In this document: positions 1-64,000 of the stretch, one piece after another
Numbering within the stretch: the stretch's first letter is position 1
Layout of the letters: each line of letters begins with the position of its first letter
Source of the DNA: an uncultured Bacteroidota bacterium
GTDB lineage: Bacteria > Bacteroidota > Bacteroidia > Flavobacteriales > Flavobacteriaceae
Assembly: GCA_902587325.1 (NCBI GenBank)
Contig: CACIKV010000001.1
Coordinates: 1-64,000, forward strand
Direction of reading: 5' to 3'
DNA length: 64,000 nucleotides
The notes under the pieces: model-generated
What the model was told of the DNA's origin: nothing
Seen by the model: only the letters and a program-made list of their open reading frames with translations
The model's database searches: none
Program-made: the position numbers and the translations under genes

Positions 1-1
1 G

Positions 2-1006
2 AAGAAATCTACAATAAAAGATATTTCCGTCGCTTCTGGTTTTTCTAATTCTACTGTTTCTAAAGCATTAAATAATAATAAAGAAATAAGTAAAAGAACA
101 AGGGACAAAATTAAAGCAATTGCTATTAAATTAAATTACACTCCAAATTTCTTTGCCAGTCGATTAAGAAATAATGTTGTAAAAAATATTGGAATTATTA
201 TCCCAGACATACTAAATTATTTTTTTGCAAAAGTTATCAAGGGTGTTCAACAAGAATTGTATAAGTCTGGATATAATTTAACGTGTTTTTTCAGTGAAGA
301 ATCTGCAACAAATGAAAAAAAAATTATTAAAAAATTAAGAGATGGTAGTATTGCTGGATTAATGATATCATTAGCTAAAGACAAGTATAATGAAAATACT
401 GTTAATACACTAAAAGATTTAAAATCATATAATATACCTGTTCTGATGTTTGATAGAATTTCATATGATTACCAATGTGACAAAGTTTATATGGATAACT
501 TTAAAGCAACTTTTGATTGTGTTAATCACTTATCAAATAAAGGAAAGAGTAAAATAGCTTTTATCTCACCAATTCATGATACAACTATTGGGAAAGAAAG
601 ATATCGCGGATATATAGAAGGATTAAAATCTAATAATATTGACTATAAAAGTGAATTATATCTCGCATCAAATAATGGTGCTAATATTGAAAGTGAAATA
701 ATAAAGTTAACATCAGATAATAAAATAGATGCCCTCATTTGTATGGAACCACAAAGTACTGTCTCAATTCATAGTCTATTACTAAATTTAGGATATAAAA
801 TCCCCAGTGATATTGCTATTTTAGGTTTTACCGATGGTCCAATGTATGAATTTATTAAACCGAGTATAACATGTGTTAATCAGCATGGCGAGTACTTGGG
901 AAAATATTCCGCAAAGATTTTACTAGATAGGATAAATAATAAATTAGGAAATGAATTTATTGATGAGAAAATTCCAACATCATTAATTATTAGAGACTCT
1001 ACTTAA
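2..1006 (+). CDS. LacI-family transcriptional regulator (5' end truncated)
   Basis: The reading frame is open from base 2, so the true start lies just before the window. The first residues form a LacI-type helix-turn-helix (STIKDISVASGFSNSTVSKAL) with the hinge following (YTPNFFASRLR). A periplasmic-binding-protein-like effector domain fills the rest. LacI-family proteins in Bacteroidota are usually sugar-responsive regulators of nearby catabolic genes. This one converges on a xylan and xylose gene cluster, with stop codons overlapping by 4 bases, so a role as its regulator is a fair inference. The effector cannot be read from the sequence. An ATG at 257 also lies in frame but would remove the DNA-binding domain, so it is not the start. 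Confidence 0.9.
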   Translation, partial: KKSTIKDISVASGFSNSTVSKALNNNKEISKRTRDKIKAIAIKLNYTPNFFASRLRNNVVKNIGIIIPDILNYFFAKVIKGVQQELYKSGYNLTCFFSEESATNEKKIIKKLRDGSIAGLMISLAKDKYNENTVNTLKDLKSYNIPVLMFDRISYDYQCDKVYMDNFKATFDCVNHLSNKGKSKIAFISPIHDTTIGKERYRGYIEGLKSNNIDYKSELYLASNNGANIESEIIKLTSDNKIDALICMEPQSTVSIHSLLLNLGYKIPSDIAILGFTDGPMYEFIKPSITCVNQHGEYLGKYSAKILLDRINNKLGNEFIDEKIPTSLIIRDST

Positions 1007-2145
1007 TCAAAATACACATATGAAGTATTCTTATTTTTTAACGTATTTTTGAGAAATTCAACAGCTTTTTTTGGCTTTAAGTTTGAGTCATAAATATATT
1101 TAAACTCATGATCAGATACTGAGTTTTTATCATATACTCCCCAGGTATTGAAAGTAACAACACCATTTTCTCGTCTTGAGATTAGAGTTTTTAAAATATT
1201 TGAATATCCATTAGCTTGTCTTTCATAAGCATTTGATGAAGGATTAGTTCCAACCAATCTATAATCTATTTCAGTTACATGAAAGTCTAAATCATTTTGA
1301 TGAGCCCAATCAATAATTGAAAGTAAATAATCAATTTTTTCTTTATTTAAAGATAAAATTACATTGTCTCTTAAGTGACCTTGCCATCCAAGTCCATCAA
1401 CTTTATGACCTTTGCTTTTGAGATATAAAATAGTCTCTTTAACTTTATCCCACATTTCTGGCTGCATACCTGCGTGTTGATTAAAAACTAAGCTTATATT
1501 TGGAGCATATTGTTTTGCAATCTCGAAAGCTTTAACAATGTATAAAGGTATACCATCATCATTCTTGCCAATTTGAGTCCATGGATTTTCCCATAAATTA
1601 GTACCATCTTTTTTGTCAGTCCATTGACCATTTGATAAAATAGTTTCATTTACAACATCCATCCATAATACATTAGAGTTATTATTGATTTTTTTACACA
1701 ACTCTATCATATATTCTTGATAAAGAGAAGATAATTCCTCCGCGGTTCTGGAATCCTCTTTTGCCCAGGTTGAAGACTGTGGTCCAATGGGGCCATGTAC
1801 ACGCATTTTTATATTATTTTTTGAAGCAAAATCTAAAAAAGCGTCTACTCTAGTCCAATCCCAAACACCGGGTTCAGGATGAACAATGGTTTGTTTAAAA
1901 GAGTTTTCTGGTGTTGTATAATTAAATTCATCAAGAAAAAGTTGTTCAACATTGGTATTAAGTTGATGGTAATTTAAAGTGGCTCCAAAAACAAAAGTCT
2001 CGTTATTGTAATTATCAGATACTATTTTTTTAAAAGGTTCTTGAATAACTATTTCAGGTTCATCATTTTCAATAATTAATTGACTTGTATCATCTCCACT
2101 CGAACATGACATTAATAAAAAAAATATAATCAGATACTTATACAT
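1003..2145 (-). CDS. GH10 family endo-xylanase-like lipoprotein
   Basis: A 380-residue GH10 protein with a lipoprotein signal (LLMSC, Cys14), so it is probably anchored at the cell surface or in the periplasm. The acid/base Glu167 lies in WMDVVNE and the nucleophile Glu292 in HVTEID, both at GH10 positions. The GLGWQGHL strand (residues 251-258) also fits. GH10 enzymes cleave beta-1,4-xylan with retention. The segment that is normally HTLVWHSQ reads HGPIGPQ (residues 117-123), so the usual Trp and His near the -1/-2 subsites are absent. It is the last gene of the minus-strand xylose operon, 5 bases after a paralogous GH10. Exact substrate is uncertain. Confidence 0.88.
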   Translation of the reverse strand: MYKYLIIFFLLMSCSSGDDTSQLIIENDEPEIVIQEPFKKIVSDNYNNETFVFGATLNYHQLNTNVEQLFLDEFNYTTPENSFKQTIVHPEPGVWDWTRVDAFLDFASKNNIKMRVHGPIGPQSSTWAKEDSRTAEELSSLYQEYMIELCKKINNNSNVLWMDVVNETILSNGQWTDKKDGTNLWENPWTQIGKNDDGIPLYIVKAFEIAKQYAPNISLVFNQHAGMQPEMWDKVKETILYLKSKGHKVDGLGWQGHLRDNVILSLNKEKIDYLLSIIDWAHQNDLDFHVTEIDYRLVGTNPSSNAYERQANGYSNILKTLISRRENGVVTFNTWGVYDKNSVSDHEFKYIYDSNLKPKKAVEFLKNTLKNKNTSYVYFD

Positions 2146-2150
2146 ATAGC

Positions 2151-3266
2151 TTATTCTTTAGGCAGACGAATTAAAGTGTTTTTCTCAATTAAAGATTTTT
2201 TAATAGAATAAAAAGCCTGAGCAGGTTTTAAATCTTTATCATAAATACTTAATATATTTTTTGGATAATTACCAGGACCTTTTTTGTTTTTTATACCCCA
2301 AAGATTTAAAGTTACTAATCCATTATTTCTTTTTGCAATTAGTGTATTTACGATATTACTGTAAGAAATTGATTGTCTGTTTAATACATCAATTGAATTT
2401 GGACTTTCGTCTCTCAGCCAATAATTTAATTCAGTAACGTGAAAACCCATTTGCTTTGAGTGACACCAATCGATGAGGTAAGATAAATAGTCTAAATCTT
2501 TCTTTACAAGACCAACACCTCTAACATCTCTGAGGTGCGCTTGCCAACCTAAACCATCAACTCTTAATCCTTTATTTTTAAGATAGCTAATCGTACTTAA
2601 AACTTTTTGCCACATTTTTCTTTCCATTCCTCCATTATGGTTATAGACTAATTTTACGTTTGGAGCATATTTTTGGGCAATTTCAAAAGCTTTAACTATA
2701 TATATGGGATAACCATCAGAGTTAAGACCAATTTGTGTCCATGGATTTTCCCAACTTGAATCACCTGGTTTTTCAGAGAACCAATCGCCATTTCTCAAAA
2801 TAGTCTCATTCACTACATCCATCCATTTAACATTAGGTTCCTCATTTATCCTTTTACAAAGCTCAATAAAGTACTCTTCTAAATTTAACAATAACTCCTC
2901 CTTGGTTCTATCATCATTTTTTGCCCATTTAGACGCTTGCGGACTTATGGGACCGTGAATTCTTACAGTTAAATTATTTTTTTTTGCAAAATCAATCCAA
3001 TCATTGTGTTTTTTCCAATTCCAAACACCAGGTCTTGGGTGAATCGCAGTTTGTTTTGAAGCATTTTCAGGCGTTAAATAATTAAATTCTTTAAGAAATA
3101 TTTTTTCAAGTTTAGAATTTGAATTTAATGCAGAATATTTAAAAGTAGCTCCAACATAAAATGAGTCTAATGAATAACCTGAATCTTTCAATATGTTTTT
3201 TACAGAATACTTATCCTGAGCTGTAGAATTAAAAAATACTAGTAATATAATTATTAAATATCTCAA
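2151..3266 (-). CDS. GH10 family endo-xylanase-like secreted protein
   Basis: A 371-residue paralogue of the next gene downstream, with a cleavable signal peptide (MRYLIIILLVFFNSTAQ) and no lipobox Cys. Catalytic residues are visible: Glu154 in WMDVVNE (acid/base) and Glu279 in HVTELN (nucleophile). The conserved Asn and Lys of the N-terminal TPENASK stretch remain, but Trp after Lys is Gln, and the HTLVWH loop is HGPISPQ. The two GH10 copies differ in export signal, which suggests one works periplasmically and one is lipid-anchored. It follows the symporter gene by 3 bases in a tight operon. Confidence 0.88.
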   Translation of the reverse strand: MRYLIIILLVFFNSTAQDKYSVKNILKDSGYSLDSFYVGATFKYSALNSNSKLEKIFLKEFNYLTPENASKQTAIHPRPGVWNWKKHNDWIDFAKKNNLTVRIHGPISPQASKWAKNDDRTKEELLLNLEEYFIELCKRINEEPNVKWMDVVNETILRNGDWFSEKPGDSSWENPWTQIGLNSDGYPIYIVKAFEIAQKYAPNVKLVYNHNGGMERKMWQKVLSTISYLKNKGLRVDGLGWQAHLRDVRGVGLVKKDLDYLSYLIDWCHSKQMGFHVTELNYWLRDESPNSIDVLNRQSISYSNIVNTLIAKRNNGLVTLNLWGIKNKKGPGNYPKNILSIYDKDLKPAQAFYSIKKSLIEKNTLIRLPKE

Positions 3267-3269
3267 ATT

Positions 3270-4949
3270 TTAAAATACAACAGGTGAAAAGAACAATAGA
3301 ATTCCAACTACAATTAAAACTAAAACGACAGATAAAACAATATCAATTGTTGAATATGAGTTTTCGGCACTAATTCTATCTTCTTTCGATAAAGTACCAT
3401 AAGATAAACCTTGAATTTTTTGATAATCAGGTTGCGATGTTAATAATGAAACTGAAATACATAAAATAACTGAAAATAAGAACATCCAAATAGCCATATA
3501 TGAAAAATTAATTGAGGCAAATTCAAATAAAAATCCACTATTAATTACACCCTCATTAGTAGCAATTTCGGATCCTAATCTTAAAATAAGTAAGAAGAGT
3601 CCACTAAATAATGTTACAATAGCTGCTTGGGCATTAACTCTTTTCCATATAATACCCAAAAGAAAAACAGTAGTTACTGGTGGAGCTATGTAGGCTTGTA
3701 CATTTTGTAAATATTGATACATCACTCCTCCACCAATTTTTTCCATAATAGGAATCCATGCAATTCCTAATACAACGATTACAATTGTAGCAATTTTTCC
3801 AACATTAACTAAATATTGTTCAGATTTTTTTGGACTTATTTTTTTATAAATATCAATAGTAAAAATTGTTGAACATGAATTAAAAACAGATGCTAGTGAA
3901 CTCATCAAAGCAGCCATTAAACCTCCAGCTACTAAACCTTTTAAACCTACTGGAAGTAATGTGGTTACTAGCATAGGAAAAGCTCTATCTGCTCTTTCTA
4001 CTCCTGTTTCAGGGTCAATAACACTAAATACTTCAGGGTTTTGAATGGTTAGAGCATAAGCAATAATACCAGGTACTAAAAAAATTAAAATTGGTAATAG
4101 CTTCAGATATGCTCCAAAAATAGCACCTCTTCTTCCAATTGTTATATTATTTGCAGCTAATGTTCTTTGGACAATATATTGATCGGTACACCAATACCAA
4201 ATACCTACAATTGTTCCTCCAAATAGTAAGCCTGCCCAAGGAAATTCAGGGTCATCCCAAGGTCTCCACATATTAAAATGATCAGGACTAACAGCAATTA
4301 CAGTCTCGGTAAGTTGATTCCATCCTCCTACTTCTTGAAAACCCAAGTAAGTAATTATTACTGATCCAACAATTAAAACAACTGTCTGCAGAGTTTCAGT
4401 ATACACAACAGCTTTTAAACCTCCAATTATGGTATATATGCCAGTGAAGACAACAATTCCAATTGCTCCAACCCAAAAATCAAGATTTAAAAGTTCACTA
4501 ACAACAATTCCACCTGCATAAATAGTAACAGAAACTTTAGTTAAAACATAAGCAAATAGTGAAAAAACCGATAAAAACCATCTTGATCTACTATCAAATC
4601 TTTTCTCCAAAAACTCTGGCATTGTAAAAGCCCCACTTCTTATGTAAAAAGGTAAAAATAACCAACCCAAAAGTAATACTATCCATGCATGAAGTTCGTA
4701 GTGTGCTAATGGAGTTCCAGAGGAAAAACCTGTTCCAGCAAGACCAACTACATGTTCAGAACCTATATTAGATGCAAAAATTGAGGCACCAATTACAAAC
4801 CATCCAACATTTCTACCAGCAAGAAAATAATCTTCAGTATTTTTATTCCTTTGTAAAGCTACCCATACAGCTACACCTATGAGAATAGCAAAATATAAAC
4901 CGAGAACTACCCAATCTAATCCTTCAAAAATAGTTTTTGTTACTTCCAT
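3270..4949 (-). CDS. Sodium/sugar symporter, SSS family (vSGLT-like)
   Basis: A 559-residue polytopic membrane protein of the solute:sodium symporter family. The N-terminal part (EDYFLAGRNVGWFVIGAS, then NIGSEHVVGLAGTG) closely resembles the sodium/galactose transporter vSGLT, and about 13-14 hydrophobic segments can be seen. It would carry a sugar across the inner membrane with sodium. Its position 3 bases downstream of xylose isomerase and 3 bases upstream of a GH10 gene makes xylose or a xylose derivative the likely substrate. That is context, not sequence proof. The ATG start gives the usual family length. Confidence 0.9.
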   Translation of the reverse strand: MEVTKTIFEGLDWVVLGLYFAILIGVAVWVALQRNKNTEDYFLAGRNVGWFVIGASIFASNIGSEHVVGLAGTGFSSGTPLAHYELHAWIVLLLGWLFLPFYIRSGAFTMPEFLEKRFDSRSRWFLSVFSLFAYVLTKVSVTIYAGGIVVSELLNLDFWVGAIGIVVFTGIYTIIGGLKAVVYTETLQTVVLIVGSVIITYLGFQEVGGWNQLTETVIAVSPDHFNMWRPWDDPEFPWAGLLFGGTIVGIWYWCTDQYIVQRTLAANNITIGRRGAIFGAYLKLLPILIFLVPGIIAYALTIQNPEVFSVIDPETGVERADRAFPMLVTTLLPVGLKGLVAGGLMAALMSSLASVFNSCSTIFTIDIYKKISPKKSEQYLVNVGKIATIVIVVLGIAWIPIMEKIGGGVMYQYLQNVQAYIAPPVTTVFLLGIIWKRVNAQAAIVTLFSGLFLLILRLGSEIATNEGVINSGFLFEFASINFSYMAIWMFLFSVILCISVSLLTSQPDYQKIQGLSYGTLSKEDRISAENSYSTIDIVLSVVLVLIVVGILLFFSPVVF

Positions 4950-4952
4950 AAT

Positions 4953-6281
4953 CTATTTGATATAGTTAAATATTATATTTTCAATTAATTCCTGTTTACC
5001 ACTTCTCAAAGGTAATTCCCCATTATTTTTCGCAAAATTATATAAGTCATCTAAATTTAATTTTCCATCCTCAAATTTTTTTCCATTTCCAGAATCAAAA
5101 CTTTCATATCTTTTTCTAAGCATTTCACTAATTGGAGAATCTGTAAGTAATTTATCTGCAATTATTAGAGCTCTAGCAAAAGTATCAGCTCCACCAATAT
5201 GAGCTAAAAATAAATCTTCTAAATCGGTTGAGTTTCTTCTTAGCTTTGCATCAAAATTTATTCCGCCCCCCTGCAGCCCTCCAGCTTTTAAAAAAACTAA
5301 CATAGCTTCAGTTGTTTCTTGTATGTTAATTGGAAATTGATCCGTGTCCCACCCATTTTGGTAATCACCTCTGTTTGCATCAATACTTCCAAGCATACCT
5401 GCTTTTGCAGCAACTGTTAACTCATGTTGAAAAGTGTGTTGAGCTAATGTTGCGTGATTAACTTCAATATTTATTTTAAAATCTTTTTCAAGCCCATATT
5501 CTCTTAAAAAACCTATTGATGTAGCAGTGTCAAAATCATATTGATGCTTTGAAGGTTCCATTGGTTTTGGCTCAATAAAAAAAGTGCCATTAAAACCTTT
5601 TGATCTTGCATAATCTCTACACATTTTTAAAAACTGAGCCATGTGATCAAGTTCTCTAGACATATCAGTATTTAGTAGAGACATATAGCCCTCTCTTCCA
5701 CCCCAGAAAACATAATTTTCGCCATCTAAAGCAATAGTAGCATCTAATGCAAGTTTAATTTGACCACCTGCTCTTGAAACAACATCAAAGTCAGGATTAG
5801 TTGCTGCTCCATTCATATAATGTGGATTTGAAAAACAATTTGCAGTTCCCCACAATAATTTGATACCTGAATCCTGTTTTTTCTTTTTAATATAGTCAGT
5901 AATATGTAGCAACCTTTCCTCAGACTCAGAAAAACTATTTGCTTCTTGAATCAAATCATAATCATGAAAACAAAAATAATCAAATCCCATTTTAGAAATA
6001 AATTCAAATGCCGCATCAGCCTTATCTTTAGCTGATTCCAAGGGATTATTTGAATTATCCCAGGGAAAATTTTGTGTACCAGCACCAAAAGGATCAGCTC
6101 CCTGGCCGCAAAAGGAATGCCAATAGGCAACGGCAAACTTAAAATGTTCTTTCATTGATTTACCTGCAACAATTTGTTCTGGATTATAATACTTAAATGC
6201 AAATGGGTTTTTTGAATCAGACCCTTCATAAACTATTTTATTAATTCCTTTAAAATACTCTCTACTTCCAATTGTTATCAT
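4953..6281 (-). CDS. xylA: Xylose isomerase
   Basis: A 442-residue cytoplasmic enzyme, the normal length for class II xylose isomerase, which interconverts D-xylose and D-xylulose with two divalent metal ions. Catalytic His106 and Asp109 lie in CFHDYD. Metal ligands are seen at Glu237 (IEPKP, with Lys239), Glu273 and His276 (EVNH), Asp301 (SIDAN) and Asp312/Asp314 (WDTD). It lies between the xylulokinase gene (1 base away) and the symporter gene, so xylose taken up is passed directly to XylA and XylB. No signal peptide. Confidence 0.97.
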   Translation of the reverse strand: MITIGSREYFKGINKIVYEGSDSKNPFAFKYYNPEQIVAGKSMKEHFKFAVAYWHSFCGQGADPFGAGTQNFPWDNSNNPLESAKDKADAAFEFISKMGFDYFCFHDYDLIQEANSFSESEERLLHITDYIKKKKQDSGIKLLWGTANCFSNPHYMNGAATNPDFDVVSRAGGQIKLALDATIALDGENYVFWGGREGYMSLLNTDMSRELDHMAQFLKMCRDYARSKGFNGTFFIEPKPMEPSKHQYDFDTATSIGFLREYGLEKDFKINIEVNHATLAQHTFQHELTVAAKAGMLGSIDANRGDYQNGWDTDQFPINIQETTEAMLVFLKAGGLQGGGINFDAKLRRNSTDLEDLFLAHIGGADTFARALIIADKLLTDSPISEMLRKRYESFDSGNGKKFEDGKLNLDDLYNFAKNNGELPLRSGKQELIENIIFNYIK

Positions 6282-6282
6282 T

Positions 6283-7749
6283 TTATTTATTTAATATTAA
6301 AGTTAATTTTTCTTTCCATCTATTATAAGAATCGTAGTATATATTTTTATCAATTGATGGAGTTATTATTTTTAATAAATCATTTTTATTTATATCTGTA
6401 ATTTCCTTACCAAATCCAGCAGCTCTAGCTGCTCCATATGCACCTGTCACATCATAAATCTCTATTTCATTATTAGAAAGTGTTGAAAATGTTTTAGAAA
6501 AAATATCAGATTGAAATAAATTGTCATTTCCAGCTCTTATAATGGATGGACTTACATTGTCGTTGATTAAAATTTCTAAACCATATATCATGGAAAAAAC
6601 TATTCCCTCCAAACTGGAACGTATTAAATGATTTCTATTATGTTTATTCAGATTAATATTATTAATATTAGATCCAAAATCTTTATTTTCAAATATTCTC
6701 TCAGGTCCATTTCCAAAAGGGAATGTAAATAAACCTTCAGAACCAACTTCAATTTCAGATGCTAAATAATTCATTTTCTGATAACTATCTACATTTAAAA
6801 TATTTTTTAACCATCTGTATTTAATACCTACACCATTAATGCATAATAATTTTCCTAAAATGCTGTTTTCTTTACTATAATTAATGTGGGCAAAATTATT
6901 GATTCTTAAGGGTTCTTTAGATTTTAGCTTATCAGATATTGCATAAATTACACCAGATGTGCCAGCAGTAACAGCAACTTCACCGGGATTAAGAATATTC
7001 AATGAAAGAGCATTGTTCGGCTGATCCCCACCTCTATATCTGATTGGAATATTAAACGGTAAGCCAGTTTCATCGTGAGCTTTTTTGTTGGTATAAGACT
7101 GCTCTTTAAAGTTGTCTACAATATTTGGACATAAAGATTGATCAATTCCATAATACTCAAATAAATGTTCTGCTATACTATTTTTTTCAAAATCCCAAAA
7201 AATTCCCTCAGAAAGACCAGAAATTGTTGTAGAAACTTCGCCTGATAATTTATAGGCTAAATAATCTCCCGGCAGCATAAACTTATATACTTTATTGTAT
7301 ATATTTGGAAGGTTTTGTTTAACCCACGCAAGCTTAGAAGCAGTAAAATTACCAGGTGAATTAAGTAATGTATTCATACATTTTTCACTTCCTAACTCAT
7401 TAAATGCTTTATTACCAATATCAACAGCTCTACCATCACACCATATTATGGAATTATATAGTAGATTTCCTAACTTATCGATTAATACAAGCCCATGCAT
7501 TTGATAAGAAATACCAATTGATTTTATATCTGATGGTTTTACTTTTGATTCTACAATTATTCTTTTTGTTCCCTTGCAAAAACATTCCCACCAAAAATTT
7601 GGATCTTGTTCAGCCCAGTTATTTTGTTTGGAAATAATATCCATTTCATTATTTGGTTCTTGAACAAGAAAAACTTTTTCGCCCGAGTTTGCATCAGTTA
7701 AAGCAATCTTAAGCGATGAGCTTCCTAAATCGTAACCAATATTGTACAT
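6283..7749 (-). CDS. xylB: Xylulokinase (FGGY carbohydrate kinase)
   Basis: A 488-residue FGGY-family kinase that phosphorylates D-xylulose to xylulose-5-phosphate for the pentose phosphate pathway. The N-terminal phosphate loop [10 protein letters not shown] (residues 5-14) and the MHG motif (84-86) typical of xylulokinases are present. The catalytic Asp242 lies in RGGDQPNNA, and a glycine-rich AVTAGTSG segment follows. It is one base upstream of xylA and two bases downstream of the GH43 gene, so transcription as one unit is very likely. Confidence 0.95.
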
Positions 7750-7751
7750 AC

Positions 7752-8801
7752 TTAATTGATAATTGTATTAATAGTTTTGATTGTACCATCATCATTATGA
7801 AACATTTTTGAATATTTAACATTTCTTAAATGATCCTGTCCGGATATTTGGGTATCGTGATAAAATAGGTACCACTGTTCACCAACCTTTAGTGTTGAAT
7901 GATGATTTGTCCAACCATCAACGGGATTATTAATAACACCCTGGTAAACAAAAGGACCATATGGGTTACTACTTGTTGCATAAACAATAAAATGTGTATT
8001 TCCTGTGCTATAACTCAAGTAATATGTTTCATCAATTTTATGAACCCATGCTGCTTCAAAAAATCTTCTTTCGTGATCTTTGGTCAATATTGGATTCCCG
8101 TTTTTATCAATAATTCTAACTGGCTTTGGATCTTCAGCAAAACTAATCATATCATCAGACATTTTTGCAATTCTTGGTGAAATTGCAGGCCCATCAGGAA
8201 TACCACTATCCAACAATTCCTTTCCGCATATTCCGGGTGAATATTTATTATTCTCATCCCATCGTTGTAATTGACCACCCCAAATACCACCAAAGTACAT
8301 GTAATATGAACCGTCATCATCTTTAAAAACACTTGGATCCATACTATAACTTCCTACTATAGGTTTTTTTTGTGGAATAAAAGGACCTTCAGGTTTATCC
8401 GAAACTGCAGCTCCAATTTTAAAAATATCCTGACTATCTTTAGCTGGGAAGTATAAATAAAACTTACCATCTTTTTCAGCAGCATCAGGTGCCCAAAATT
8501 GTCTTTTGGCCCATGGAACATCATCTAGATCTAATGCAACATCATGAATGGTTACAGGTCCACCAATGTAGTCCATGGATAGTACTCTGTAATCTCTCAT
8601 AGCGTATTTTCCACCACAATCATCAATTGGCGGATTTTCTAAAAAAATATCATGAGAGGGATATATATAGATTTTCCCATTAAAAATATGTGCTGAAGGA
8701 TCAGCAGTAAATATTTCACTGACAAGTGGTTGGTCTTTAAATTTTTTTTGACTGTAAATAACAGTTGTAAAAAGAAGAGTTAAAAAAATAATTTTTTTCA
8801 T
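7752..8801 (-). CDS. GH43 family beta-xylosidase/arabinofuranosidase
   Basis: A 349-residue secreted protein (signal peptide [18 protein letters not shown]) with a five-bladed propeller GH43 domain. The three acidic residues of the inverting mechanism are Asp34 (TADPSAHIF, base), Asp155 (SMDPSVF, pKa modulator) and Glu249 (FFEAAWVHK, acid). GH43 enzymes remove xylose or arabinose from xylo-oligosaccharides. The short single-domain form resembles GH43 subfamily 1 members, but subfamily is a guess. Its ATG overlaps the upstream sulfatase stop by 4 bases, suggesting translational coupling. It likely finishes the oligosaccharides released by GH10 before xylose uptake. Confidence 0.93.
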
Positions 8802-10240
8802 TTTATTACTATTGGTTTGTTAGAGAAATCTCTCATTTTTTTTAATTTTTTTGAATATAAATCAACTAAGTTTTTGAATTCAGGTTTTTTTGAAATATTA
8901 TAATACTGTTTTTTATCATTTTCCATATCAAACAACATATTGTATAACACTTTCCCTGTTTCATGCTGTAAAACCTCATGATATGAAAACTTGTTGTCTT
9001 GTACAACCTCTAAAGTTTGATATCTACTATAAATTTCTTTTTTATGTTCCAAATTAGGATTTCTTAAAACAGGCACAAAACTTTTACCGTGAATATAATT
9101 TGGTGGTTTTATTCCAGCAATTTCACAAATTGTTGGATATAAATCTACATATTCGACCATTGTATTAGTTTGAAACCCTTGTTCCATATTTGGTGATGAA
9201 ACAAGTAATGGAACATGTATTGCTTCTTGAAAAGTGTGGTGTTTACACCAAAAACCATGTTCACCTAGAAAAAAACCATGATCACTCCAAAATACAATTG
9301 TAGTATTTTTTCTTAAGTCTAGATCATCAAGAGATTTTAAAAGTTTTCCAATTAATGTGTCTAAATAAGTAATTGTTGCATAATATGATTTGATTAAATC
9401 TTCTTCCATTTTTAAACTAACAGGACCAGATTGAGGGATATCTATATACCAATTCCTAAGTTCAAGCCAATCGTGAGCTATAGCTCTTTTTGGTGAATTA
9501 ACTGGGACGGTTTTTTGTTTAGAAAAAACTAAATCGTCGAACTCATATAAATCACCATATTTTTTTGGTTGAATAAAGGGAAGATGAGGTAAAATATAAC
9601 CTACAGCTAGAAAAAAAGGATCCTTTGATTTCTTGTATTTTTTTAATTGATTTATAGCAACATTAGTTAATTTTCCATCATTATAATCATCATCGGAAAC
9701 ATCAGAATATTCAAAAGGTGGACCAGCAAACTTTCCATCAGGTCTTAATTTTTTGATTTCTTTTTGCCTTTTTACAGATATTGGATTTTTATAATCTGAA
9801 CCATTTCTAAAATTGTAAAAATCATCCCAATCACTTTTTGAATCATCAGCAAAATGAGATATTTTTCCTATTGATGCGGTTTTGTAACCATTCTTTTTAA
9901 AAATTTGTGCTAATGTAGTTGCTTGTGGAACATCCTTATCAGCTCTTGAAGTATAAGAGTCAAATCTCGTAAAACTTCCTCTTATACCAGTTAAAATGCT
10001 CGCCCTACTAGCACCACACACAGCTATGTTAACGTAAGCTTGATTAAATTGTATACTTTCCGAAGCTAATTTATCTAAGTTAGGAGTATGCATCTGTTTG
10101 TGACCATATGAATTTAATAATGGTCTTAAATCGTCAACACCAATGAATAAAATATTTTGCTTTTGTTCTTGAGAAAAATTTGAAAATAATAGAAAATTAA
10201 CTGAGAAAAACAATAAATACTTAAATCTCATATTTATCAT
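8798..10240 (-). CDS. Family S1 sulfatase, iduronate-2-sulfatase-like
   Basis: A 480-residue exported sulfatase. The metal site FIGVDDLRP (Asp36, Asp37) and the formylglycine signature VCGASR (Cys75 with Ser78 and Arg79) are present, with Ala replacing the usual Pro of CxPSR, as in many iduronate-2-sulfatase relatives. The later SDHGFFLGEHGFWCKH segment supplies further metal and sulfate ligands. Cys must be oxidised to formylglycine by a maturase, and none is in the window. The gene sits between the SusCD terminator and the xylose genes, so it may desulfate a xylan-type glycan. An internal ATG four codons in (MRFKYLL) is an equally good start. Confidence 0.92.
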   Translation of the reverse strand: MINMRFKYLLFFSVNFLLFSNFSQEQKQNILFIGVDDLRPLLNSYGHKQMHTPNLDKLASESIQFNQAYVNIAVCGASRASILTGIRGSFTRFDSYTSRADKDVPQATTLAQIFKKNGYKTASIGKISHFADDSKSDWDDFYNFRNGSDYKNPISVKRQKEIKKLRPDGKFAGPPFEYSDVSDDDYNDGKLTNVAINQLKKYKKSKDPFFLAVGYILPHLPFIQPKKYGDLYEFDDLVFSKQKTVPVNSPKRAIAHDWLELRNWYIDIPQSGPVSLKMEEDLIKSYYATITYLDTLIGKLLKSLDDLDLRKNTTIVFWSDHGFFLGEHGFWCKHHTFQEAIHVPLLVSSPNMEQGFQTNTMVEYVDLYPTICEIAGIKPPNYIHGKSFVPVLRNPNLEHKKEIYSRYQTLEVVQDNKFSYHEVLQHETGKVLYNMLFDMENDKKQYYNISKKPEFKNLVDLYSKKLKKMRDFSNKPIVIK

Positions 10241-10267
10241 AAATTAAAATTTATAGATGTATTAAAG

Positions 10268-10300
10268 AAAAAAAAGGAGGAAATAATCCTCCTTTTTTCT
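10268..10300 (-). terminator. Intrinsic terminator after the susCD mini-operon
   Basis: A 10-bp perfect stem (10271-10280 with 10288-10297, core GGAGG/CCTCC) with a 7-base loop is followed by a T-run when read on the minus strand. It separates susC-susD and the small secreted gene from the downstream sulfatase/xylose operon. It could end transcription or attenuate it so that binding proteins are made in excess of the enzymes. Confidence 0.8.
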
Positions 10301-10312
10301 AAAGTTTATAAA

Positions 10313-10654
10313 CTATTTATTTCTTGCTTCATTTGAAGCTTTTAAAATTAATTGAGCTTTTTTATTTCCAAACTTTTTTACCAACTTATTTCTAATACTT
10401 TCGTATCCCTTTCTGTATATCAATCTTTTCTCTTCTGCTGTTGAGGCATTGCTCTCACGAACATTAATTGCATTATCAACAATTTGAGCTAAGTGAACTT
10501 TTTTGTAAAATTTAGCATCTTCATCACTCAGCTCTAATTTATCAATAACATAACTGGTTATCATATCAGAACGTTTTTCTTGAGATTTTGTCGCATTTTG
10601 TGAAAACGCAATAAAAGGAATTAAGAAGGTTGTTACTAATAAAAACTTTTTCAT
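10313..10654 (-). CDS. Small secreted helical protein of unknown function
   Basis: A 113-residue protein with a clear signal peptide (MKKFLLVTTFLIPFIAFSQ). The mature part is short, charged and predicted helical (LELSDEDAKFYKKVHLAQ, then KGYESIRNKLVKKFGNKK). It has a loose likeness to Spy/CpxP-type periplasmic helical proteins, not strong enough to assign. It directly abuts the susD start on the same strand, with no gap, and precedes the terminator, so it is part of the susCD transcript. It could help fold or protect the uptake complex, but this is speculation. Confidence 0.75.
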   Translation of the reverse strand: MKKFLLVTTFLIPFIAFSQNATKSQEKRSDMITSYVIDKLELSDEDAKFYKKVHLAQIVDNAINVRESNASTAEEKRLIYRKGYESIRNKLVKKFGNKKAQLILKASNEARNK

Positions 10655-12274
10655 TTAATTAATCAATTCATTAGTATTTACTTCGCTTATTGGAATAGGC
10701 ATTTGCATTATTTGATTAGGATCTGTAGAAAACTCAACTTCTAAGTTTTTAGCATACCTTTTCCAACCAACACCAACTCTTTTTCCGAATGAATTATTAT
10801 GTGGACTAAGTGTTTTATCAATAAAATACTGTACTCCTCTCCTTCTTACATGCCATGAATCATGACCCTCACCAATAAGTTCAAATTTATATTCATCCAT
10901 AATTGCATCCCTAAATGCAGATTGACCTTGTGAAAATTGTGGTCTAGCAGTCACACCTGCTCTATCTAAAACAGGTTGTAAATAAGTCATCTGTTGACCA
11001 TTACCTAGCTCATTAGATATTTCTGCAAGCATCAACAACAATTCAGCATATCTATATACTACAATATTTTGACTATTGAATTGGTTATTATGAGTTTTGT
11101 CTTTTTCTGCCCATTTAAATAAGTATGGATGTGCAATAGCAAATCTTCCTCTAGTTGGATTATGTGGGTAAACCCTAACAAGTCCAGCTGGAGGTGTTCT
11201 ATCAGCTCTTTGATATTGAGACAAATAAGTTGCTTTGTAACGACTATCAGGGTATGTACTTAAATTATTAGCATTCCAAGTTGTATTCCCACCATAAGCT
11301 TTTAAATGCTTATCGTGCTGAAAAGCACTCACTCTAAACCATCCAAAATGCATACCTGCCTTATATTTCCATGGTGTAAAATTTCTACCCATTTGCGAAT
11401 TAGTTGCATCCTGTGAAATTTGTAATTCAAACATGGATTCAGTGGAGTTTTCACCCTGCACTGTAAATAAACTTCCAAAGTCATTAACTAATGAATAGTG
11501 ACCGTAAGCTGATTGTGCTGCTTGGTTGGCCAAGTTCCAATAATCCATCGAACTTCCATCTACTTGTAAATCATTATTGGTAGCTATTGTCATGTAGACT
11601 TTTGCTAAAAGCATATTTGCTGCATGAGCTTTTGGATAACCAATACCAGCATTGCCATTAAGCATTGAAGCAGCAGTTGATGCATCTGAAATTATTTGTT
11701 GAACAACATCAGATTTTGAAGAAAGTGCTTTATTAGTGTTATCGGAGGAAGGTAAATCTAACCAAAGAGGGACATCTCCAAATAAATTAACTAACTCAAA
11801 ATAACTCCAAGCTCTTACAAAATATGCGTGTCCAGCTACATCATTAAAAACTACCTCATCATTACTTGATGGAGAAGCAGTAGTATTAATATTGGAAATT
11901 GCTCCATTACATCTAGCAATAGTTTGATATAATCCTGTCCATAGCCAATCTGCGTCCATATGATATCCAGGTTTTAGAGAAACCAATGTTGACATATCAC
12001 GTGTATTTACTCTATTTCCACCTTTTCCAGTAAACATTAGGCCAGAGTATAGGTTAGTGATAAACAACCTTCTTTCCTGAGTATTATAAGTTGTTAGTGA
12101 TTGATAAATACCATCTCTAGCTGCCTGAGCACTTTGTGCGTTAGTGTAAATAGTTTCATCTAAAAAAGGTGGTTCCTCATCTAGATCGCAACCCATTATA
12201 AATAAAATAGGCAACGCTAATATTAAATATTTAAAATATTTCATTATTTCTTTTTTATTAATTAAATTTTTCAT
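10655..12274 (-). CDS. susD: SusD-family glycan-binding lipoprotein
   Basis: A SusD/RagB-type outer membrane lipoprotein that captures oligosaccharides at the surface and works as the lid of the SusC transporter. The lipobox is FIMGCD and the N-terminal part carries the typical SusD helical repeats (AQAARDGIYQSL; AYFVRAWSYFELVNLFGDVPL). The C-terminal part has YRYAELLLMLAEISNELG and the GEGHDSWHVRRRG stretch seen in SusD families. An ATG at 12244 (MKYFKYLILALPILF) gives a cleaner lipoprotein signal than the first ATG and is probably the real start. It lies 6 bases after susC. Confidence 0.96.
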   Translation of the reverse strand: MKNLINKKEIMKYFKYLILALPILFIMGCDLDEEPPFLDETIYTNAQSAQAARDGIYQSLTTYNTQERRLFITNLYSGLMFTGKGGNRVNTRDMSTLVSLKPGYHMDADWLWTGLYQTIARCNGAISNINTTASPSSNDEVVFNDVAGHAYFVRAWSYFELVNLFGDVPLWLDLPSSDNTNKALSSKSDVVQQIISDASTAASMLNGNAGIGYPKAHAANMLLAKVYMTIATNNDLQVDGSSMDYWNLANQAAQSAYGHYSLVNDFGSLFTVQGENSTESMFELQISQDATNSQMGRNFTPWKYKAGMHFGWFRVSAFQHDKHLKAYGGNTTWNANNLSTYPDSRYKATYLSQYQRADRTPPAGLVRVYPHNPTRGRFAIAHPYLFKWAEKDKTHNNQFNSQNIVVYRYAELLLMLAEISNELGNGQQMTYLQPVLDRAGVTARPQFSQGQSAFRDAIMDEYKFELIGEGHDSWHVRRRGVQYFIDKTLSPHNNSFGKRVGVGWKRYAKNLEVEFSTDPNQIMQMPIPISEVNTNELIN

Positions 12275-12280
12275 GTTTTA

Positions 12281-15200
12281 TTAGAAATTTAAATTTATAC
12301 CGACTAAAAACGACTGTGAATTTGGTTTGTTATTCCAGTCTGTTCCTTGAATTAAACCATCGTACAAAAATGTAGTAATTTCTGGATCATATCCTGAATA
12401 GTCAGTCCATGTAAATAAATTTTGTCCAGTAACATACACATTAGCTGATTCAATAAAACTTACTGAGTCTGTTGGAACATCGTAACTTACAGTAATATTA
12501 TTTAACCTAAGATATGTCCCGTCTTCAATAACTCTATCCATCAAAGCTCCAAATAAATTTGATGAATAACCAAGTCTAGGATAGTCATTAGTGGGATTAC
12601 TTTCTGTCCATCTATTATGATAAGCTTCACTTAAAACATTTCTGTAAGTACCTTCAGCCCATCCCATTCTATATAAATTTCCATTTACAATTTCATTACC
12701 ACTTACCCCATTGAATAAAGCACTTATAGATAACGCTTTATATGAAAAATCTAAATTAATTCCATATATAAAATCAGGGTTTGGATTACCAATAACAGTT
12801 CTGTCATCTAAATTAACTTGACCATCGCCATTTAAATCTAAAACTTTAATATCACCTGGTTGAGACATAGCACCATTTATGGTGTACATTTGATCTCCGG
12901 TCTGAAAAATACCATCAGTTTTCCATCCATAAAATAAAGCAACCTCTTCTCCTTCCATAAATATGTTAACAGGGAACTTTATACTATTTCCTCTACTTGG
13001 TTGTCTACCAAAGTAATGAGCTCTTTTTTCAGTCGAATAAGTACCATCTCCATTGTCTACTAGAACATTGCCTGGTGATAAACCTAAATTTTGAATTTCA
13101 GTCTTATTAAATGCAATATTACCTCCAATATTTAATGTAAAATCACCGCTATCAACTAAAGCTAAATCTAGTCCAATTTCCAAACCTTTATTTTCCAAAG
13201 ATCCTCTGTTTATAAGAATACTACTGAATCCTGATGATGTAGGAATTGGACTTTGCTGTAAAAGATCTTTAGTTGTTTTTTCATAAAGATCTATTGTTCC
13301 TGAAACTCTACCATTACTAAATCCGAAATCAATACCAAAATTCAATTGTTCTGTTGACTCCCAGGTGAGGTCAGGATTTGCGATGTTGGCAAGTATTAAT
13401 GGTACTGTTGTTCCATTAGTACTTGTACCATATAAACTAGACGAAGCACCATAATTAGATAAGGTACCGTAAGGACCAATTCCATGATTACCAATTGCAC
13501 CCCAACCAGCTCTCACTTTTAAACTTGAAAAAAGATCTAGATCCCTTATAAACTTTTCACTTCCAGCTCTCCAAGCAAATGCGAAAGAAGGAAATACACC
13601 GTATTTGTTATCCTCCGCAAATTTAGAAACACCATCTCTTCTAAAACTAGTTGTTAAGGTATATTTATTTTTAAATGTATAATTTACTCTACCTAGAACA
13701 GAAAAAAGTTGTTGATCTGAAGCTCTTAAAAGTAGCGGAGTTGATATAACTTGACCTAAAAAAGGTTGAGCAGTTCCAAGCTGTGCTGTTACAAAATCTT
13801 CTACTGCATAAACACTGCTTTCAACGTCTCTAACATCATATGTCACACCAAATGCAGCATTTACTCTATGATTCTTATTTATATTTCTATTGTATCTCAA
13901 GAAGTTATTCACTTGATAAGTTAGAGCATTTAATTTCATTTTTTGTAACATACCATTTGCATTAGCTCCTTGCCATGTTGTTAATCCATAAAACCTACTT
14001 CTATCTTTATCTCTTAGATTACCTCCAACTTTAAACTCATATTGTAAACCAGGTGTATTAAATTTATATTTAATTGCAAGTGAAGCTATCAATCTATTTT
14101 CTCTGGATTCATCAGTAAAATCGTTTATCCACGAATAAGGGTTTGAGATTGTTTGACCATCAACAAAATCCTCAATATTATCAGCATCATTTGGTATGAT
14201 TGGATTATATGTTAATGTTTGCTGAGTAAAACTTTGATCTCCACCAATTAAATCTCCACCTTCAGCAAAATTTGATTTACTAAAAAAAGAACTAAGTCGA
14301 GCCTCAATTCTCACTCTATCATTTAAGTCATAATTAAGATTTAATCTTATATCTTGTGTCTTAAAGCTTGAACTTTCAATTAACCCATTTAAGTCATTGA
14401 ATCCAGCCGAAAGATAATAATCACCTTTTTCATTTCCACCAGAAAATGAAACACCAAAATTAGTACTAACACCTGTGTCATAAATTTCATCTTGCCAATC
14501 GTGAACTTGATTTGGTGTTGAATCTACTGTGGCAGTTTGATTACCAGACTGATCGTAAATAAATGAAAAAACCTGATCACCATTGATTACATAACGGTCA
14601 GATTCACCAGCACTTGCTCTAATAGAGTTTTGATACATAGCATATCCAGGTCCATCCAACATGTCATAAGTATTAGTGATATCTCTAACTGTCGTAGTTA
14701 CATATGCATTAATTTTACCTTTTTCCTCATCACCACCGCTCTTTGTTGTGATTAGAACAACACCATTAGCCCCTCTAGATCCATAAATTGCAGTAGCTGA
14801 AGCATCTTTAAGAACCTCGATTCTTTCTATATCTCTAGGGTTTAAACCATTTAAACCACTTTGCGCTTCTTGGCCAGTATTTCCAGATCCAGTAGGAATT
14901 ACATCCTCACCAGCTGATGAAATAATTACACCATCGATGACATATAATGGTTCATTATTACCTCTCAAACTATTTGTTCCCCTTATACGTACACTAACTC
15001 CAGAATTTGGGTTTGCAGAATTTTGGGTTACTTGAACTCCAGCTGCTCTACCTTGTAAAAGCTGATCAACTGTTGCAGATTGTCTTGAAACTTTATCATC
15101 TACTACAACTGAGCTAACAGCGCCAGTTAAATCTCGTTTTAAAACAGTACCATAGCCAACTACAACTACTTCTTCTAAAGCCTCAGTGTCTGGTTGAAGG

Positions 15201-15475
15201 TTAACATTAATTGAAAGTTGATTACTTACATCAACTTCCAAATTTACATATCCAATATATGATATTACAAGTATGTTAGATGAATCATTAGCTATCGATA
15301 GAGAAAAATTTCCATCAAAATCTGTAATAGCACCAACTGAACCAGAGCCTTTAAGCTGAACGGTTGCGCCAGGTAAAGGTGTACCATTTTCATCACTTAC
15401 AGTACCACTTATGTTTTTTGACTGAGAATGTATGAAGAATGGAAATATTAAAAAAATAAATAAAATTTTCCTCAT
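12281..15475 (-). CDS. susC: SusC-family TonB-dependent outer membrane transporter
   Basis: A 1064-residue SusC/RagA protein. After a signal peptide comes a carboxypeptidase-regulatory-like domain (about residues 20-95, ISGTVSDENGTPLPGATV), a TonB box (EEVVVVGYGT), the plug domain (about 110-245, with VIDG and KDASATAIYGSRGANG) and a long beta-barrel ending in Phe. It imports glycan fragments across the outer membrane using TonB energy, paired with the adjacent SusD. Because the neighbouring genes are GH10, GH43, xylA and xylB, xylan oligosaccharides are the inferred substrate. The upstream intergenic region carries a palindrome that may be the regulator's operator. Confidence 0.97.
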   Translation of the reverse strand: MRKILFIFLIFPFFIHSQSKNISGTVSDENGTPLPGATVQLKGSGSVGAITDFDGNFSLSIANDSSNILVISYIGYVNLEVDVSNQLSINVNLQPDTEALEEVVVVGYGTVLKRDLTGAVSSVVVDDKVSRQSATVDQLLQGRAAGVQVTQNSANPNSGVSVRIRGTNSLRGNNEPLYVIDGVIISSAGEDVIPTGSGNTGQEAQSGLNGLNPRDIERIEVLKDASATAIYGSRGANGVVLITTKSGGDEEKGKINAYVTTTVRDITNTYDMLDGPGYAMYQNSIRASAGESDRYVINGDQVFSFIYDQSGNQTATVDSTPNQVHDWQDEIYDTGVSTNFGVSFSGGNEKGDYYLSAGFNDLNGLIESSSFKTQDIRLNLNYDLNDRVRIEARLSSFFSKSNFAEGGDLIGGDQSFTQQTLTYNPIIPNDADNIEDFVDGQTISNPYSWINDFTDESRENRLIASLAIKYKFNTPGLQYEFKVGGNLRDKDRSRFYGLTTWQGANANGMLQKMKLNALTYQVNNFLRYNRNINKNHRVNAAFGVTYDVRDVESSVYAVEDFVTAQLGTAQPFLGQVISTPLLLRASDQQLFSVLGRVNYTFKNKYTLTTSFRRDGVSKFAEDNKYGVFPSFAFAWRAGSEKFIRDLDLFSSLKVRAGWGAIGNHGIGPYGTLSNYGASSSLYGTSTNGTTVPLILANIANPDLTWESTEQLNFGIDFGFSNGRVSGTIDLYEKTTKDLLQQSPIPTSSGFSSILINRGSLENKGLEIGLDLALVDSGDFTLNIGGNIAFNKTEIQNLGLSPGNVLVDNGDGTYSTEKRAHYFGRQPSRGNSIKFPVNIFMEGEEVALFYGWKTDGIFQTGDQMYTINGAMSQPGDIKVLDLNGDGQVNLDDRTVIGNPNPDFIYGINLDFSYKALSISALFNGVSGNEIVNGNLYRMGWAEGTYRNVLSEAYHNRWTESNPTNDYPRLGYSSNLFGALMDRVIEDGTYLRLNNITVSYDVPTDSVSFIESANVYVTGQNLFTWTDYSGYDPEITTFLYDGLIQGTDWNNKPNSQSFLVGINLNF

Positions 15476-15576
15476 TTTTTAATTAGTTATTGTTATTAAT
15501 TTCTCAATATATGAATAAATAATTGATAATTTATAAATTTAAAACCTTTTCGCATGAGGATTCAACAATTAAAAAA

Positions 15577-15607
15577 GAAATTATATTTAAATTGATAAAC
15601 ATCCAAA
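15577..15607 (-). promoter_or_regulatory. Candidate Bacteroidota-type promoter of susC
   Basis: On the minus strand TTTG (15607-15604) is followed after 18 bases by TATAATTTC (15585-15577). This approximates the Bacteroidota -33 TTTG and -7 TAnnTTTG pattern. It lies about 100 bases before the susC ATG and just downstream of a palindrome. A+T richness makes chance matches common. Confidence 0.35.
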
Positions 15608-15613
15608 AATATT

Positions 15614-15627
15614 CGAAAACATTTTCG
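15614..15627. promoter_or_regulatory. Candidate LacI-family operator upstream of susC
   Basis: CGAAAACATTTTCG has perfect 6-base arms (CGAAAA/TTTTCG) around a 2-base centre. Short CG-rich palindromes of this form are typical LacI-family operators, and CG steps are rare in this A+T-rich DNA. It lies about 140 bases upstream of the susC start and just upstream of the candidate promoter. A LacI-type regulator gene starts the window. Confidence 0.5.
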
Positions 15628-15629
15628 CT

Positions 15630-17015
15630 TCAATAGTGAGAAGTCAAATAATCTTTTTTTGTAAGTTTATTTATCAAGTTACTTGGAACTTTAGTCCATT
15701 GAGATTCTTTATCTAGTGGATGTAGTGTTGGTTTTAGAAATGGAATTTCAGTTTCAAGGAGAAAATCACTTTGAGAAGTCATCCATTTTTTCAACTGTTT
15801 TTTTAATTTATTTATCTGGTTTTTATATTTTTTATTATGAATTAAATTTTTCATTTCATAAGGATCGTTTTGTAAATCATAAAATTCCTCAAATGGAACA
15901 TTTCTAAAAGCCTCTGCTCCCATTCTAATAAACTGGTTTTTTATAGAGTTTTCTGTGAAATTATTCTTGTAAACATCAATTGAGTTATAATTAATAATAT
16001 ATTTAAATCTTTCATTTCTTACAGATCTGGATGGGAATACTTTTGCATTTCTCACATTTTGTCGCGTAGAAATCCCATAAGTAAATTTTCTTTTACCTTT
16101 TTCACCTTTCAAATTATTTAAAAAACTGTAGCCATCTAAATTTTTTGGAATTTTATTTCCAGTTGATTCAATAATTGTTGGTAAAATATCAACAAGATTA
16201 ATTAAATCATTACTCGTAGTTCCAGGTTTTACGACATTAGGCCATCTAACTATCAAAGGAATTTTTAAACCAGACTCTTTTACTGACCATTTCCCTCTTA
16301 AACCACCATCAGAGGCATAAATAAAAATTGTATTATCACTTAGATTGGTTTCATCTAAAAAGTTTATAACTTCTTCAAGCTGATTATTGTCATATAAAAT
16401 ATTTTGATAGTAACCTTTTTCGTTTGGTAATCGTGACCTATTTAAATATGGGTTTTGATAAATATCCTCATCACTAAATTGAGTATTTGTCGGAAATGGA
16501 CCGTGTGGATAGTCTGATGTAATGAACATACAGAATGGTTTTTTTGCATTTTTTATGTAGTGCTTAATTTTATCCATTGGTAATAATTTGCCTTCATTTT
16601 TGAAATAATGAGTCCAGTTAAAAACTGAACTAGGCTTAACATGGCTTTTACCAGCTAAAACAACTTCATATCCAACAGATTGTAAATAATCATTAACATC
16701 AATAATATCTTTTTTTACGGGTAAGTGATTAGCGTAACAACCGTTTTTTATAGGATACAAACCAGTGAATATTTGAGAACGACTTGGAGAACATATTGCT
16801 TGAGAAGTGTACGCATTATTGAATTTCATTCCCTGACTTGCTAGTCTATTTATAGGGTCAGATGGAACTAAACTATTTCCATATATATTATGATCTATTT
16901 GGTCTTTATCATCGGATATATAATAAATGATATTAGGTTGATTTTTTAAATCGATTTCATTTAAAAATAATGATGAAATTATATAAATAAAAAAATTTAA
17001 AAGAGTGCTGTGCAT
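15630..17015 (-). CDS. Family S1 sulfatase, N-sulfoglucosamine sulfohydrolase-like
   Basis: An exported sulfatase of about 461 residues. The canonical formylglycine motif ICSPSR is present (Cys75 counted from the ATG at 17015), with the metal site YISDDKDQ and the downstream GLYPIKNG and LAGKSHVKPSS segments that resemble SGSH-like sulfatases. A TTG two codons earlier (17021) is possible but ATG is preferred. It lies upstream of susC on the same strand and is separated from it by 154 bases that hold the operator-like site, so it may be a separate unit. Substrate unknown; sulfated xylan or another algal glycan is possible. Confidence 0.9.
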   Translation of the reverse strand: MHSTLLNFFIYIISSLFLNEIDLKNQPNIIYYISDDKDQIDHNIYGNSLVPSDPINRLASQGMKFNNAYTSQAICSPSRSQIFTGLYPIKNGCYANHLPVKKDIIDVNDYLQSVGYEVVLAGKSHVKPSSVFNWTHYFKNEGKLLPMDKIKHYIKNAKKPFCMFITSDYPHGPFPTNTQFSDEDIYQNPYLNRSRLPNEKGYYQNILYDNNQLEEVINFLDETNLSDNTIFIYASDGGLRGKWSVKESGLKIPLIVRWPNVVKPGTTSNDLINLVDILPTIIESTGNKIPKNLDGYSFLNNLKGEKGKRKFTYGISTRQNVRNAKVFPSRSVRNERFKYIINYNSIDVYKNNFTENSIKNQFIRMGAEAFRNVPFEEFYDLQNDPYEMKNLIHNKKYKNQINKLKKQLKKWMTSQSDFLLETEIPFLKPTLHPLDKESQWTKVPSNLINKLTKKDYLTSHY

Positions 17016-17097
17016 AATCAAACTTAGCTTAATTCAACATACTAATCAAAAAAAATTGTGAAGAACTTATATTTAATTAAATTTGCCAACTGTAAAT

Positions 17098-17171
17098 GGT
17101 CGCGTAGCTCAGCTGGATAGAGCATCTGCCTTCTAAGCAGACGGTCGCACGTTCGAATCGTGCCGCGATCA
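17098..17171 (+). tRNA. tRNA-Arg (anticodon TCT)
   Basis: A full cloverleaf can be drawn: acceptor arms GGTCGCG and CGCGATC (one G-U pair), D-arm GCTC/GAGC, anticodon stem TCTGC/GCAGA with loop CTTCTAA giving anticodon TCT, and T-loop TTCGAAT. CCA is not encoded. It reads AGA codons, the usual Arg codon in A+T-rich genomes. A terminator follows at once. Confidence 0.97.
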
Positions 17172-17173
17172 CT

Positions 17174-17203
17174 AAAACCTCAGCGACTTGTTGGGGTTTT
17201 TTT
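17174..17203 (+). terminator. Intrinsic terminator of tRNA-Arg; left copy of 29-bp repeat
   Basis: AAAACCTCAGC pairs with GTTGGGGTTTT around a GACTT loop (about 11 pairs including G-U) and is followed by a T-tract. The same 29 bases (17174-17202) recur exactly at 20730-20758. Confidence 0.85.
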
Positions 17204-17371
17204 ATCTGTATATCGGGGCACTCAACATTTAAAAACTGTGACTATTAAGATTTTAGTCAATTTATAAAAAATACTCAATAGTATCAATAATTTAATAATA
17301 ATTGGCAGTTATATGGCAGTTATTTAATTAGTAAGAAAAAGAAATATAAACTCAAAATTTTACAAAATGTA

Positions 17372-17385
17372 ACACTATAAAAAAA
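17372..17385 (+). repeat. Copy 1 of a short repeat ACACTATAAAAAA
   Basis: This 13-mer occurs here, 39 bases before the PspC gene start at 17424, and twice more at 18857-18869 and 18881-18893. The copies bracket the three genes from 17424 to 18841. Confidence 0.5.
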
Positions 17386-17423
17386 GGGACAATTTCATAT
17401 ATTAGGTTGATAAATAACTAATT

Positions 17424-17609
17424 ATGAAAAAACTATATAGGTATCCTAACAAAGGTTATATCGCTGGTGTTTGTCACGGGCTAGGAGTACACACTAATAT
17501 TGACCCTCTTATTTTTAGAATATTAACAGTTTTTGGAGGACTTGGATTTGTTTATTTAGTTTTCTGGATTATTTTAAAAAAAGAAACTGATTACCCATTC
17601 TCCCAATAG
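17424..17609 (+). CDS. PspC-domain small membrane protein
   Basis: A 61-residue protein made of one PspC domain: KKLYRYPNKGYIAGVCHGLG followed by the IDPLIFRILTVFGG segment and one transmembrane helix (GFVYLVFWIIL). PspC domains belong to envelope-stress (phage shock) systems, but stand-alone versions are common in Bacteroidota and their role is unclear. It is the first gene after tRNA-Arg, and a secreted protein gene follows 9 bases later, so the two may be co-transcribed. Confidence 0.85.
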   Translation: MKKLYRYPNKGYIAGVCHGLGVHTNIDPLIFRILTVFGGLGFVYLVFWIILKKETDYPFSQ

Positions 17610-17618
17610 GAAAAAACT

Positions 17619-18065
17619 ATGAAAAAACTAATTCTACTATTACTATTTATTCCACTTGTTTCTTTTGCTCAAGAAGAAGTTATAGTTATCGTGGAATTAA
17701 TAAAAAATGAAAATAAATCTGAAAAAGATTTAAAAGATTTCACTGAAAAATATAGTAATTATGTAAAAAGTACTGAACCCAACACATTAGGATGGTCATA
17801 TAATGATGCTGGAGATAAAATAATTTTAATTGAAAGATATAAAAATGAAGATGCTAATATTATAACAGCAAAAAATATTTCTCCAAATGGGAATCGATAT
17901 AAACTGCTACAAGAATCTTTTGATTTTTACACCTTAAAAAAAGTAACCGTAACTGGCGGTTTTACTGAAAAACTAATAAATTTTAATAAAATAACTGCAG
18001 AAAAAGTAGGATTTTCAGTTCCATTTGAATATTATCCTCTGATTAGCGGATACAGTAAAAATTAA
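17619..18065 (+). CDS. Small secreted protein with ABM-like (dimeric alpha/beta barrel) features
   Basis: A 148-residue protein with a signal peptide (MKKLILLLLFIPLVSFAQ). The mature part has the pattern of an antibiotic-biosynthesis-monooxygenase-like ferredoxin fold: a first strand (EVIVIVELIKN), a helix, then TEPNTLGWSYNDAGDKIIL and an ERYKNEDA turn. That is a resemblance, not a family assignment. Its first 47 bases are identical to those of the next gene, which lies 2 bases downstream. Function unknown. Confidence 0.75.
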   Translation: MKKLILLLLFIPLVSFAQEEVIVIVELIKNENKSEKDLKDFTEKYSNYVKSTEPNTLGWSYNDAGDKIILIERYKNEDANIITAKNISPNGNRYKLLQESFDFYTLKKVTVTGGFTEKLINFNKITAEKVGFSVPFEYYPLISGYSKN

Positions 18066-18067
18066 GA

Positions 18068-18841
18068 ATGAAAAAACTAATTCTACTATTACTATTTATT
18101 CCACTTGTTTCTTTAGGACAAGATGTAAATATTAATGAGTATTATGATGATGGAAAAAAGATAACAGAGAAAACCTGGCAAGATGGAAAGCAATTAAATA
18201 CACTAGTTGAGATAGTAGATGGAGAAGTTACAAGTTATAGATATTACATAAGTCAAGATGATGTTGAGGTAGGTGCAAACTTCTACTATGTTAAAGATTA
18301 TGGAAAGTATTTCAAAGTTGATATTTCAATTTTAAATAATTCAGACAACAGATATAATTTTAATCCAAGTGATATTTATGTAAATGTAAATGGTGATGTA
18401 AAAAAGAAAGAAAAGTATTATGCAATTTCTTTTGATGAGTATAGTAAGAAAGTTAAGAGAAGGCAAAATTCAAATGCATTCTGGTTAGCATTTGCTCAAG
18501 GAATGGGAAATACAGGCACAACATATTCTCAAAGCAACACTACATATACTGATGGATATAATTATGGATATGCCACAACAAATACAACTACATATTCACC
18601 AGCATTACAACAAATGCAAGCTAGACAAAATGCACAGGATATATCAAGGTTTCAAAACGAACAACAAGAAAGAAAGAACTTCATTAATGAGGGGTATTTA
18701 AAAAATCATACTTTATTTCCTAATACTCAATTAGAGGGTTACTTCTTAATTCCTTATCACAAAAAGGTTACAGATATTGATATGATTATAAAACTAGGGA
18801 ATATGGAGTTTGATTATAGTAATGATAAGTGGGGTCAATAA
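18068..18841 (+). CDS. Secreted protein of unknown function
   Basis: A 257-residue protein with a signal peptide almost identical to that of the upstream gene (MKKLILLLLFIPLVSLGQ), although the mature parts are unrelated. The middle carries a Ser/Thr/Tyr/Asn/Gln-rich stretch (about residues 150-195, YSQSNTTYTDGYNYGY), probably disordered. The end (LPNTQLEGYFLIPYHKKV-type segment) looks like a beta structure. No family is recognised. Two ACACTATAAAAAA repeats follow its stop. Confidence 0.72.
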   Translation: MKKLILLLLFIPLVSLGQDVNINEYYDDGKKITEKTWQDGKQLNTLVEIVDGEVTSYRYYISQDDVEVGANFYYVKDYGKYFKVDISILNNSDNRYNFNPSDIYVNVNGDVKKKEKYYAISFDEYSKKVKRRQNSNAFWLAFAQGMGNTGTTYSQSNTTYTDGYNYGYATTNTTTYSPALQQMQARQNAQDISRFQNEQQERKNFINEGYLKNHTLFPNTQLEGYFLIPYHKKVTDIDMIIKLGNMEFDYSNDKWGQ

Positions 18842-18856
18842 AATCCGATAAATCCG

Positions 18857-18893
18857 ACACTATAAAAAAGACACTTTCGGACACTATAAAAAA
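18857..18893 (+). repeat. Copies 2 and 3 of ACACTATAAAAAA
   Basis: Two copies 24 bases apart (18857-18869, 18881-18893), each preceded by a C-C/G-G dinucleotide context. The third copy is at 17372. No hairpin is obvious. The 170-base gap in which they lie (18842-19011) shows no gene. Confidence 0.5.
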
Positions 18894-19035
18894 AGAATGT
18901 TATTCATCTTGATTAATCAAGTTTTTTCAAGTTACTTTATAGGGTAAATAGTTAGATATATTAAGTTTATGTTAAGAAAAAAAATCTGTTCATTTTTTTT
19001 TGTAATTTCAAATGCAAACCAAAAAATTATTATTA

Positions 19036-19722
19036 ATGAAAAAATTATTAGTAAGTGTAGCGCTTTTTGCTACTCTATGTTTAACTGCTCAAACACAGGC
19101 TTTTACTGCTGTTGAGTTTAAAGCAAAAGATTTCACTCAAAAAGACATTGCAGAAGCATTTGACAAAGTGTTCGAAGGCGTTAAAATGAATCAAGCTGGT
19201 GTCACATTAGAACGTTTATGGATGGGTTCAACTGAAGGGATGACTCATAGAATTGTATGGATGAGCACTCTTGGTGTTGATATGGTTGATGAAGGAGCTA
19301 TAAGTCCTGATAAAAATGAAGCTTTTTGGTCTAAAATGAATAATTATATTGAGGAATGGGGCACAGGAACATCAGGAAGAATTTTAAGTTGGCAAGAAGC
19401 TGATGTAAAAGAAACTCCATATGTTCACATTTGGGATATAAAAGTTCAAGACCAAAATCAATTTAAAAAAGGTCACGATAATATCGTTAAGTCTTTCAAA
19501 GAAGATTTTAACGGTAGATTTGTTGGATTTGGTACATATGATATCGCAAAACCAAATGGTGCATCGCATTGGGTGATTGTTTCAGGAAAAAACAGGAATG
19601 ACAACTTAATGTTGTACGACAAGCTTCAGAAATCAAATAAGTTTATAAAACTAATTCAGGAGAGAGGTGATTTTGAAAATGTAAGAGATTTTGAAATAGA
19701 AGTTTTAAAAAGAAAACTATAA
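19036..19722 (+). CDS. Secreted protein of unknown function
   Basis: A protein of about 228 residues whose signal peptide begins at the ATG at 19036 (MKKLLVSVALFATLCLTAQ). The ATG at 19012 would add eight residues before the signal and is less likely. The mature part has repeated strand-helix patterns (TRIVWMSTLG-like and THWVIVSGKN-like strands) that suggest two ferredoxin-like halves, as in dimeric alpha/beta barrel proteins. No known family is certain. The next gene, 24 bases on, has a similar size and style, and the two may form one transcript. Confidence 0.75.
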   Translation: MKKLLVSVALFATLCLTAQTQAFTAVEFKAKDFTQKDIAEAFDKVFEGVKMNQAGVTLERLWMGSTEGMTHRIVWMSTLGVDMVDEGAISPDKNEAFWSKMNNYIEEWGTGTSGRILSWQEADVKETPYVHIWDIKVQDQNQFKKGHDNIVKSFKEDFNGRFVGFGTYDIAKPNGASHWVIVSGKNRNDNLMLYDKLQKSNKFIKLIQERGDFENVRDFEIEVLKRKL

Positions 19723-19746
19723 TAAACAATTCAATATTTAAAAACA

Positions 19747-20532
19747 ATGAAAAAAATATTTATACTAATAACAGTTCTATTTTTCAATTTTTCATTCTCA
19801 CAATATGCTTCAGGAAGTTTTATTGTGTTAAATGAGGGTATGGAAGAAGATTATCTTATGACTGAGAAACTTTGGCAAGTTTATCATCAAAAGTCAGTAA
19901 AAGATGGTCATAAAAATCATTGGAGTATTTGGAAAGTAGATGTAACAAATTATGAGGATAAAATTGAAGAAGATAGATTTCCAGATTATTTTATTCTTGA
20001 AGGATATAACACTCTAGAAGATTTAACGGCTGAATCAGAAAGATTTTCACCTGAGGGATTCGAAGAAATATCAAACTACATTAAATCAAAAATGAAAGGT
20101 AAAATGTCATCAAGGGCAATTGATAAAATTTTATCTAAATCTGTTAGAAAGGAAACGAGAATGTATCACCATCAATTTCTTGCTGCTACACCTTTTACTG
20201 GTGGAGGATTGAAAGTTGGTGATAAGATGACTATTGCTCCAATGCAACAGTTGCAGGATGACTATGAAGATTTTGAAACAAATTTCTATAAAGATTTATT
20301 TAACGAGAGAGTAATGAATGGAGACCACAGATGGTGGGGATTTTCTAAAGTAATCAATAGGAATGATAATGCACTTACAATTAGCACTCATACTGCTTGG
20401 AATATGTTTATCGATGGAAAAGAATTGAAGTGGCCAGAAGATTTTACATCAAGAAAGATAATGGAGATTACTCCTCAAGCGAGGAAAATGTATAATCCTA
20501 TACAATTAACTCTTGTATATGTAGCAGATTAA
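19747..20532 (+). CDS. Secreted protein of unknown function
   Basis: A 261-residue protein with a signal peptide (MKKIFILITVLFFNFSFSQ). The mature N-terminus (ASGSFIVLNEGMEEDYLMTE) and the paired strands around HWSIWKVD and YFILEGYN resemble the fold pattern of its upstream neighbour, so the two may be distant paralogues. Many Trp and acidic residues. No catalytic motif is seen. It is followed by a short peptide gene and by the right copy of the 29-bp terminator. Confidence 0.75.
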   Translation: MKKIFILITVLFFNFSFSQYASGSFIVLNEGMEEDYLMTEKLWQVYHQKSVKDGHKNHWSIWKVDVTNYEDKIEEDRFPDYFILEGYNTLEDLTAESERFSPEGFEEISNYIKSKMKGKMSSRAIDKILSKSVRKETRMYHHQFLAATPFTGGGLKVGDKMTIAPMQQLQDDYEDFETNFYKDLFNERVMNGDHRWWGFSKVINRNDNALTISTHTAWNMFIDGKELKWPEDFTSRKIMEITPQARKMYNPIQLTLVYVAD

Positions 20533-20557
20533 CTCAAAAAACAATAACAATTCAAAT

Positions 20558-20701
20558 ATGAAAAAAATAACAACTTTAATTATGATGTTGTTTATTACAG
20601 CATCATTTAGAATAATGCAACATCTTCATCATTCATTCAATGAAAACGGAGATATTGTAAGAGAAGATTATTACTTTAATCCTGCTTCACTTCCAAAATA
20701 A
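20558..20701 (+). CDS. Possible 47-residue exported peptide
   Basis: A short frame beginning ATG-AAA-AAA-ATA with a hydrophobic N-terminus (MKKITTLIMMLFITASF) and a His-rich, acidic tail (MQHLHHSFNENGDIVRED). It starts 25 bases after the upstream stop, in the same style as its neighbours, and ends 28 bases before a terminator. Small genes like this are easily missed and easily imagined, so confidence is modest. Confidence 0.45.
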   Translation: MKKITTLIMMLFITASFRIMQHLHHSFNENGDIVREDYYFNPASLPK

Positions 20702-20729
20702 TTAATTATGAAAAATATTACCCTACTTA

Positions 20730-20758
20730 AAAACCTCAGCGACTTGTTGGGGTTTTTT
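20730..20758 (+). terminator. Intrinsic terminator; right copy of 29-bp repeat
   Basis: Exact copy of the hairpin that follows tRNA-Arg at 17174. It works in both directions by sequence, since T-runs occur on both sides, and here it lies between convergent genes. Confidence 0.85.
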
Positions 20759-20768
20759 AATTTATAGT

Positions 20769-21722
20769 CTATGGGTTTAATAAAAATTCAAAAATTTGAT
20801 CTAGTCTTTTATTCCAGGATACTGCATTATGTTTTTCTCCACGGAATCTAATATTCCTGAAGTTTTTATTACTATATCCTCTATCAATAAAAATGGTATC
20901 AACATAAGCAGCATAATCTACATAATAGCTATCTAAATCTCCTTTTGCGTCACCATAATCAAACCAAATACGATGATTTTTAGGGCTAGGAACATTATTT
21001 TTCATATAATCAAAAATAGAAAATGGAATACGCTTATCGTACTCACCATTTTTATTTCTGCCAATACCTACCCAATGAGTTGATATGCAGGCTGCCCTTG
21101 AAAAAATTTCAGGATATTCAAATATTGCATACATTGAAATTAGCCCTCCCATACTTGAGCCTGAAATATAAGTTTCTTTAGCTTCCACATTTACACTAAA
21201 ATTTTTATCAATAAATGGTTTGAGCTCATAAACGATAAATTTTAGATAGTCATCTGCGATTAGACTAGTAATATCATTTCGGTTTTCATAATATTTTACT
21301 AATGAATCTTTAAAACTTTTTTCTAAATAATTAAATGATTTTGCTGGAAAATATTCATTCCATCGTGTCATAGCCGTATTATAAATTCCAACTATAATAA
21401 AATCTTTTACTTTATTTTGATCTAATAATTGAGCAGCTACTTGATCAGCTTTCCATTTTGAACCCCAACCTGTACTTTTTTTTCCAAAAAGCGAACCACC
21501 ATCATGCATAAATATAACAGAGTATTTTTTTTTATTATTATAATCTTGAGGAACCCAAATATCAACATTTCTTGATTTTACATGTTTAGATTGAAATTCA
21601 TTTACTCTAAAAAGATGTCCAGAGTACAATTCAGCATCACTTTGATCAAGTTTAATAATTTCTTGACCAAAAATAGGGTTGATTAACAACAATGTAAAAA
21701 TACACTTAAAGACTTTTTTCAT
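20769..21722 (-). CDS. Secreted esterase of the esterase D/CE1-like alpha/beta hydrolase family
   Basis: A 317-residue protein with a signal peptide ending at FGQ. The nucleophile elbow is GSSMGG (Ser190), the oxyanion region is FMHDGGSLFG (residues 71-80), and a C-terminal EKHNAVSW segment supplies the likely catalytic His. Members of this group include feruloyl and acetylxylan esterases and siderophore esterases. With no direct operon partner the substrate is open. It is divergent from the GH20-like gene, so a shared regulatory gap (21723-21824) is likely. Confidence 0.85.
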   Translation of the reverse strand: MKKVFKCIFTLLLINPIFGQEIIKLDQSDAELYSGHLFRVNEFQSKHVKSRNVDIWVPQDYNNKKKYSVIFMHDGGSLFGKKSTGWGSKWKADQVAAQLLDQNKVKDFIIVGIYNTAMTRWNEYFPAKSFNYLEKSFKDSLVKYYENRNDITSLIADDYLKFIVYELKPFIDKNFSVNVEAKETYISGSSMGGLISMYAIFEYPEIFSRAACISTHWVGIGRNKNGEYDKRIPFSIFDYMKNNVPSPKNHRIWFDYGDAKGDLDSYYVDYAAYVDTIFIDRGYSNKNFRNIRFRGEKHNAVSWNKRLDQIFEFLLNP

Positions 21723-21824
21723 TTTTTTTATTTAATTACTTTCTAAAATAATCATTATACTTTAAACATAAATTCACATTTTATTTTATTTGAATATTTA
21801 CTAACTTTTAAAGATCAATAACTA

Positions 21825-23867
21825 ATGAAGCAAATAATTAATGTAATTGCTATTTTATTTATTTTTAGTTCGTGTAAAGATCTAAAAATTTCAGAAAAAT
21901 TTGTTTTACTTCCCACGGTTAAACACATTAACTATAATGGTAAATCATCGAATTTTAATCACAACTCTAAATTTGTATTTTTCTCTAAAACTAATCACAA
22001 ACTACCTGTTTTAATTGACAAATCAATAAACTTAACTGAGGGAACAGAGAAAAATCATAACGTTTCTTTTATAATAAACTCAGATTTAGATATTCAAAAT
22101 GAAGGTTATTTTTTAAATATCCATAAAGAAAATATTGAAATTATTGCAAAAGATTATGCAGGTCTATTTTATTCATTTAATACATTAAGGCAGCTAATTA
22201 AAGATTCAAAAGACCAGTCAATCGGATTACCAATTGTTTCAATAAAAGACTACCCATCCTTAAGCTATAGATCAATTCATCTTGATGTTAAACATCACAC
22301 TGAAAAAAAGGATTACTATTTTAAATTAATTGATCAATTATCATCAATAAAAATTAATGGAATTATCATAGAATTTGAAGACAAACTTGGCTATCAAAGA
22401 AGACCTTCTATTGCTGCACCAGATAGTTATTCAATATCTTGGTGGAGAAGCTTAAGTGAATATGCAAATGAAAGGAATATTAAGATTAGTCCTTTAATTC
22501 AAGGGCTGGGGCATGCATCTTTTATTTTAAAACATGATAAATACAAAAAATTAAGAGATGTAAATGATGATGATTGGGCTTTTAATCCAACTGAATCAGA
22601 AACATATGAAATTCAATTTGATCTTTATAAAGATGCAATGGAGGCAACACCTTTTGGACAATTCTTACATGTCGGTGGTGATGAAGTTAAAGTTATTGAT
22701 AGAGATGGAAAAAAAGGTTTTGAATTAAACTTACTTTGGCTAAATAAAGTTTCAGAATTTGCAAAACAAAATAATAGAATACCAATTTTTTGGGATGACA
22801 TGTATTTAAAGCACGGGGGAGTATGGATGGTTACAAGAAATACTAAACTTAATAAGCAAGAAGTTGATAGCATTTGGATAAGCAAGGAGGATAAATTAAC
22901 AGAGTTCCTTGATGATTTTCCAAAAAACTGCATTTACATGAGATGGAATTATTTTTCACCATGGGCTGAGGGAAATCTTAAAACCATTGACTGGTATAAA
23001 GAAAATAATTTAAAAGTGATGGGTGCAACAGCTGGTCAAACCAGATGGATATTAATGCCTCAGGATTACAGTAATATAGAATCTATCAAGTCTTTTGCTT
23101 TAAATTCAGTAGATAAAAATTTAGATGGATTATTACTAACATTGTGGGATGATGACTCACCTCATTTTGAATTATATAAAAGGGGTATATACGCTTTTGC
23201 TAATTATACATGGAGTGGAGACGATTTAAAAACAGAAAAATTAAAAAGCAAATTTAACCATAGATTTTTCTCACCATTTATTAAAAAAAATAATTTCATA
23301 GATAAACTTGATAATCCAGTTCGTGATTGGGCTAATTTATTTGTTAGAGAGGAGAAACATAGAAATCAAATTAGCAAAAATAAAAATTCGATTAATTCGC
23401 ATATAATTTCACTTCCAACGAATAAAAATAAAGGCGAGTGGTCAAAGAAATATTCAAAAAAAATTCAGATTGCTAAAAAACATTCATCAAACTTGAATAG
23501 CATATTAAAACAAATTAGTAAACTAAAAACAAAAACCTTGAGAAATAAATATACTCTTGATATTTATGAACAAGTAGCTAAACTGTCCAAGTTTAGTTAT
23601 GATGCTTTTTTAACATTTGATGATTTTGATAAAGGGATGGTTTCATCATCTAAATTACTAAAATTGGAAGATAAATTTTCTGAGTTAAGATTTGAATTTG
23701 AAAACACGTATTCAAAAACAAGAAATATAAACAAACCAAATTCATATTATTTAGATCAGGATCACCACAACCACACAGCAAATCAATCATTAAATATGGA
23801 TTGGCAGTTTATAGCTGAATTGAAATTGTTTGAAAAAATAAAACTTACTTATGAACAGAATGATTAA
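21825..23867 (+). CDS. GH20-like beta-N-acetylhexosaminidase family lipoprotein
   Basis: A 680-residue lipoprotein (FIFSSC, Cys17). Residues about 25-140 form a GH20b-type N-terminal domain, ending in YAGLFYSFNTLRQLI. The barrel follows, with the catalytic pair Asp286-Glu287 in HVGGDEV as in substrate-assisted GH20 enzymes. The later LTLWDDDSPHFELYKRG segment differs from standard hexosaminidases. The C-terminal 180 residues are helical and charged. It overlaps the next gene by 17 bases and starts an operon with DUF1080 and two oxidoreductases. The family is fairly sure, the exact sugar is not. Confidence 0.83.
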   Translation: MKQIINVIAILFIFSSCKDLKISEKFVLLPTVKHINYNGKSSNFNHNSKFVFFSKTNHKLPVLIDKSINLTEGTEKNHNVSFIINSDLDIQNEGYFLNIHKENIEIIAKDYAGLFYSFNTLRQLIKDSKDQSIGLPIVSIKDYPSLSYRSIHLDVKHHTEKKDYYFKLIDQLSSIKINGIIIEFEDKLGYQRRPSIAAPDSYSISWWRSLSEYANERNIKISPLIQGLGHASFILKHDKYKKLRDVNDDDWAFNPTESETYEIQFDLYKDAMEATPFGQFLHVGGDEVKVIDRDGKKGFELNLLWLNKVSEFAKQNNRIPIFWDDMYLKHGGVWMVTRNTKLNKQEVDSIWISKEDKLTEFLDDFPKNCIYMRWNYFSPWAEGNLKTIDWYKENNLKVMGATAGQTRWILMPQDYSNIESIKSFALNSVDKNLDGLLLTLWDDDSPHFELYKRGIYAFANYTWSGDDLKTEKLKSKFNHRFFSPFIKKNNFIDKLDNPVRDWANLFVREEKHRNQISKNKNSINSHIISLPTNKNKGEWSKKYSKKIQIAKKHSSNLNSILKQISKLKTKTLRNKYTLDIYEQVAKLSKFSYDAFLTFDDFDKGMVSSSKLLKLEDKFSELRFEFENTYSKTRNINKPNSYYLDQDHHNHTANQSLNMDWQFIAELKLFEKIKLTYEQND

Positions 23868-24561
23868 CATTATCAAATTTTTTATAATTATAATTTTTAT
23901 TGGTTGTAACTCATCAAAAGATTCTGAATGGATTTATATATTTGATGGAAAAACAACCGATGGTTGGAGAGGATATAATAAAAAGACACTGCCAAAAAAA
24001 TGGGAAGTAATTAATGGTGAATTAACTTTTAATACAGAATTAAAACTTGAAAAAGATTGGGATGGAGGAAATGATATAATCTATTATAAAGAACAATTTG
24101 AAAATTTTGAATTATACCTAGAATGGAAACTTCCGAAAGGAGGAAATAGTGGAGTTTTTTACCATGTTCAAGAAGGATATAATGCACCTCACAATATCTC
24201 TCCAGAATATCAAATTCTTGATGATGATGGATGGGAAGAGATTAACAATGCTAAACTCAAAAATTGGCAAAAAGCGGGGGCTAATTATGGAATGCATGAA
24301 CCTAATATTTCAAAAAAATTAAATCCCTCAGGTCAATGGAATAGCTCTAGAATTGTACACGATAATAATAAGGTTGAGCATTGGTTAAATGGAAAAATTA
24401 TTTTATCTTTTTTTAAAGATTCAGATGATTGGAATAAAAAAAGAAATTCTGAAATATTTCGAGACAAAACTGACTATGGAAAGTTTAAAAAAGGATACAT
24501 TGCTTTACAGGATCATGATACACCAATTTGGTTTAGAAACATAAGAATAAAAAAATTATAG
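23851..24561 (+). CDS. DUF1080 lipoprotein (3-keto-glycoside hydrolase/lyase family)
   Basis: A 236-residue lipoprotein (IIIIFIGC). The DUF1080 beta-sandwich is recognised from IFDGKTTDGWRGY near the N-terminus, LEWKLPKGGNSGVFY, the EYQILDDDG loop, GMHEP and the final GYIALQDHDTPIWFRNI. Characterised members act on 3-keto-disaccharides or 3-keto-glucosides made by dehydrogenases. Two such dehydrogenase-like proteins are encoded immediately downstream, 1 and 3 bases apart. A start nine bases later, at ATG 23860, would also keep the lipobox. Confidence 0.88.
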   Translation: MNRMINIIKFFIIIIFIGCNSSKDSEWIYIFDGKTTDGWRGYNKKTLPKKWEVINGELTFNTELKLEKDWDGGNDIIYYKEQFENFELYLEWKLPKGGNSGVFYHVQEGYNAPHNISPEYQILDDDGWEEINNAKLKNWQKAGANYGMHEPNISKKLNPSGQWNSSRIVHDNNKVEHWLNGKIILSFFKDSDDWNKKRNSEIFRDKTDYGKFKKGYIALQDHDTPIWFRNIRIKKL

Positions 24562-24562
24562 T

Positions 24563-25909
24563 ATGTTAGATAGAAGAAAATTTATAAAAAATTCATCTGT
24601 GCTGAGTACCTTGCCTTTTTTACCAAATTTTAATTTTTTTAAAACTACTAAAAAATTTATTAGAACAGCACATATAGGCGTTGGTGGTATGGGTAAATCT
24701 GATTTAAAGGATACAGCAAGTCATAAAAATGTTCAAGTAGTAGCGCTATGTGATGTGGACTCAAATGCACTTGAAGAAGCTGGAAAACTTTTTCCTGATG
24801 CAAAAAAATATAAGGACTACAGAGTCTTAATTAAAGAAATGTCTGAAGATATAGATGCTGTGATTGTTTCAGCACCTGATCATACACATGCTCCAGCTTC
24901 AATTCTTGCAATGGAAAACAACAAACATGTTTATTGTCAAAAGCCTCTTACTAATTATGTTTCAGAGTCTAGGGAGATGAGAAGATTAGCGGAAGAAAAA
25001 AACTTAATAACTCAAATGGGCATTCAAGTTCACTCATTTTATGATTATAAATTAGCTACGCTACTGATTCAATCTGGTTTAATAGGTAAGGTCAGTAAAG
25101 TAAGAGCATGGTCTCCAAAGAATTGGGGCTATGATGGACCCAAACATACTGGTGCTGATGATATTCCCCAAAATCTTGATTGGAACTTGTGGCTTGGGAC
25201 AGCACAGTCAAGACCGTACAAAGAAAAAATTTATCATCCTGCAATGTGGAGAAAAATAGAAGATTTTGGATGTGGTACATTGGGAGATATGGGAGTTCAT
25301 ATCTTTGACACACCCTACAATGCCTTACAATTAGATGTTCCACTGACCATAAAAAATAAGTGCAGAAAGTACAACAGCTATGCTTTTCCTGAAAAAAATT
25401 TCGTTGAATATGATTTTCCTGGAACTAAATTTACAACTGAAAAATTAAAGTGGATATGGGAAGATGGAAAAGGAGCTCCTAGGAGACATAAAGATTTAAA
25501 ATTACCTAATAACGATAAGCTTCCTCTTCAAGGGGCAATGTTTATAGGTGAAAATGGTAAAAAGCTTCTTTTACCACACTTTATGGAATTACCCAGGTTT
25601 ATAGAAAATGATGAATATAAAGATTTTGATGTGTCAACTTTTGTAACAAATAATCAGCTTAGCAAAGTCCCTGTAAGAGATTACGATGGGGAATCACATT
25701 TACATTATCATCAATTTATAGATGCATGCTTAGGTAAAGATAAATGTACAGCACCTTTTTCTTACTCTGCAAAACTAACAGAGACAATTCTTTTAGGTGT
25801 AATTGCTGGGAGATTTCCTGGAAAAACTTTAAATTGGGATAGTTCAAATGCTAAATTTAGAGAGACTGAGGCAAATAAATATTTGAGTTCAACATATAGA
25901 AATTTTTAA
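24563..25909 (+). CDS. Exported Gfo/Idh/MocA family oxidoreductase (first copy)
   Basis: A 448-residue protein with a Tat-like N-terminus (DRRKFIKNSS). The Rossmann nucleotide loop is HIGVGGMGKSD (residues 37-47), followed by VALCDVD and the SAPDHTHAP segment. The family motif EKP reads QKP (126-128): Lys and Pro remain but the Glu is Gln. It probably oxidises or reduces a sugar hydroxyl with a tightly bound NAD(P) outside the cytoplasm. It pairs with the next gene; both match the exported subgroup linked to DUF1080 proteins. Confidence 0.9.
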   Translation: MLDRRKFIKNSSVLSTLPFLPNFNFFKTTKKFIRTAHIGVGGMGKSDLKDTASHKNVQVVALCDVDSNALEEAGKLFPDAKKYKDYRVLIKEMSEDIDAVIVSAPDHTHAPASILAMENNKHVYCQKPLTNYVSESREMRRLAEEKNLITQMGIQVHSFYDYKLATLLIQSGLIGKVSKVRAWSPKNWGYDGPKHTGADDIPQNLDWNLWLGTAQSRPYKEKIYHPAMWRKIEDFGCGTLGDMGVHIFDTPYNALQLDVPLTIKNKCRKYNSYAFPEKNFVEYDFPGTKFTTEKLKWIWEDGKGAPRRHKDLKLPNNDKLPLQGAMFIGENGKKLLLPHFMELPRFIENDEYKDFDVSTFVTNNQLSKVPVRDYDGESHLHYHQFIDACLGKDKCTAPFSYSAKLTETILLGVIAGRFPGKTLNWDSSNAKFRETEANKYLSSTYRNF

Positions 25910-25912
25910 ATA

Positions 25913-27310
25913 ATGAATAATTTTAATAGAAGAAGTTTTTTAAAGTCTTCATCAATTCTTGCTGGAGCAACATTAGTTACACCAAGCTTAATAAGTTGTC
26001 AGAATACTAATAGTAAATTAAATATTGCTGCAATTGGTATAGGTGGTCGTGGAAGAGCAAACTGGAATCCAGCTCTTGAGACTGAAAATCTGGTAGCTAT
26101 GTGTGATGTTGATGATATGACTGCAAAAAAAGGTTATGGGCTAATAAAAGAGGCTAATCCTGAAGTTAAAAAATTCACAGACTTTAGAGTTATGTTTGAT
26201 GAAATGCATAAAGAAATTGATGCTGTAATTATAAGCACACCAGATCACACACATTTTGCGCCAGCGATGATAGCCATGGAACTTGGAAAACATGTTTACA
26301 TTGAGAAACCATTAGCTAATAATGTTTGGGAATGTAGAACATTAAAAAAAGCTGCTAATTATTATAATATAGTTTCTCAAATGGGTAATCAAGGTCATAC
26401 AACTAATGGTATTCGTCAGATTAAAGAATGGTATGAAGCAGGTTTACTTGGTGAAGTTAAAGAAATTCATGCATGGATTGGTGGTTATAATTTTGGTAAA
26501 GGCCATTATTTTGATATGCCTGAAAATTTTCCTCCTGCAAAGAACGAAATTCCATCTCATTTAAACTGGGATTTGTGGCTAGGACCAAGAAAAAGCAGAG
26601 ATTATAACCCTATTTTTGCACCCAGATCTTGGAGAGGTTTTTTTGATTTTGGTGGTGGAAAACTGGGCGATTGGTCATGTCACACTTTAGATGGTCCTTT
26701 TTGGGCGCTTGATTTAGGCATGCCAAGTGAAGTTGATTCTTATGTTCATAACCGATTTAATAAACATCATTTCGTTTCTGAAAAATCAATTGTTACATAT
26801 AAATTTCCTAAAAATGAAAAAAGAGGTGAAGTAATTATGAAGTGGCATGAGGGAATCGACCCATCTAGTGATCCTTCATGGCCTTCAAAAGAGTTTGAAG
26901 TATGGGGTAAAGAATTAGCAACATGGGGAGGTATGGTTATGATTGGATCCAAAAACTCACTTTATACAAGTGGAAGACCTAACAACCCTGAGTTATTAAT
27001 TTCAGAAAAAGATTGGATGGAATTTCAAGAAAATATGCCAGAACAGTCAATTCCTAGATTAAAATGGGGAGATGAAACTCCAGTACAAGAATGGATTGAT
27101 GCGATTAAAAATGATTATTTACCCGAATCAAATTTTAATTATGCTGCAGATCTCACTGAGATGGCATTAATAGGTACTTTATCTCAAAGATTTGATGCTA
27201 AAATTTTATATGATTCAAAGAATATGAAAATTACTAATAATCCTGAGGTTGATGCATATATAAAGGGATATATGAGAGAGGGTTGGGAATACGGAAATTC
27301 AATTCTGTAA
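25913..27310 (+). CDS. Exported Gfo/Idh/MocA family oxidoreductase (second copy)
   Basis: A 465-residue protein with a Tat signal (NRRSFLKSSS) and a lipobox (LISC, Cys29), so probably a Tat lipoprotein. The Rossmann loop AIGIGGRGRAN, the CDVDD acidic turn, STPDHTHFAP and a standard EKP (131-133) are all present. Later HxxH segments (SCHTLDGPFWALDLG) are typical of the family. It resembles the upstream gene, including the SPDHTH-type core, and the two may act as a pair or a heteromer in 3-keto-sugar formation. The 3' end overlaps the convergent DUF3089 gene by 12 bases. Confidence 0.92.
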   Translation: MNNFNRRSFLKSSSILAGATLVTPSLISCQNTNSKLNIAAIGIGGRGRANWNPALETENLVAMCDVDDMTAKKGYGLIKEANPEVKKFTDFRVMFDEMHKEIDAVIISTPDHTHFAPAMIAMELGKHVYIEKPLANNVWECRTLKKAANYYNIVSQMGNQGHTTNGIRQIKEWYEAGLLGEVKEIHAWIGGYNFGKGHYFDMPENFPPAKNEIPSHLNWDLWLGPRKSRDYNPIFAPRSWRGFFDFGGGKLGDWSCHTLDGPFWALDLGMPSEVDSYVHNRFNKHHFVSEKSIVTYKFPKNEKRGEVIMKWHEGIDPSSDPSWPSKEFEVWGKELATWGGMVMIGSKNSLYTSGRPNNPELLISEKDWMEFQENMPEQSIPRLKWGDETPVQEWIDAIKNDYLPESNFNYAADLTEMALIGTLSQRFDAKILYDSKNMKITNNPEVDAYIKGYMREGWEYGNSIL

Positions 27311-28366
27311 ATTTTTAAAATAATTCTGTACTCTTTTAATAGAGTTTAATCTGATATCTTCCCAAAAAAGATTAATATCCCCCTTGTGATAGTCTTTTAA
27401 AAATGAAACTAAGATTGATTTCGGAAAGCCCATCTTAGGTGTTTTAATGTTAAGTGCTTCATCAATAGATTCAATAATTACAGCATTCGAATAAACTTTT
27501 TGATTAAGCCATAGAAATCCTTTATGATCATTAATATCTTTGCTTATATATTCATTCCATGTTATTGGATTTGAAACCTGTGCATTATTTAGATATATCC
27601 TTTCAATTGTTAAATTATATTTTTCTTCATTTTTTAAAACCTTAAAAGTATTCCAAGTCAGATATCCTCCAGTCTCGTCTTCTGAACTCATTAATTCTAA
27701 ATCAAAAAAATCACTTTCTGTAATTATTGTTCCAGGTAAATACGCTGCTATTAATTTTTTTTTGAGATTTTTTCCATCAAAAAATTCTTTCAATAATGTA
27801 ACAAGATGAGCAGAACCCTGACTATGACCTGCAATTATTATAGGTTTTCCATTGTTATATTTTTTTAAATACACTTCAAATGATCTTTTTATATCTTGAT
27901 ATGCTAAATCATATGCTTTTTTACCGCCATTTTCCCTAAACCTTTCATCAAAAACTCTGAAATGTGCTTGTCTGTAATTAGGGGAATACAAGTTACCAGC
28001 ATCCATCCAAGCTGTTGCTTGATATTTTATCGATGATTCAATTAAAATTTTTGAAAATTTGGTATCATATACGTCCGAATTCCAAGCGATATTTTTTTTA
28101 TCTGCAAATAATGTTGGAACAACAAAAAAAACATCTGCCTTCAATAGGTTATTATTTTTTTCTAAAAATGAGTATTCATTTTGATCTTTATCGGGATGTA
28201 CTAGCCAGTCATCAACTGAATCATATGATGGAGCTTTGGGTGGAGTATAATTATTAAAATCAATAGTTCTGTAATTTATACTTCTATTATCTTCTTTTAA
28301 TAAACCACAAGAATTAATAAGAAGAAAATATAAAAAAATGAAGTATATTTTATTAAATTTAAACAT
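27299..28366 (-). CDS. DUF3089 alpha/beta hydrolase-like lipoprotein
   Basis: A 355-residue protein with a lipobox (LLINSC, Cys20). The DUF3089 pattern is visible: DWLVHPDKDQ, ADVFFVVPTLF, YRQAHFRVF and the nucleophile elbow GHSQGS. Members are predicted lipase/esterase-like enzymes, with no well-known substrate. The gene is divergent from a lipoprotein gene 25 bases away and convergent with the oxidoreductase. Confidence 0.87.
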   Translation of the reverse strand: MFKFNKIYFIFLYFLLINSCGLLKEDNRSINYRTIDFNNYTPPKAPSYDSVDDWLVHPDKDQNEYSFLEKNNNLLKADVFFVVPTLFADKKNIAWNSDVYDTKFSKILIESSIKYQATAWMDAGNLYSPNYRQAHFRVFDERFRENGGKKAYDLAYQDIKRSFEVYLKKYNNGKPIIIAGHSQGSAHLVTLLKEFFDGKNLKKKLIAAYLPGTIITESDFFDLELMSSEDETGGYLTWNTFKVLKNEEKYNLTIERIYLNNAQVSNPITWNEYISKDINDHKGFLWLNQKVYSNAVIIESIDEALNIKTPKMGFPKSILVSFLKDYHKGDINLFWEDIRLNSIKRVQNYFKNLQN

Positions 28367-28391
28367 CGTTAATTATAAAATTAGTCTATAA

Positions 28392-29114
28392 ATGTTAAAG
28401 TCTTTTAAAAAATTTATCAATTTATTTTTTGTTTACCTTTTAATAACCTCATGTACAAATTATAATAAGATAACAATAACAAAATTAGAAAACTCACCAC
28501 CTTTTGAAAACGCAAGTCTTTCGCTCCAAGAAATGAAAATTGAAAATAATGAACATTTTTTCTTATTTGAGTCTGAAAATTATAACCTTGGAGATCAAAC
28601 TGAGATAATTACTGATTATAAATTAGCAAATTCTAATTTAGGACAACATATCCATTTAATTGTGAATAATGGTCCATATTCTGCTCATTATGATGAAGAA
28701 TTCTCTAAAATTCTACAAAATGAGTCGAATGTTATTTTAGCTTTTCTTTCCAGATCATATCACGAATCTGTAAAAAATAAAAATGCTTTTATTTTAACAC
28801 AAACTGGTAATAATAATACTAATTTAAATAATGAGTTCTTGTTTTACAGTAGACCAAAAGGTACATATAAAAATGATGAAACAGAAAAAATATTGCTCGA
28901 CTTTTACCTTGTTAATACTGAGATTTCTAAAAATGGCAATAGTGTGAGAGTAACAATAAATGACTCTGAATTTTATATTTATGAATGGTCACCATACGTT
29001 ATTTCAGGTCTTCCAAAGGGTGAAACAAACATCAAATTAGAATTATTAAATAAAGAAAATCAACTAATTCAAACTAAGTTTAACCCTTCATCAAGGACTA
29101 TAATTCTTGAATGA
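28392..29114 (+). CDS. Lipoprotein of unknown function
   Basis: A 240-residue lipoprotein (LLITSC, Cys21). A central stretch, GQHIHLIVNNGPYSAHYDE, holds two His near Tyr and acidic residues and looks like a metal- or ligand-binding turn. The C-terminal 70 residues look like a beta-sandwich (SVRVTINDSEFYIYEW; GETNIKLELLN). I do not recognise a named family with confidence. Confidence 0.75.
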   Translation: MLKSFKKFINLFFVYLLITSCTNYNKITITKLENSPPFENASLSLQEMKIENNEHFFLFESENYNLGDQTEIITDYKLANSNLGQHIHLIVNNGPYSAHYDEEFSKILQNESNVILAFLSRSYHESVKNKNAFILTQTGNNNTNLNNEFLFYSRPKGTYKNDETEKILLDFYLVNTEISKNGNSVRVTINDSEFYIYEWSPYVISGLPKGETNIKLELLNKENQLIQTKFNPSSRTIILE

Positions 29115-29138
29115 TAATTACTTTTTAAGTATAAAGAA

Positions 29139-29975
29139 CTAAAACTTTCTCTTGTAATTATTTTTTTCGTAATCCTCCAGCTCTTCTTTTGAAATTACTT
29201 TTAAAAATGAAGAATGTTGTTCAATTGCATATTCAATTTTCTCAATAATTGATTCAAATGACTCGTTTTCGTAATCAATTTTCAATGGTTGTTTAATTTC
29301 CATTGATTGCAGAATATCCTTCTTCTTAATTCTAATACCCTTTTTGTCGAATGATCTCCTAAAGCCATCTATAACTATAGGTACCACAATAGGTTTAAAT
29401 GTTTTGATAATATGAGCCGTTCCTCTTCTTATTGGTTTAAATGGTGTTGTAGTACCTTGTGGGAAAGTAATTACCCATCCATCATCTAATGCAGTCCCAA
29501 TATTTGAAACATCACTAAATTTAACCTGTCTGCTAATCTCTTTACCTTTTTCTCTCCATGTTCTTTGAATTGAAATTGAACCAGCATAAGCCAAAACTTT
29601 TGCAAGAATACTCGACTTCATGGTGTCGCGAGCAGCAATGTAGTAGATATTTAATTTTGGATTCCAAAGATATCCTACATTTTTAATTGAATCATCTCTA
29701 CCACTTAAGCTAGCATTAAAAACATGAAGCATTGCCACAACGTCAGCAAAATACGTTTGATGATTAGAAACAAATAAAACTTTATTTTGAGGTAAATTAT
29801 TTAAAATTTTCGAACCCTCAATTTTTAACTGGTTAAATCCTTTGAATCTTCTATGTGTCAACCACCCAAAAATTCTTATTAACCATTTTTTAATATATAG
29901 ATTATGTCCGAAAGGATTTTTTTTAAACAGAGACACTCTTAATAAATTCGCAGCAAAGATATTATTATTTATCAT
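29139..29975 (-). CDS. PlsC-like 1-acylglycerol-3-phosphate acyltransferase family protein
   Basis: A 278-residue membrane-associated acyltransferase. Motif I reads SNHQTYFAD (His72, Asp78), with five residues between His and Asp where the usual PlsC form has four. Motif III reads FPQGTTTPFKP, where Glu is normally found in FPEGT. Both can be accepted as divergent versions of the family signature. It would transfer an acyl chain to a lysolipid-like acceptor in the inner membrane. The exact acceptor is not known. Confidence 0.82.
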   Translation of the reverse strand: MINNNIFAANLLRVSLFKKNPFGHNLYIKKWLIRIFGWLTHRRFKGFNQLKIEGSKILNNLPQNKVLFVSNHQTYFADVVAMLHVFNASLSGRDDSIKNVGYLWNPKLNIYYIAARDTMKSSILAKVLAYAGSISIQRTWREKGKEISRQVKFSDVSNIGTALDDGWVITFPQGTTTPFKPIRRGTAHIIKTFKPIVVPIVIDGFRRSFDKKGIRIKKKDILQSMEIKQPLKIDYENESFESIIEKIEYAIEQHSSFLKVISKEELEDYEKNNYKRKF

Positions 29976-30067
29976 TTTATATAACTACACGAGATCATTT
30001 AAAATGATAATTGAAGCTTAATACCAGCATATAGTAACTCAGCTAAAATTTTATTTTTAAATTTAAA

Positions 30068-30772
30068 ATGATTTTAAATATGACCTTATTTCAAAAAATA
30101 TTTGTTTTTACTTTGGTTTGCATATTCTTTTCATGTGACAACAAAAAAAAATATAAAAACAAAGAAATTAATATTACTAAAAAAAATAGTGTAAAACCAA
30201 ACCAAAAAAAAGAAAATAAAATTTTTGTTTTAGATGATAAGAATGCTATTCCCTTTTTTTATGAATATGCTAAAGTTAATAAAGAAAATAAAATAAGAAT
30301 TGAGACCAAATTTGGGAATATTGATGTCAGGCTGTTTGATGAAACACCATACCACAGATCTAATTTTATTTATTTAACAAAAAAGAAATATTTTGATGGA
30401 ACTTTTTTCCACAGAGTTGTTAAAGATTTTATCATTCAAGGTGGGAACTCAGACTCATACGAAATTTCAAAAAGAAGAAGAAATATAGGTAGATATCTCT
30501 TACCGCCGGATACTAATAAAGGTTTTAAGCATCACAGAGGTGTTATTTCTATGCCAAGCAGCAACATTGATAACCCTTATAAATTAGCATCACCATATGA
30601 GTTTTTTATTGTTCAGAGTAAAAATGGCGCATATCATCTTGATAAAAATTATACGGTTTTCGGTGAGGTGATAAATGGTTTAAGTGTGGTTGATAGAATT
30701 AGCAATTTAGAGACTGATAAAAGAGAATGGCCAATGGAAAATATTAAAATGAAAGTTTATATAATTGATTAG
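30068..30772 (+). CDS. Cyclophilin-type peptidyl-prolyl cis-trans isomerase lipoprotein
   Basis: A 234-residue lipoprotein (CIFFSC). A Lys-rich linker of about 40 residues leads to a cyclophilin domain (from IRIETKFGNIDVRLFDE) with FFHRVVKDFIIQGG holding the catalytic Arg, and a later YTVFGEVINGLSVVD. It helps fold exported proteins. The second ATG (30080) also fits the signal. It overlaps the convergent 60-residue gene by 4 bases. Confidence 0.93.
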   Translation: MILNMTLFQKIFVFTLVCIFFSCDNKKKYKNKEINITKKNSVKPNQKKENKIFVLDDKNAIPFFYEYAKVNKENKIRIETKFGNIDVRLFDETPYHRSNFIYLTKKKYFDGTFFHRVVKDFIIQGGNSDSYEISKRRRNIGRYLLPPDTNKGFKHHRGVISMPSSNIDNPYKLASPYEFFIVQSKNGAYHLDKNYTVFGEVINGLSVVDRISNLETDKREWPMENIKMKVYIID

Positions 30773-30951
30773 ATAACTCCGATCAAATGCGGATGTTTAG
30801 TTATATAATTCTCTACCCACAATCTCAATTCATTGTATTCATGCGGTAAAAGCACTTTTGAAGCTTTTTTAAGTTCTTTTTTGAATAAAGAAACACTGAA
30901 ACTGACCTTAATTAATACACTTTTTGTATACTCAAAAACTCTTCGAGGCAT
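30769..30951 (-). CDS. Conserved small protein of Flavobacteriia
   Basis: A 60-residue basic protein (MPRRVFEYTKSVLIKVSF, then LLPHEYNELRLWVENYI). From memory, short proteins beginning MPRR-FEYTK are common in Flavobacteriia, with no known function. Mostly helical, no signal peptide. It overlaps the cyclophilin stop by 4 bases. Confidence 0.72.
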   Translation of the reverse strand: MPRRVFEYTKSVLIKVSFSVSLFKKELKKASKVLLPHEYNELRLWVENYITKHPHLIGVI

Positions 30952-30996
30952 TTGTTAAAATTATATATTTTGTAACTAAAAACATTTAAAAAAAAG

Positions 30997-31440
30997 TTAA
31001 AATTTTCTTTTGAAACTCCACTCAAATTTAAAATCTGATACAACATCCCCTACTTCATCAATTCCTTTTGAAAACATTATAATTTTGTTAGTGGGGTTCT
31101 TTTCATCAAGGTTGTCAAAAATATTTTTTAATTCACCACCTTGAACACAATTAAATTTTATCCTGCCAACTGCTTTTTTATAAAAATTCGATGAACTTGA
31201 TATTACTAACATTGAAACATTAATTTTTCTATCATTAATTTGTTTTGAAACTAACATACCTGTTGACAATTCAGCAGCCATTCCTTGTACTGCCCAAAAT
31301 ATAGATTTAAATGGATTTTTATTAAACCAGTTAAGTTTTACGCTAACAACACATTCATTATTATTAATAGACTTAACTCTGACTCCTGACCAATAAGCTG
31401 AGGGTAGTTTAAAAAAAAGGAAATAATTTATAGAGAACAT
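30997..31440 (-). CDS. DUF4442 hotdog-fold protein
   Basis: A 147-residue protein matching the DUF4442 (thioesterase-like hotdog) pattern: LFFKLPSAYWSGVRVK, then KNPFKSIFWAVQGMAAELSTG. Such proteins are presumed acyl-CoA thioesterase relatives without a proven substrate. Its ATG overlaps the last base of trxB by one base, so the two are probably one transcript. Confidence 0.85.
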   Translation of the reverse strand: MFSINYFLFFKLPSAYWSGVRVKSINNNECVVSVKLNWFNKNPFKSIFWAVQGMAAELSTGMLVSKQINDRKINVSMLVISSSSNFYKKAVGRIKFNCVQGGELKNIFDNLDEKNPTNKIIMFSKGIDEVGDVVSDFKFEWSFKRKF

Positions 31441-32384
31441 TAACTATCTATTGAAGCTAGATATCTTTCAGCGTCTAGTGCTGCCATACATCCTGTTCCA
31501 GCAGCAGTTACTGCTTGTCTGTATTCTTTGTCTTGAACGTCACCTGATGCAAAAACACCAGGTAAATTTGTTTTTGTTGTCTTTCCATCTGTAATAATAT
31601 ATCCATTATCATCCATTTCAAGTTGACCCTTAAATATATCGGTATTTGGTTTATGGCCAATAGCAACAAAAAATCCTGTAATTGGAATGGTATCAGTTAA
31701 ATTTGTTTTATTATTAATTAATTTCAAACCTTCAACAACACTTTGACCAATAACTTCCTCAACTTCAGTATTATATCTAACAACAATATTTTTCCTAGAA
31801 TTGACGCGATGTTGCATGGCTTTAGATGCTCTCATTACATCTCTCCTGACTAACATTGTTACCTTTGAACAAATATTTGACAAATATGTAGCCTCTTCAG
31901 CAGCTGTATCGCCTCCACCAACAATTGCAACCTCTTGTCCTTTATAAAAAAATCCGTCACAAACTGCACATGCTGAAACTCCGCCACCTATTAATCTTTG
32001 TTCACTTTCAATACCTAGGTATTTAGCGCTTGCTCCAGTTGAAATTATAACTGTTTTTGCATGAACTTTAGTCTCATTATTTATTACAATTTCATGAAAA
32101 TCATTAATCTCAGAACTCAATTTCACATTAGTAACTTCACCTATCCTTACATCAGTACCAAATCTTTCAGCTTGTTCTTTCAATTCTAACATCATTTTAG
32201 GACCATCAATTCCATTCGGATAGCCTGGAAAATTATCAACATCTGTTGTAGTTGTAAGTTGGCCTCCAGGTTCCATACCAGTGTAGAGAACGGGTTTTAA
32301 ATCAGCTCTTGAAGCATAAATAGCAGCTGTATAACCAGCTGGACCAGAACCTATAATTATTGTCTTTAATTTTTCAATTGACAT
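31440..32384 (-). CDS. trxB: Thioredoxin reductase
   Basis: A 314-residue flavoenzyme that passes electrons from NADPH to thioredoxin. The FAD loop is IIGSGPAGYTAAIYA (residues 10-24), the redox pair is Cys139-Cys142 in SACAVCDGFF, the NADPH loop is AIVGGGDTAAEEA, and the C-terminal FAD motif is GVFASGDVQDKEYRQAVTAAG. Length and motif order are normal. The soluble cytoplasmic location follows from the lack of a signal. Confidence 0.97.
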   Translation of the reverse strand: MSIEKLKTIIIGSGPAGYTAAIYASRADLKPVLYTGMEPGGQLTTTTDVDNFPGYPNGIDGPKMMLELKEQAERFGTDVRIGEVTNVKLSSEINDFHEIVINNETKVHAKTVIISTGASAKYLGIESEQRLIGGGVSACAVCDGFFYKGQEVAIVGGGDTAAEEATYLSNICSKVTMLVRRDVMRASKAMQHRVNSRKNIVVRYNTEVEEVIGQSVVEGLKLINNKTNLTDTIPITGFFVAIGHKPNTDIFKGQLEMDDNGYIITDGKTTKTNLPGVFASGDVQDKEYRQAVTAAGTGCMAALDAERYLASIDS

Positions 32385-32508
32385 CGACCAAAAATAATAT
32401 AAAAAACATTTTTATGTGGTTTTTTTTAAACCAATTAATTTTAGGTTATTAACAATTATCTATTTATTTGTTGTTAACAGAAAGAGTCATATATTTGCTG
32501 CCGTTTTT

Positions 32509-32583
32509 CGGGGTGTAGCGTAGCCCGGTTATCGCGCCGCGTTTGGGACGCGGAGGTCGCAGGTTCGAATCCTGCCACCCCGA
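32509..32583 (+). tRNA. tRNA-Pro (anticodon TGG)
   Basis: Acceptor arms CGGGGTG/CACCCCG, anticodon stem CCGCG/CGCGG with loop TTTGGGA giving TGG, T-loop TTCGAAT and discriminator A. CCA is not encoded. A partial, diverged copy of a tRNA-Pro 3' end is found at 34155-34181. Confidence 0.96.
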
Positions 32584-32588
32584 CACTT

Positions 32589-32630
32589 AAAAATTCCAAT
32601 TAGTTGATTATCAGTTGATTGGATTTTTTT
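32589..32630 (+). terminator. Intrinsic terminator of tRNA-Pro(TGG)
   Basis: AAAATTCCAAT pairs with ATTGGATTTT with one bulged base, followed by a run of T. Standard tRNA terminator position, 6 bases after the gene. Confidence 0.7.
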
Positions 32631-32634
32631 ATTA

Positions 32635-32651
32635 TGGATACTAAGTATCCA
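32635..32651. repeat. Palindrome TGGATAC-TAA-GTATCCA (left boundary)
   Basis: A 7-bp perfect inverted repeat around TAA. A related and longer palindrome, sharing TGGATACTAA, is at 34074-34096. The pair brackets the EF-hand gene pieces. Confidence 0.6.
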
Positions 32652-32657
32652 AATCAA

Positions 32658-33083
32658 CTAACTTCTTAATGATTTAGTGTTTTTGTTGAGTGTGTATAGT
32701 TGGTATGTATTAATTCCAGTTAATAAATTATTAAGATTTATTTTAGAACCAATACTTTTTAGATTAGAACTTAAAGATGAATTAAGACTTTTTAGTGAAT
32801 CGTTTATCATCATATTTCCCTGACTTACTGTCTTTACTGTCTTATTTAATCTGTTCAAATTTATTTGATTCATAATTGACATTTTTAATATTTCATTTGT
32901 TATGGATATTTCCATTTTATTAATTGAAAACATTAAATCATCTAATTTAGAACCAATATTTTCTAATTTATTAGAAACCTCATTTTCCCAATTAGAGTTG
33001 AAAATATTTAATTTATCTAATGTCAAATAAATTTCATTAAATGTTAAAAGGTCTTTTTCCACCAATGATATTATCATTATCAT
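32658..33083 (-). pseudogene. Coiled-coil C-terminal part of a frameshifted protein
   Basis: From the first ATG the frame gives 141 residues, with repeating Leu/Ile/Met heptads (residues 30-100) that suggest a coiled coil, and the ending NNLLTGINTYQLYTLNKNTKSLRS. The frame stays open upstream to about 33190 without any ATG, and directly meets the end of the upstream frame. Removing one base from the five-T run at 33189-33193 would join the two frames into one protein of about 450 residues. It is most likely the C-terminal part of a broken gene, or of a single gene with a sequencing error. Confidence 0.6.
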
Positions 33084-33180
33084 TGAATTATAAGAGAGTA
33101 GATTAAATGTGTCAATTTGATTTTTTAAAACTCCTGTAAATTCTTTGAGTTGATAGGTGTTTTTGGAGGTTTTTATTTTT

Positions 33181-34014
33181 TCAAACTGTTTTTATATTTT
33201 CTCTTTTAGTCTTTAAATAGTTTGAAACTTGAATAAATTTTGTAATGTGATTTTGGTCAATATCAATAATTGAAACTTGATGTTTTTTGAGTAGGTTCAT
33301 AAAGTCATCTTGTCCTTGATTAAAATCAATTATTCCATCACTATCTGTGTCAAATTCCTTTGAAATATCTGAAATGTCTTTTTTTAATACTTCTTTTCTT
33401 TTTTGATCTTTCCAATATTGTTCTTGTTTTTGTTTTAACCATTTTTCTTTTTTAATTCTTTTCTCTTCCTCTTGTAATTTAAATCTTTTTTCATCTTCTT
33501 TCTTCTTTTTCTTCAATCTTTCTTTGTGGATTGAACGTTGTTTATCAAACTCTTCAGGAAGTTTATTAATGAACTCTTCAAAGACTTGATATTCAAGTTT
33601 AGTTATTTGAAGTTGTTCTCTTCTTTTACCAAAATAAACATAATATAGTTCACCAAAAATTCCACCTGAATTAATAGTAAAAATCTTGTTAAACTCATCA
33701 ATTGATTCTATTTCATAAATATTAATTCTCTCTACATAATCATCAAGTCTACATTTGATTCCACTTCCACCTAGATAAGAGGGATCTGAGACTAAAATAC
33801 CAGATTTAAATCCATAATTACCTTCTACAGTAAAATCAATGTTTAAACCATGAAGATTATATTCCCAATATTTTTCTTCTAATTCATTACCCCAAATTAT
33901 TGGTTTTTTAAAACCATTTAATAATCCTCCCTTATTTGATTTACTTTTATCATACTTCTCTATTATTTTTTTCAATAGTGGGTATGCATTAAGTTTGAAT
34001 TTATTTTTGTCCAT
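33181..34014 (-). CDS. EF-hand/coiled-coil protein, N-terminal part of a frameshifted gene
   Basis: A 277-residue product starting at ATG 34014 (a GTG three codons earlier is less likely). The first 150 residues contain beta-rich segments (NYGFKSGILVSDPSYLGG, FGELYYVYFGKRR). A long, highly charged Lys/Glu helix follows (about 155-215), then one EF-hand-like loop DTDSDGIIDFNQ whose last position is Gln, not Glu. No signal peptide. I recall similar EF-hand proteins ending in a coiled coil; here that end is in another frame. Function unknown. Confidence 0.65.
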   Translation of the reverse strand: MDKNKFKLNAYPLLKKIIEKYDKSKSNKGGLLNGFKKPIIWGNELEEKYWEYNLHGLNIDFTVEGNYGFKSGILVSDPSYLGGSGIKCRLDDYVERINIYEIESIDEFNKIFTINSGGIFGELYYVYFGKRREQLQITKLEYQVFEEFINKLPEEFDKQRSIHKERLKKKKKEDEKRFKLQEEEKRIKKEKWLKQKQEQYWKDQKRKEVLKKDISDISKEFDTDSDGIIDFNQGQDDFMNLLKKHQVSIIDIDQNHITKFIQVSNYLKTKRENIKTV

Positions 34015-34073
34015 TGATGTCACTAAAAATAAACAAAACTTTCTTAAAAAAAATAACTTTCATGTTAGAAAAG

Positions 34074-34096
34074 TTTGGATACTAATAGTATCCAAA
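34074..34096. repeat. Palindrome TTTGGATAC-TAATA-GTATCCAAA (right boundary)
   Basis: A 9-bp perfect inverted repeat around TAATA. It shares TGGATACTAA with the left palindrome at 32635. Confidence 0.65.
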
Positions 34097-34154
34097 ATGG
34101 GTGAAAATGTAGTAAAAAATGGATTTTTCTCCTGTGTATACGAAGGAAACAAGG

Positions 34155-34181
34155 GTAGGTTCAGATTCTGTCAACCCGACT
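34155..34181 (+). repeat. Degenerate tRNA-Pro 3'-end copy (possible attR)
   Basis: The segment reads like a T-arm and the 3' acceptor strand of tRNA-Pro: AGGTTCAGATTCTGTC then AACCCGACT. I count about 6 mismatches against 25 bases of the tRNA-Pro(TGG) gene 1.6 kb upstream, and about 5 in 28 against tRNA-Pro(GGG) at 54689. No other part of a cloverleaf is present, so this is not a working tRNA. Confidence 0.5.
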
Positions 34182-34333
34182 AAAATTCCTTAAAATTTAC
34201 ATCACCACTACAATAGATTTGAGTAGCATCATACTACTTTACATCAAAATTACATAACTATACAAAATTTATTATATTTTTGCTTTCAGTTAGTAATATT
34301 TTTTTTATATAAATAACTCATTTACAATATTTT

Positions 34334-37099
34334 ATGTACAAATATTTATTATTATTAGTAATGTTTCTCGATGTGTTTTCACAAGAACTGTCACCTATAC
34401 AATCATTCGACATGGATGAATATAATGCTAATGGACAAAACTGGATGATTTCACAAAGCAGTGATAAAAATTTATTTTTTGCAAATAATGATGGATTATT
34501 AAAGTTTAATGGTAATGAATGGTCTCTTTTTAAAACACCTAGAAACACTATAATTCGATCTGTAAAATGTATTGATAGTATAGTATACACTGGACAAAGC
34601 AATGACTTTGGTTTTTGGAATAAAAGTGAAAATGGTTCTTACTCTTACACTTCAATTCCAGATGAATATAATTTTAAGTTCTCTGATTACGATGAAGAGT
34701 TTTGGAATATTTTAAAATTTAAAAATTGGATTGTTTTTCAATCTTTCTCTAGATTAATTTTTTATGATCCAAATTCAAAAGAAATAAATACTATTAAGCC
34801 GGAAGGAGGTGTATGGAAATCATTTGTTATAAATGATAATTTATATTTTTTTATAGTAAATAGAGGAATATATAAAATCGAAAAAGGTACTTATAAACCA
34901 TTTAATACAAATATTATTTTTTCAAAGGAAAATATTATAAATCTATTTGTATCTAACAATCGATTGTTAGCTTTAACTGAATATTCTGGATTTTTTGAAT
35001 TATCCAATAAAAATAAAGTTTCTAAATGGGAGTCATATATTAATGAAACGGATGAATTGACAGTTTACTCAGCTATTAATAACTCAGATGGTTCATTTTC
35101 AATTGGTACAATCAAAAAAGGATTAATAAAATTAGATAAAAACGGAAAACTAATAGAGATATTAGATAAGAAAAATTCTATCATTAATAATACAGTTTTA
35201 TCAATTTATGAAGACATTAATAATAACTTATGGTTAGGTTTAGATAATGGTATATCAGTAGTAAACTACAGTTCAGCATTTAAAATATATGATGATTATG
35301 AGGGAAAAATTGGTACTGTTTATGCGTTCAAAAAATTTAATAATAATATCTATGTAGGCACAAATCAAGGATTATACTACAAAAATGACTCTCCAGGAAG
35401 TGATTTTACTTTAGTGGAAGGAATGGCAGGACAAGTTTGGACTTTAGAAATTGTTGATGGTGAACTTTTTTGTGGGCATAATAATGGAACTTATATTTTG
35501 AATAATGGTAATGTTAAAAAAATTGAAGGTACCCAAGGGTCATGGACTTTTAGAAAATCTAAATCAAAAGATTTAATTTTTGAGGGAAATTATTATGGTA
35601 TCAATGTTTTACAAAAGAAGAATAATAAATGGGAGAAAAAGAATAATATTTCTGGATTTGATATTTCTTCTAGATTTTTTGAATTAACAGAAAATAATAA
35701 GATCATAGTTGTTCATGGCTTCAGGGGTGTGTATAAGTTAACTTTGGATTCAAATTATGAAAATTTTGAATCAGTTGAAATAGATTCATTATCAATAGAT
35801 GGAAATCCAGGTTTGTCCAAATTCAATCAAAAAATATATTATAAAAATAAAAATGCGATATATTATTATAATGAATCTAAAGATTCATTTGTTAAGGATA
35901 ATTTATTGACTATTGCTGCTAATCCTACTGGTTTGATTAGAACAGACAGCAATAAACTTTGGATTTTTTCAAAAGATAAAATATACTATGCATTCAACGA
36001 TGATGTTAATAATGAGGTAATATTAAAATCAGTTTTAATACCAGAAAAATTTAAGAGAACTGTTTTTGAAAATATTTCGTCTACAGAAAATGAAATTAAT
36101 ATAATTGGTACAACAAACGGCTATATCTCATTAGATTTAAATAAATACAAACTTTCTAATAAAAATTTTACAATTGATAAAATTGAAGTAAACTCTGTTG
36201 ATTCTAGTCCATATTTAATTGATAATAAAAGTGATTTTATTTTAAAATATAAGGAGAATAATATTTCTTTTAATTTTAGTGTAACTAATTATCAGTTATT
36301 TGAAAAAAATGAATTCCAATACAGATTAATTGGATATAATGATAATTGGAGTAATTGGACAGAAAAGCCATCTATTTCTTACAATAATTTAATTTATGGT
36401 AAATATACTTTTGAAGTAAGAACAAAAAATGGAAGTTTGATAAATCCCGAAAAAAAGAAAATTTCGTTTAGAATTTCAAGGCCTTGGTATTTATCAAATT
36501 TTATGTACATAAATTATAGTTTGATTGCTGGGTTAATGGTTTTTTTAACTAATAGATATACAAGAAGGTATTATATATGGAAAGAAAAGAGAATTGAAAA
36601 AATTAACAGAGAAAAATTAAAAATAAAAGAAATCGAAAGAAAAGAGAGTATTGCGACTTTAGAAAATGAAAAATTACAACAGGATATTGAAAATAAAAAC
36701 AGAGAACTAGCTGTATCTACAATGAGCATGATAAAAAAGAATCAATTTTTAAATATGATAAAAAATGAATTAAAAAAGACCAAAGATGATAAGCAGATTA
36801 AAAAAGTAATTAAAACAATTGATAGTAATTTAAACAATGAGGATGATTGGAGATTTTTTGAAGAAGCATTTAATAATGCTGATAGAGAGTTTCTTAAAAA
36901 GATCAAATCTATGCACGAAAACTTAACTAAAAATGATTTAAAACTCTGTGCATATCTCAGATTAAACCTATCCTCTAAGGACATAGCTCCTTTACTTAAT
37001 ATATCTTTAAGAAGTGTTGAAATAAAAAGATATAGACTTAGAAAAAAAATTCAATTATCTCATAATGAGGGTCTTACAGAATATATATTGTCAATTTAA
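34334..37099 (+). CDS. SusR-like membrane sensor/regulator (propeller, Y_Y_Y, LuxR-type HTH)
   Basis: A 921-residue protein. After a signal peptide come two-component-regulator propeller repeats (e.g. NNLWLGLDNGISVVNY), a Y_Y_Y domain (about 640-715), one transmembrane helix (about 722-742), a coiled coil and a C-terminal LuxR-type HTH (862-921, LSSKDIAPLLNISLRSVEIKRYR). There is no kinase or receiver domain, so this follows the SusR plan: a periplasmic sensor with a cytoplasmic DNA-binding domain. It is directly upstream of the laminarin susC and is the likely activator of that cluster. Confidence 0.9.
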   Translation: MYKYLLLLVMFLDVFSQELSPIQSFDMDEYNANGQNWMISQSSDKNLFFANNDGLLKFNGNEWSLFKTPRNTIIRSVKCIDSIVYTGQSNDFGFWNKSENGSYSYTSIPDEYNFKFSDYDEEFWNILKFKNWIVFQSFSRLIFYDPNSKEINTIKPEGGVWKSFVINDNLYFFIVNRGIYKIEKGTYKPFNTNIIFSKENIINLFVSNNRLLALTEYSGFFELSNKNKVSKWESYINETDELTVYSAINNSDGSFSIGTIKKGLIKLDKNGKLIEILDKKNSIINNTVLSIYEDINNNLWLGLDNGISVVNYSSAFKIYDDYEGKIGTVYAFKKFNNNIYVGTNQGLYYKNDSPGSDFTLVEGMAGQVWTLEIVDGELFCGHNNGTYILNNGNVKKIEGTQGSWTFRKSKSKDLIFEGNYYGINVLQKKNNKWEKKNNISGFDISSRFFELTENNKIIVVHGFRGVYKLTLDSNYENFESVEIDSLSIDGNPGLSKFNQKIYYKNKNAIYYYNESKDSFVKDNLLTIAANPTGLIRTDSNKLWIFSKDKIYYAFNDDVNNEVILKSVLIPEKFKRTVFENISSTENEINIIGTTNGYISLDLNKYKLSNKNFTIDKIEVNSVDSSPYLIDNKSDFILKYKENNISFNFSVTNYQLFEKNEFQYRLIGYNDNWSNWTEKPSISYNNLIYGKYTFEVRTKNGSLINPEKKKISFRISRPWYLSNFMYINYSLIAGLMVFLTNRYTRRYYIWKEKRIEKINREKLKIKEIERKESIATLENEKLQQDIENKNRELAVSTMSMIKKNQFLNMIKNELKKTKDDKQIKKVIKTIDSNLNNEDDWRFFEEAFNNADREFLKKIKSMHENLTKNDLKLCAYLRLNLSSKDIAPLLNISLRSVEIKRYRLRKKIQLSHNEGLTEYILSI

Positions 37100-37335
37100 A
37101 CAGTACAATAACTAAATTAATTACCACAACATTAACTCAACATTTAAATAAACCTAACTGATCAAATTCTTATTTTATTTGATTTAAAATGTTTATAACT
37201 TAATTTTTTACTCTGTTTTTTATATAATTATTATAAAAAGATATAATTTTTTATAAAATTGATAATTTGTATAGTTTTTTTATATTTTTTGAGATAAAAA
37301 AAATATTAAGTTTACATTACCAAAAAATATAATTT

Positions 37336-40300
37336 ATGAAACGTCAATTATTAAACTTCCTATTGTTATTAGGATTTTTTTCTATGACTGCTCAGACAGG
37401 CACCATAACTGGATCTGTAACAGACTCAGAAAATAATGATGCTTTGCCTGGTGTAAATGTCATATTAAAAAACACAACTAATGGAACTAATACAGACTTC
37501 AACGGTAATTTTTCTTTAGACAATATTGAATCAGGTGACGTCCTGGTATTTTCTTATTTGGGCTACAAGACACTTGAATTTACAGTAACTGATTCTTTTA
37601 ATGTTTCAATTTCCCTTTCTCCAGATTTTGAAGCTTTAGATGAGGTAGTAGTTCTTGGTTATGTGACTCAAAAAGCATCTAATATTTCAGGTTCAGTTTC
37701 GACTGTCGGCGAAGAAGATGTTGAGAGATTAAAACCAGTTCGAATGGAGGATGCTCTTCAAGGTCTTCCTGGGGTTAATATGTTTTCTAACGGGTCTCCA
37801 GGGTCAAAACCAACAGTAATTATTAGAGGAGTTACATCCTACACTGGAAATGATCCTTTAGTTATTGTAGATGGAATAAACCAAAGTCTAGATGATATGA
37901 ACTCATTAGAACCTTCTGACATTGAAAGCATCTCTGTTCTTAAAGATGCTTCCACTACAGCATTGTATGGTGTTAAAGGTGGTAATGGTGTTATTGTTAT
38001 TACTACTAAAAATGGTTCAAGAAACCAAGAGGCTAAATTCACATTTAATTCCTCATATGGTCAACAATCACCTGAGAAAACAATCGGGGTACTTAATGCT
38101 TCTGAATATGCTGCAATACTCAATGAAATGAGCTTAACATCAGGTGGTGGTTTAATATATTCAGATATATCTAACCTAGGTTATGGTACAGATTGGCAAA
38201 AAGAAATATTTAGAATTGATGCTCCAATAATTACTAATAATATTTCAGTTTCAGGTGGAACTAATAATTCCTCTTACTTTTTGTCTGCTGGATTTACAGA
38301 ACAAGAAGGAATTCTTTATGGAGCTGACAAACAATTTTTTGATAGATCAACATTTAGAGCAAATTTCGACACTGATTTATCAAGTAAATTAAATATGAAA
38401 ATTAGTAATAGATATACTAACATTAAAGATAGTGGTTTAGGGGATATTATATTTAATGCCTTAAATATGTCACCCACCACACCTGTTTATGCTGATGATG
38501 GTTCTTATGCAATTAGTAACACTATTACTCAAGAAATTAAAAATCCAATGGCTCAAATATCTAATTCATATGGATCTGGAAATACAAATTCTATATCAGG
38601 AAAGTTCGAGCTTCAATATGATTTAATTGATGATTTAAAAATTACATCAAGACTTGGCTACACTTATGTTAATATTACATCAAAAGGCTTTAGTCCTTAT
38701 CAATTTTATGGAATAGGACATAACGCTACTAATGCAAATGCTGATTTAACACCAATTTCATCGACAGATGCTGATGGTAATGTAACTCAAACATGGAATA
38801 GTGTAAATGAAAGTAAAACAACATATTTTAATTACACATACGACATTAATGCAAGTTATAATTTTTCTATTGACGATCACAATTTGAGTGTTTTTGCTGG
38901 ATTTCAGATTGGAAAAAATACTGGTAACAACGTTTCGGGTTCAAAAGTTGGAGTTCCTTTCAACTCATGGACTTATGCCGACCTAAGTTCTGCTACTGGC
39001 CCTCAAGACGAAGAGAGCACAGGCTCTTGGCAATATGTTGGCAGAAGTGTATCATTAATTGCTCGTGCTGAGTATGATTTTAACGAAAAATATTTAGCCT
39101 CAATTACAGTTAGAAGAGATGGGTCTACAAGTTTTGGTGAAAATAATAAGTTTGGAATCTTTCCATCGGCATCTTTGGGTTGGGTTGCTTCAAATGAAGA
39201 TTTTTTCAATTCAGAAGCTATTAATTTTTTAAAAATTAGAGCAAGTTATGGTACAGTTGGTAATGACAATGCTAGTTCTCAGTTTGGAACTATTACGACT
39301 TTTCCAAAATATACTTTTGGAGGCAATATTGTAACTGGTTCTGCACTAGATGGAATTCCTAACTTGGATGTTTCATGGGAAAATCAAGTTCAAGCAAATG
39401 TTGGATTTGATTTAAGAATGTTTGAATCAAAAGTTTCTTTGACTGTAGATTATTTTCAAAAAACAGTTGATGATCTTTTATTTAACCCTACCCTTTCTCT
39501 ATACTTAGGAACACCGAATTACCCTTCGGCAAATATCGGTAAAACAGAGACTAGTGGTATTGATATTAACCTTGGCTACAATAGTGATTCTACAAAAGAC
39601 ATTTCATTTAGTACAAACGTAAGCTTTACAACTTCAGATAATTTAGTAAAAGAAATTTCTAACGGTGATAAATACATTTGGGGAGCTGGTTATGGAATCC
39701 CTTACAACAATTTGGTAAGATTTCAAGAAGGTGAATCTCCAGGAATTTTTTGGGGATATGAAGCTGATGGAATCTTTCAAAATCAATCTGAAGTTAACAA
39801 TCATGCAACACAGCCAAACGCCCAGCCTGGAGATATTAGATTCGTAGATACAAATGGCGATGGAGTTGTAAATGCAGACGACAGAACTAAAATCGGTGAT
39901 CCTTTTGCTGATTTTAATATAGGATGGAACTTAAATTTTAAAGTTTATGATTTTGATTTAAGTATTACAACTTATGGAACATTTGGAAATGATATTTTTA
40001 GAGGCTATGAAAGAAATTTAAATTATACAAACAAGCCTGTTAGCATTCTTTCCAGATGGACTGGAGAGGGAACAAGCAATTTTGAGCCTAGAGCTACTTT
40101 TGTTGATTCAAACAACAATGTTAGACCATCTACAAGATATGTAGAGGATGGTTCTTATTTTAAAATTAAAAATGTACAATTAGGTTATAATTTTAATTTA
40201 TCTGAATCGAAAGTTCTTGACGGAGTAAGGCTTTACTTACAAGGTAAAAACTTAATGACATTTACAGATTATACTGGATATGATCCAGAAATGTCTTATG

Positions 40301-40380
40301 GTGTTTTAGATACAGGTATTGATAGAGGAAACTATCCAAGTCCAAGAACTGTTTTAGTTGGATTAAATGTTAAATTTTAA
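37336..40380 (+). CDS. susC: SusC-family TonB-dependent outer membrane transporter
   Basis: A 1014-residue SusC protein. It has a signal peptide (FFSMTAQ), a carboxypeptidase-regulatory-like domain (about 22-95, TGSVTDSENNDALPGVNV), a TonB box (ALDEVVVLGYVT), a plug (VIVDG, KDASTTALYGVKGGNGV) and a barrel with a C-terminal Phe (VGLNVKF). Together with the following SusD it takes up oligosaccharides, here most likely beta-1,3-glucan fragments as judged from the downstream GH16, GH3 and GH5. The 236-base upstream gap shows TTTG at 37288 and TAAGTTTA at 37307, a weak promoter match. Confidence 0.97.
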   Translation: MKRQLLNFLLLLGFFSMTAQTGTITGSVTDSENNDALPGVNVILKNTTNGTNTDFNGNFSLDNIESGDVLVFSYLGYKTLEFTVTDSFNVSISLSPDFEALDEVVVLGYVTQKASNISGSVSTVGEEDVERLKPVRMEDALQGLPGVNMFSNGSPGSKPTVIIRGVTSYTGNDPLVIVDGINQSLDDMNSLEPSDIESISVLKDASTTALYGVKGGNGVIVITTKNGSRNQEAKFTFNSSYGQQSPEKTIGVLNASEYAAILNEMSLTSGGGLIYSDISNLGYGTDWQKEIFRIDAPIITNNISVSGGTNNSSYFLSAGFTEQEGILYGADKQFFDRSTFRANFDTDLSSKLNMKISNRYTNIKDSGLGDIIFNALNMSPTTPVYADDGSYAISNTITQEIKNPMAQISNSYGSGNTNSISGKFELQYDLIDDLKITSRLGYTYVNITSKGFSPYQFYGIGHNATNANADLTPISSTDADGNVTQTWNSVNESKTTYFNYTYDINASYNFSIDDHNLSVFAGFQIGKNTGNNVSGSKVGVPFNSWTYADLSSATGPQDEESTGSWQYVGRSVSLIARAEYDFNEKYLASITVRRDGSTSFGENNKFGIFPSASLGWVASNEDFFNSEAINFLKIRASYGTVGNDNASSQFGTITTFPKYTFGGNIVTGSALDGIPNLDVSWENQVQANVGFDLRMFESKVSLTVDYFQKTVDDLLFNPTLSLYLGTPNYPSANIGKTETSGIDINLGYNSDSTKDISFSTNVSFTTSDNLVKEISNGDKYIWGAGYGIPYNNLVRFQEGESPGIFWGYEADGIFQNQSEVNNHATQPNAQPGDIRFVDTNGDGVVNADDRTKIGDPFADFNIGWNLNFKVYDFDLSITTYGTFGNDIFRGYERNLNYTNKPVSILSRWTGEGTSNFEPRATFVDSNNNVRPSTRYVEDGSYFKIKNVQLGYNFNLSESKVLDGVRLYLQGKNLMTFTDYTGYDPEMSYGVLDTGIDRGNYPSPRTVLVGLNVKF

Positions 40381-40390
40381 TAATAAAAAA

Positions 40391-41848
40391 ATGAAAAAAT
40401 TAATTAATAAATTTTTAATATCCATATCATTAATATTATTTGTTTATAGTTGTGATGAATATGTGGATTATGAAGCTTCTGAAGGTTATCAAATTGTTGC
40501 TGATGATTATTTTAAATCAGCAGAAGACTATGAGGCTGCTTTAGTTGGTGTTTATGACGTTTTACAATGGACACTTTATAATTTTATGATAGGTGAAATA
40601 GCTTCTGATAACTCATTATGTGGGGGTGAAAGTGCTAGTGATGTAATTGGTCTTCAAAAGATTGATGATATGATTCATGACCCCGTTAATGATCAACTAT
40701 CGAGGATTTGGCAATACATGTATGAGGGAGTAAATCGAGCTAACTACATGATTGAAAACAAAGATAAAATTGATTTTCCTAGAAAAGATGAGCTGTATGC
40801 TGAAGTACATTTTTTAAGAGCATTCTTTTATTTTGAATTAGTTAAAATTTATGGTGATGTCCCACTATTTACTGCTGGAAGATTAACAGCTGGAGATTCT
40901 GGTACATTATCTAGAGTTTCAAAATCAGAAGTTTACTCTGTTATAGAATCAGACTTATTGAGTGCTGTTAGTGGTCTTCAAGCTAAAAAGAGTTCAGACG
41001 GCAGAGCAACATCATTCACTGCACATGCACTTCTCGGTAAAGTTTATTTATATCAAGACAAGTTTTCTGATGCTGCTAATATTCTTGAGCCATTAGTAGG
41101 TTTATATACTCTTCCAAGCGATCCGTCATCTGTCTTTTTAGTTGAAGGAGAAAATGGTCCTGAATCTGTTTTTGAAATTCAACATTCAAAAGAATCTAAT
41201 GGATGGAACTGGGGATGGATGCCTCAGGGCACAGAAGGTAATTTTGGTGTAATTCACCATGGAATTAGAGGTTACAGCGGACCAGTTTACGCATCTGGAT
41301 GGAGTTTCAATGTACCAACACAAGATTTAGTTGATGCTTTTGATTCAGGTGATAAAAGAAAGAATGCTTCAGTTCTTGACATAGCAGCATGGGCAGATGC
41401 AAATAATGCTCAATATAGCGAAGGGTATGAACACACTGGATATTTTAATAATAAGTATATACCAAGATCAGGCTATTCTAAAAATACAGCTGAACTTAAC
41501 TATGAAAATAATTATAGATACATCAGATATGCTGATGTATTGTTGATGGCTGCAGAAGCTAACAATAGAGGTGGAATAAGTGATTCAAAAGCTCAAACAT
41601 ATCTTAATCAAGTTAGAAATAGGGCTGGTGTTTCATCAATTTCTGCTACTGGATCAACTTTGACACAGGCAATTTGGGATGAAAGAAGATTAGAGTTTGC
41701 TGGTGAAGGACATAGATTTTTTGATCTTGTTAGAACCGGACAAGCAGCAAATGAAATTTCTGGATTTATCAGTGGCCAACACGAAGTTTTTCCAATTCCA
41801 CAAACAGAAATTGATATTTCTGGTTTAACTCAAAATCCAGGTTATTAA
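40391..41848 (+). CDS. susD: SusD-family glycan-binding lipoprotein
   Basis: A lipoprotein of 485 residues from the ATG at 40391 (MKKLINKFLISISLILFVYSC). An ATG at 40367 overlaps the susC stop and would put extra residues before the signal, so it is less likely. SusD features include AEVHFLRAFFYFELVKIYGDVPL, the YADVLLMAAEANNR helix, and a C-terminal WDERRLEFAGEGHRFFDLVRTG stretch. It binds the glycan and closes the SusC barrel. Confidence 0.96.
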   Translation: MKKLINKFLISISLILFVYSCDEYVDYEASEGYQIVADDYFKSAEDYEAALVGVYDVLQWTLYNFMIGEIASDNSLCGGESASDVIGLQKIDDMIHDPVNDQLSRIWQYMYEGVNRANYMIENKDKIDFPRKDELYAEVHFLRAFFYFELVKIYGDVPLFTAGRLTAGDSGTLSRVSKSEVYSVIESDLLSAVSGLQAKKSSDGRATSFTAHALLGKVYLYQDKFSDAANILEPLVGLYTLPSDPSSVFLVEGENGPESVFEIQHSKESNGWNWGWMPQGTEGNFGVIHHGIRGYSGPVYASGWSFNVPTQDLVDAFDSGDKRKNASVLDIAAWADANNAQYSEGYEHTGYFNNKYIPRSGYSKNTAELNYENNYRYIRYADVLLMAAEANNRGGISDSKAQTYLNQVRNRAGVSSISATGSTLTQAIWDERRLEFAGEGHRFFDLVRTGQAANEISGFISGQHEVFPIPQTEIDISGLTQNPGY

Positions 41849-41857
41849 ATTAAAAAA

Positions 41858-44422
41858 ATGAATATGAAAAATATATATAAAATTTTTGGTTCAATATTCA
41901 TCATGTTCCTAATGGTTGGATGTGATGAGGATTTTAGTGATAATAATGAATTCGCTAGAAATATTGTAGCTCCAAGTAATGTTACTGCAGCATTTGATAT
42001 TACTCAGGATAACACTGGTAATGTTACAATTACTCCTACTGCTGAACAGGCTATAAGTTTTACTATTGACTACGGTGATGGTTCTGATATTTCTCCGGAA
42101 ATTAAAACCGGTGGAAGTGTTCAACACACCTTTAAAGAAGGTAGTTATACACTTAAAGTAACAGCTAAAGGTTTAAATAATTTAACTACTACTGCTGATG
42201 TTTCCTTAGTTGTGTCATTCAAAGCACCTGAAAATTTGCAGGTTTCGATTGAAAACGACACCAATAAATCAAAACAAGTTAATGTTACAGCAACTGCTGA
42301 CTATGCAACTGTATTTGATTTTATTTCGGGTGAAGATGGCGCAGAAAAAGTTACCGCCAATATTGGTGAGACAGCTTCTTTTACTTATAAAGAGCCAGGT
42401 ATTTACTCTGTAAAAGTGGTTGCAAGAGGTGCTGCAATTGCAACTACTGAATGGACTATGGATTTTGAAGTAACTGCAATATTAGCTCCAACAGTTTCAG
42501 CTCCTGCTCCACCGGACAGAGCTTCAAGCACTGTTATATCTATATTTAGTGATGCATATACCAATGTTTCAAATGTTAATATGAATCCTAATTGGGGTCA
42601 AAGCGGTCAAGGTAGTGGATATAATGTACTTGATATAAATGGTGATAAAATCACTCATTATTCAAAATTAAGTTATCAAGGGGTCGAATATGATCAAACA
42701 GATATGACAAGTATGGAGTTTCTTCATATTGATGCTTGGACAGCAGATCTTAATCAACTAAAAACTTTTTTAATAAGAAAACCAGATAATGCAAATCCAA
42801 GAGAAGTTGCTGTTTCTAAAGAATTAACTAAAGATTCATGGACAAGTCTTGATATTCCATTGACTGAATGGACTAGTCAAGGAATTACTTTAGGAGATTT
42901 ATTTCAATTTAAATTTGAAGGAGTTGATCAATGGGCCAAAGCAGACGTATTTTTAGACAATATCTATTTTTGGAAAAACAATCCTGTTGGATTACCTGTT
43001 AACTTTGATAAAGAGGAACCATTTAAAGGTGTTGGGGGCGCATCATTTGAGCTTTCAACTGACCCTGAAGATTCTTCAAACAAAACTGGTAAAATTACTA
43101 ATGGTGGAAATGACTGGGAAACTGCTGAATTAACTCTTGATGAACCCATTAAAGTTGTTTCAGGTGGTGACAATAACTACTCAGTGAGAATTTATAATCC
43201 AACTGCTGATACCCATGAGCTAATGATGAAGCTAGAACAAAGTGGTAATAATGAGTATATTGAAATTAAGCAAAATTTTTCCGCTAAAGGTTGGAATGTA
43301 CTAACTTTTGATTTATCAACAATAACTGCACAAGCATGGCCAAATCCTGGAGCAGCTTGGGATGGAACTGCTGACTTTAAAAAGCTAGTATTTTTCATTG
43401 ACGGTGGAAAAAAAGATACTGGAACTTATCACATTGATGATATAGTTAAAGGAACTGGCTCTAGTTTCCCTGCTTCTATCCCAATTAATTTTGAAGAAAA
43501 TGTTAACTTCAAAGGTGTTGGTGGTGCTACATTTGAGATGTCTAAAGATCCAACCAACTCATCAAATGGCGTTGGCAAGGTTGTAAATGGTGGTAATGAC
43601 TGGGAAACTGCAGAACTTATGATGACTACGCCTATTCAAATTAGAAGTGGTCAACAAAACTTTTTCTCTGTTGATATTCACTCACCTAACTCTGATACTC
43701 ATGAATTAATGATGAAATTAGAACAAAGTAGTGACAATGAATATATTGAACTTAAAGCAAGCTTTTCAAAAGAAGGTTGGAATACAGTTACTTTTGATTT
43801 CTCCTCAGTAACTGCACAAGCTTGGCCTAATCCTGGTGCAGCATGGGATGGTAATGCTGACTTTAAAAAACTAGTATTTTTTATTGATGGTGGAAAGAAA
43901 GATACTGGAACGTATTATCTTGACAATATCATAACGAGAAACAAAGTAAGTCTTCCAATTGATTTTAGCACAAAGATTCCATTTAATGGTGTTGGTGGTG
44001 CATCAACTAGCTTACCATTTATTGATCCTACCGATTCTTCTAATTATGTTATGCAAGTAATAAATGGGGGTCAAGACTGGGAAACTGCGGAATTGATTCT
44101 AGATGAACCAATTAAAGTAGTTTCCGGAGCTGATAATAGATATTCAGTTAGAATACACAATGCTACTTCTGATACTCACGAATTGATGATGAAATTGGAA
44201 CAAAGCGGTAACAATGAGTATATTGAACTAAAGCAAAACTTCTCAGCTCAAGGATGGACCACTCTAACATTTGATTTTTCAACTGTTAGCTCTCAAGCAT
44301 GGCCTAATCCTGGTGCAGCTTGGGACGGGACCGCTGACTTTAAGAAGTTAGTATTCTTTATCGATGGTGGTAAAAAAGATACTGGAACATACTACATTGA
44401 TGATATAAAAAAGGTTAATTAA
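41858..44422 (+). CDS. Multidomain surface glycan-binding lipoprotein (PKD domains and repeated CBM-like modules)
   Basis: An 854-residue lipoprotein (lipobox FLMVGC). In order: two PKD-like domains (about 36-121, 122-207), a beta-sandwich module (210-375, SDAYTNVSNVNMNPNWGQSG) known from marine laminarin loci, and three near-identical modules of about 155 residues (379-531, 541-693, 699-852), each with GVGGA, DWETAEL, THELMMKLEQS, QAWPNPGAAWDG and FFIDGGKKDTGTY. This is the position of a SusE/SusF-type surface glycan-binding protein. It has no hydrolytic motif. The repeats probably increase binding avidity for long beta-glucans. Confidence 0.85.
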   Translation: MNMKNIYKIFGSIFIMFLMVGCDEDFSDNNEFARNIVAPSNVTAAFDITQDNTGNVTITPTAEQAISFTIDYGDGSDISPEIKTGGSVQHTFKEGSYTLKVTAKGLNNLTTTADVSLVVSFKAPENLQVSIENDTNKSKQVNVTATADYATVFDFISGEDGAEKVTANIGETASFTYKEPGIYSVKVVARGAAIATTEWTMDFEVTAILAPTVSAPAPPDRASSTVISIFSDAYTNVSNVNMNPNWGQSGQGSGYNVLDINGDKITHYSKLSYQGVEYDQTDMTSMEFLHIDAWTADLNQLKTFLIRKPDNANPREVAVSKELTKDSWTSLDIPLTEWTSQGITLGDLFQFKFEGVDQWAKADVFLDNIYFWKNNPVGLPVNFDKEEPFKGVGGASFELSTDPEDSSNKTGKITNGGNDWETAELTLDEPIKVVSGGDNNYSVRIYNPTADTHELMMKLEQSGNNEYIEIKQNFSAKGWNVLTFDLSTITAQAWPNPGAAWDGTADFKKLVFFIDGGKKDTGTYHIDDIVKGTGSSFPASIPINFEENVNFKGVGGATFEMSKDPTNSSNGVGKVVNGGNDWETAELMMTTPIQIRSGQQNFFSVDIHSPNSDTHELMMKLEQSSDNEYIELKASFSKEGWNTVTFDFSSVTAQAWPNPGAAWDGNADFKKLVFFIDGGKKDTGTYYLDNIITRNKVSLPIDFSTKIPFNGVGGASTSLPFIDPTDSSNYVMQVINGGQDWETAELILDEPIKVVSGADNRYSVRIHNATSDTHELMMKLEQSGNNEYIELKQNFSAQGWTTLTFDFSTVSSQAWPNPGAAWDGTADFKKLVFFIDGGKKDTGTYYIDDIKKVN
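42992..44413 (+). repeat. Three tandem CBM-like coding modules
   Basis: Units at 42992-43450, 43478-43936 and 43952-44413 encode closely similar modules of about 153 residues, with long stretches identical at the amino-acid level. Silent changes are common between them, so the duplications are not very recent. Confidence 0.85.
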
Positions 44423-44434
44423 ACTAATATTATA

Positions 44435-45373
44435 ATGAAAAAAATAAAATTAAATTTTAAAAATATTTTCAATTTCTTAATTGCTTCAATCCTTGTTGTA
44501 GGTTTTGTTGGATGTGAAATTGATAGTTTCGCAGAAGATGATCAGCACTCATTCGGTGATATTACTGCACCAACAAATGTTCAAATTACTGCTGCCATCT
44601 CTGGTCAAGACGGTGATAACCCAAATGGAGATGGTTCAGGTGATGTTACCTTTTCAGGATCTGCTGATAATGCCATTACTTACAAGTTTGTTTACAATGG
44701 TGAGGAAACTATGAGTTCTGAAGGTACCGTAAGCTACACATTTCCTAAACTTGGATTAAATACATACACTGTAACATTAATAGCAATTGGAACGGGTGGA
44801 ACAACATCAAGTACTGCTGTGACAGTTGAAGTTTTAGTTACCTATACTCCACCTGCTGAACTTGTTGCTCAATTAACTACTGGAGTTTGGAGAGTTGCTG
44901 CTGAAGAGGGCGGTCACATGGGTGTGGGTCCTAATGAAGCTGCAAATTCTGATTGGTGGACTGCTGACCCTTTTACTAAAGCTAGTTCTGGATTATATGA
45001 CGATAGATATACATTCCATGCTGATGGTACTTTTACTTTTAGTGCTGGGGCTGATAGTGAATTATTTGGAAAGGTTATTCCATTAGAAAGAGATTTTGGA
45101 GGAGCTAGAGGTCAAGTTTCCGTTGCTAACAATGAACATGAAAATTATCCTGTTACTCAGGAAGATGTTGATAAAATTTCTGGAACTTGGTATATTTCTG
45201 CTCCTGGTGGGGTTGAAACTCTAAACTTTACTGGATTAGGACACGTAGGATTCTATATTGGATCACACAGTTTTGAGATTTTAGACAGATCTAATTCGCA
45301 AGAAATTAGACTTAAAAATTATTTTGTAGAGGAAAATAATGCATGGTGGTGGAAAATAACTAATAAAGATTAA
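44435..45373 (+). CDS. Surface glycan-binding lipoprotein related to the N-terminal half of the GH16
   Basis: A 312-residue lipoprotein (VVGFVGC). Residues 40-135 form a PKD-like domain and the rest a second domain marked by GVWRVAAEEGG, SDWWTADPF, YDDRYTFHADGTF, GHVGFYIGSHSFEI and AWWWKITNKD. The same two-domain pattern forms the first 300 residues of the following GH16 gene (ITGGSEKTWKIN, YDDEYSFKSDGTY, FIGFYVGQHTYTI, AWYIWLTDKE). No catalytic motif. It lies 12 bases after the previous binding-protein gene. It is probably a binding protein that presents laminarin to GH16. Confidence 0.82.
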   Translation: MKKIKLNFKNIFNFLIASILVVGFVGCEIDSFAEDDQHSFGDITAPTNVQITAAISGQDGDNPNGDGSGDVTFSGSADNAITYKFVYNGEETMSSEGTVSYTFPKLGLNTYTVTLIAIGTGGTTSSTAVTVEVLVTYTPPAELVAQLTTGVWRVAAEEGGHMGVGPNEAANSDWWTADPFTKASSGLYDDRYTFHADGTFTFSAGADSELFGKVIPLERDFGGARGQVSVANNEHENYPVTQEDVDKISGTWYISAPGGVETLNFTGLGHVGFYIGSHSFEILDRSNSQEIRLKNYFVEENNAWWWKITNKD

Positions 45374-45423
45374 CAACATCTATTATTGAATATAATTAAA
45401 TAAAATTCTTGTGTTTTGTTTTG

Positions 45424-45460
45424 AAGAGTTTGGGGGATTTTCTCTCAAACTCTTTATTTT
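45424..45460 (+). terminator. Hairpin between binding protein and GH16 genes
   Basis: AAGAGTTTG (45424-45432) pairs perfectly with CAAACTCTT (45446-45454), followed by TATTTTAG. It could terminate or attenuate transcription, or protect the upstream susCD-type transcript end. The T-tract is short, so its strength is uncertain. Confidence 0.6.
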
Positions 45461-45472
45461 AGATAATGTTTT

Positions 45473-47071
45473 ATGTATAAATTCATTTTTATTTTTATTT
45501 TTTTTCTATCCTGCTCAGGAAGTGAAAATGATACTGATAATGAAGATATGCCTGATCCAATTGATAAAATTATTCCAACCAATTTAATTTTTAACGTAGA
45601 AATAAAAGGAGCGGATAATCAAAATCCGTACGGAGATGGATCTGGAACTGTAAAATTTACAGCATCTGCTACTAATGCAGTGAATTATAGTTTTAGATTT
45701 GGAACCGGCGATGTAGTAGATTCATCTTCAGGATCAATCGAATATACATACTCAGAATTTGGAACAAAATCATACATAACTAATGTTTTAGCATATTCAT
45801 CAACTGGAGATTATATTAGTGAAGCAAACAGCATAACGGTTTATGTTAAGGCAAATTCAGACGATGATCTTCTAGAAATAATTACTGGCGGCTCAGAAAA
45901 AACCTGGAAAATTAATGCTGCATATGATGCACATTTTGGAAATGGGAATAAACAATTTAGATATACAACTTGGTGGGAAGCTCCTTCATTTTCAAAAAAC
46001 AACTCAGGCTTTTATGATGATGAATACTCTTTTAAAAGTGATGGAACATATATTCATAAAACAAATGGCAATGTTTATGGGAAATCATCACATTTAATTT
46101 CTACTTATGGTAATACAGGACAAAATGCAAACTCCGCAGGAGAAATTGAAAACTTTAATTTGAATGATTACGAAGGATCTTTTTATGTTAAGAAAGAGAA
46201 TAATGAAAATAAAGTTGTTTTTGACTCAAAATCTTTTATTGGCTTTTATGTTGGTCAACACACCTATACCATAGAATGTTATGATGCAAATAATATATTA
46301 GTAAGAACTGTTGATAATCAAGATCGAGCGTGGTATATTTGGCTGACAGATAAAGAAGTATCCACTACTCCATCAAAAGATATTTTTACCGATTTAGTAT
46401 GGTCGGATGATTTTAATTATAATGGTAAATTAAACGCTGATAAGTGGGTTTATGAAGTGAGAAATCAATGGTATAATCAAGAACTTCAAGCTACTACTGA
46501 TAGATTAGAAAATGTAATTGTTGAAAATGGTGTTTTAAAAATCATTGCAAAAAGAGAAGGATATGGTGGAAAAAATTTTACATCAGGAAGAGTAAAAACA
46601 AATACAAAATTTGATTTTACATATGGAAGAGTTGATATTAGAGCAAAATTACCAGGAAAAAAAGGAACTTGGCCTGCATTATGGCTTTTAGGCTCTAACT
46701 ATGATCAAATTGATTGGCCAAGTTGTGGTGAAATAGATATTATGGAGCATGCTGGTAATAGATTAAACAAAATTCAAGGAACAGTACATCATCCAGATAA
46801 TTATGGGGGCGGTGATGGGGGTGAAACATATGATTATAACAATGTATCCACAGAGTTTCACATATACTCAGTTGTTTGGACAGAAAAAGGAATTACTTTC
46901 TTAGTAGATGATAAACCTTTTCATATTGTTGGAAATGCTTGCTCTTTACCTTTCAATTGGGATTTTTTTATCATTATTAATATCGCAATGGGTGGAACAT
47001 TTGGAGGTTCAGTCCCATCTGATTTTAGTTCAGATATTATGGAAGTGGATTACGTAAAAGTTTATCAATAA
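45473..47071 (+). CDS. GH16 beta-1,3-glucanase (laminarinase-like) lipoprotein with N-terminal PKD and accessory domains
   Basis: A 532-residue lipoprotein (IFFLSC). Residues 36-127 form a PKD-like domain, 130-295 the accessory domain shared with the preceding gene, and about 305-532 the GH16 catalytic domain. The nucleophile Glu420, Asp422 and acid/base Glu425 lie in GEIDIMEH, the arrangement of bacterial laminarinases (EIDIME with an extra Met). It would cut beta-1,3-glucan (laminarin) at the cell surface. The GH3 gene follows by 9 bases. Confidence 0.93.
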   Translation: MYKFIFIFIFFLSCSGSENDTDNEDMPDPIDKIIPTNLIFNVEIKGADNQNPYGDGSGTVKFTASATNAVNYSFRFGTGDVVDSSSGSIEYTYSEFGTKSYITNVLAYSSTGDYISEANSITVYVKANSDDDLLEIITGGSEKTWKINAAYDAHFGNGNKQFRYTTWWEAPSFSKNNSGFYDDEYSFKSDGTYIHKTNGNVYGKSSHLISTYGNTGQNANSAGEIENFNLNDYEGSFYVKKENNENKVVFDSKSFIGFYVGQHTYTIECYDANNILVRTVDNQDRAWYIWLTDKEVSTTPSKDIFTDLVWSDDFNYNGKLNADKWVYEVRNQWYNQELQATTDRLENVIVENGVLKIIAKREGYGGKNFTSGRVKTNTKFDFTYGRVDIRAKLPGKKGTWPALWLLGSNYDQIDWPSCGEIDIMEHAGNRLNKIQGTVHHPDNYGGGDGGETYDYNNVSTEFHIYSVVWTEKGITFLVDDKPFHIVGNACSLPFNWDFFIIINIAMGGTFGGSVPSDFSSDIMEVDYVKVYQ

Positions 47072-47080
47072 AATTTATTT

Positions 47081-48889
47081 ATGAAAAAGTATATAGTTTT
47101 TTTATGGAGTTTATTTTTAATAAATATCTCCTGTAATAATCAATCAAATAGTAAATTATCAGAAAACCAAATCAATAAAAAAGTTGATGAAATCATTGAA
47201 ATTATGAACATTGATGAAAAAATTGGTCAGATGACTCAAATTGATCAAAGATTTCTGGATACTATTACTGATATATCAACTTATTCAATTGGTTCATTGT
47301 TAAGTGGAGGTGGTTCTCATCCAGAAATAAATGAACCACAAGCATGGTTAGATATGTACAATAAATATCAATCTGAGTCTTTAAAATCAAGATTACAAAT
47401 TCCCTTGATATATGGTATTGATGCAGTGCATGGTCATAATAATGTTTATGGAGCTACTATTTTTCCTCAAAATATTGGTCTAGGAGCTACCAATAATCCT
47501 GAACTTATTTATAAAATATCAGAGGCTACTTCAATTGAAGTGGCAGCAACAGGTATTGACTGGACTTTTTCACCTTGTCTATCTTCACCAGAGGACTATA
47601 GGTGGGGAAGAACTTATGAAGGTTTTTCTAGTGACCCAAAAAGAGTTGAAAAGTTAGGTGAAGCTGCAGTTATGGGCTATCAAAATGCAAAAACTTCGTC
47701 TGGAAAAAGTGTTGTAGCATGTGCAAAGCACTTTATTGGTGATGGAAATACTGAATTTGGAACTGGAATGAGAGGTTTACTTGACAGAGGAAATACAGAG
47801 ATAAGCCCTGAAGAATTAAAATTAAAACTAATTCCTAAATATCAAGCTGCTGTAGATGCTAATGTGCAAACTGTTATGGCTTCATATAATAGTTGGAATG
47901 GTGTAAAATGTCATGGAAGTAAGGAACTATTAACTGATATATTAAAAGTTGAAATGGGATTCAAAGGTTTTGTGATTTCTGACTGGCAGGGAATTGATGA
48001 AATTCCAGGTGATTATAAGTCTGATATAATTACTTCAATAAATGCAGGAATTGATATGGTTATGGTCTCTGGTCAAGCTCAACCCTACAAGAAGTTTATG
48101 AGATTGTTAAAGGAAAGTGTTGAAGAAGGTTCAATCAGTATGGAAAGAATTGATGATGCTGTACAACGTATTTTAAAAGTTAAATTAAGAAGTGGATTAT
48201 TTGATAGTCCGCTTGTGGAAAATAATTCATTAAACACTATTGGCTCTGATGATCACAGAAAAATAGCTAGACAAGCTGTAAGAGAAAGTGTTGTATTACT
48301 TAAAAATGAAAATATTATTCCTATTTCAAAAAACATTAATAAACTCGTAGTCTCTGGAAGAGGGGCTGATAACCTGGGAATGCAATGTGGAGGATGGACT
48401 ATTGATTGGCAGGGAGGGCAAGGAGATATAACTATTGGAACTACAATTTTAGATGGAATTAAAAATGCTGTTTCAAAAGATACAAATATTCTTTATTCTG
48501 AAAATGCTTTAGATTTAGAAGATTCTGATGGTGATTTAGCTATTGTTGTTATTGGTGAAGATCCTTACACCGAATTTTTTGGTGATAAAGAAAATCTAGA
48601 TTTGATGGATGAAGATCTGAATACAATTAAAAATCTTAAAAATAAGGGATATAAAGTTCTTGTTTTATTAATTTCGGGTAGACCTATGAACATTTCAGAT
48701 CATATTGAAAATTGGGACGCATTTGCAGCAATTTGGCTTCCAGGTAGTGAAGGTGACGGTGTTTCAGATATTCTTTTTGGTGATTATGAGTCGACTGGTA
48801 CTTTATCTTATCCATGGCCAATAAATACTGAGGATGGAGCTAACGCACTAACTAAAAATTTATTGTTTAAAATTGGTTTTGGACTATAA
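47081..48889 (+). CDS. GH3 beta-glucosidase-type lipoprotein
   Basis: A 602-residue GH3 enzyme with a lipobox (INISC, Cys18). The N-terminal barrel has GIDAVHGHNN, the KHFIGDG stretch and the nucleophile Asp301 in VISDWQG. The C-terminal sandwich has SVVLLKNE and VIGEDPYTEFFGD, which carries the likely acid/base. There is no Fn3-like third domain, a short form known in exo-glucanases. It would release glucose from beta-1,3-gluco-oligosaccharides. It is 3 bases before the GH5 gene. Confidence 0.94.
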   Translation: MKKYIVFLWSLFLINISCNNQSNSKLSENQINKKVDEIIEIMNIDEKIGQMTQIDQRFLDTITDISTYSIGSLLSGGGSHPEINEPQAWLDMYNKYQSESLKSRLQIPLIYGIDAVHGHNNVYGATIFPQNIGLGATNNPELIYKISEATSIEVAATGIDWTFSPCLSSPEDYRWGRTYEGFSSDPKRVEKLGEAAVMGYQNAKTSSGKSVVACAKHFIGDGNTEFGTGMRGLLDRGNTEISPEELKLKLIPKYQAAVDANVQTVMASYNSWNGVKCHGSKELLTDILKVEMGFKGFVISDWQGIDEIPGDYKSDIITSINAGIDMVMVSGQAQPYKKFMRLLKESVEEGSISMERIDDAVQRILKVKLRSGLFDSPLVENNSLNTIGSDDHRKIARQAVRESVVLLKNENIIPISKNINKLVVSGRGADNLGMQCGGWTIDWQGGQGDITIGTTILDGIKNAVSKDTNILYSENALDLEDSDGDLAIVVIGEDPYTEFFGDKENLDLMDEDLNTIKNLKNKGYKVLVLLISGRPMNISDHIENWDAFAAIWLPGSEGDGVSDILFGDYESTGTLSYPWPINTEDGANALTKNLLFKIGFGL

Positions 48890-48892
48890 TTA

Positions 48893-51800
48893 ATGATTAA
48901 AAGAATTTTTATATTATTAATATTATTATTTAATTCATTTGCTTTTTCACAAAATTTAAAAACAGAAGGAAAGAAAATTGTTGATGAAAATGGTAATGAA
49001 GTCCTTTTGAGAGGATATGCACCAGGTGGCTGGCTTTTAATGGAAGGATATATGATGCACGAAACCGATGGAAGCATTGGTGCACAACATCAAATCAAAT
49101 CAAATTTAATTAATTTGATGGGGGCTGAAAAAACCGAAGAGTTTTTTAAAAAATGGAGAGATAATCATTTTACAAAAAGAGATGTTGATTCATTAGCTAA
49201 ATGGGGTTTTAATAGTATTAGAGTTCCATTACACTACAATTTATTCACATTACCAATTCAAGACGAACCTAATGCTGGTGAGCAAACGTGGATTGAAGAG
49301 GGTTTTACAATTATTGATAATGTTCTTGACTGGGCGAAACCACATAAAATGTATGTCATCCTTGATCTTCATGCAGCTCCTGGTGGACAAGGTAGAAATA
49401 CTGATATTTCAGATTATGATCCTAGCAAACCTTCTCTCTGGGAAAGTGAGCTTAATAAAAGTAAAACAGTGGCCTTATGGAAAAAAATTGCAGAAAGATA
49501 TAAGGACAATGAATGGATTGGAGGTTATGATTTATTAAATGAGACCAATTGGGATCTGCCTGGCGGTAAGGATTTAAAAGATCTTTTTGTAAGGATTACT
49601 AATGCAATTAGAGAAGTTGGAGATGAGCATATGATCATTATTGAAGGTAATGATTATGCTAATAATTTTACTGGATTAAGACCACCTTGGGATGACAACA
49701 TGGTATATAGTTTTCATAAATACTGGAATTCTACTAATGAAGATGATCTTGATTGGATTCTTCCAATGAGAGAACAATACAATGTTCCTCTTTGGATGGG
49801 TGAATCTGGTGAAAATTCTAATACATGGTATACCGATGCTGTAACCCTTTTTGAAAACAATAATGTTGGATGGGCCTGGTGGGCGATGAAAAAAATAGGA
49901 AGTGTAAACAGTCCATACAGAATAATTGTAAATGAAGGTTATCAAAAAATTCTTAATTATTGGAAAAATGAAGGTGAAAAACCCTCAGAAGATGAAACTT
50001 ATGATGCAATGATGAAGTTAGCTGATAATGCACTATCTGAAAATTGTATTTACAGAAAAGGTATTTCAGATGCTCTTTTAAGACAACCTCACACAGATGC
50101 GACTATTCCATATAAAAAAAGACAACAAATTCCAGGTGTGATTTTTTTATCTGATTATGATTTAGGTAAAAATAATCATGCTTATTATGACAAAGATGTA
50201 GCAACTTATCATCAGTCATCGGGTTCATTCACAGCCTGGAATAGAGGATGGAAATACAGAAATGATGGGGTGGATATTGAAGATAATTCAGATAATATCA
50301 ATAGTAATGGCTATCACCTTGGATTTGTTGAAAAAGGCGAATGGACAAAATACTCTGTTAAAATTAATTCATCAGGTATTTATCGGGTTAAAGTTAGACA
50401 TGCATCTGAACAATCTGGTGGCGAATTATTTTTGTCTCTGAATGATCAAAATATATCAAAAATACTAACCACAAATTCTACTGGTGGTTGGTTCTCATTT
50501 ACAAATACTGATATTGAAGGTGTAATTTTGGAAGAAGGTGAACATTCATTAAAGGTTCATTTTAATAGTTCTACACCAGTTAATTTAATTAGTTTAAATT
50601 TTGAGAAAACTGGAGAAATATCTTCTGCACCATTTACTTCAATTGGTGGGAAAACTGCATCAGATGAAAAATCTTTAGAAATTTTCCTAAATCAGGAAAT
50701 ATTAACTTCATCAATAGATGCAAGCCTTGAAAATTTTATTTTAAAAGTTAATGGGGAAGAAAGAAATATAAGTTCAATAAACTTTAATAATTCTAAACCA
50801 AAAACAATCATATTAAATCTTTCTGATAACCTTCTGTATACTGATGAAATTAAAGTTTCTTATTCAGGAAATATTATTAAATCAAAAAATCAAAAAACCT
50901 TAAATTCTTTCACTGATCTTGAAATAGTAAATGACTTAGACCCGCGATTTGTAATTCCAGGAAAAGTTGAAGCTGAAGATTATTTAAGGATGTTTGGATT
51001 AGGAGTTGAAGACACAAGTGATGATGGTGGAGGTGCAAATATTGGATATACTCACAAGGGGGATTATTCAGATTATAAAATTTTTACAAGTTCATCATCG
51101 AGTTACACTGTTGATTTCAGGGTTGCATCTGAGTCAGATGGTGGAAAAGTTTCACTTGCTTTAGTTGAACAAAATACATCACGAGAATTTGTAGTTCTCC
51201 CCGAAGTTGAAATTCCAGTCACTGGTGGCTGGCAAAACTGGACAACCGTTACTGCTAATTTAGAAAATAAAATTCCTAAAGGAATTTTCTTGTTAAGATT
51301 AAAAGTAATCGAAGGAGGTTTCAATATGAATTGGTTAAATTTTAGAGATATTGATACAGATTTAGATGGAATAAGTGACTCAAACGACAATTGCCCAAAT
51401 ACAGATGAGGGTGTTAAAGTTGATACAAATGGCTGCCCTATTTTTGAACTACCAATAAATAACTACAGTGTTGAAATCTCCAGCACAACTTGTATTGGTA
51501 ATAATGATGGTGTTATTGATCTAAATATTGAAGACGCGAGCTATGACTATACTATATCGATAACTGGTAAAGATAATTTACGAATTTCAGGAGCAAATAA
51601 AAATGCTACTATTTCTAATTTATCAAAGGGTACATATCAAATATGTTTTAAGGTTGATGGCCAAGAACTTTACGAACAATGTTTTGAAGTGGTTGTTGGT
51701 GAACCAAAAGCCTTGACAGCGCTAATTGAAGTTGATAATGATGAGAAAAAAACAACAATCACTATGAATGGTTCAAATGTATATAATGTAACAATAAATG

Positions 51801-52168
51801 GAAAAACACAAAGAACATCAAATGATACCCTTGAATCAAATCTTGTTGCTGGGCTTAATATAATTCGAGTGGAAACTGATCTTGACTGTCAAGGTTATAT
51901 TGAAAGAGAGATTTTTATTTCTGAGGATATTCATTATTATCCAAATCCAACGGAGAAAAATATTAACTTACATGTAGGAGGTAAAGATGATATTATCAAA
52001 GTAATTATTTTCACTGAAAAAGGTGATCTTGTATACAATGATTATCATAATATTACTGAAGATTCTCGTAAGACTCAAATCGATTTATCAAATCAAATCG
52101 TTGGAAAATACATTGTAATTTTAGAAAGCAAAACAGTTAGAAAAACATTTAAAGTTATAAGAAAATGA
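48893..52168 (+). CDS. Large GH5 glucanase with CBM6-like domains, TSP3-like repeat and T9SS tail
   Basis: A 1091-residue secreted protein. After the signal peptide (FAFSQ), the GH5 domain (about 22-335) has GGWLLMEGYMM, DLHAAPGGQ, acid/base Glu217 in LLNETNW and nucleophile Glu304 in WMGESGE; it resembles exo-beta-1,3-glucanases. Two CBM6-like sandwiches follow (about 470-570; 690-825), then a Ca-binding DTDLDGISDSNDNCPNTD segment and a C-terminal T9SS sorting domain (YYPNPTEKNI...KTFKVIRK). It would be delivered to the surface or medium through type IX secretion. The family is sure; the subfamily is not. Confidence 0.9.
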   Translation: MIKRIFILLILLFNSFAFSQNLKTEGKKIVDENGNEVLLRGYAPGGWLLMEGYMMHETDGSIGAQHQIKSNLINLMGAEKTEEFFKKWRDNHFTKRDVDSLAKWGFNSIRVPLHYNLFTLPIQDEPNAGEQTWIEEGFTIIDNVLDWAKPHKMYVILDLHAAPGGQGRNTDISDYDPSKPSLWESELNKSKTVALWKKIAERYKDNEWIGGYDLLNETNWDLPGGKDLKDLFVRITNAIREVGDEHMIIIEGNDYANNFTGLRPPWDDNMVYSFHKYWNSTNEDDLDWILPMREQYNVPLWMGESGENSNTWYTDAVTLFENNNVGWAWWAMKKIGSVNSPYRIIVNEGYQKILNYWKNEGEKPSEDETYDAMMKLADNALSENCIYRKGISDALLRQPHTDATIPYKKRQQIPGVIFLSDYDLGKNNHAYYDKDVATYHQSSGSFTAWNRGWKYRNDGVDIEDNSDNINSNGYHLGFVEKGEWTKYSVKINSSGIYRVKVRHASEQSGGELFLSLNDQNISKILTTNSTGGWFSFTNTDIEGVILEEGEHSLKVHFNSSTPVNLISLNFEKTGEISSAPFTSIGGKTASDEKSLEIFLNQEILTSSIDASLENFILKVNGEERNISSINFNNSKPKTIILNLSDNLLYTDEIKVSYSGNIIKSKNQKTLNSFTDLEIVNDLDPRFVIPGKVEAEDYLRMFGLGVEDTSDDGGGANIGYTHKGDYSDYKIFTSSSSSYTVDFRVASESDGGKVSLALVEQNTSREFVVLPEVEIPVTGGWQNWTTVTANLENKIPKGIFLLRLKVIEGGFNMNWLNFRDIDTDLDGISDSNDNCPNTDEGVKVDTNGCPIFELPINNYSVEISSTTCIGNNDGVIDLNIEDASYDYTISITGKDNLRISGANKNATISNLSKGTYQICFKVDGQELYEQCFEVVVGEPKALTALIEVDNDEKKTTITMNGSNVYNVTINGKTQRTSNDTLESNLVAGLNIIRVETDLDCQGYIEREIFISEDIHYYPNPTEKNINLHVGGKDDIIKVIIFTEKGDLVYNDYHNITEDSRKTQIDLSNQIVGKYIVILESKTVRKTFKVIRK

Positions 52169-52890
52169 AAAGATTACTTTTTTTATTTTTAACAATTTTT
52201 TTCATTTCTTGTAGTGGATCAGACTCTAGTGATGATGGAGGTAATAATTCTGACACACCCCAAGTAAAAGCTCCAGGAAATGTTATATTAAAGTCTCCAG
52301 CTAACGGTAAAGTTTGTGAAACAGGTACAAGTGTATCTAATTTAAAAAGTACAGTAGATTTTTCTTGGGAGGCATCCTCTAATACTGACACATATGATTT
52401 ACAGGTTACAAATATTAATACAGCCTCCGTCATAAATAAGACTGGCCTTTCAACAATTAATACAACAATTGAGCTTGATAAAGGGCAGCCATATATCTGG
52501 AATGTTATATCCAGAAGTTCTTCGAGCTCTCAAAACGGAATAAGTCCATCATGGAAGTTTTATTTAGCTGGGACTGGAATTAAAAATTATGCCCCCTTCC
52601 CTGCTGATCTGAAAAATCCAAAATCTGGTTCAACAGTACAAAGATCAAGTGAAGGAAAAGTAACTTTTAGTTGGGAAGGATCAGATCCGGATGATGGTGA
52701 TCAATTAACCTACACACTATACGTTGATAAAGTTGATGGTAAGCAATCACCACCAAGTGAACAAGTTAACATTTCTGAAAATAATTATGATCTATCCCTT
52801 GATGCAAAGGCAATATATTTTTGGAGGATAAAGACAAGTGATGGAATTAATAGTAGTTTTTCATTAGTTTATTCTTTTAGAACTGAATAA
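52165..52890 (+). CDS. Fn3-like domain lipoprotein
   Basis: A 241-residue lipoprotein (FFISCSGSD) with an acidic Ser/Asp linker, then two fibronectin-type-III-like sandwiches (about 45-130, 140-240; motifs FSWEASSNTDTYDLQV and FSWEGSDPDDGDQLTYTLYVD). No enzyme motif. Its ATG overlaps the GH5 stop by 4 bases, so it belongs to the laminarin operon. It is likely another surface binding or scaffold protein, but that is a position-based inference. Confidence 0.82.
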   Translation: MKRLLFLFLTIFFISCSGSDSSDDGGNNSDTPQVKAPGNVILKSPANGKVCETGTSVSNLKSTVDFSWEASSNTDTYDLQVTNINTASVINKTGLSTINTTIELDKGQPYIWNVISRSSSSSQNGISPSWKFYLAGTGIKNYAPFPADLKNPKSGSTVQRSSEGKVTFSWEGSDPDDGDQLTYTLYVDKVDGKQSPPSEQVNISENNYDLSLDAKAIYFWRIKTSDGINSSFSLVYSFRTE

Positions 52891-52903
52891 TACTAAATAA
52901 TTT

Positions 52904-54643
52904 CTATTGACGCTCTAAGACTAGTAATCTAAAATCAATAGATTTATTTCCAACAAATTGAGAAGTTTTTAACTTTAAAACAGAATTTCCTTCATTAAAA
53001 TATAAATCACCAAAAGTTATTTTCTTAAAATTTTTAGTGTACGATTCTATTCTTTCTATCCTATCATTATCCATGCCTTCAAGAGATGGATCATGTGATT
53101 TAAGAATTTTTTTATAAATTATTCTATCCATGAATTCTAAAGATAACTCCGTGTCTTCACTGTTTTCAGGCAAAGTATAATAAAGATGGACTTTATTAAC
53201 ACCAGAACTTAATGAATTTATATTCCAAAAAATGTAATCTTCATCATTAGTCCAGTTTTCTATAAATGAACAATTAGCATGAATCGAACTTCTTTTTAAA
53301 TCTCCGTTAAATGAAGCATCTCTAGCTGGAAGATGAGTAAATTTAGATTTTTCATAATTCACAGTAAAATCTCTGTTAATTGTATTATCATATTTTGATA
53401 AAACAGTAGATACTAATACTTCTTTGGATTTTTTTAATTCTTTATATGTTGAATAATGCTTGTTATTTACAGCTTTTGTTTGTGATAAGTCTTCGTTGAG
53501 ATCGTACAGACTGTCTTTGTGATCTAAAATAAAATTATTATTTCTTACACTAAGTCTTCTATTCCAAAAAGAAAATATTTTTCGTTCATCATCTTTCAGG
53601 TTTGGATTATATATATATTTTTTAAAACTATTTCCATCAAAATTAAGTTCATGATCAAAGCCCGTTAGGTCAATCAATGAAGGATATACATCCATTACGC
53701 TAGTAATTTGTTCTACAACTATTCCTTTTGGTATTTTTTTAGGCCATTGAATGAAGAATGGAACACGAACTCCACCTTCATTGGTACTTCCTTTCCTTTC
53801 TTTCATATCTGAATTCCATCGATTTCCGTTAGGTCCGTTATCACTCAGAAAAATAACAATAGTATTTTCATATTTTTTACCCTTCTTCAAACTACTTATA
53901 ACTCTTCCTACATTGTAATCAATATTTTCAACCATAGCTAATGCTGCTTTTGTTTTTATAATATTTTCGTTTTTAGCATATCTGCCTTGTAATTTAACTT
54001 CTTTTTTTTCAAAAAAAGAGTCCGGGACTTGCATTGGCGAATGAGGAGTATTATATGAAATTAGGGCAAAAAATGGAGAATTAGAGTTTTCAATAAAACT
54101 TATTGATTTATTTGTAATATCATCTGTTATATATCCCTCACCTCTAGTAAGTTTACCATTTTTTTCAATAATTGGATCAAAATAGTTTCCCCAGTGACCT
54201 GATGTAAATCCATAAAACTCTTTAAATCCTCTGTTGTTAGGATGATATGGTGGCTGTGATCCATTGTGCCATTTACCAAAAAGTCCTGTCTCATAACTTT
54301 TTTCTTTAAAATAACTTGAGATAAGTTTATGATCAAGATTCATTCTTTCACTACCTCTTGTAACTCCATTAACTCCGCTTCTAACAAAATATTTTCCTGT
54401 TAATAATTCTGCTCTTGTTGGTGAACAAACAGGACTCACATAAAAACGATTAAAACTTACTCCGTTTTTAGCTAGATTATCAATATTTGTAGTGCTAATA
54501 TTTGTATTTCCACGAATACTTAAATCTCCCCAACCTTGATCATCAGTTAAAAAAATAATAATATTTGGTTTTTGAAATTGACTGTATTTACCTGAAAAAA
54601 CAGTCAAAAGTAAAATGTAACAAAGTATAATTTTAATTTTCAT
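52904..54643 (-). CDS. Family S1 sulfatase, arylsulfatase A-like
   Basis: A 579-residue exported sulfatase. The metal site is FLTDDQGWGDL (residues 31-41) and the formylglycine signature is VCSPTR (Cys73 through Arg77), a canonical C-x-P-T-R form. Later residues include KWHNGSQPPYHPNNRGF and FLSDNGPNG. The C-terminal 200 residues form an extra domain. Laminarin is not usually sulfated, so the neighbour set does not explain this gene. It is convergent with the binding-protein gene, 13 bases apart, and probably an independent unit. Confidence 0.93.
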   Translation of the reverse strand: MKIKIILCYILLLTVFSGKYSQFQKPNIIIFLTDDQGWGDLSIRGNTNISTTNIDNLAKNGVSFNRFYVSPVCSPTRAELLTGKYFVRSGVNGVTRGSERMNLDHKLISSYFKEKSYETGLFGKWHNGSQPPYHPNNRGFKEFYGFTSGHWGNYFDPIIEKNGKLTRGEGYITDDITNKSISFIENSNSPFFALISYNTPHSPMQVPDSFFEKKEVKLQGRYAKNENIIKTKAALAMVENIDYNVGRVISSLKKGKKYENTIVIFLSDNGPNGNRWNSDMKERKGSTNEGGVRVPFFIQWPKKIPKGIVVEQITSVMDVYPSLIDLTGFDHELNFDGNSFKKYIYNPNLKDDERKIFSFWNRRLSVRNNNFILDHKDSLYDLNEDLSQTKAVNNKHYSTYKELKKSKEVLVSTVLSKYDNTINRDFTVNYEKSKFTHLPARDASFNGDLKRSSIHANCSFIENWTNDEDYIFWNINSLSSGVNKVHLYYTLPENSEDTELSLEFMDRIIYKKILKSHDPSLEGMDNDRIERIESYTKNFKKITFGDLYFNEGNSVLKLKTSQFVGNKSIDFRLLVLERQ

Positions 54644-54688
54644 TTTATTGTAAATATATAAATCATAATAAATCTATCTTTGCATTTC

Positions 54689-54762
54689 CGGAATGTGGCG
54701 CAGTCTGGTAGCGTACACGCATGGGGTGCGTGGGGTCGCAGGTTCAAATCCTGTCATTCCGA
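54689..54762 (+). tRNA. tRNA-Pro (anticodon GGG)
   Basis: Acceptor arms CGGAATG/CATTCCG, anticodon stem CACGC/GCGTG with loop ATGGGGT giving GGG, T-loop TTCAAAT and discriminator A. CCA is not encoded. It lies 45 bases from the sulfatase start and 22 bases before the sugar dehydrogenase ATG. Confidence 0.95.
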
Positions 54763-54784
54763 CTATTTTATTAAATTTATTTAT

Positions 54785-55924
54785 ATGAAAAATATCCAAA
54801 TTTTAATTTTTTTAATTCTCAGTATTAATATTTCTTGTGCGCAGCTTGGTGAAACATATATTCGAGATGATGAAACTATTAATATACCTGAAACAATAAA
54901 TTATGAAATTAAAAATATTTATTCGGATGTTGAAATTCCATGGAGTATTGAGTTTTTAAATAATGAAACTATAATTTATGCAGAAAAAAGGGGTGAAATT
55001 TTTATAATAAAAGACGGAAAAAGTATAAAAGTTGAAAATGTTCCTGAAATTTACTTAAGGGGACAAGGTGGTCTTTTAGATTTAGAACTTCATCCTAACT
55101 TTGCTAACAATAATTTGATATATATTTCATACGCATTAGGAAGCAGGGAAGATGGTGGAGGTAATACAGCTGTTTCAAGAGCGAAATTAATCCAAAATAA
55201 ACTAACTGATTTAGAGCTCCTATATAAAGGAGAAGGAAATTCAACAAGGGGGCAACATTTTGGAACAAGATTACAATTTGATAATGATGGTAAATTATTT
55301 TTTGCAATTGGTGACAGAGGAAACAGGGACAAGCTTCCTCAAAATTTAAGCTTAGACGGAGGAAAAATTTACAGAATTAATGATGATGGAACTATACCTG
55401 ATGATAATCCATTTGTGAATGATGAAAATACTATTAAAGCTATTTATTCATACGGACATAGAAATCCTCAGGGGATATTTTTACATCCTAAAACTGGAAA
55501 AATTTGGACTAATGAACATGGTCCAAAAGGTGGTGATGAAATCAATATAATTAGCAAAGGAAAAAATTATGGTTGGCCAAAAATTACTTATGGAATCAAT
55601 TATAGTGGAACTACAATAACTGATGAAAAAGAACACCCTGAAATGGAGCAACCATTATATTATTGGATTCCATCTATTGCACCAAGTGGATTTGCGTATG
55701 TAAGCTCTAATAAATATAAAAAATGGAAGGGAAGCTTATTAACCGGTTCACTTAAATTTAAATACCTAGAAAGACTTGTACTTAATAAAAATAATAAAGT
55801 TGTTTATCGAGAAAAAATTGCAGATTCAATCGGAAGAGTAAGAGATGTAAAAGAAAGTCCTGATGGATTTATCTATTTCACTGTTGAAAATAAAGGCATA
55901 TTTAAAATAGTACCAAAAGAATGA
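54785..55924 (+). CDS. PQQ-type soluble aldose/glucose-sorbosone dehydrogenase-like protein
   Basis: A 379-residue protein from the ATG at 54785, where a signal peptide begins (MKNIQILIFLILSINISC). An open frame starting at 54680 runs through the tRNA and cannot be the real start. The glucose/sorbosone dehydrogenase propeller is shown by DVEIPWSIEFL, GQGGLLDLELHP, AIGDRGNRDKLPQNL, SYGHRNPQGI, NEHGPKGGDEIN and NYGWPKITYG. It would oxidise an aldose in the periplasm with PQQ. A cytochrome c gene overlaps its stop by 4 bases and is a natural electron acceptor. Confidence 0.9.
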   Translation: MKNIQILIFLILSINISCAQLGETYIRDDETINIPETINYEIKNIYSDVEIPWSIEFLNNETIIYAEKRGEIFIIKDGKSIKVENVPEIYLRGQGGLLDLELHPNFANNNLIYISYALGSREDGGGNTAVSRAKLIQNKLTDLELLYKGEGNSTRGQHFGTRLQFDNDGKLFFAIGDRGNRDKLPQNLSLDGGKIYRINDDGTIPDDNPFVNDENTIKAIYSYGHRNPQGIFLHPKTGKIWTNEHGPKGGDEINIISKGKNYGWPKITYGINYSGTTITDEKEHPEMEQPLYYWIPSIAPSGFAYVSSNKYKKWKGSLLTGSLKFKYLERLVLNKNNKVVYREKIADSIGRVRDVKESPDGFIYFTVENKGIFKIVPKE

Positions 55925-56310
55925 GATTTGTTTTTTTTCTACTATTTAGCTGTGTTATTTTCTCTCAAGAAAAAGAAAAATCTGTGGAGAGAGGAAAACT
56001 ACTTTATGAGGATCTGTGTTTAAGATGTCACTCACCTGACGGAAAAGGTATTAAAGGAATTTATCCTCCACTTGATAAGTCTGATTTTTTATTTAAACAT
56101 ATTAAAGAAAGTATTATTGCAGTAAAAAAAGGGGGAATTGAGGGTGATATAATTGTTAATGGTAAAAAATATGAAGGCTATATGGAAAATATGGGTCTAT
56201 ATTCAGATGAAGTTGCTGATGTAATGAATTATATTTTAAATAGTTGGAATAATAAATATGATAAAATTATTACCGAAGAATATGTTGATGAGTTAATTAA
56301 TAAAAAATGA
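55921..56310 (+). CDS. Small class I cytochrome c
   Basis: A 129-residue exported haem protein. The haem c site CLRCH (Cys33, Cys36, His37) follows a short signal peptide (FLLFSCVIFSQ), and a Met in the later YEGYMENMG segment is the likely sixth ligand. It probably accepts electrons from the preceding sugar dehydrogenase. It overlaps both its neighbours by 4 bases. Confidence 0.92.
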   Translation: MRFVFFLLFSCVIFSQEKEKSVERGKLLYEDLCLRCHSPDGKGIKGIYPPLDKSDFLFKHIKESIIAVKKGGIEGDIIVNGKKYEGYMENMGLYSDEVADVMNYILNSWNNKYDKIITEEYVDELINKK

Positions 56311-56936
56311 TAATTATAGGAATATCCGGTGGGACCGCATCTGGAAAAAGTACATTTTCAAAAAAAATAATTCATTTTTTTAGGGATTGGGATATAAAAA
56401 TAGATCATTTAGAATTAGACAATTATTATAAGGATTTTAAAAAATTAAGCACAGGTCAAAGAAATTCTATGAACTTTGACAATCCAAATAGTATTGATTT
56501 TAAATTATTTTATGAACATCTTAACAAAATAAGTCAAGGAAGTAATGTTGACACTCCAACATATTGCTATAAAACACATCTGAGGAAAAAAAAAACTTAT
56601 CGTATTAACAAGCCTGATGTATTATTAGTTAATGGATTGTTCATATTGTTGAATAAAAAAATTAGAGATTTTTTCGATTTAACTATATTTTTGGATATTG
56701 ATAGTGATACTAGACTTAAAAGAAGAATAACGCGAGACATTCTAGAAAGAGGTGGTAAAATGAACTTAATTAAAAATAAGTATAAAAATGTGATAAAACC
56801 TATGCATGATAAATATGTTGAGCCTAACAAGAAATTTGCAAATTTGATTATAGATAATAACACTAACTATAAAAGCATATATCAAGAAATAGAAATTAAA
56901 TTGAATAAAATTGATAAAAAAAATAAAAAAATCTAA
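56307..56936 (+). CDS. udk: Uridine kinase
   Basis: A 209-residue nucleoside kinase. The P-loop GGTASGKSTF (residues 9-18), an LDNYYKD segment and the NFDNPNSIDF stretch are standard for uridine/cytidine kinase, which makes UMP or CMP for pyrimidine salvage. It overlaps the cytochrome c gene and the next gene, consistent with tight packing. Confidence 0.93.
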   Translation: MIIIGISGGTASGKSTFSKKIIHFFRDWDIKIDHLELDNYYKDFKKLSTGQRNSMNFDNPNSIDFKLFYEHLNKISQGSNVDTPTYCYKTHLRKKKTYRINKPDVLLVNGLFILLNKKIRDFFDLTIFLDIDSDTRLKRRITRDILERGGKMNLIKNKYKNVIKPMHDKYVEPNKKFANLIIDNNTNYKSIYQEIEIKLNKIDKKNKKI

Positions 56937-57219
56937 GTTTTATAAATTATTCGGAAATATATATTTAATCATTACAACAGTTTTTTTAATTTGGATTTTC
57001 TTTTGGGACTCAAATTCGGTAATAGTTAATTTAAAACTTAGAAAAGAAATTAATGAATTAGAAAAAAGAAAAGCCGAGTTAGAAAAAAATATAGTTATAG
57101 ATAAAAAAATAATTTCTTCACTTGAAAATTTAGATAGTTTAGAAAAATATGCGAGAGAAAAGCTTTTTATGAAGAAAGAAAATGAGGAGATTTATATTAT
57201 AGAATTTTTAGAAAAGTAA
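56911..57219 (+). CDS. FtsB/DivIC-like septum formation protein
   Basis: A 102-residue single-pass membrane protein. A basic N-terminus, one transmembrane helix (IYLIITTVFLIWIFFW), a coiled coil (LRKEINELEKRKAELEKNI) and a YAREKLFMKKENEEIYII ending form the FtsB/DivIC pattern, a scaffold of the division machinery. The only good start is TTG at 56911, which overlaps udk by 26 bases. There is no ATG in the N-terminal part. Confidence 0.88.
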   Translation: MIKKIKKSKFYKLFGNIYLIITTVFLIWIFFWDSNSVIVNLKLRKEINELEKRKAELEKNIVIDKKIISSLENLDSLEKYAREKLFMKKENEEIYIIEFLEK

Positions 57220-57980
57220 TGGGTAAAATAATTTCAATTTCCAATCAAAAAGGTGGTGTTGGTAAAACGACAACATCTGTCAGTTTAGCTGCTTCACTCG
57301 GAATTTTAGAAAAAAAGGTTTTATTGATTGATGCTGATCCACAAGGTAATGCATCTTCAGGTATTGGTATTAATTCAGAAGATTTTAACTTCTCAATTTA
57401 TGATGTGTTATTAAAAAATTGTAAAGCTAAAGACGCTGTAATAAAAACCAATAGTCCAAATTTAGATTTAATTCCAGCGAATATTGATTTAGTAGCAATT
57501 GAAATTGAATTAGTTGATATTCCAAAAAGAGAATATGTATTTAAAAGTGTTTTCTCAGAAATTATAAATGATTATGATTTTTTAATTATCGATTGTCCAC
57601 CATCTTTAGGACTAATCACTTTAAATGCTTTAACAGCTTCAAACTCTGTAATAATTCCAATACAATGTGAGTACTATGCCCTCGAGGGGCTTGGAAAACT
57701 CCTTAATACTATTAAGGGTGTACAAAATGTTCATAATAATATTTTAGAAATAGAAGGAATATTACTTACCATGTTTGACTCTAGATTAAGATTGTCTAAT
57801 CAAGTAAAAGAAGATGTAAAAAAGCATTTTGGAAATATGGTTTTTGATACAATAATTCCTAGAAATGTTAGCTTAGGTGAAGCTCCAAGTCATGGTGAAA
57901 GTATAATTGTTTACAATGCGACAAGTAAAGGGTCAAAAAGTTATATTAAATTTGCTCAAGAAATAATAAATTTAAATTAA
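57219..57980 (+). CDS. parA: ParA/Soj chromosome partition ATPase
   Basis: A 253-residue Walker-type ATPase. The deviant P-loop KGGVGKTTTSVSLA (residues 10-23), DADPQGNAS and IDCPPSLG are present. It drives segregation of the replication origin together with ParB, encoded directly downstream. Its ATG overlaps the preceding stop codon by one base. Confidence 0.97.
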   Translation: MGKIISISNQKGGVGKTTTSVSLAASLGILEKKVLLIDADPQGNASSGIGINSEDFNFSIYDVLLKNCKAKDAVIKTNSPNLDLIPANIDLVAIEIELVDIPKREYVFKSVFSEIINDYDFLIIDCPPSLGLITLNALTASNSVIIPIQCEYYALEGLGKLLNTIKGVQNVHNNILEIEGILLTMFDSRLRLSNQVKEDVKKHFGNMVFDTIIPRNVSLGEAPSHGESIIVYNATSKGSKSYIKFAQEIINLN

Positions 57981-57981
57981 T

Positions 57982-58848
57982 TTGGCAAAAGCATATAAAA
58001 AAAGAGTTTTAGGTCGTGGATTATCAGCAATCTTAAATGAGGATGATAATAATAGGTTTAAACAAAACATTAACTCAAATAATATTAACGAAATTGATGT
58101 TAATGATATTAGTCTCAACCCAGACCAACCAAGGACAAATTTCAATCAAAATTCACTCGAACAACTAGCTTCATCAATTAACGAGCTAGGCTTAATACAA
58201 CCTATAACTGTAAAAGAAAAAGATGGAAAATACATCTTAATATCCGGCGAAAGAAGATTAAGAGCTTTTAAGAAATTAAATTTAGATTCAATTCCAGCTT
58301 ACATACGAAAAGCTAATGATCAATCATCTTTGGAAATGGCACTAGTTGAAAATATTCAAAGAAGAGATTTAGATGCAATTGAAATTGCAATTTCATACAA
58401 AAGACTTATAGAAGAATTAAATCTTTCTCACGTTGAGATGAGTAAGAAGTTAGGAAAAGATAGATCAACAATTACAAATTATATAAGATTATTAAAACTT
58501 GATCCGATAATCCAAGGTGGAATTAGAGATAAATTTATTAGTATGGGTCATGGAAGAGCTATTATAAACATAGCAAGCCATGAAAAACAATTATTTATAT
58601 ATGAGCAGATATTAAAGAATAATTTATCTGTCAGACAAACTGAAATTAAAGTAAGAGAATTAGATAAACCTAAATCTGTCACTAAAAATCTAGAAATAGA
58701 TAAATCTATTAAAGATCAGATTCAAAAAACTGAATCTAAGATTAAGTCTAAGATTAATTTAAAAAAAAATAAAAACAAATTTATTTTAAGTTTTATTTTT
58801 AAATCTAAAAGAGAATTAATTCAAATTTTAAAAAAATTAAATGATTAG
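57982..58848 (+). CDS. parB: ParB/Spo0J chromosome partition protein
   Basis: A 288-residue DNA-binding CTPase. The N-terminal part has DISLNPDQPRTNF and the CTP-binding motif GERRLRA, followed by ENIQRRDLDAIE and a helix-turn-helix (SHVEMSKKLGKDRSTITNY). The start is TTG at 57982, two bases after the parA stop. It binds parS sites near the origin; none was seen in the window. It overlaps the next gene by 8 bases. Confidence 0.96.
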   Translation: MAKAYKKRVLGRGLSAILNEDDNNRFKQNINSNNINEIDVNDISLNPDQPRTNFNQNSLEQLASSINELGLIQPITVKEKDGKYILISGERRLRAFKKLNLDSIPAYIRKANDQSSLEMALVENIQRRDLDAIEIAISYKRLIEELNLSHVEMSKKLGKDRSTITNYIRLLKLDPIIQGGIRDKFISMGHGRAIINIASHEKQLFIYEQILKNNLSVRQTEIKVRELDKPKSVTKNLEIDKSIKDQIQKTESKIKSKINLKKNKNKFILSFIFKSKRELIQILKKLND

Positions 58849-59374
58849 AAAATTGAGTTTATTTTTTTTATTAGTTCTATTATCAAATTATACAAAATCT
58901 CAAGAAATAGTTGAAAATTATAATAGAAATATATTGAGACCTTCAAAAGCTGCTTTTTATTCCGCCGTAATTCCAGGACTAGGTCAAGTATATAATAATA
59001 AAATATGGAAGTTGCCTATATTATATACAGCAATTGGAGTTTCCGCATATTCGTTCGATTTCAATAAAAAAAAGTACTGGAGTTACAGAAATGCTTATAA
59101 AAGAAGAAAAGCTGGATTTTCCGATGATGAATTTCAGGGTATCATTATTAATGATGATAGGTTATTAGATGGACAAAATTTTCATAGGAGATATAAAGAT
59201 TTGTCCATGGTTTTTCTTGTTGGTTTTTATTTTTTGAATATTTTAGATGCAAACATTGATGCACATCTTTTGGATTATAATGTGGATGAAAATTTATCTT
59301 TTGGACCATACCATGAAAACACTGAAAATTTTTACACTACATCATTAGGAATGAAAATTAAATTAAAATTTTAA
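58841..59374 (+). CDS. DUF5683 domain membrane-associated protein
   Basis: A 177-residue protein with a signal peptide and the DUF5683 pattern PSKAAFYSAVIPGLGQVYNNKIWKL-type (two glycine turns and a KIWK segment), then FDFNKKKYWSYRNAYKRR and a second hydrophobic stretch (SMVFLVGFYFLNILDA). Its place between parB and dapB is typical in Flavobacteriia. Function not known. Confidence 0.88.
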   Translation: MIRKLSLFFLLVLLSNYTKSQEIVENYNRNILRPSKAAFYSAVIPGLGQVYNNKIWKLPILYTAIGVSAYSFDFNKKKYWSYRNAYKRRKAGFSDDEFQGIIINDDRLLDGQNFHRRYKDLSMVFLVGFYFLNILDANIDAHLLDYNVDENLSFGPYHENTENFYTTSLGMKIKLKF

Positions 59375-60078
59375 TGAATATAGCAATAATTGGATATGGT
59401 CAGATGGGTAAAGAAATTGAAAAAATTTCAATCTCAAGAGATCATAAGATTGGAAAAATAATTGATGTTAATACGCATAATAAAGACTTAAGTGGTTGTG
59501 ATGTTGCAATTTTATTTACCACTCCTGACAGTGTAGTCCAAAATATAAAAATATGTTTAGATAATAAAGTTCCTGTTGTATGCGGAACAACTGGTTGGCT
59601 TGAAAAATATGATTACATAACTGATTATTGCAAAAGAAAAGATGCAACTTTTTTATTTTCACCAAATTTTAGTATTGGAGTAAACCTTTTTTTTAAACTC
59701 AACAGTTTTTTTGCTGAAAAGATATCTAAATATAAAAATTTTAATGTCTCAATTAATGAAAAACATCATTTAAAAAAAATTGATAAACCTAGTGGAACTG
59801 CTATTAAAATTGCAGAAGATATTTTATTAAACTGCTCATTATCGGGATGGACTTTGAAAGATGAAAAAGATAAGTTAAAAATAAATTCTGATAGATTTGG
59901 AAAAGAAAAGGGATTTCATGAAGTTTTATATGAATCAGAGCATGATTCTATTTCTATATCACATAATGCAAAATCAAGAAAAGGTTTTGCTCTAGGGGCT
60001 GTCTTGTGTGCTGAATGGATTTTTGATAAAAAGGGTGTTTTTACTATGGATGATTTTTTGAGTAACACTAATTTCTAA
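59374..60078 (+). CDS. dapB: 4-hydroxy-tetrahydrodipicolinate reductase
   Basis: A 234-residue enzyme of lysine and diaminopimelate synthesis. The NAD(P) loop is IIGYGQMGKEIE, the CGTTGW motif and the active-site segment NEKHHLKKIDKPSGTA (His-His with Lys) are present. Length is slightly short, as is typical of Bacteroidota forms. Its start overlaps the preceding stop by one base. Confidence 0.96.
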   Translation: MNIAIIGYGQMGKEIEKISISRDHKIGKIIDVNTHNKDLSGCDVAILFTTPDSVVQNIKICLDNKVPVVCGTTGWLEKYDYITDYCKRKDATFLFSPNFSIGVNLFFKLNSFFAEKISKYKNFNVSINEKHHLKKIDKPSGTAIKIAEDILLNCSLSGWTLKDEKDKLKINSDRFGKEKGFHEVLYESEHDSISISHNAKSRKGFALGAVLCAEWIFDKKGVFTMDDFLSNTNF

Positions 60079-60080
60079 AA

Positions 60081-61775
60081 ATGGGATGGGCTGAGTGGTT
60101 TTATTTTTTTATAATAATTCAAATAATTCATGGATTAGGTACATGGAAACTCTATAAATCTGCTAACTTTAATCCTATATTAAGTTTTATACCAATTTAT
60201 AATGGTATAATATTATTAAAAATAATTAATAAACCTTGGTGGTGGTTAATTCTTCTTTTTATACCAATAGTCAATTTATTAATTTTTCCTGTTATTTGGG
60301 TTGGAACAATCAAAAGCTTTGGAAAAAAATCTTTGCTAGATATTTTTTTTGTTATACTAACTCTAGGGTTTTATATTTATACTATTAATTATTCAAATAA
60401 CATTAATTATGTTAACAATAAAAGCTTAAATAAATCATCTGGACTTGAAGAGTGGATAAGTTCTATAATTTTTGCAATAACTCTTGCCACTATTGTTCAC
60501 ACATATTTCATTCAACCATTTATTATTCCAACTGGCTCGTTGGAAAGAACCCTTTTAGTTGGTGATTTTTTATTTGTTAGTAAGTATCACTATGGAGCAA
60601 GAGTACCTAAAACTGTTGTGGCATTTCCTATGGTGCATGACACTATTGTAGGAACAGGAATAAGATCCTACTTAAATAAACCTCAACTACCTTATTTAAG
60701 GCTACCAAAGATTCAATCAATTAAAAGAAATGAGATTGTGACTTTCAATTGGCCTGCAGATACAGTTCGACAATTTTTTGTAAGGGAAAAGGGTGTAAAA
60801 AAACCGCTTGACAAAAAATCAAACTACGTAAAAAGATGTGTTGCAATTCCAGGTGATACACTAGAAATAATTGATGGATTAGTACACATTAACGGAAAGG
60901 TTAGTATATTTCCAAGCAGGGCAAAACCTATTTACAAATATGTATCATACTCAGATAATGGAATTTCAAGTCAAAAATTATTAAAACTGAATATCTCAGA
61001 TTTTCAAAGAAAGTTTGTTATTAGTAGAAATAGAAATTCTTTTGATTTTTTAAGGCCTTATATTTTAGGAGTAATAGATCAAAATAATGAAAGTTTTACA
61101 ATTATTACAAGTTCCAAGGGAATACCAAAAAAAATAATTGTTGAAAATAGACTTTCAATTAAGGAAATTACAGAAAAAATAAAGAATCTTAGTTTGACTG
61201 AAGAAGATTATAGGATAATTGAAAACAGCAATATTGTGGATAGTATTGTTAGAGTCTTCAAAAAGGATAAATCATATAATACTGCATTTTTTCCAAATGA
61301 AATTAGTTATGATTGGAATGAGGACAATTTAGGACCAATTGTTATTCCAAAGAAAGGTTTTAATATTGATCTAAACCTCAAAAACTTACCTCTGTATAAA
61401 AAAATTATTAGAGATTATGAAAAAAACTTAATTGATGTAAAAAATGGAAATATTTTTATCAATGGTGAATTTGCAGATAATTATAGCTTCAAAATGGACT
61501 ATTATTGGATGATGGGAGATAATAGATATAATTCAGAAGACAGTCGAGTGTGGGGATTTGTTCCAGAAGATCATATTTTAGGTAAACCTATATTTATTTG
61601 GATGAGTATTGAAGGTATTAATGATGGTTTTAAAAACTGGAGAATCAGATGGGAAAGAGTCTTTACTACAATTCATGGAGATGGAAAACCAAAATCATAT
61701 TTAATTCATTTTATTGTTTTTGTTTTTTTAGTATGGCTTATTAACAAATTCATTATTTATAAAAAAAATAATTAA
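60081..61775 (+). CDS. lepB: Signal peptidase I (long Bacteroidota form)
   Basis: A 564-residue inner membrane protease that removes signal peptides. Three N-terminal hydrophobic segments and a helix near 128-145 precede the catalytic Ser153 in IIPTGSLERTL, and Lys251 lies in NYVKRCVAIPGD. The Ser is followed by Leu, where Met is usual. A long insertion (about 285-455) separates the catalytic part from the C-terminal MGDNRYNSEDSRVWGFV box, and a membrane helix ends the protein. WbqC follows immediately. Confidence 0.95.
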   Translation: MGWAEWFYFFIIIQIIHGLGTWKLYKSANFNPILSFIPIYNGIILLKIINKPWWWLILLFIPIVNLLIFPVIWVGTIKSFGKKSLLDIFFVILTLGFYIYTINYSNNINYVNNKSLNKSSGLEEWISSIIFAITLATIVHTYFIQPFIIPTGSLERTLLVGDFLFVSKYHYGARVPKTVVAFPMVHDTIVGTGIRSYLNKPQLPYLRLPKIQSIKRNEIVTFNWPADTVRQFFVREKGVKKPLDKKSNYVKRCVAIPGDTLEIIDGLVHINGKVSIFPSRAKPIYKYVSYSDNGISSQKLLKLNISDFQRKFVISRNRNSFDFLRPYILGVIDQNNESFTIITSSKGIPKKIIVENRLSIKEITEKIKNLSLTEEDYRIIENSNIVDSIVRVFKKDKSYNTAFFPNEISYDWNEDNLGPIVIPKKGFNIDLNLKNLPLYKKIIRDYEKNLIDVKNGNIFINGEFADNYSFKMDYYWMMGDNRYNSEDSRVWGFVPEDHILGKPIFIWMSIEGINDGFKNWRIRWERVFTTIHGDGKPKSYLIHFIVFVFLVWLINKFIIYKKNN

Positions 61776-62360
61776 TTGTTTTCTTTAATTCCATCATATT
61801 TTCCACCAATTTCACATTGGAAATACATCATAGATAAAGATTGTAATTGGAATATTTATTCCTCGTTTCAAAAACAGACCTTGACTAATAGAACCTATAT
61901 ACATGGAGCTAATGGAATTTTAATGCTTAGTGTTCCAATTAAGCATACAAATAAAAAAAGAAAAAAGCTATTAAGTGAAATTGAAATTGAGAATAACCAT
62001 GACTGGATGAAAAATCATTTTAAATCAATAAAAATTGCTTATCAATCATCACCTTATTATGAATTTTACGAAAGTAAATTAATTGATCATTTTAGTAGTG
62101 ATTTTAAACAACTTTTTAAACTTAATTTAAGTTCAATTAAGTTTGTTTTTGATTGTCTTAAACTAGAATATAAACCTAAGAAGACAGAATTTAGAAAAAT
62201 TAATTTTAAGGATTTATCTGTCTTGACAAACGTTAAAAGATCAAATAATATTAATACCAAATACACACAACTTTTTGAAGAAAAAAATGGTTTTTTATAT
62301 GATCTAAGTATTTTAGACCTGTTATTTAATTGCGGTCCTAATACTTTAGATTACATATAA
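61776..62360 (+). CDS. WbqC-like family protein
   Basis: A 194-residue protein of the WbqC-like family, shown by LIPSYFPPISHWKYIID, FQKQTLTNRTYIHGANG and SVPIKHTNKKR. The family is thought to act in surface polysaccharide synthesis, without a known reaction. It begins with TTG directly after the lepB stop, as found in other flavobacterial genomes where wbqC follows lepB. Confidence 0.87.
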   Translation: MFSLIPSYFPPISHWKYIIDKDCNWNIYSSFQKQTLTNRTYIHGANGILMLSVPIKHTNKKRKKLLSEIEIENNHDWMKNHFKSIKIAYQSSPYYEFYESKLIDHFSSDFKQLFKLNLSSIKFVFDCLKLEYKPKKTEFRKINFKDLSVLTNVKRSNNINTKYTQLFEEKNGFLYDLSILDLLFNCGPNTLDYI

Positions 62361-62361
62361 A

Positions 62362-62643
62362 TGGCAGACCTTTAAGCCGGATTCTGTCTAGCCTTATCAT
62401 TTATCTTGACATAAAATTACTAATATGTTCTAACCGCCTACCCATCAACATTGGACGAGCAATCCTCAAACGTTGATATACTTGGCGTTTCACCTCACAG
62501 AGTTTACACGATTTCACTACAGCCGAACTGTACATTCTTTCTGTTGCACTATTCCTTCTATTACTAGCGGTGGGAGTTACCCACTGTGTTGCCCTTTGGT
62601 GTCCGGACTTTCCTCTTTAAAAAGCGATAAGAAAGTCTGCCAG
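62362..62643 (-). ncRNA. rnpB: RNase P RNA (class A)
   Basis: Read on the minus strand, the 5' region has GAGGAAAGTCCGGAC, and the 3' end has GACAGAATCCGGCTTA just before GGTCTGCC, which pairs with GGCAGAC at the 5' end as P1. These are the universally conserved P3/P4 and P1/P17 parts of the class A RNase P RNA. Ends are approximate, by pairing of P1. A 63-codon open frame on the plus strand here is not a gene. Confidence 0.95.
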
Positions 62644-62707
62644 TACAAATGTAATATATTTTAATTTTTTTTATTAAAAAATGAATCGCTAGTTTATATT
62701 TGTATGG

Positions 62708-64000
62708 ATGAGTGATTACATTGTTTCTTCATTAAAGTATAGGCCAAGCTCTTTTGAAAGTGTGATAGGTCAAAAACAGATAACAAAAACACTCGAGAAT
62801 TCAATCAAAGAAAAAAAAATTCCATCTGCTATCCTTTTTTGTGGACCAAGAGGTGTTGGTAAAACATCATGTGCAAGAATTTTTGCAAGAGAAATTAACA
62901 ATTTTGATTATAGTGATGATTTATCGTTTAATATATTTGAATTAGATGCTGCTTCAAACAATAAAGTCGAAGATATTAGGGATTTAATTGATAAGGTTAG
63001 AATTCCGCCACAATCTGGAAAGTATAAAGTATACATAATTGATGAAGTTCACATGTTATCAAAAAATGCTGAGAATGCTTTTCTTAAAACCTTAGAAGAG
63101 CCACCTCCTCACATTGTATTTATTTTAGCAACAACTGAAAAAAATAAAATTTTACCTACAATTTTATCAAGATGTCAGATATATGATTTTAATAGAATTA
63201 GTGAAAATGAAATTGCTAAAAATTTAAAACATATTTGTGTTAAAGAGGGTGTAAAATTTGAAGATCAAGCATTACGTATTATTGCTAAGAAATCTGATGG
63301 ATCATTAAGAGATTCTCTCACAATATTAGATAGGGTTGTGAACTTTACAAATAAGAGTATTTCATTAAAAGAAACTTCAAGTATATTAAATATTTTAGAT
63401 AATGAAACATATGTTGAAATTGTAGATAAAATAATTAATGGACTTCTAGCTGAAGTAATTGAAGTATTTAATGAATTAAGTAATAAAGGTTTTGATGAGA
63501 AAGAATTTTTAATTGGACTTGCGAACCATTACAGAAATCTACTAATTGTAAAATCTTCAATTTCTGAACGATTAATTACTGATAAATCAAGTCGTGTTTT
63601 GCTTTCAAAACAATCTGAAAAAATTTCAAAAAACGATATAATTGATATTATAATAAAAATTGAATATACAATCTTTAAATACTCTGAAATTGAAAATAAA
63701 AAATTATTGGTTGAAATACTTCTTATGAAAATATTATCAAAAGAAGGTGATGGCTTACATACAGAGAATAGAACTACTGAAAAAAAAAAGATTGATTTAA
63801 AAAAAATAGAAAAGAGAACTGATTTAATACAAAATGAAAATAAACGTACTAATGCTTTCGTTAATGATAATGTTACATCAAAATCTGTAACTGAAAAAAG
63901 TGATAAATTAACTAGCAAGAATCAAAATAACATTAACAATAACCCCATCAAAATAGATAATGAAGTTTCTGCATTTTCATTATCAAGTTTAAAAATAAAA
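62708..64000 (+). CDS. dnaX: DNA polymerase III subunit gamma/tau (3' end cut by window)
   Basis: The frame is open from ATG 62708 through the last base, 431 codons, so the C-terminus is missing. N-terminal features: YRPSSFESVIGQ, the Walker A loop CGPRGVGKTS, DELDAAS-like FELDAASNNKVEDIR, IIDEVHML (Walker B) and TTEKNKILPTILSRCQ with the Arg finger region. The clamp-loader subunit loads the sliding clamp. The four-Cys zinc module, which usually lies between Walker A and DAAS, is absent; that segment is short and has no Cys. The part after about residue 340 is low-complexity linker. Confidence 0.95.
   Translation, partial: MSDYIVSSLKYRPSSFESVIGQKQITKTLENSIKEKKIPSAILFCGPRGVGKTSCARIFAREINNFDYSDDLSFNIFELDAASNNKVEDIRDLIDKVRIPPQSGKYKVYIIDEVHMLSKNAENAFLKTLEEPPPHIVFILATTEKNKILPTILSRCQIYDFNRISENEIAKNLKHICVKEGVKFEDQALRIIAKKSDGSLRDSLTILDRVVNFTNKSISLKETSSILNILDNETYVEIVDKIINGLLAEVIEVFNELSNKGFDEKEFLIGLANHYRNLLIVKSSISERLITDKSSRVLLSKQSEKISKNDIIDIIIKIEYTIFKYSEIENKKLLVEILLMKILSKEGDGLHTENRTTEKKKIDLKKIEKRTDLIQNENKRTNAFVNDNVTSKSVTEKSDKLTSKNQNNINNNPIKIDNEVSAFSLSSLKIK

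Follow-up and report, generated by a model that had tools for sequence, protein, structure and literature searches.

The island that follows tRNA-Pro(TGG) in the window, the 64,000-nucleotide stretch of DNA analysed here, is probably a non-autonomous integrative cassette of one gene, moved by a recombinase that is supplied in trans and that reads the tRNA core together with paired motifs at the ends of the element. Elements with these ends have been inserted or excised exactly at the core, carry different cargo between common ends, have passed between species and have end motifs that match left with right, while a sister cassette at tRNA-Met has been transferred between genera. None of the cassettes assembled in full encodes a recombinase. 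The copy in the window itself can probably no longer move or make its full protein.

tRNA-Pro(TGG) occupies 32509-32584 on the forward strand (ARAGORN), so the tRNA named by the first-pass annotation as the left boundary is real. Its 3′ end, identified as the integration target from the ARAGORN call and from empty sites in relatives, is intact at the left junction. Here lies the crossover core CTGCCACCCCGACA (32572-32585, +), which in junction alignments is common to the left and right junctions of the elements in genomes G001 and G008. Beyond it the left end of the element begins with an inverted repeat and T-run (32593-32630, +) followed by TTATGGATACTAAGTATCCAAA, an order kept in the window, G001 and G008. 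The inverted repeat and T-run would serve as a new terminator for the tRNA. The two related palindromes that had been reported inside the boundaries are present, GGATACTAAGTATCC at 32636-32650 in the left end and GGATACTAATAGTATCC, with the pattern GGNTACTAN{0,2}TAGTANCC, at 34077-34093 in the right end. Both are proposed arm sites for the recombinase, and in G008 the left one changes in step with the right one. Allowing up to three mismatches the left palindrome is expected 0.03 times per window and was observed at one place.

The right end runs from GGATACTAATAGTATCC through about 40 bp to a box, GTATACGAAGGAAA, then GGGTAGGTTCAGATTCTG and the tRNA core CCACCCCGAC, after which host DNA follows; G008 differs in small details. 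The box in the window, GTGTATACGAAGGAAA (34134-34149, +), is shared with the tRNA-Met cassette described below, and the right junction is a tRNA-like T-arm and acceptor strand at 34152-34181 (+). The stretch at 34155-34181, which had been taken for a tRNA-Pro-like 3′ end, equals the 3′ end of tRNA-Pro(TGG) at 20 of 27 positions. This lies above every sequence simulated with a first-order Markov model, where the best match was 19, reached once in 2000 sequences of 2 kb and once in 200 of 64 kb. At the same place the right junctions of G001, G008 and G014 have the exact core. Since the window reads TGTCAACCCGACT instead, its right core has been eroded or recombined. As described, the island holds no integrase or transposase: frame reading, with family searches of the two cargo frames, gave no recombinase among the listed frames of 32585-34181. 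Like tRNA-targeted integrative elements, this one is inserted at the 3′ end of a tRNA gene and has a repeat of that end at its other boundary, but the integrase gene that such elements carry themselves is missing from both the window and G001 copies.

To place the island among its relatives 23 genomes of the genus were compared, the window's own (G000; 1.475 Mb in 51 contigs, 84.8% complete) and 22 others. The right end, consisting of the palindrome, the CGAAGGAAA box and the tRNA-like 3′ end, was found in four of them. The spot after tRNA-Pro(TGG) lacks the element in 16 and is unreadable in three (G011, G013 and G018). A segment of conserved core DNA, the case that would have spoken against a mobile island, does not show this distribution at a single spot. 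The other carriers, G001, G008 and G014, whose assemblies are 59-83% complete, were also recovered by an exact right-end scan of genome contigs. In each of the four carriers the right-end palindrome pattern occurs at one place, always within such a right end, and the reversed control gave no match. A matching left end is present in three of the four; the G014 contig stops inside the element, which is read from its right side only. A search of 299 genomes of the family with three mismatches allowed found the window only, a sample that includes just the window's genome and one more of this genus and is therefore consistent with four carriers. The further copies of the palindrome pair that the annotation had proposed to look for do exist in other genomes, where they enclose different cargo, though no second place was found in the window's own genome.

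The usual order in the genus is trxB, tRNA-Pro(TGG), a short interval and tRNA-Pro(GGG). In the 15 other genomes where a single contig holds both tRNAs, this interval measures between 80 and 1911 bp; it is 1785 bp in G001, element included, and 22 kb in the window. When the flanks of the G001 element are joined, the result aligns to the empty site of G020 with no gap and 99.2% identity over 600 bp. The joined flanks of the G008 element, which come from two contigs, match G021 at 90.2% over 600 bp with one gap, and the right flank of G014 aligns with G002 from the core onward at 69% over 606 columns. No relative with the window's own right flank was seen among these genomes. These empty sites, together with the same ends in relatives, support the earlier view of the far junction as an attR-like mark of integration at a tRNA gene. 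Both the G001 and the G008 elements precede the same 139-aa gene, so their sites are one ancestral interval. Separate insertions there, or one old insertion followed by exact losses, are both possible and would look alike; whether by gain in G001 and G008 or by exact loss, a site-specific step is needed.

Between these ends three kinds of cargo are found: an EF-hand/coil gene in the window and G014, an HNH endonuclease in G001 (358 aa; Pfam HNH_2 4.3e-9, PADLOC HNH 1.5e-22) and a MORN-repeat gene in G008. The last is visible at two contig ends only, and the G014 contig stops within its EF-hand/coil gene. The cargo genes begin near the right end and run toward the tRNA. Over 952 bp the elements of the window and G014 share 95.4% identity, and the similarity stops at 34185, just past the tRNA-like core; core genes of the same two genomes (a 2.2-kb block) share 73%. 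The simplest account of this difference in sequence identity would be a recent transfer between species.

It had been suggested that a mobility gene was either lost or acts in trans. Action in trans fits better, because recombinase-free copies share compact ends with different cargo, and loss fits less well. The fuller form of the idea of loss is a decayed remnant, a cis-mobilizable element in which a larger island shed its integrase and transfer genes and kept its junctions and one gene. Remnants of this sort are known at other tRNA and tmRNA sites (PMC5704250, PMC3146451), and the window copy is indeed frameshifted with an eroded right core. Nevertheless, one compact plan recurs around different cargo, the core is exact in three of the four right junctions, and the copies in the window and G014 resemble each other far more closely than their hosts do. 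It would be surprising if separate decay events repeatedly arrived at the same minimal plan, and we regard this origin as unlikely.

The sister element is a one-gene cassette of about 0.64 kb at tRNA-Met, with a 133-aa gene and the same box, found in G000, G017 and G021. A genus-wide search for the box with one mismatch gave 16 matches, seven of which are right ends (four at tRNA-Pro and three at tRNA-Met); the other nine are without the remaining features, and the reversed control gave six matches. Among 397 genomes of the family there is one further tRNA-Met cassette, in G247 of another genus, a 95% complete genome with two PF00589 proteins only, both Xer-sized. It is 99.2% identical to the cassette of G017 (5 mismatches in 634 aligned bases, plus 12 gap columns) and follows the same tRNA, in dissimilar surroundings and with an altered right core. 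By comparison, the Xer genes and their surroundings are 67-70% identical between the two genera over the longer matches. By eye, G020 shows the empty state for the G017 cassette. The cassette of the window's genome is overall 88.8% identical to that of G247 and 89.0% to that of G017. In the latter comparison the gene is 97.5% identical, the left end 79.4% and the right end 71.0%. The cassette was not found in plasmids, nor the 133-aa protein in viral contigs or phage records.

These transfers bear on a further explanation, that cargo was exchanged through homologous recombination in conserved flanks (trxB and the tRNA to the left, right-end DNA or the following gene to the right), without any further site-specific step once a first insertion had taken place. 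The left flanks are conserved, and the recurrence of the 139-aa gene after the G001 and G008 elements would suit such exchange. Yet the similarity between the window and G014 ends at the core, and the tRNA-Met cassette stands in another genus among dissimilar surroundings, so that this explanation appears very unlikely.

The tRNA-Met hot spot also holds larger islands, with type III restriction genes in G000, type II restriction genes in G017 and a 533-aa integrase (Arm-DNA-bind_5 and PF00589) in G013. As the box is absent from all three of those read, they may be served by another enzyme. In the window's genome the type III restriction island and the 133-aa cassette lie in tandem at tRNA-Met (positions 1282-8330 of L157, G000:C3:26500-38500), and both members of the tandem are bounded by tRNA-Met 3′ ends. 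With one tRNA-Pro cargo a restriction-type endonuclease and two tRNA-Met islands carrying restriction-modification genes, defence is a plausible benefit of such elements. The hint comes from the HNH cargo and the tRNA-Met restriction islands and not from the EF-hand/coil gene.

Each tRNA-Met element that was read has its own short motifs, present twice in the left end and repeated in the right end; at tRNA-Pro the short motifs are GGATACTA or GGGTACTA. The match between ends was scored with weighting for composition and compared across permutations for eight of 11 elements, using stretches chosen after seeing the data, and the true left-right pairing ranked first of 40320 permutations for direct matches and seventh of the same number for inverted ones. 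The three left out were G001 and G021, which are near-duplicates, and G014:C2, whose right end is truncated. Under the inverted score an element's own partner was beaten in two of the eight rows (G008 and tRNA-Asn) and tied in one (G013), and under the direct score it was beaten in one (the 133-aa cassette of G000) and tied in one (the window). For the restriction island of G017 the inverted score is highest at a 28-nt repeat different from its short motif. Comparison of the ends by longest exact word was too noisy to be used (mean of 10.7 for own ends and 8.1 for others; 37 of the 110 unmatched pairs reached at least 9). In G008 both palindromes read GGGTAC/GTACCC, against GGATAC/GTATCC elsewhere, a G replacing an A. 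Its motif GGGTACTA is also that of the G013 integrase island, which is its best inverted partner as well. That island is a lead for a helper of the G008 element, though core, target tRNA and box differ.

The palindromes could alternatively be mere transcription terminators or insulators with no role in mobility, given that the left one follows the tRNA terminator and that together they flank the gene. In several tRNA-Met and tRNA-Asn elements, however, the left-end motifs are direct repeats that form no hairpin and are still paired left with right, and a purely transcriptional role would seem highly improbable.

Similar repeats are found past other tRNA genes, namely tRNA-Asn, tRNA-Ala in G384 and tRNA-Arg in the window. 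At 17303-17322, about 130 bp past the 3′ end of tRNA-Arg(tct) (17098-17172), TGGCAGTTA (TGGCAGTTATATGGCAGTTA) occurs as two direct copies, in a layout resembling the left ends of tRNA-targeted islands. A far junction was sought, and within the window there is no copy of the tRNA end with up to 6 mismatches of 22 save inside tRNA-Pro(TGG). An island in the window's genome (L169/L153, G000:C7:20794-30817) is bounded by tRNA-Asn and a second, almost complete copy of this tRNA, encodes a 346-aa integrase and several small secreted proteins, and has TTGTCAGTT at both ends.

We infer that a tyrosine integrase moves the cassette in trans and uses the motifs as its arm sites. The ends of the cassette would consist of a crossover core, formed by the last bases of tRNA-Pro(TGG), and of matched inner motifs that resemble the arm-type sites of tyrosine integrases. 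As the motifs pair left with right, the trans-acting recombinase most likely reads both ends. A temperate phage or a different integrative element in transit through the cell may supply it. By joining DNA at the core it would place the cassette behind the tRNA, an entry that would restore the tRNA 3′ end and supply a new terminator.

No recombinase accompanied by these motifs, the match that the annotation had proposed to seek, was found in the genomes or viral contigs searched. G001, G008 and G014 have two PF00589 proteins each, all Xer-sized, in their 59-83% complete assemblies. A recombinase gene could lie in the missing middle of the G008 or G014 element, as both are partly assembled. The window's genome has a third PF00589 protein, the 346-aa integrase of the tRNA-Asn island, with no tie to the element. 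Xer recombinases act at dif-like sites. That the host XerC and XerD move the cassettes is scarcely credible, even with only Xer-sized PF00589 proteins seen in G001, G008, G014 and G247, since one fixed host enzyme would not need element-specific end motifs and the core, a tRNA T-arm and acceptor end, does not appear dif-like.

Viral contigs gave no match to the right-end pattern and none to the tRNA-Met right end, and none with these element ends appeared in the scans. The right end matched seven phage records, each in short stretches covering at most 25% of the query. A scan for both palindromes returned 21 contigs, most of which look by eye like chance matches in coding sequence, and none of the 21 has the tRNA-Pro core or T-arm with up to one mismatch. 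One IMG/VR stretch of 58% G+C, L087, holds two copies of the GGATACTAAGTATCC palindrome about 145 bp apart (approximately 1109-1264) without the tRNA-Pro core. The tRNA core itself occurs in 30 stretches of viral contigs, 18 of them in whole tRNA genes (16 tRNA-Pro and 2 tRNA-Met) and 12 outside. Integrases with a tRNA-Pro target and a like layout do exist in viral contigs: in L191, L208 and L200 (IMG/VR) a PF00589 integrase gene lies 140-180 bp from the tRNA-Pro core, and in L191 and L208 the integrase has an Arm-DNA-bind_5 domain as well and stands beside a partial tRNA-Pro(TGG) 3′ part. The short direct repeats after the core are GGCAG in L191 and GGTTACC in L208. The three integrases were rejected as helpers of this element because the repeats beside them are not those of the window element. 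L191 and a further stretch, L194, come from a single contig and may represent both of its junctions.

The frameshifted EF-hand gene described by the first-pass annotation was recovered. The cargo gene of the window is cut in two by a one-base frame offset, as read from the sequence, with a 280-aa N-terminal part at 33184-34023 (−), delimited from the frame listing, Pfam and homologue comparison, and a coiled-coil-like C-terminal part at 32658-33083 (−). The N-terminal part has a single EF-hand-like loop, DTDSDGIIDF, that is plainly legible, but the Pfam EF-hand match is weak (E 0.027) and under the curated cut-off. The homologue in G014:C2 is one unbroken frame of 436 aa, and the C-terminal part in the window is 54% identical to that of this protein. 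Each half of the window gene weakly matches one PHROGs family without an assigned function (E 0.0035 and 0.0015), and no function for the EF-hand part came from searches of PDB, Pfam, PADLOC or NCBIfam. The predicted structure of the EF-hand part has a mean pLDDT of 49 and was not relied on.

Relatives of the EF-hand/coil gene occur at eight places, and the tie of the family to tRNA sites is only partial. Three adjoin a tRNA 3′ end on the same contig (the window, G014:C2 and G384). For G014:C5, where the contig stops, adjacency to the tRNA would follow only indirectly. No tRNA is near those of G008:C1, G104, G132 and G359 within the stretches fetched. In G384 the homologue (L233, G384:C16, 4761-6026) is 93 bp off the 3′ end of tRNA-Ala(ggc), immediately past which stand three direct TGGCAACT-like repeats. 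In viral contigs no relative of the protein was confirmed.

Cassettes at tRNA sites and integrase-free remnants are already known; what appears new is the minimal one-gene, integrase-free form with paired end motifs. The additive flexible islands of Methylophilaceae (fGI-2, from 330 bp to 42 kb at one tRNA; PMC10872708) and of Alteromonas (fGI1; PMC4119200) are likewise cassettes of variable size at a single tRNA with 3′-end repeats. In the available portions of those papers, however, they are described without paired end motifs and without a recombinase-free one-gene unit traced, exact ends included, between genera. CIMEs have attL and attR and no integration or transfer genes (PMC5704250), and resemble the island in this, with the attR of the window eroded. 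They differ in being decayed ICEs or IMEs according to the same text, whereas the integrase-free form described here is recurrent and seems to be spreading. In the window and G001 elements the frames showed no remnant of an ICE or IME. CALINs too consist of small gene units that depend on an external recombinase for movement (PMC11389934), but the site used here is the 3′ end of a tRNA, and the end motifs are paired. PICMIs and other phage satellites are similarly tiny, marine and helper-dependent, and PICMIs protect the host from other phages. PICMIs encode core proteins for excision and replication (PMC10803314), unlike the fully assembled cassettes, in which no such gene was seen. Tycheposons are tRNA-bordered cargo elements of small marine genomes too, although as described in PMC10872708 they measure 4-200 kb and carry a tyrosine recombinase. 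The cassettes here measure 0.6-1.6 kb and lack one, the window element being 1.6 kb with no recombinase frame. Among the matches listed in a literature mostly without subscription journals, and within the portions available, there was no description of one-gene units with paired end motifs.

A broader reading, which we put forward tentatively as a possibility, is that streamlined marine flavobacteria share an integron-like exchange without an integron, in which a pool of one-gene cassettes enters tRNA genes, the end motif pair chooses the phage or island integrase, and some of the cassettes probably serve defence. If this were so, a cassette could change helper by acquiring a new end pair and still keep its cargo, as is suggested by the G000 and G017 copies of the tRNA-Met cassette with their similar genes and divergent ends. 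The cassettes offer a concrete, testable unit for the gain and loss of single genes at tRNA hot spots in small-genome ocean bacteria, and are small enough to go whole into a plasmid assay. If the paired motifs are arm sites, they would predict which integrase acts on which cassette. As such elements carry no mobility gene for annotation tools to find, some genomic islands may be recognisable by their ends alone.

About 20 kb of polysaccharide-utilisation-like genes separate the island from tRNA-Pro(GGG) at 54689. Named by frame reading, these genes (34334-54643) include a sensor-regulator, SusC/SusD-like, glycosidase-like and sulfatase genes. The locus was rejected as part of the element, as the right end precedes it and as the sulfatase beside tRNA-Pro(GGG) has a counterpart between the tRNAs in G012 and G003, where it is the only counterpart between the two tRNA-Pro genes. 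Elsewhere in the window, at 17619 and 18068, a near-identical stretch of about 47 nt encoding the signal peptide MKKLILLLLFIPLVS opens two otherwise different small secreted proteins. By list count this stretch occurs at 13 places in the window's genome and at least once in most genomes of the genus, and at the sequence level it looks like a reused module.
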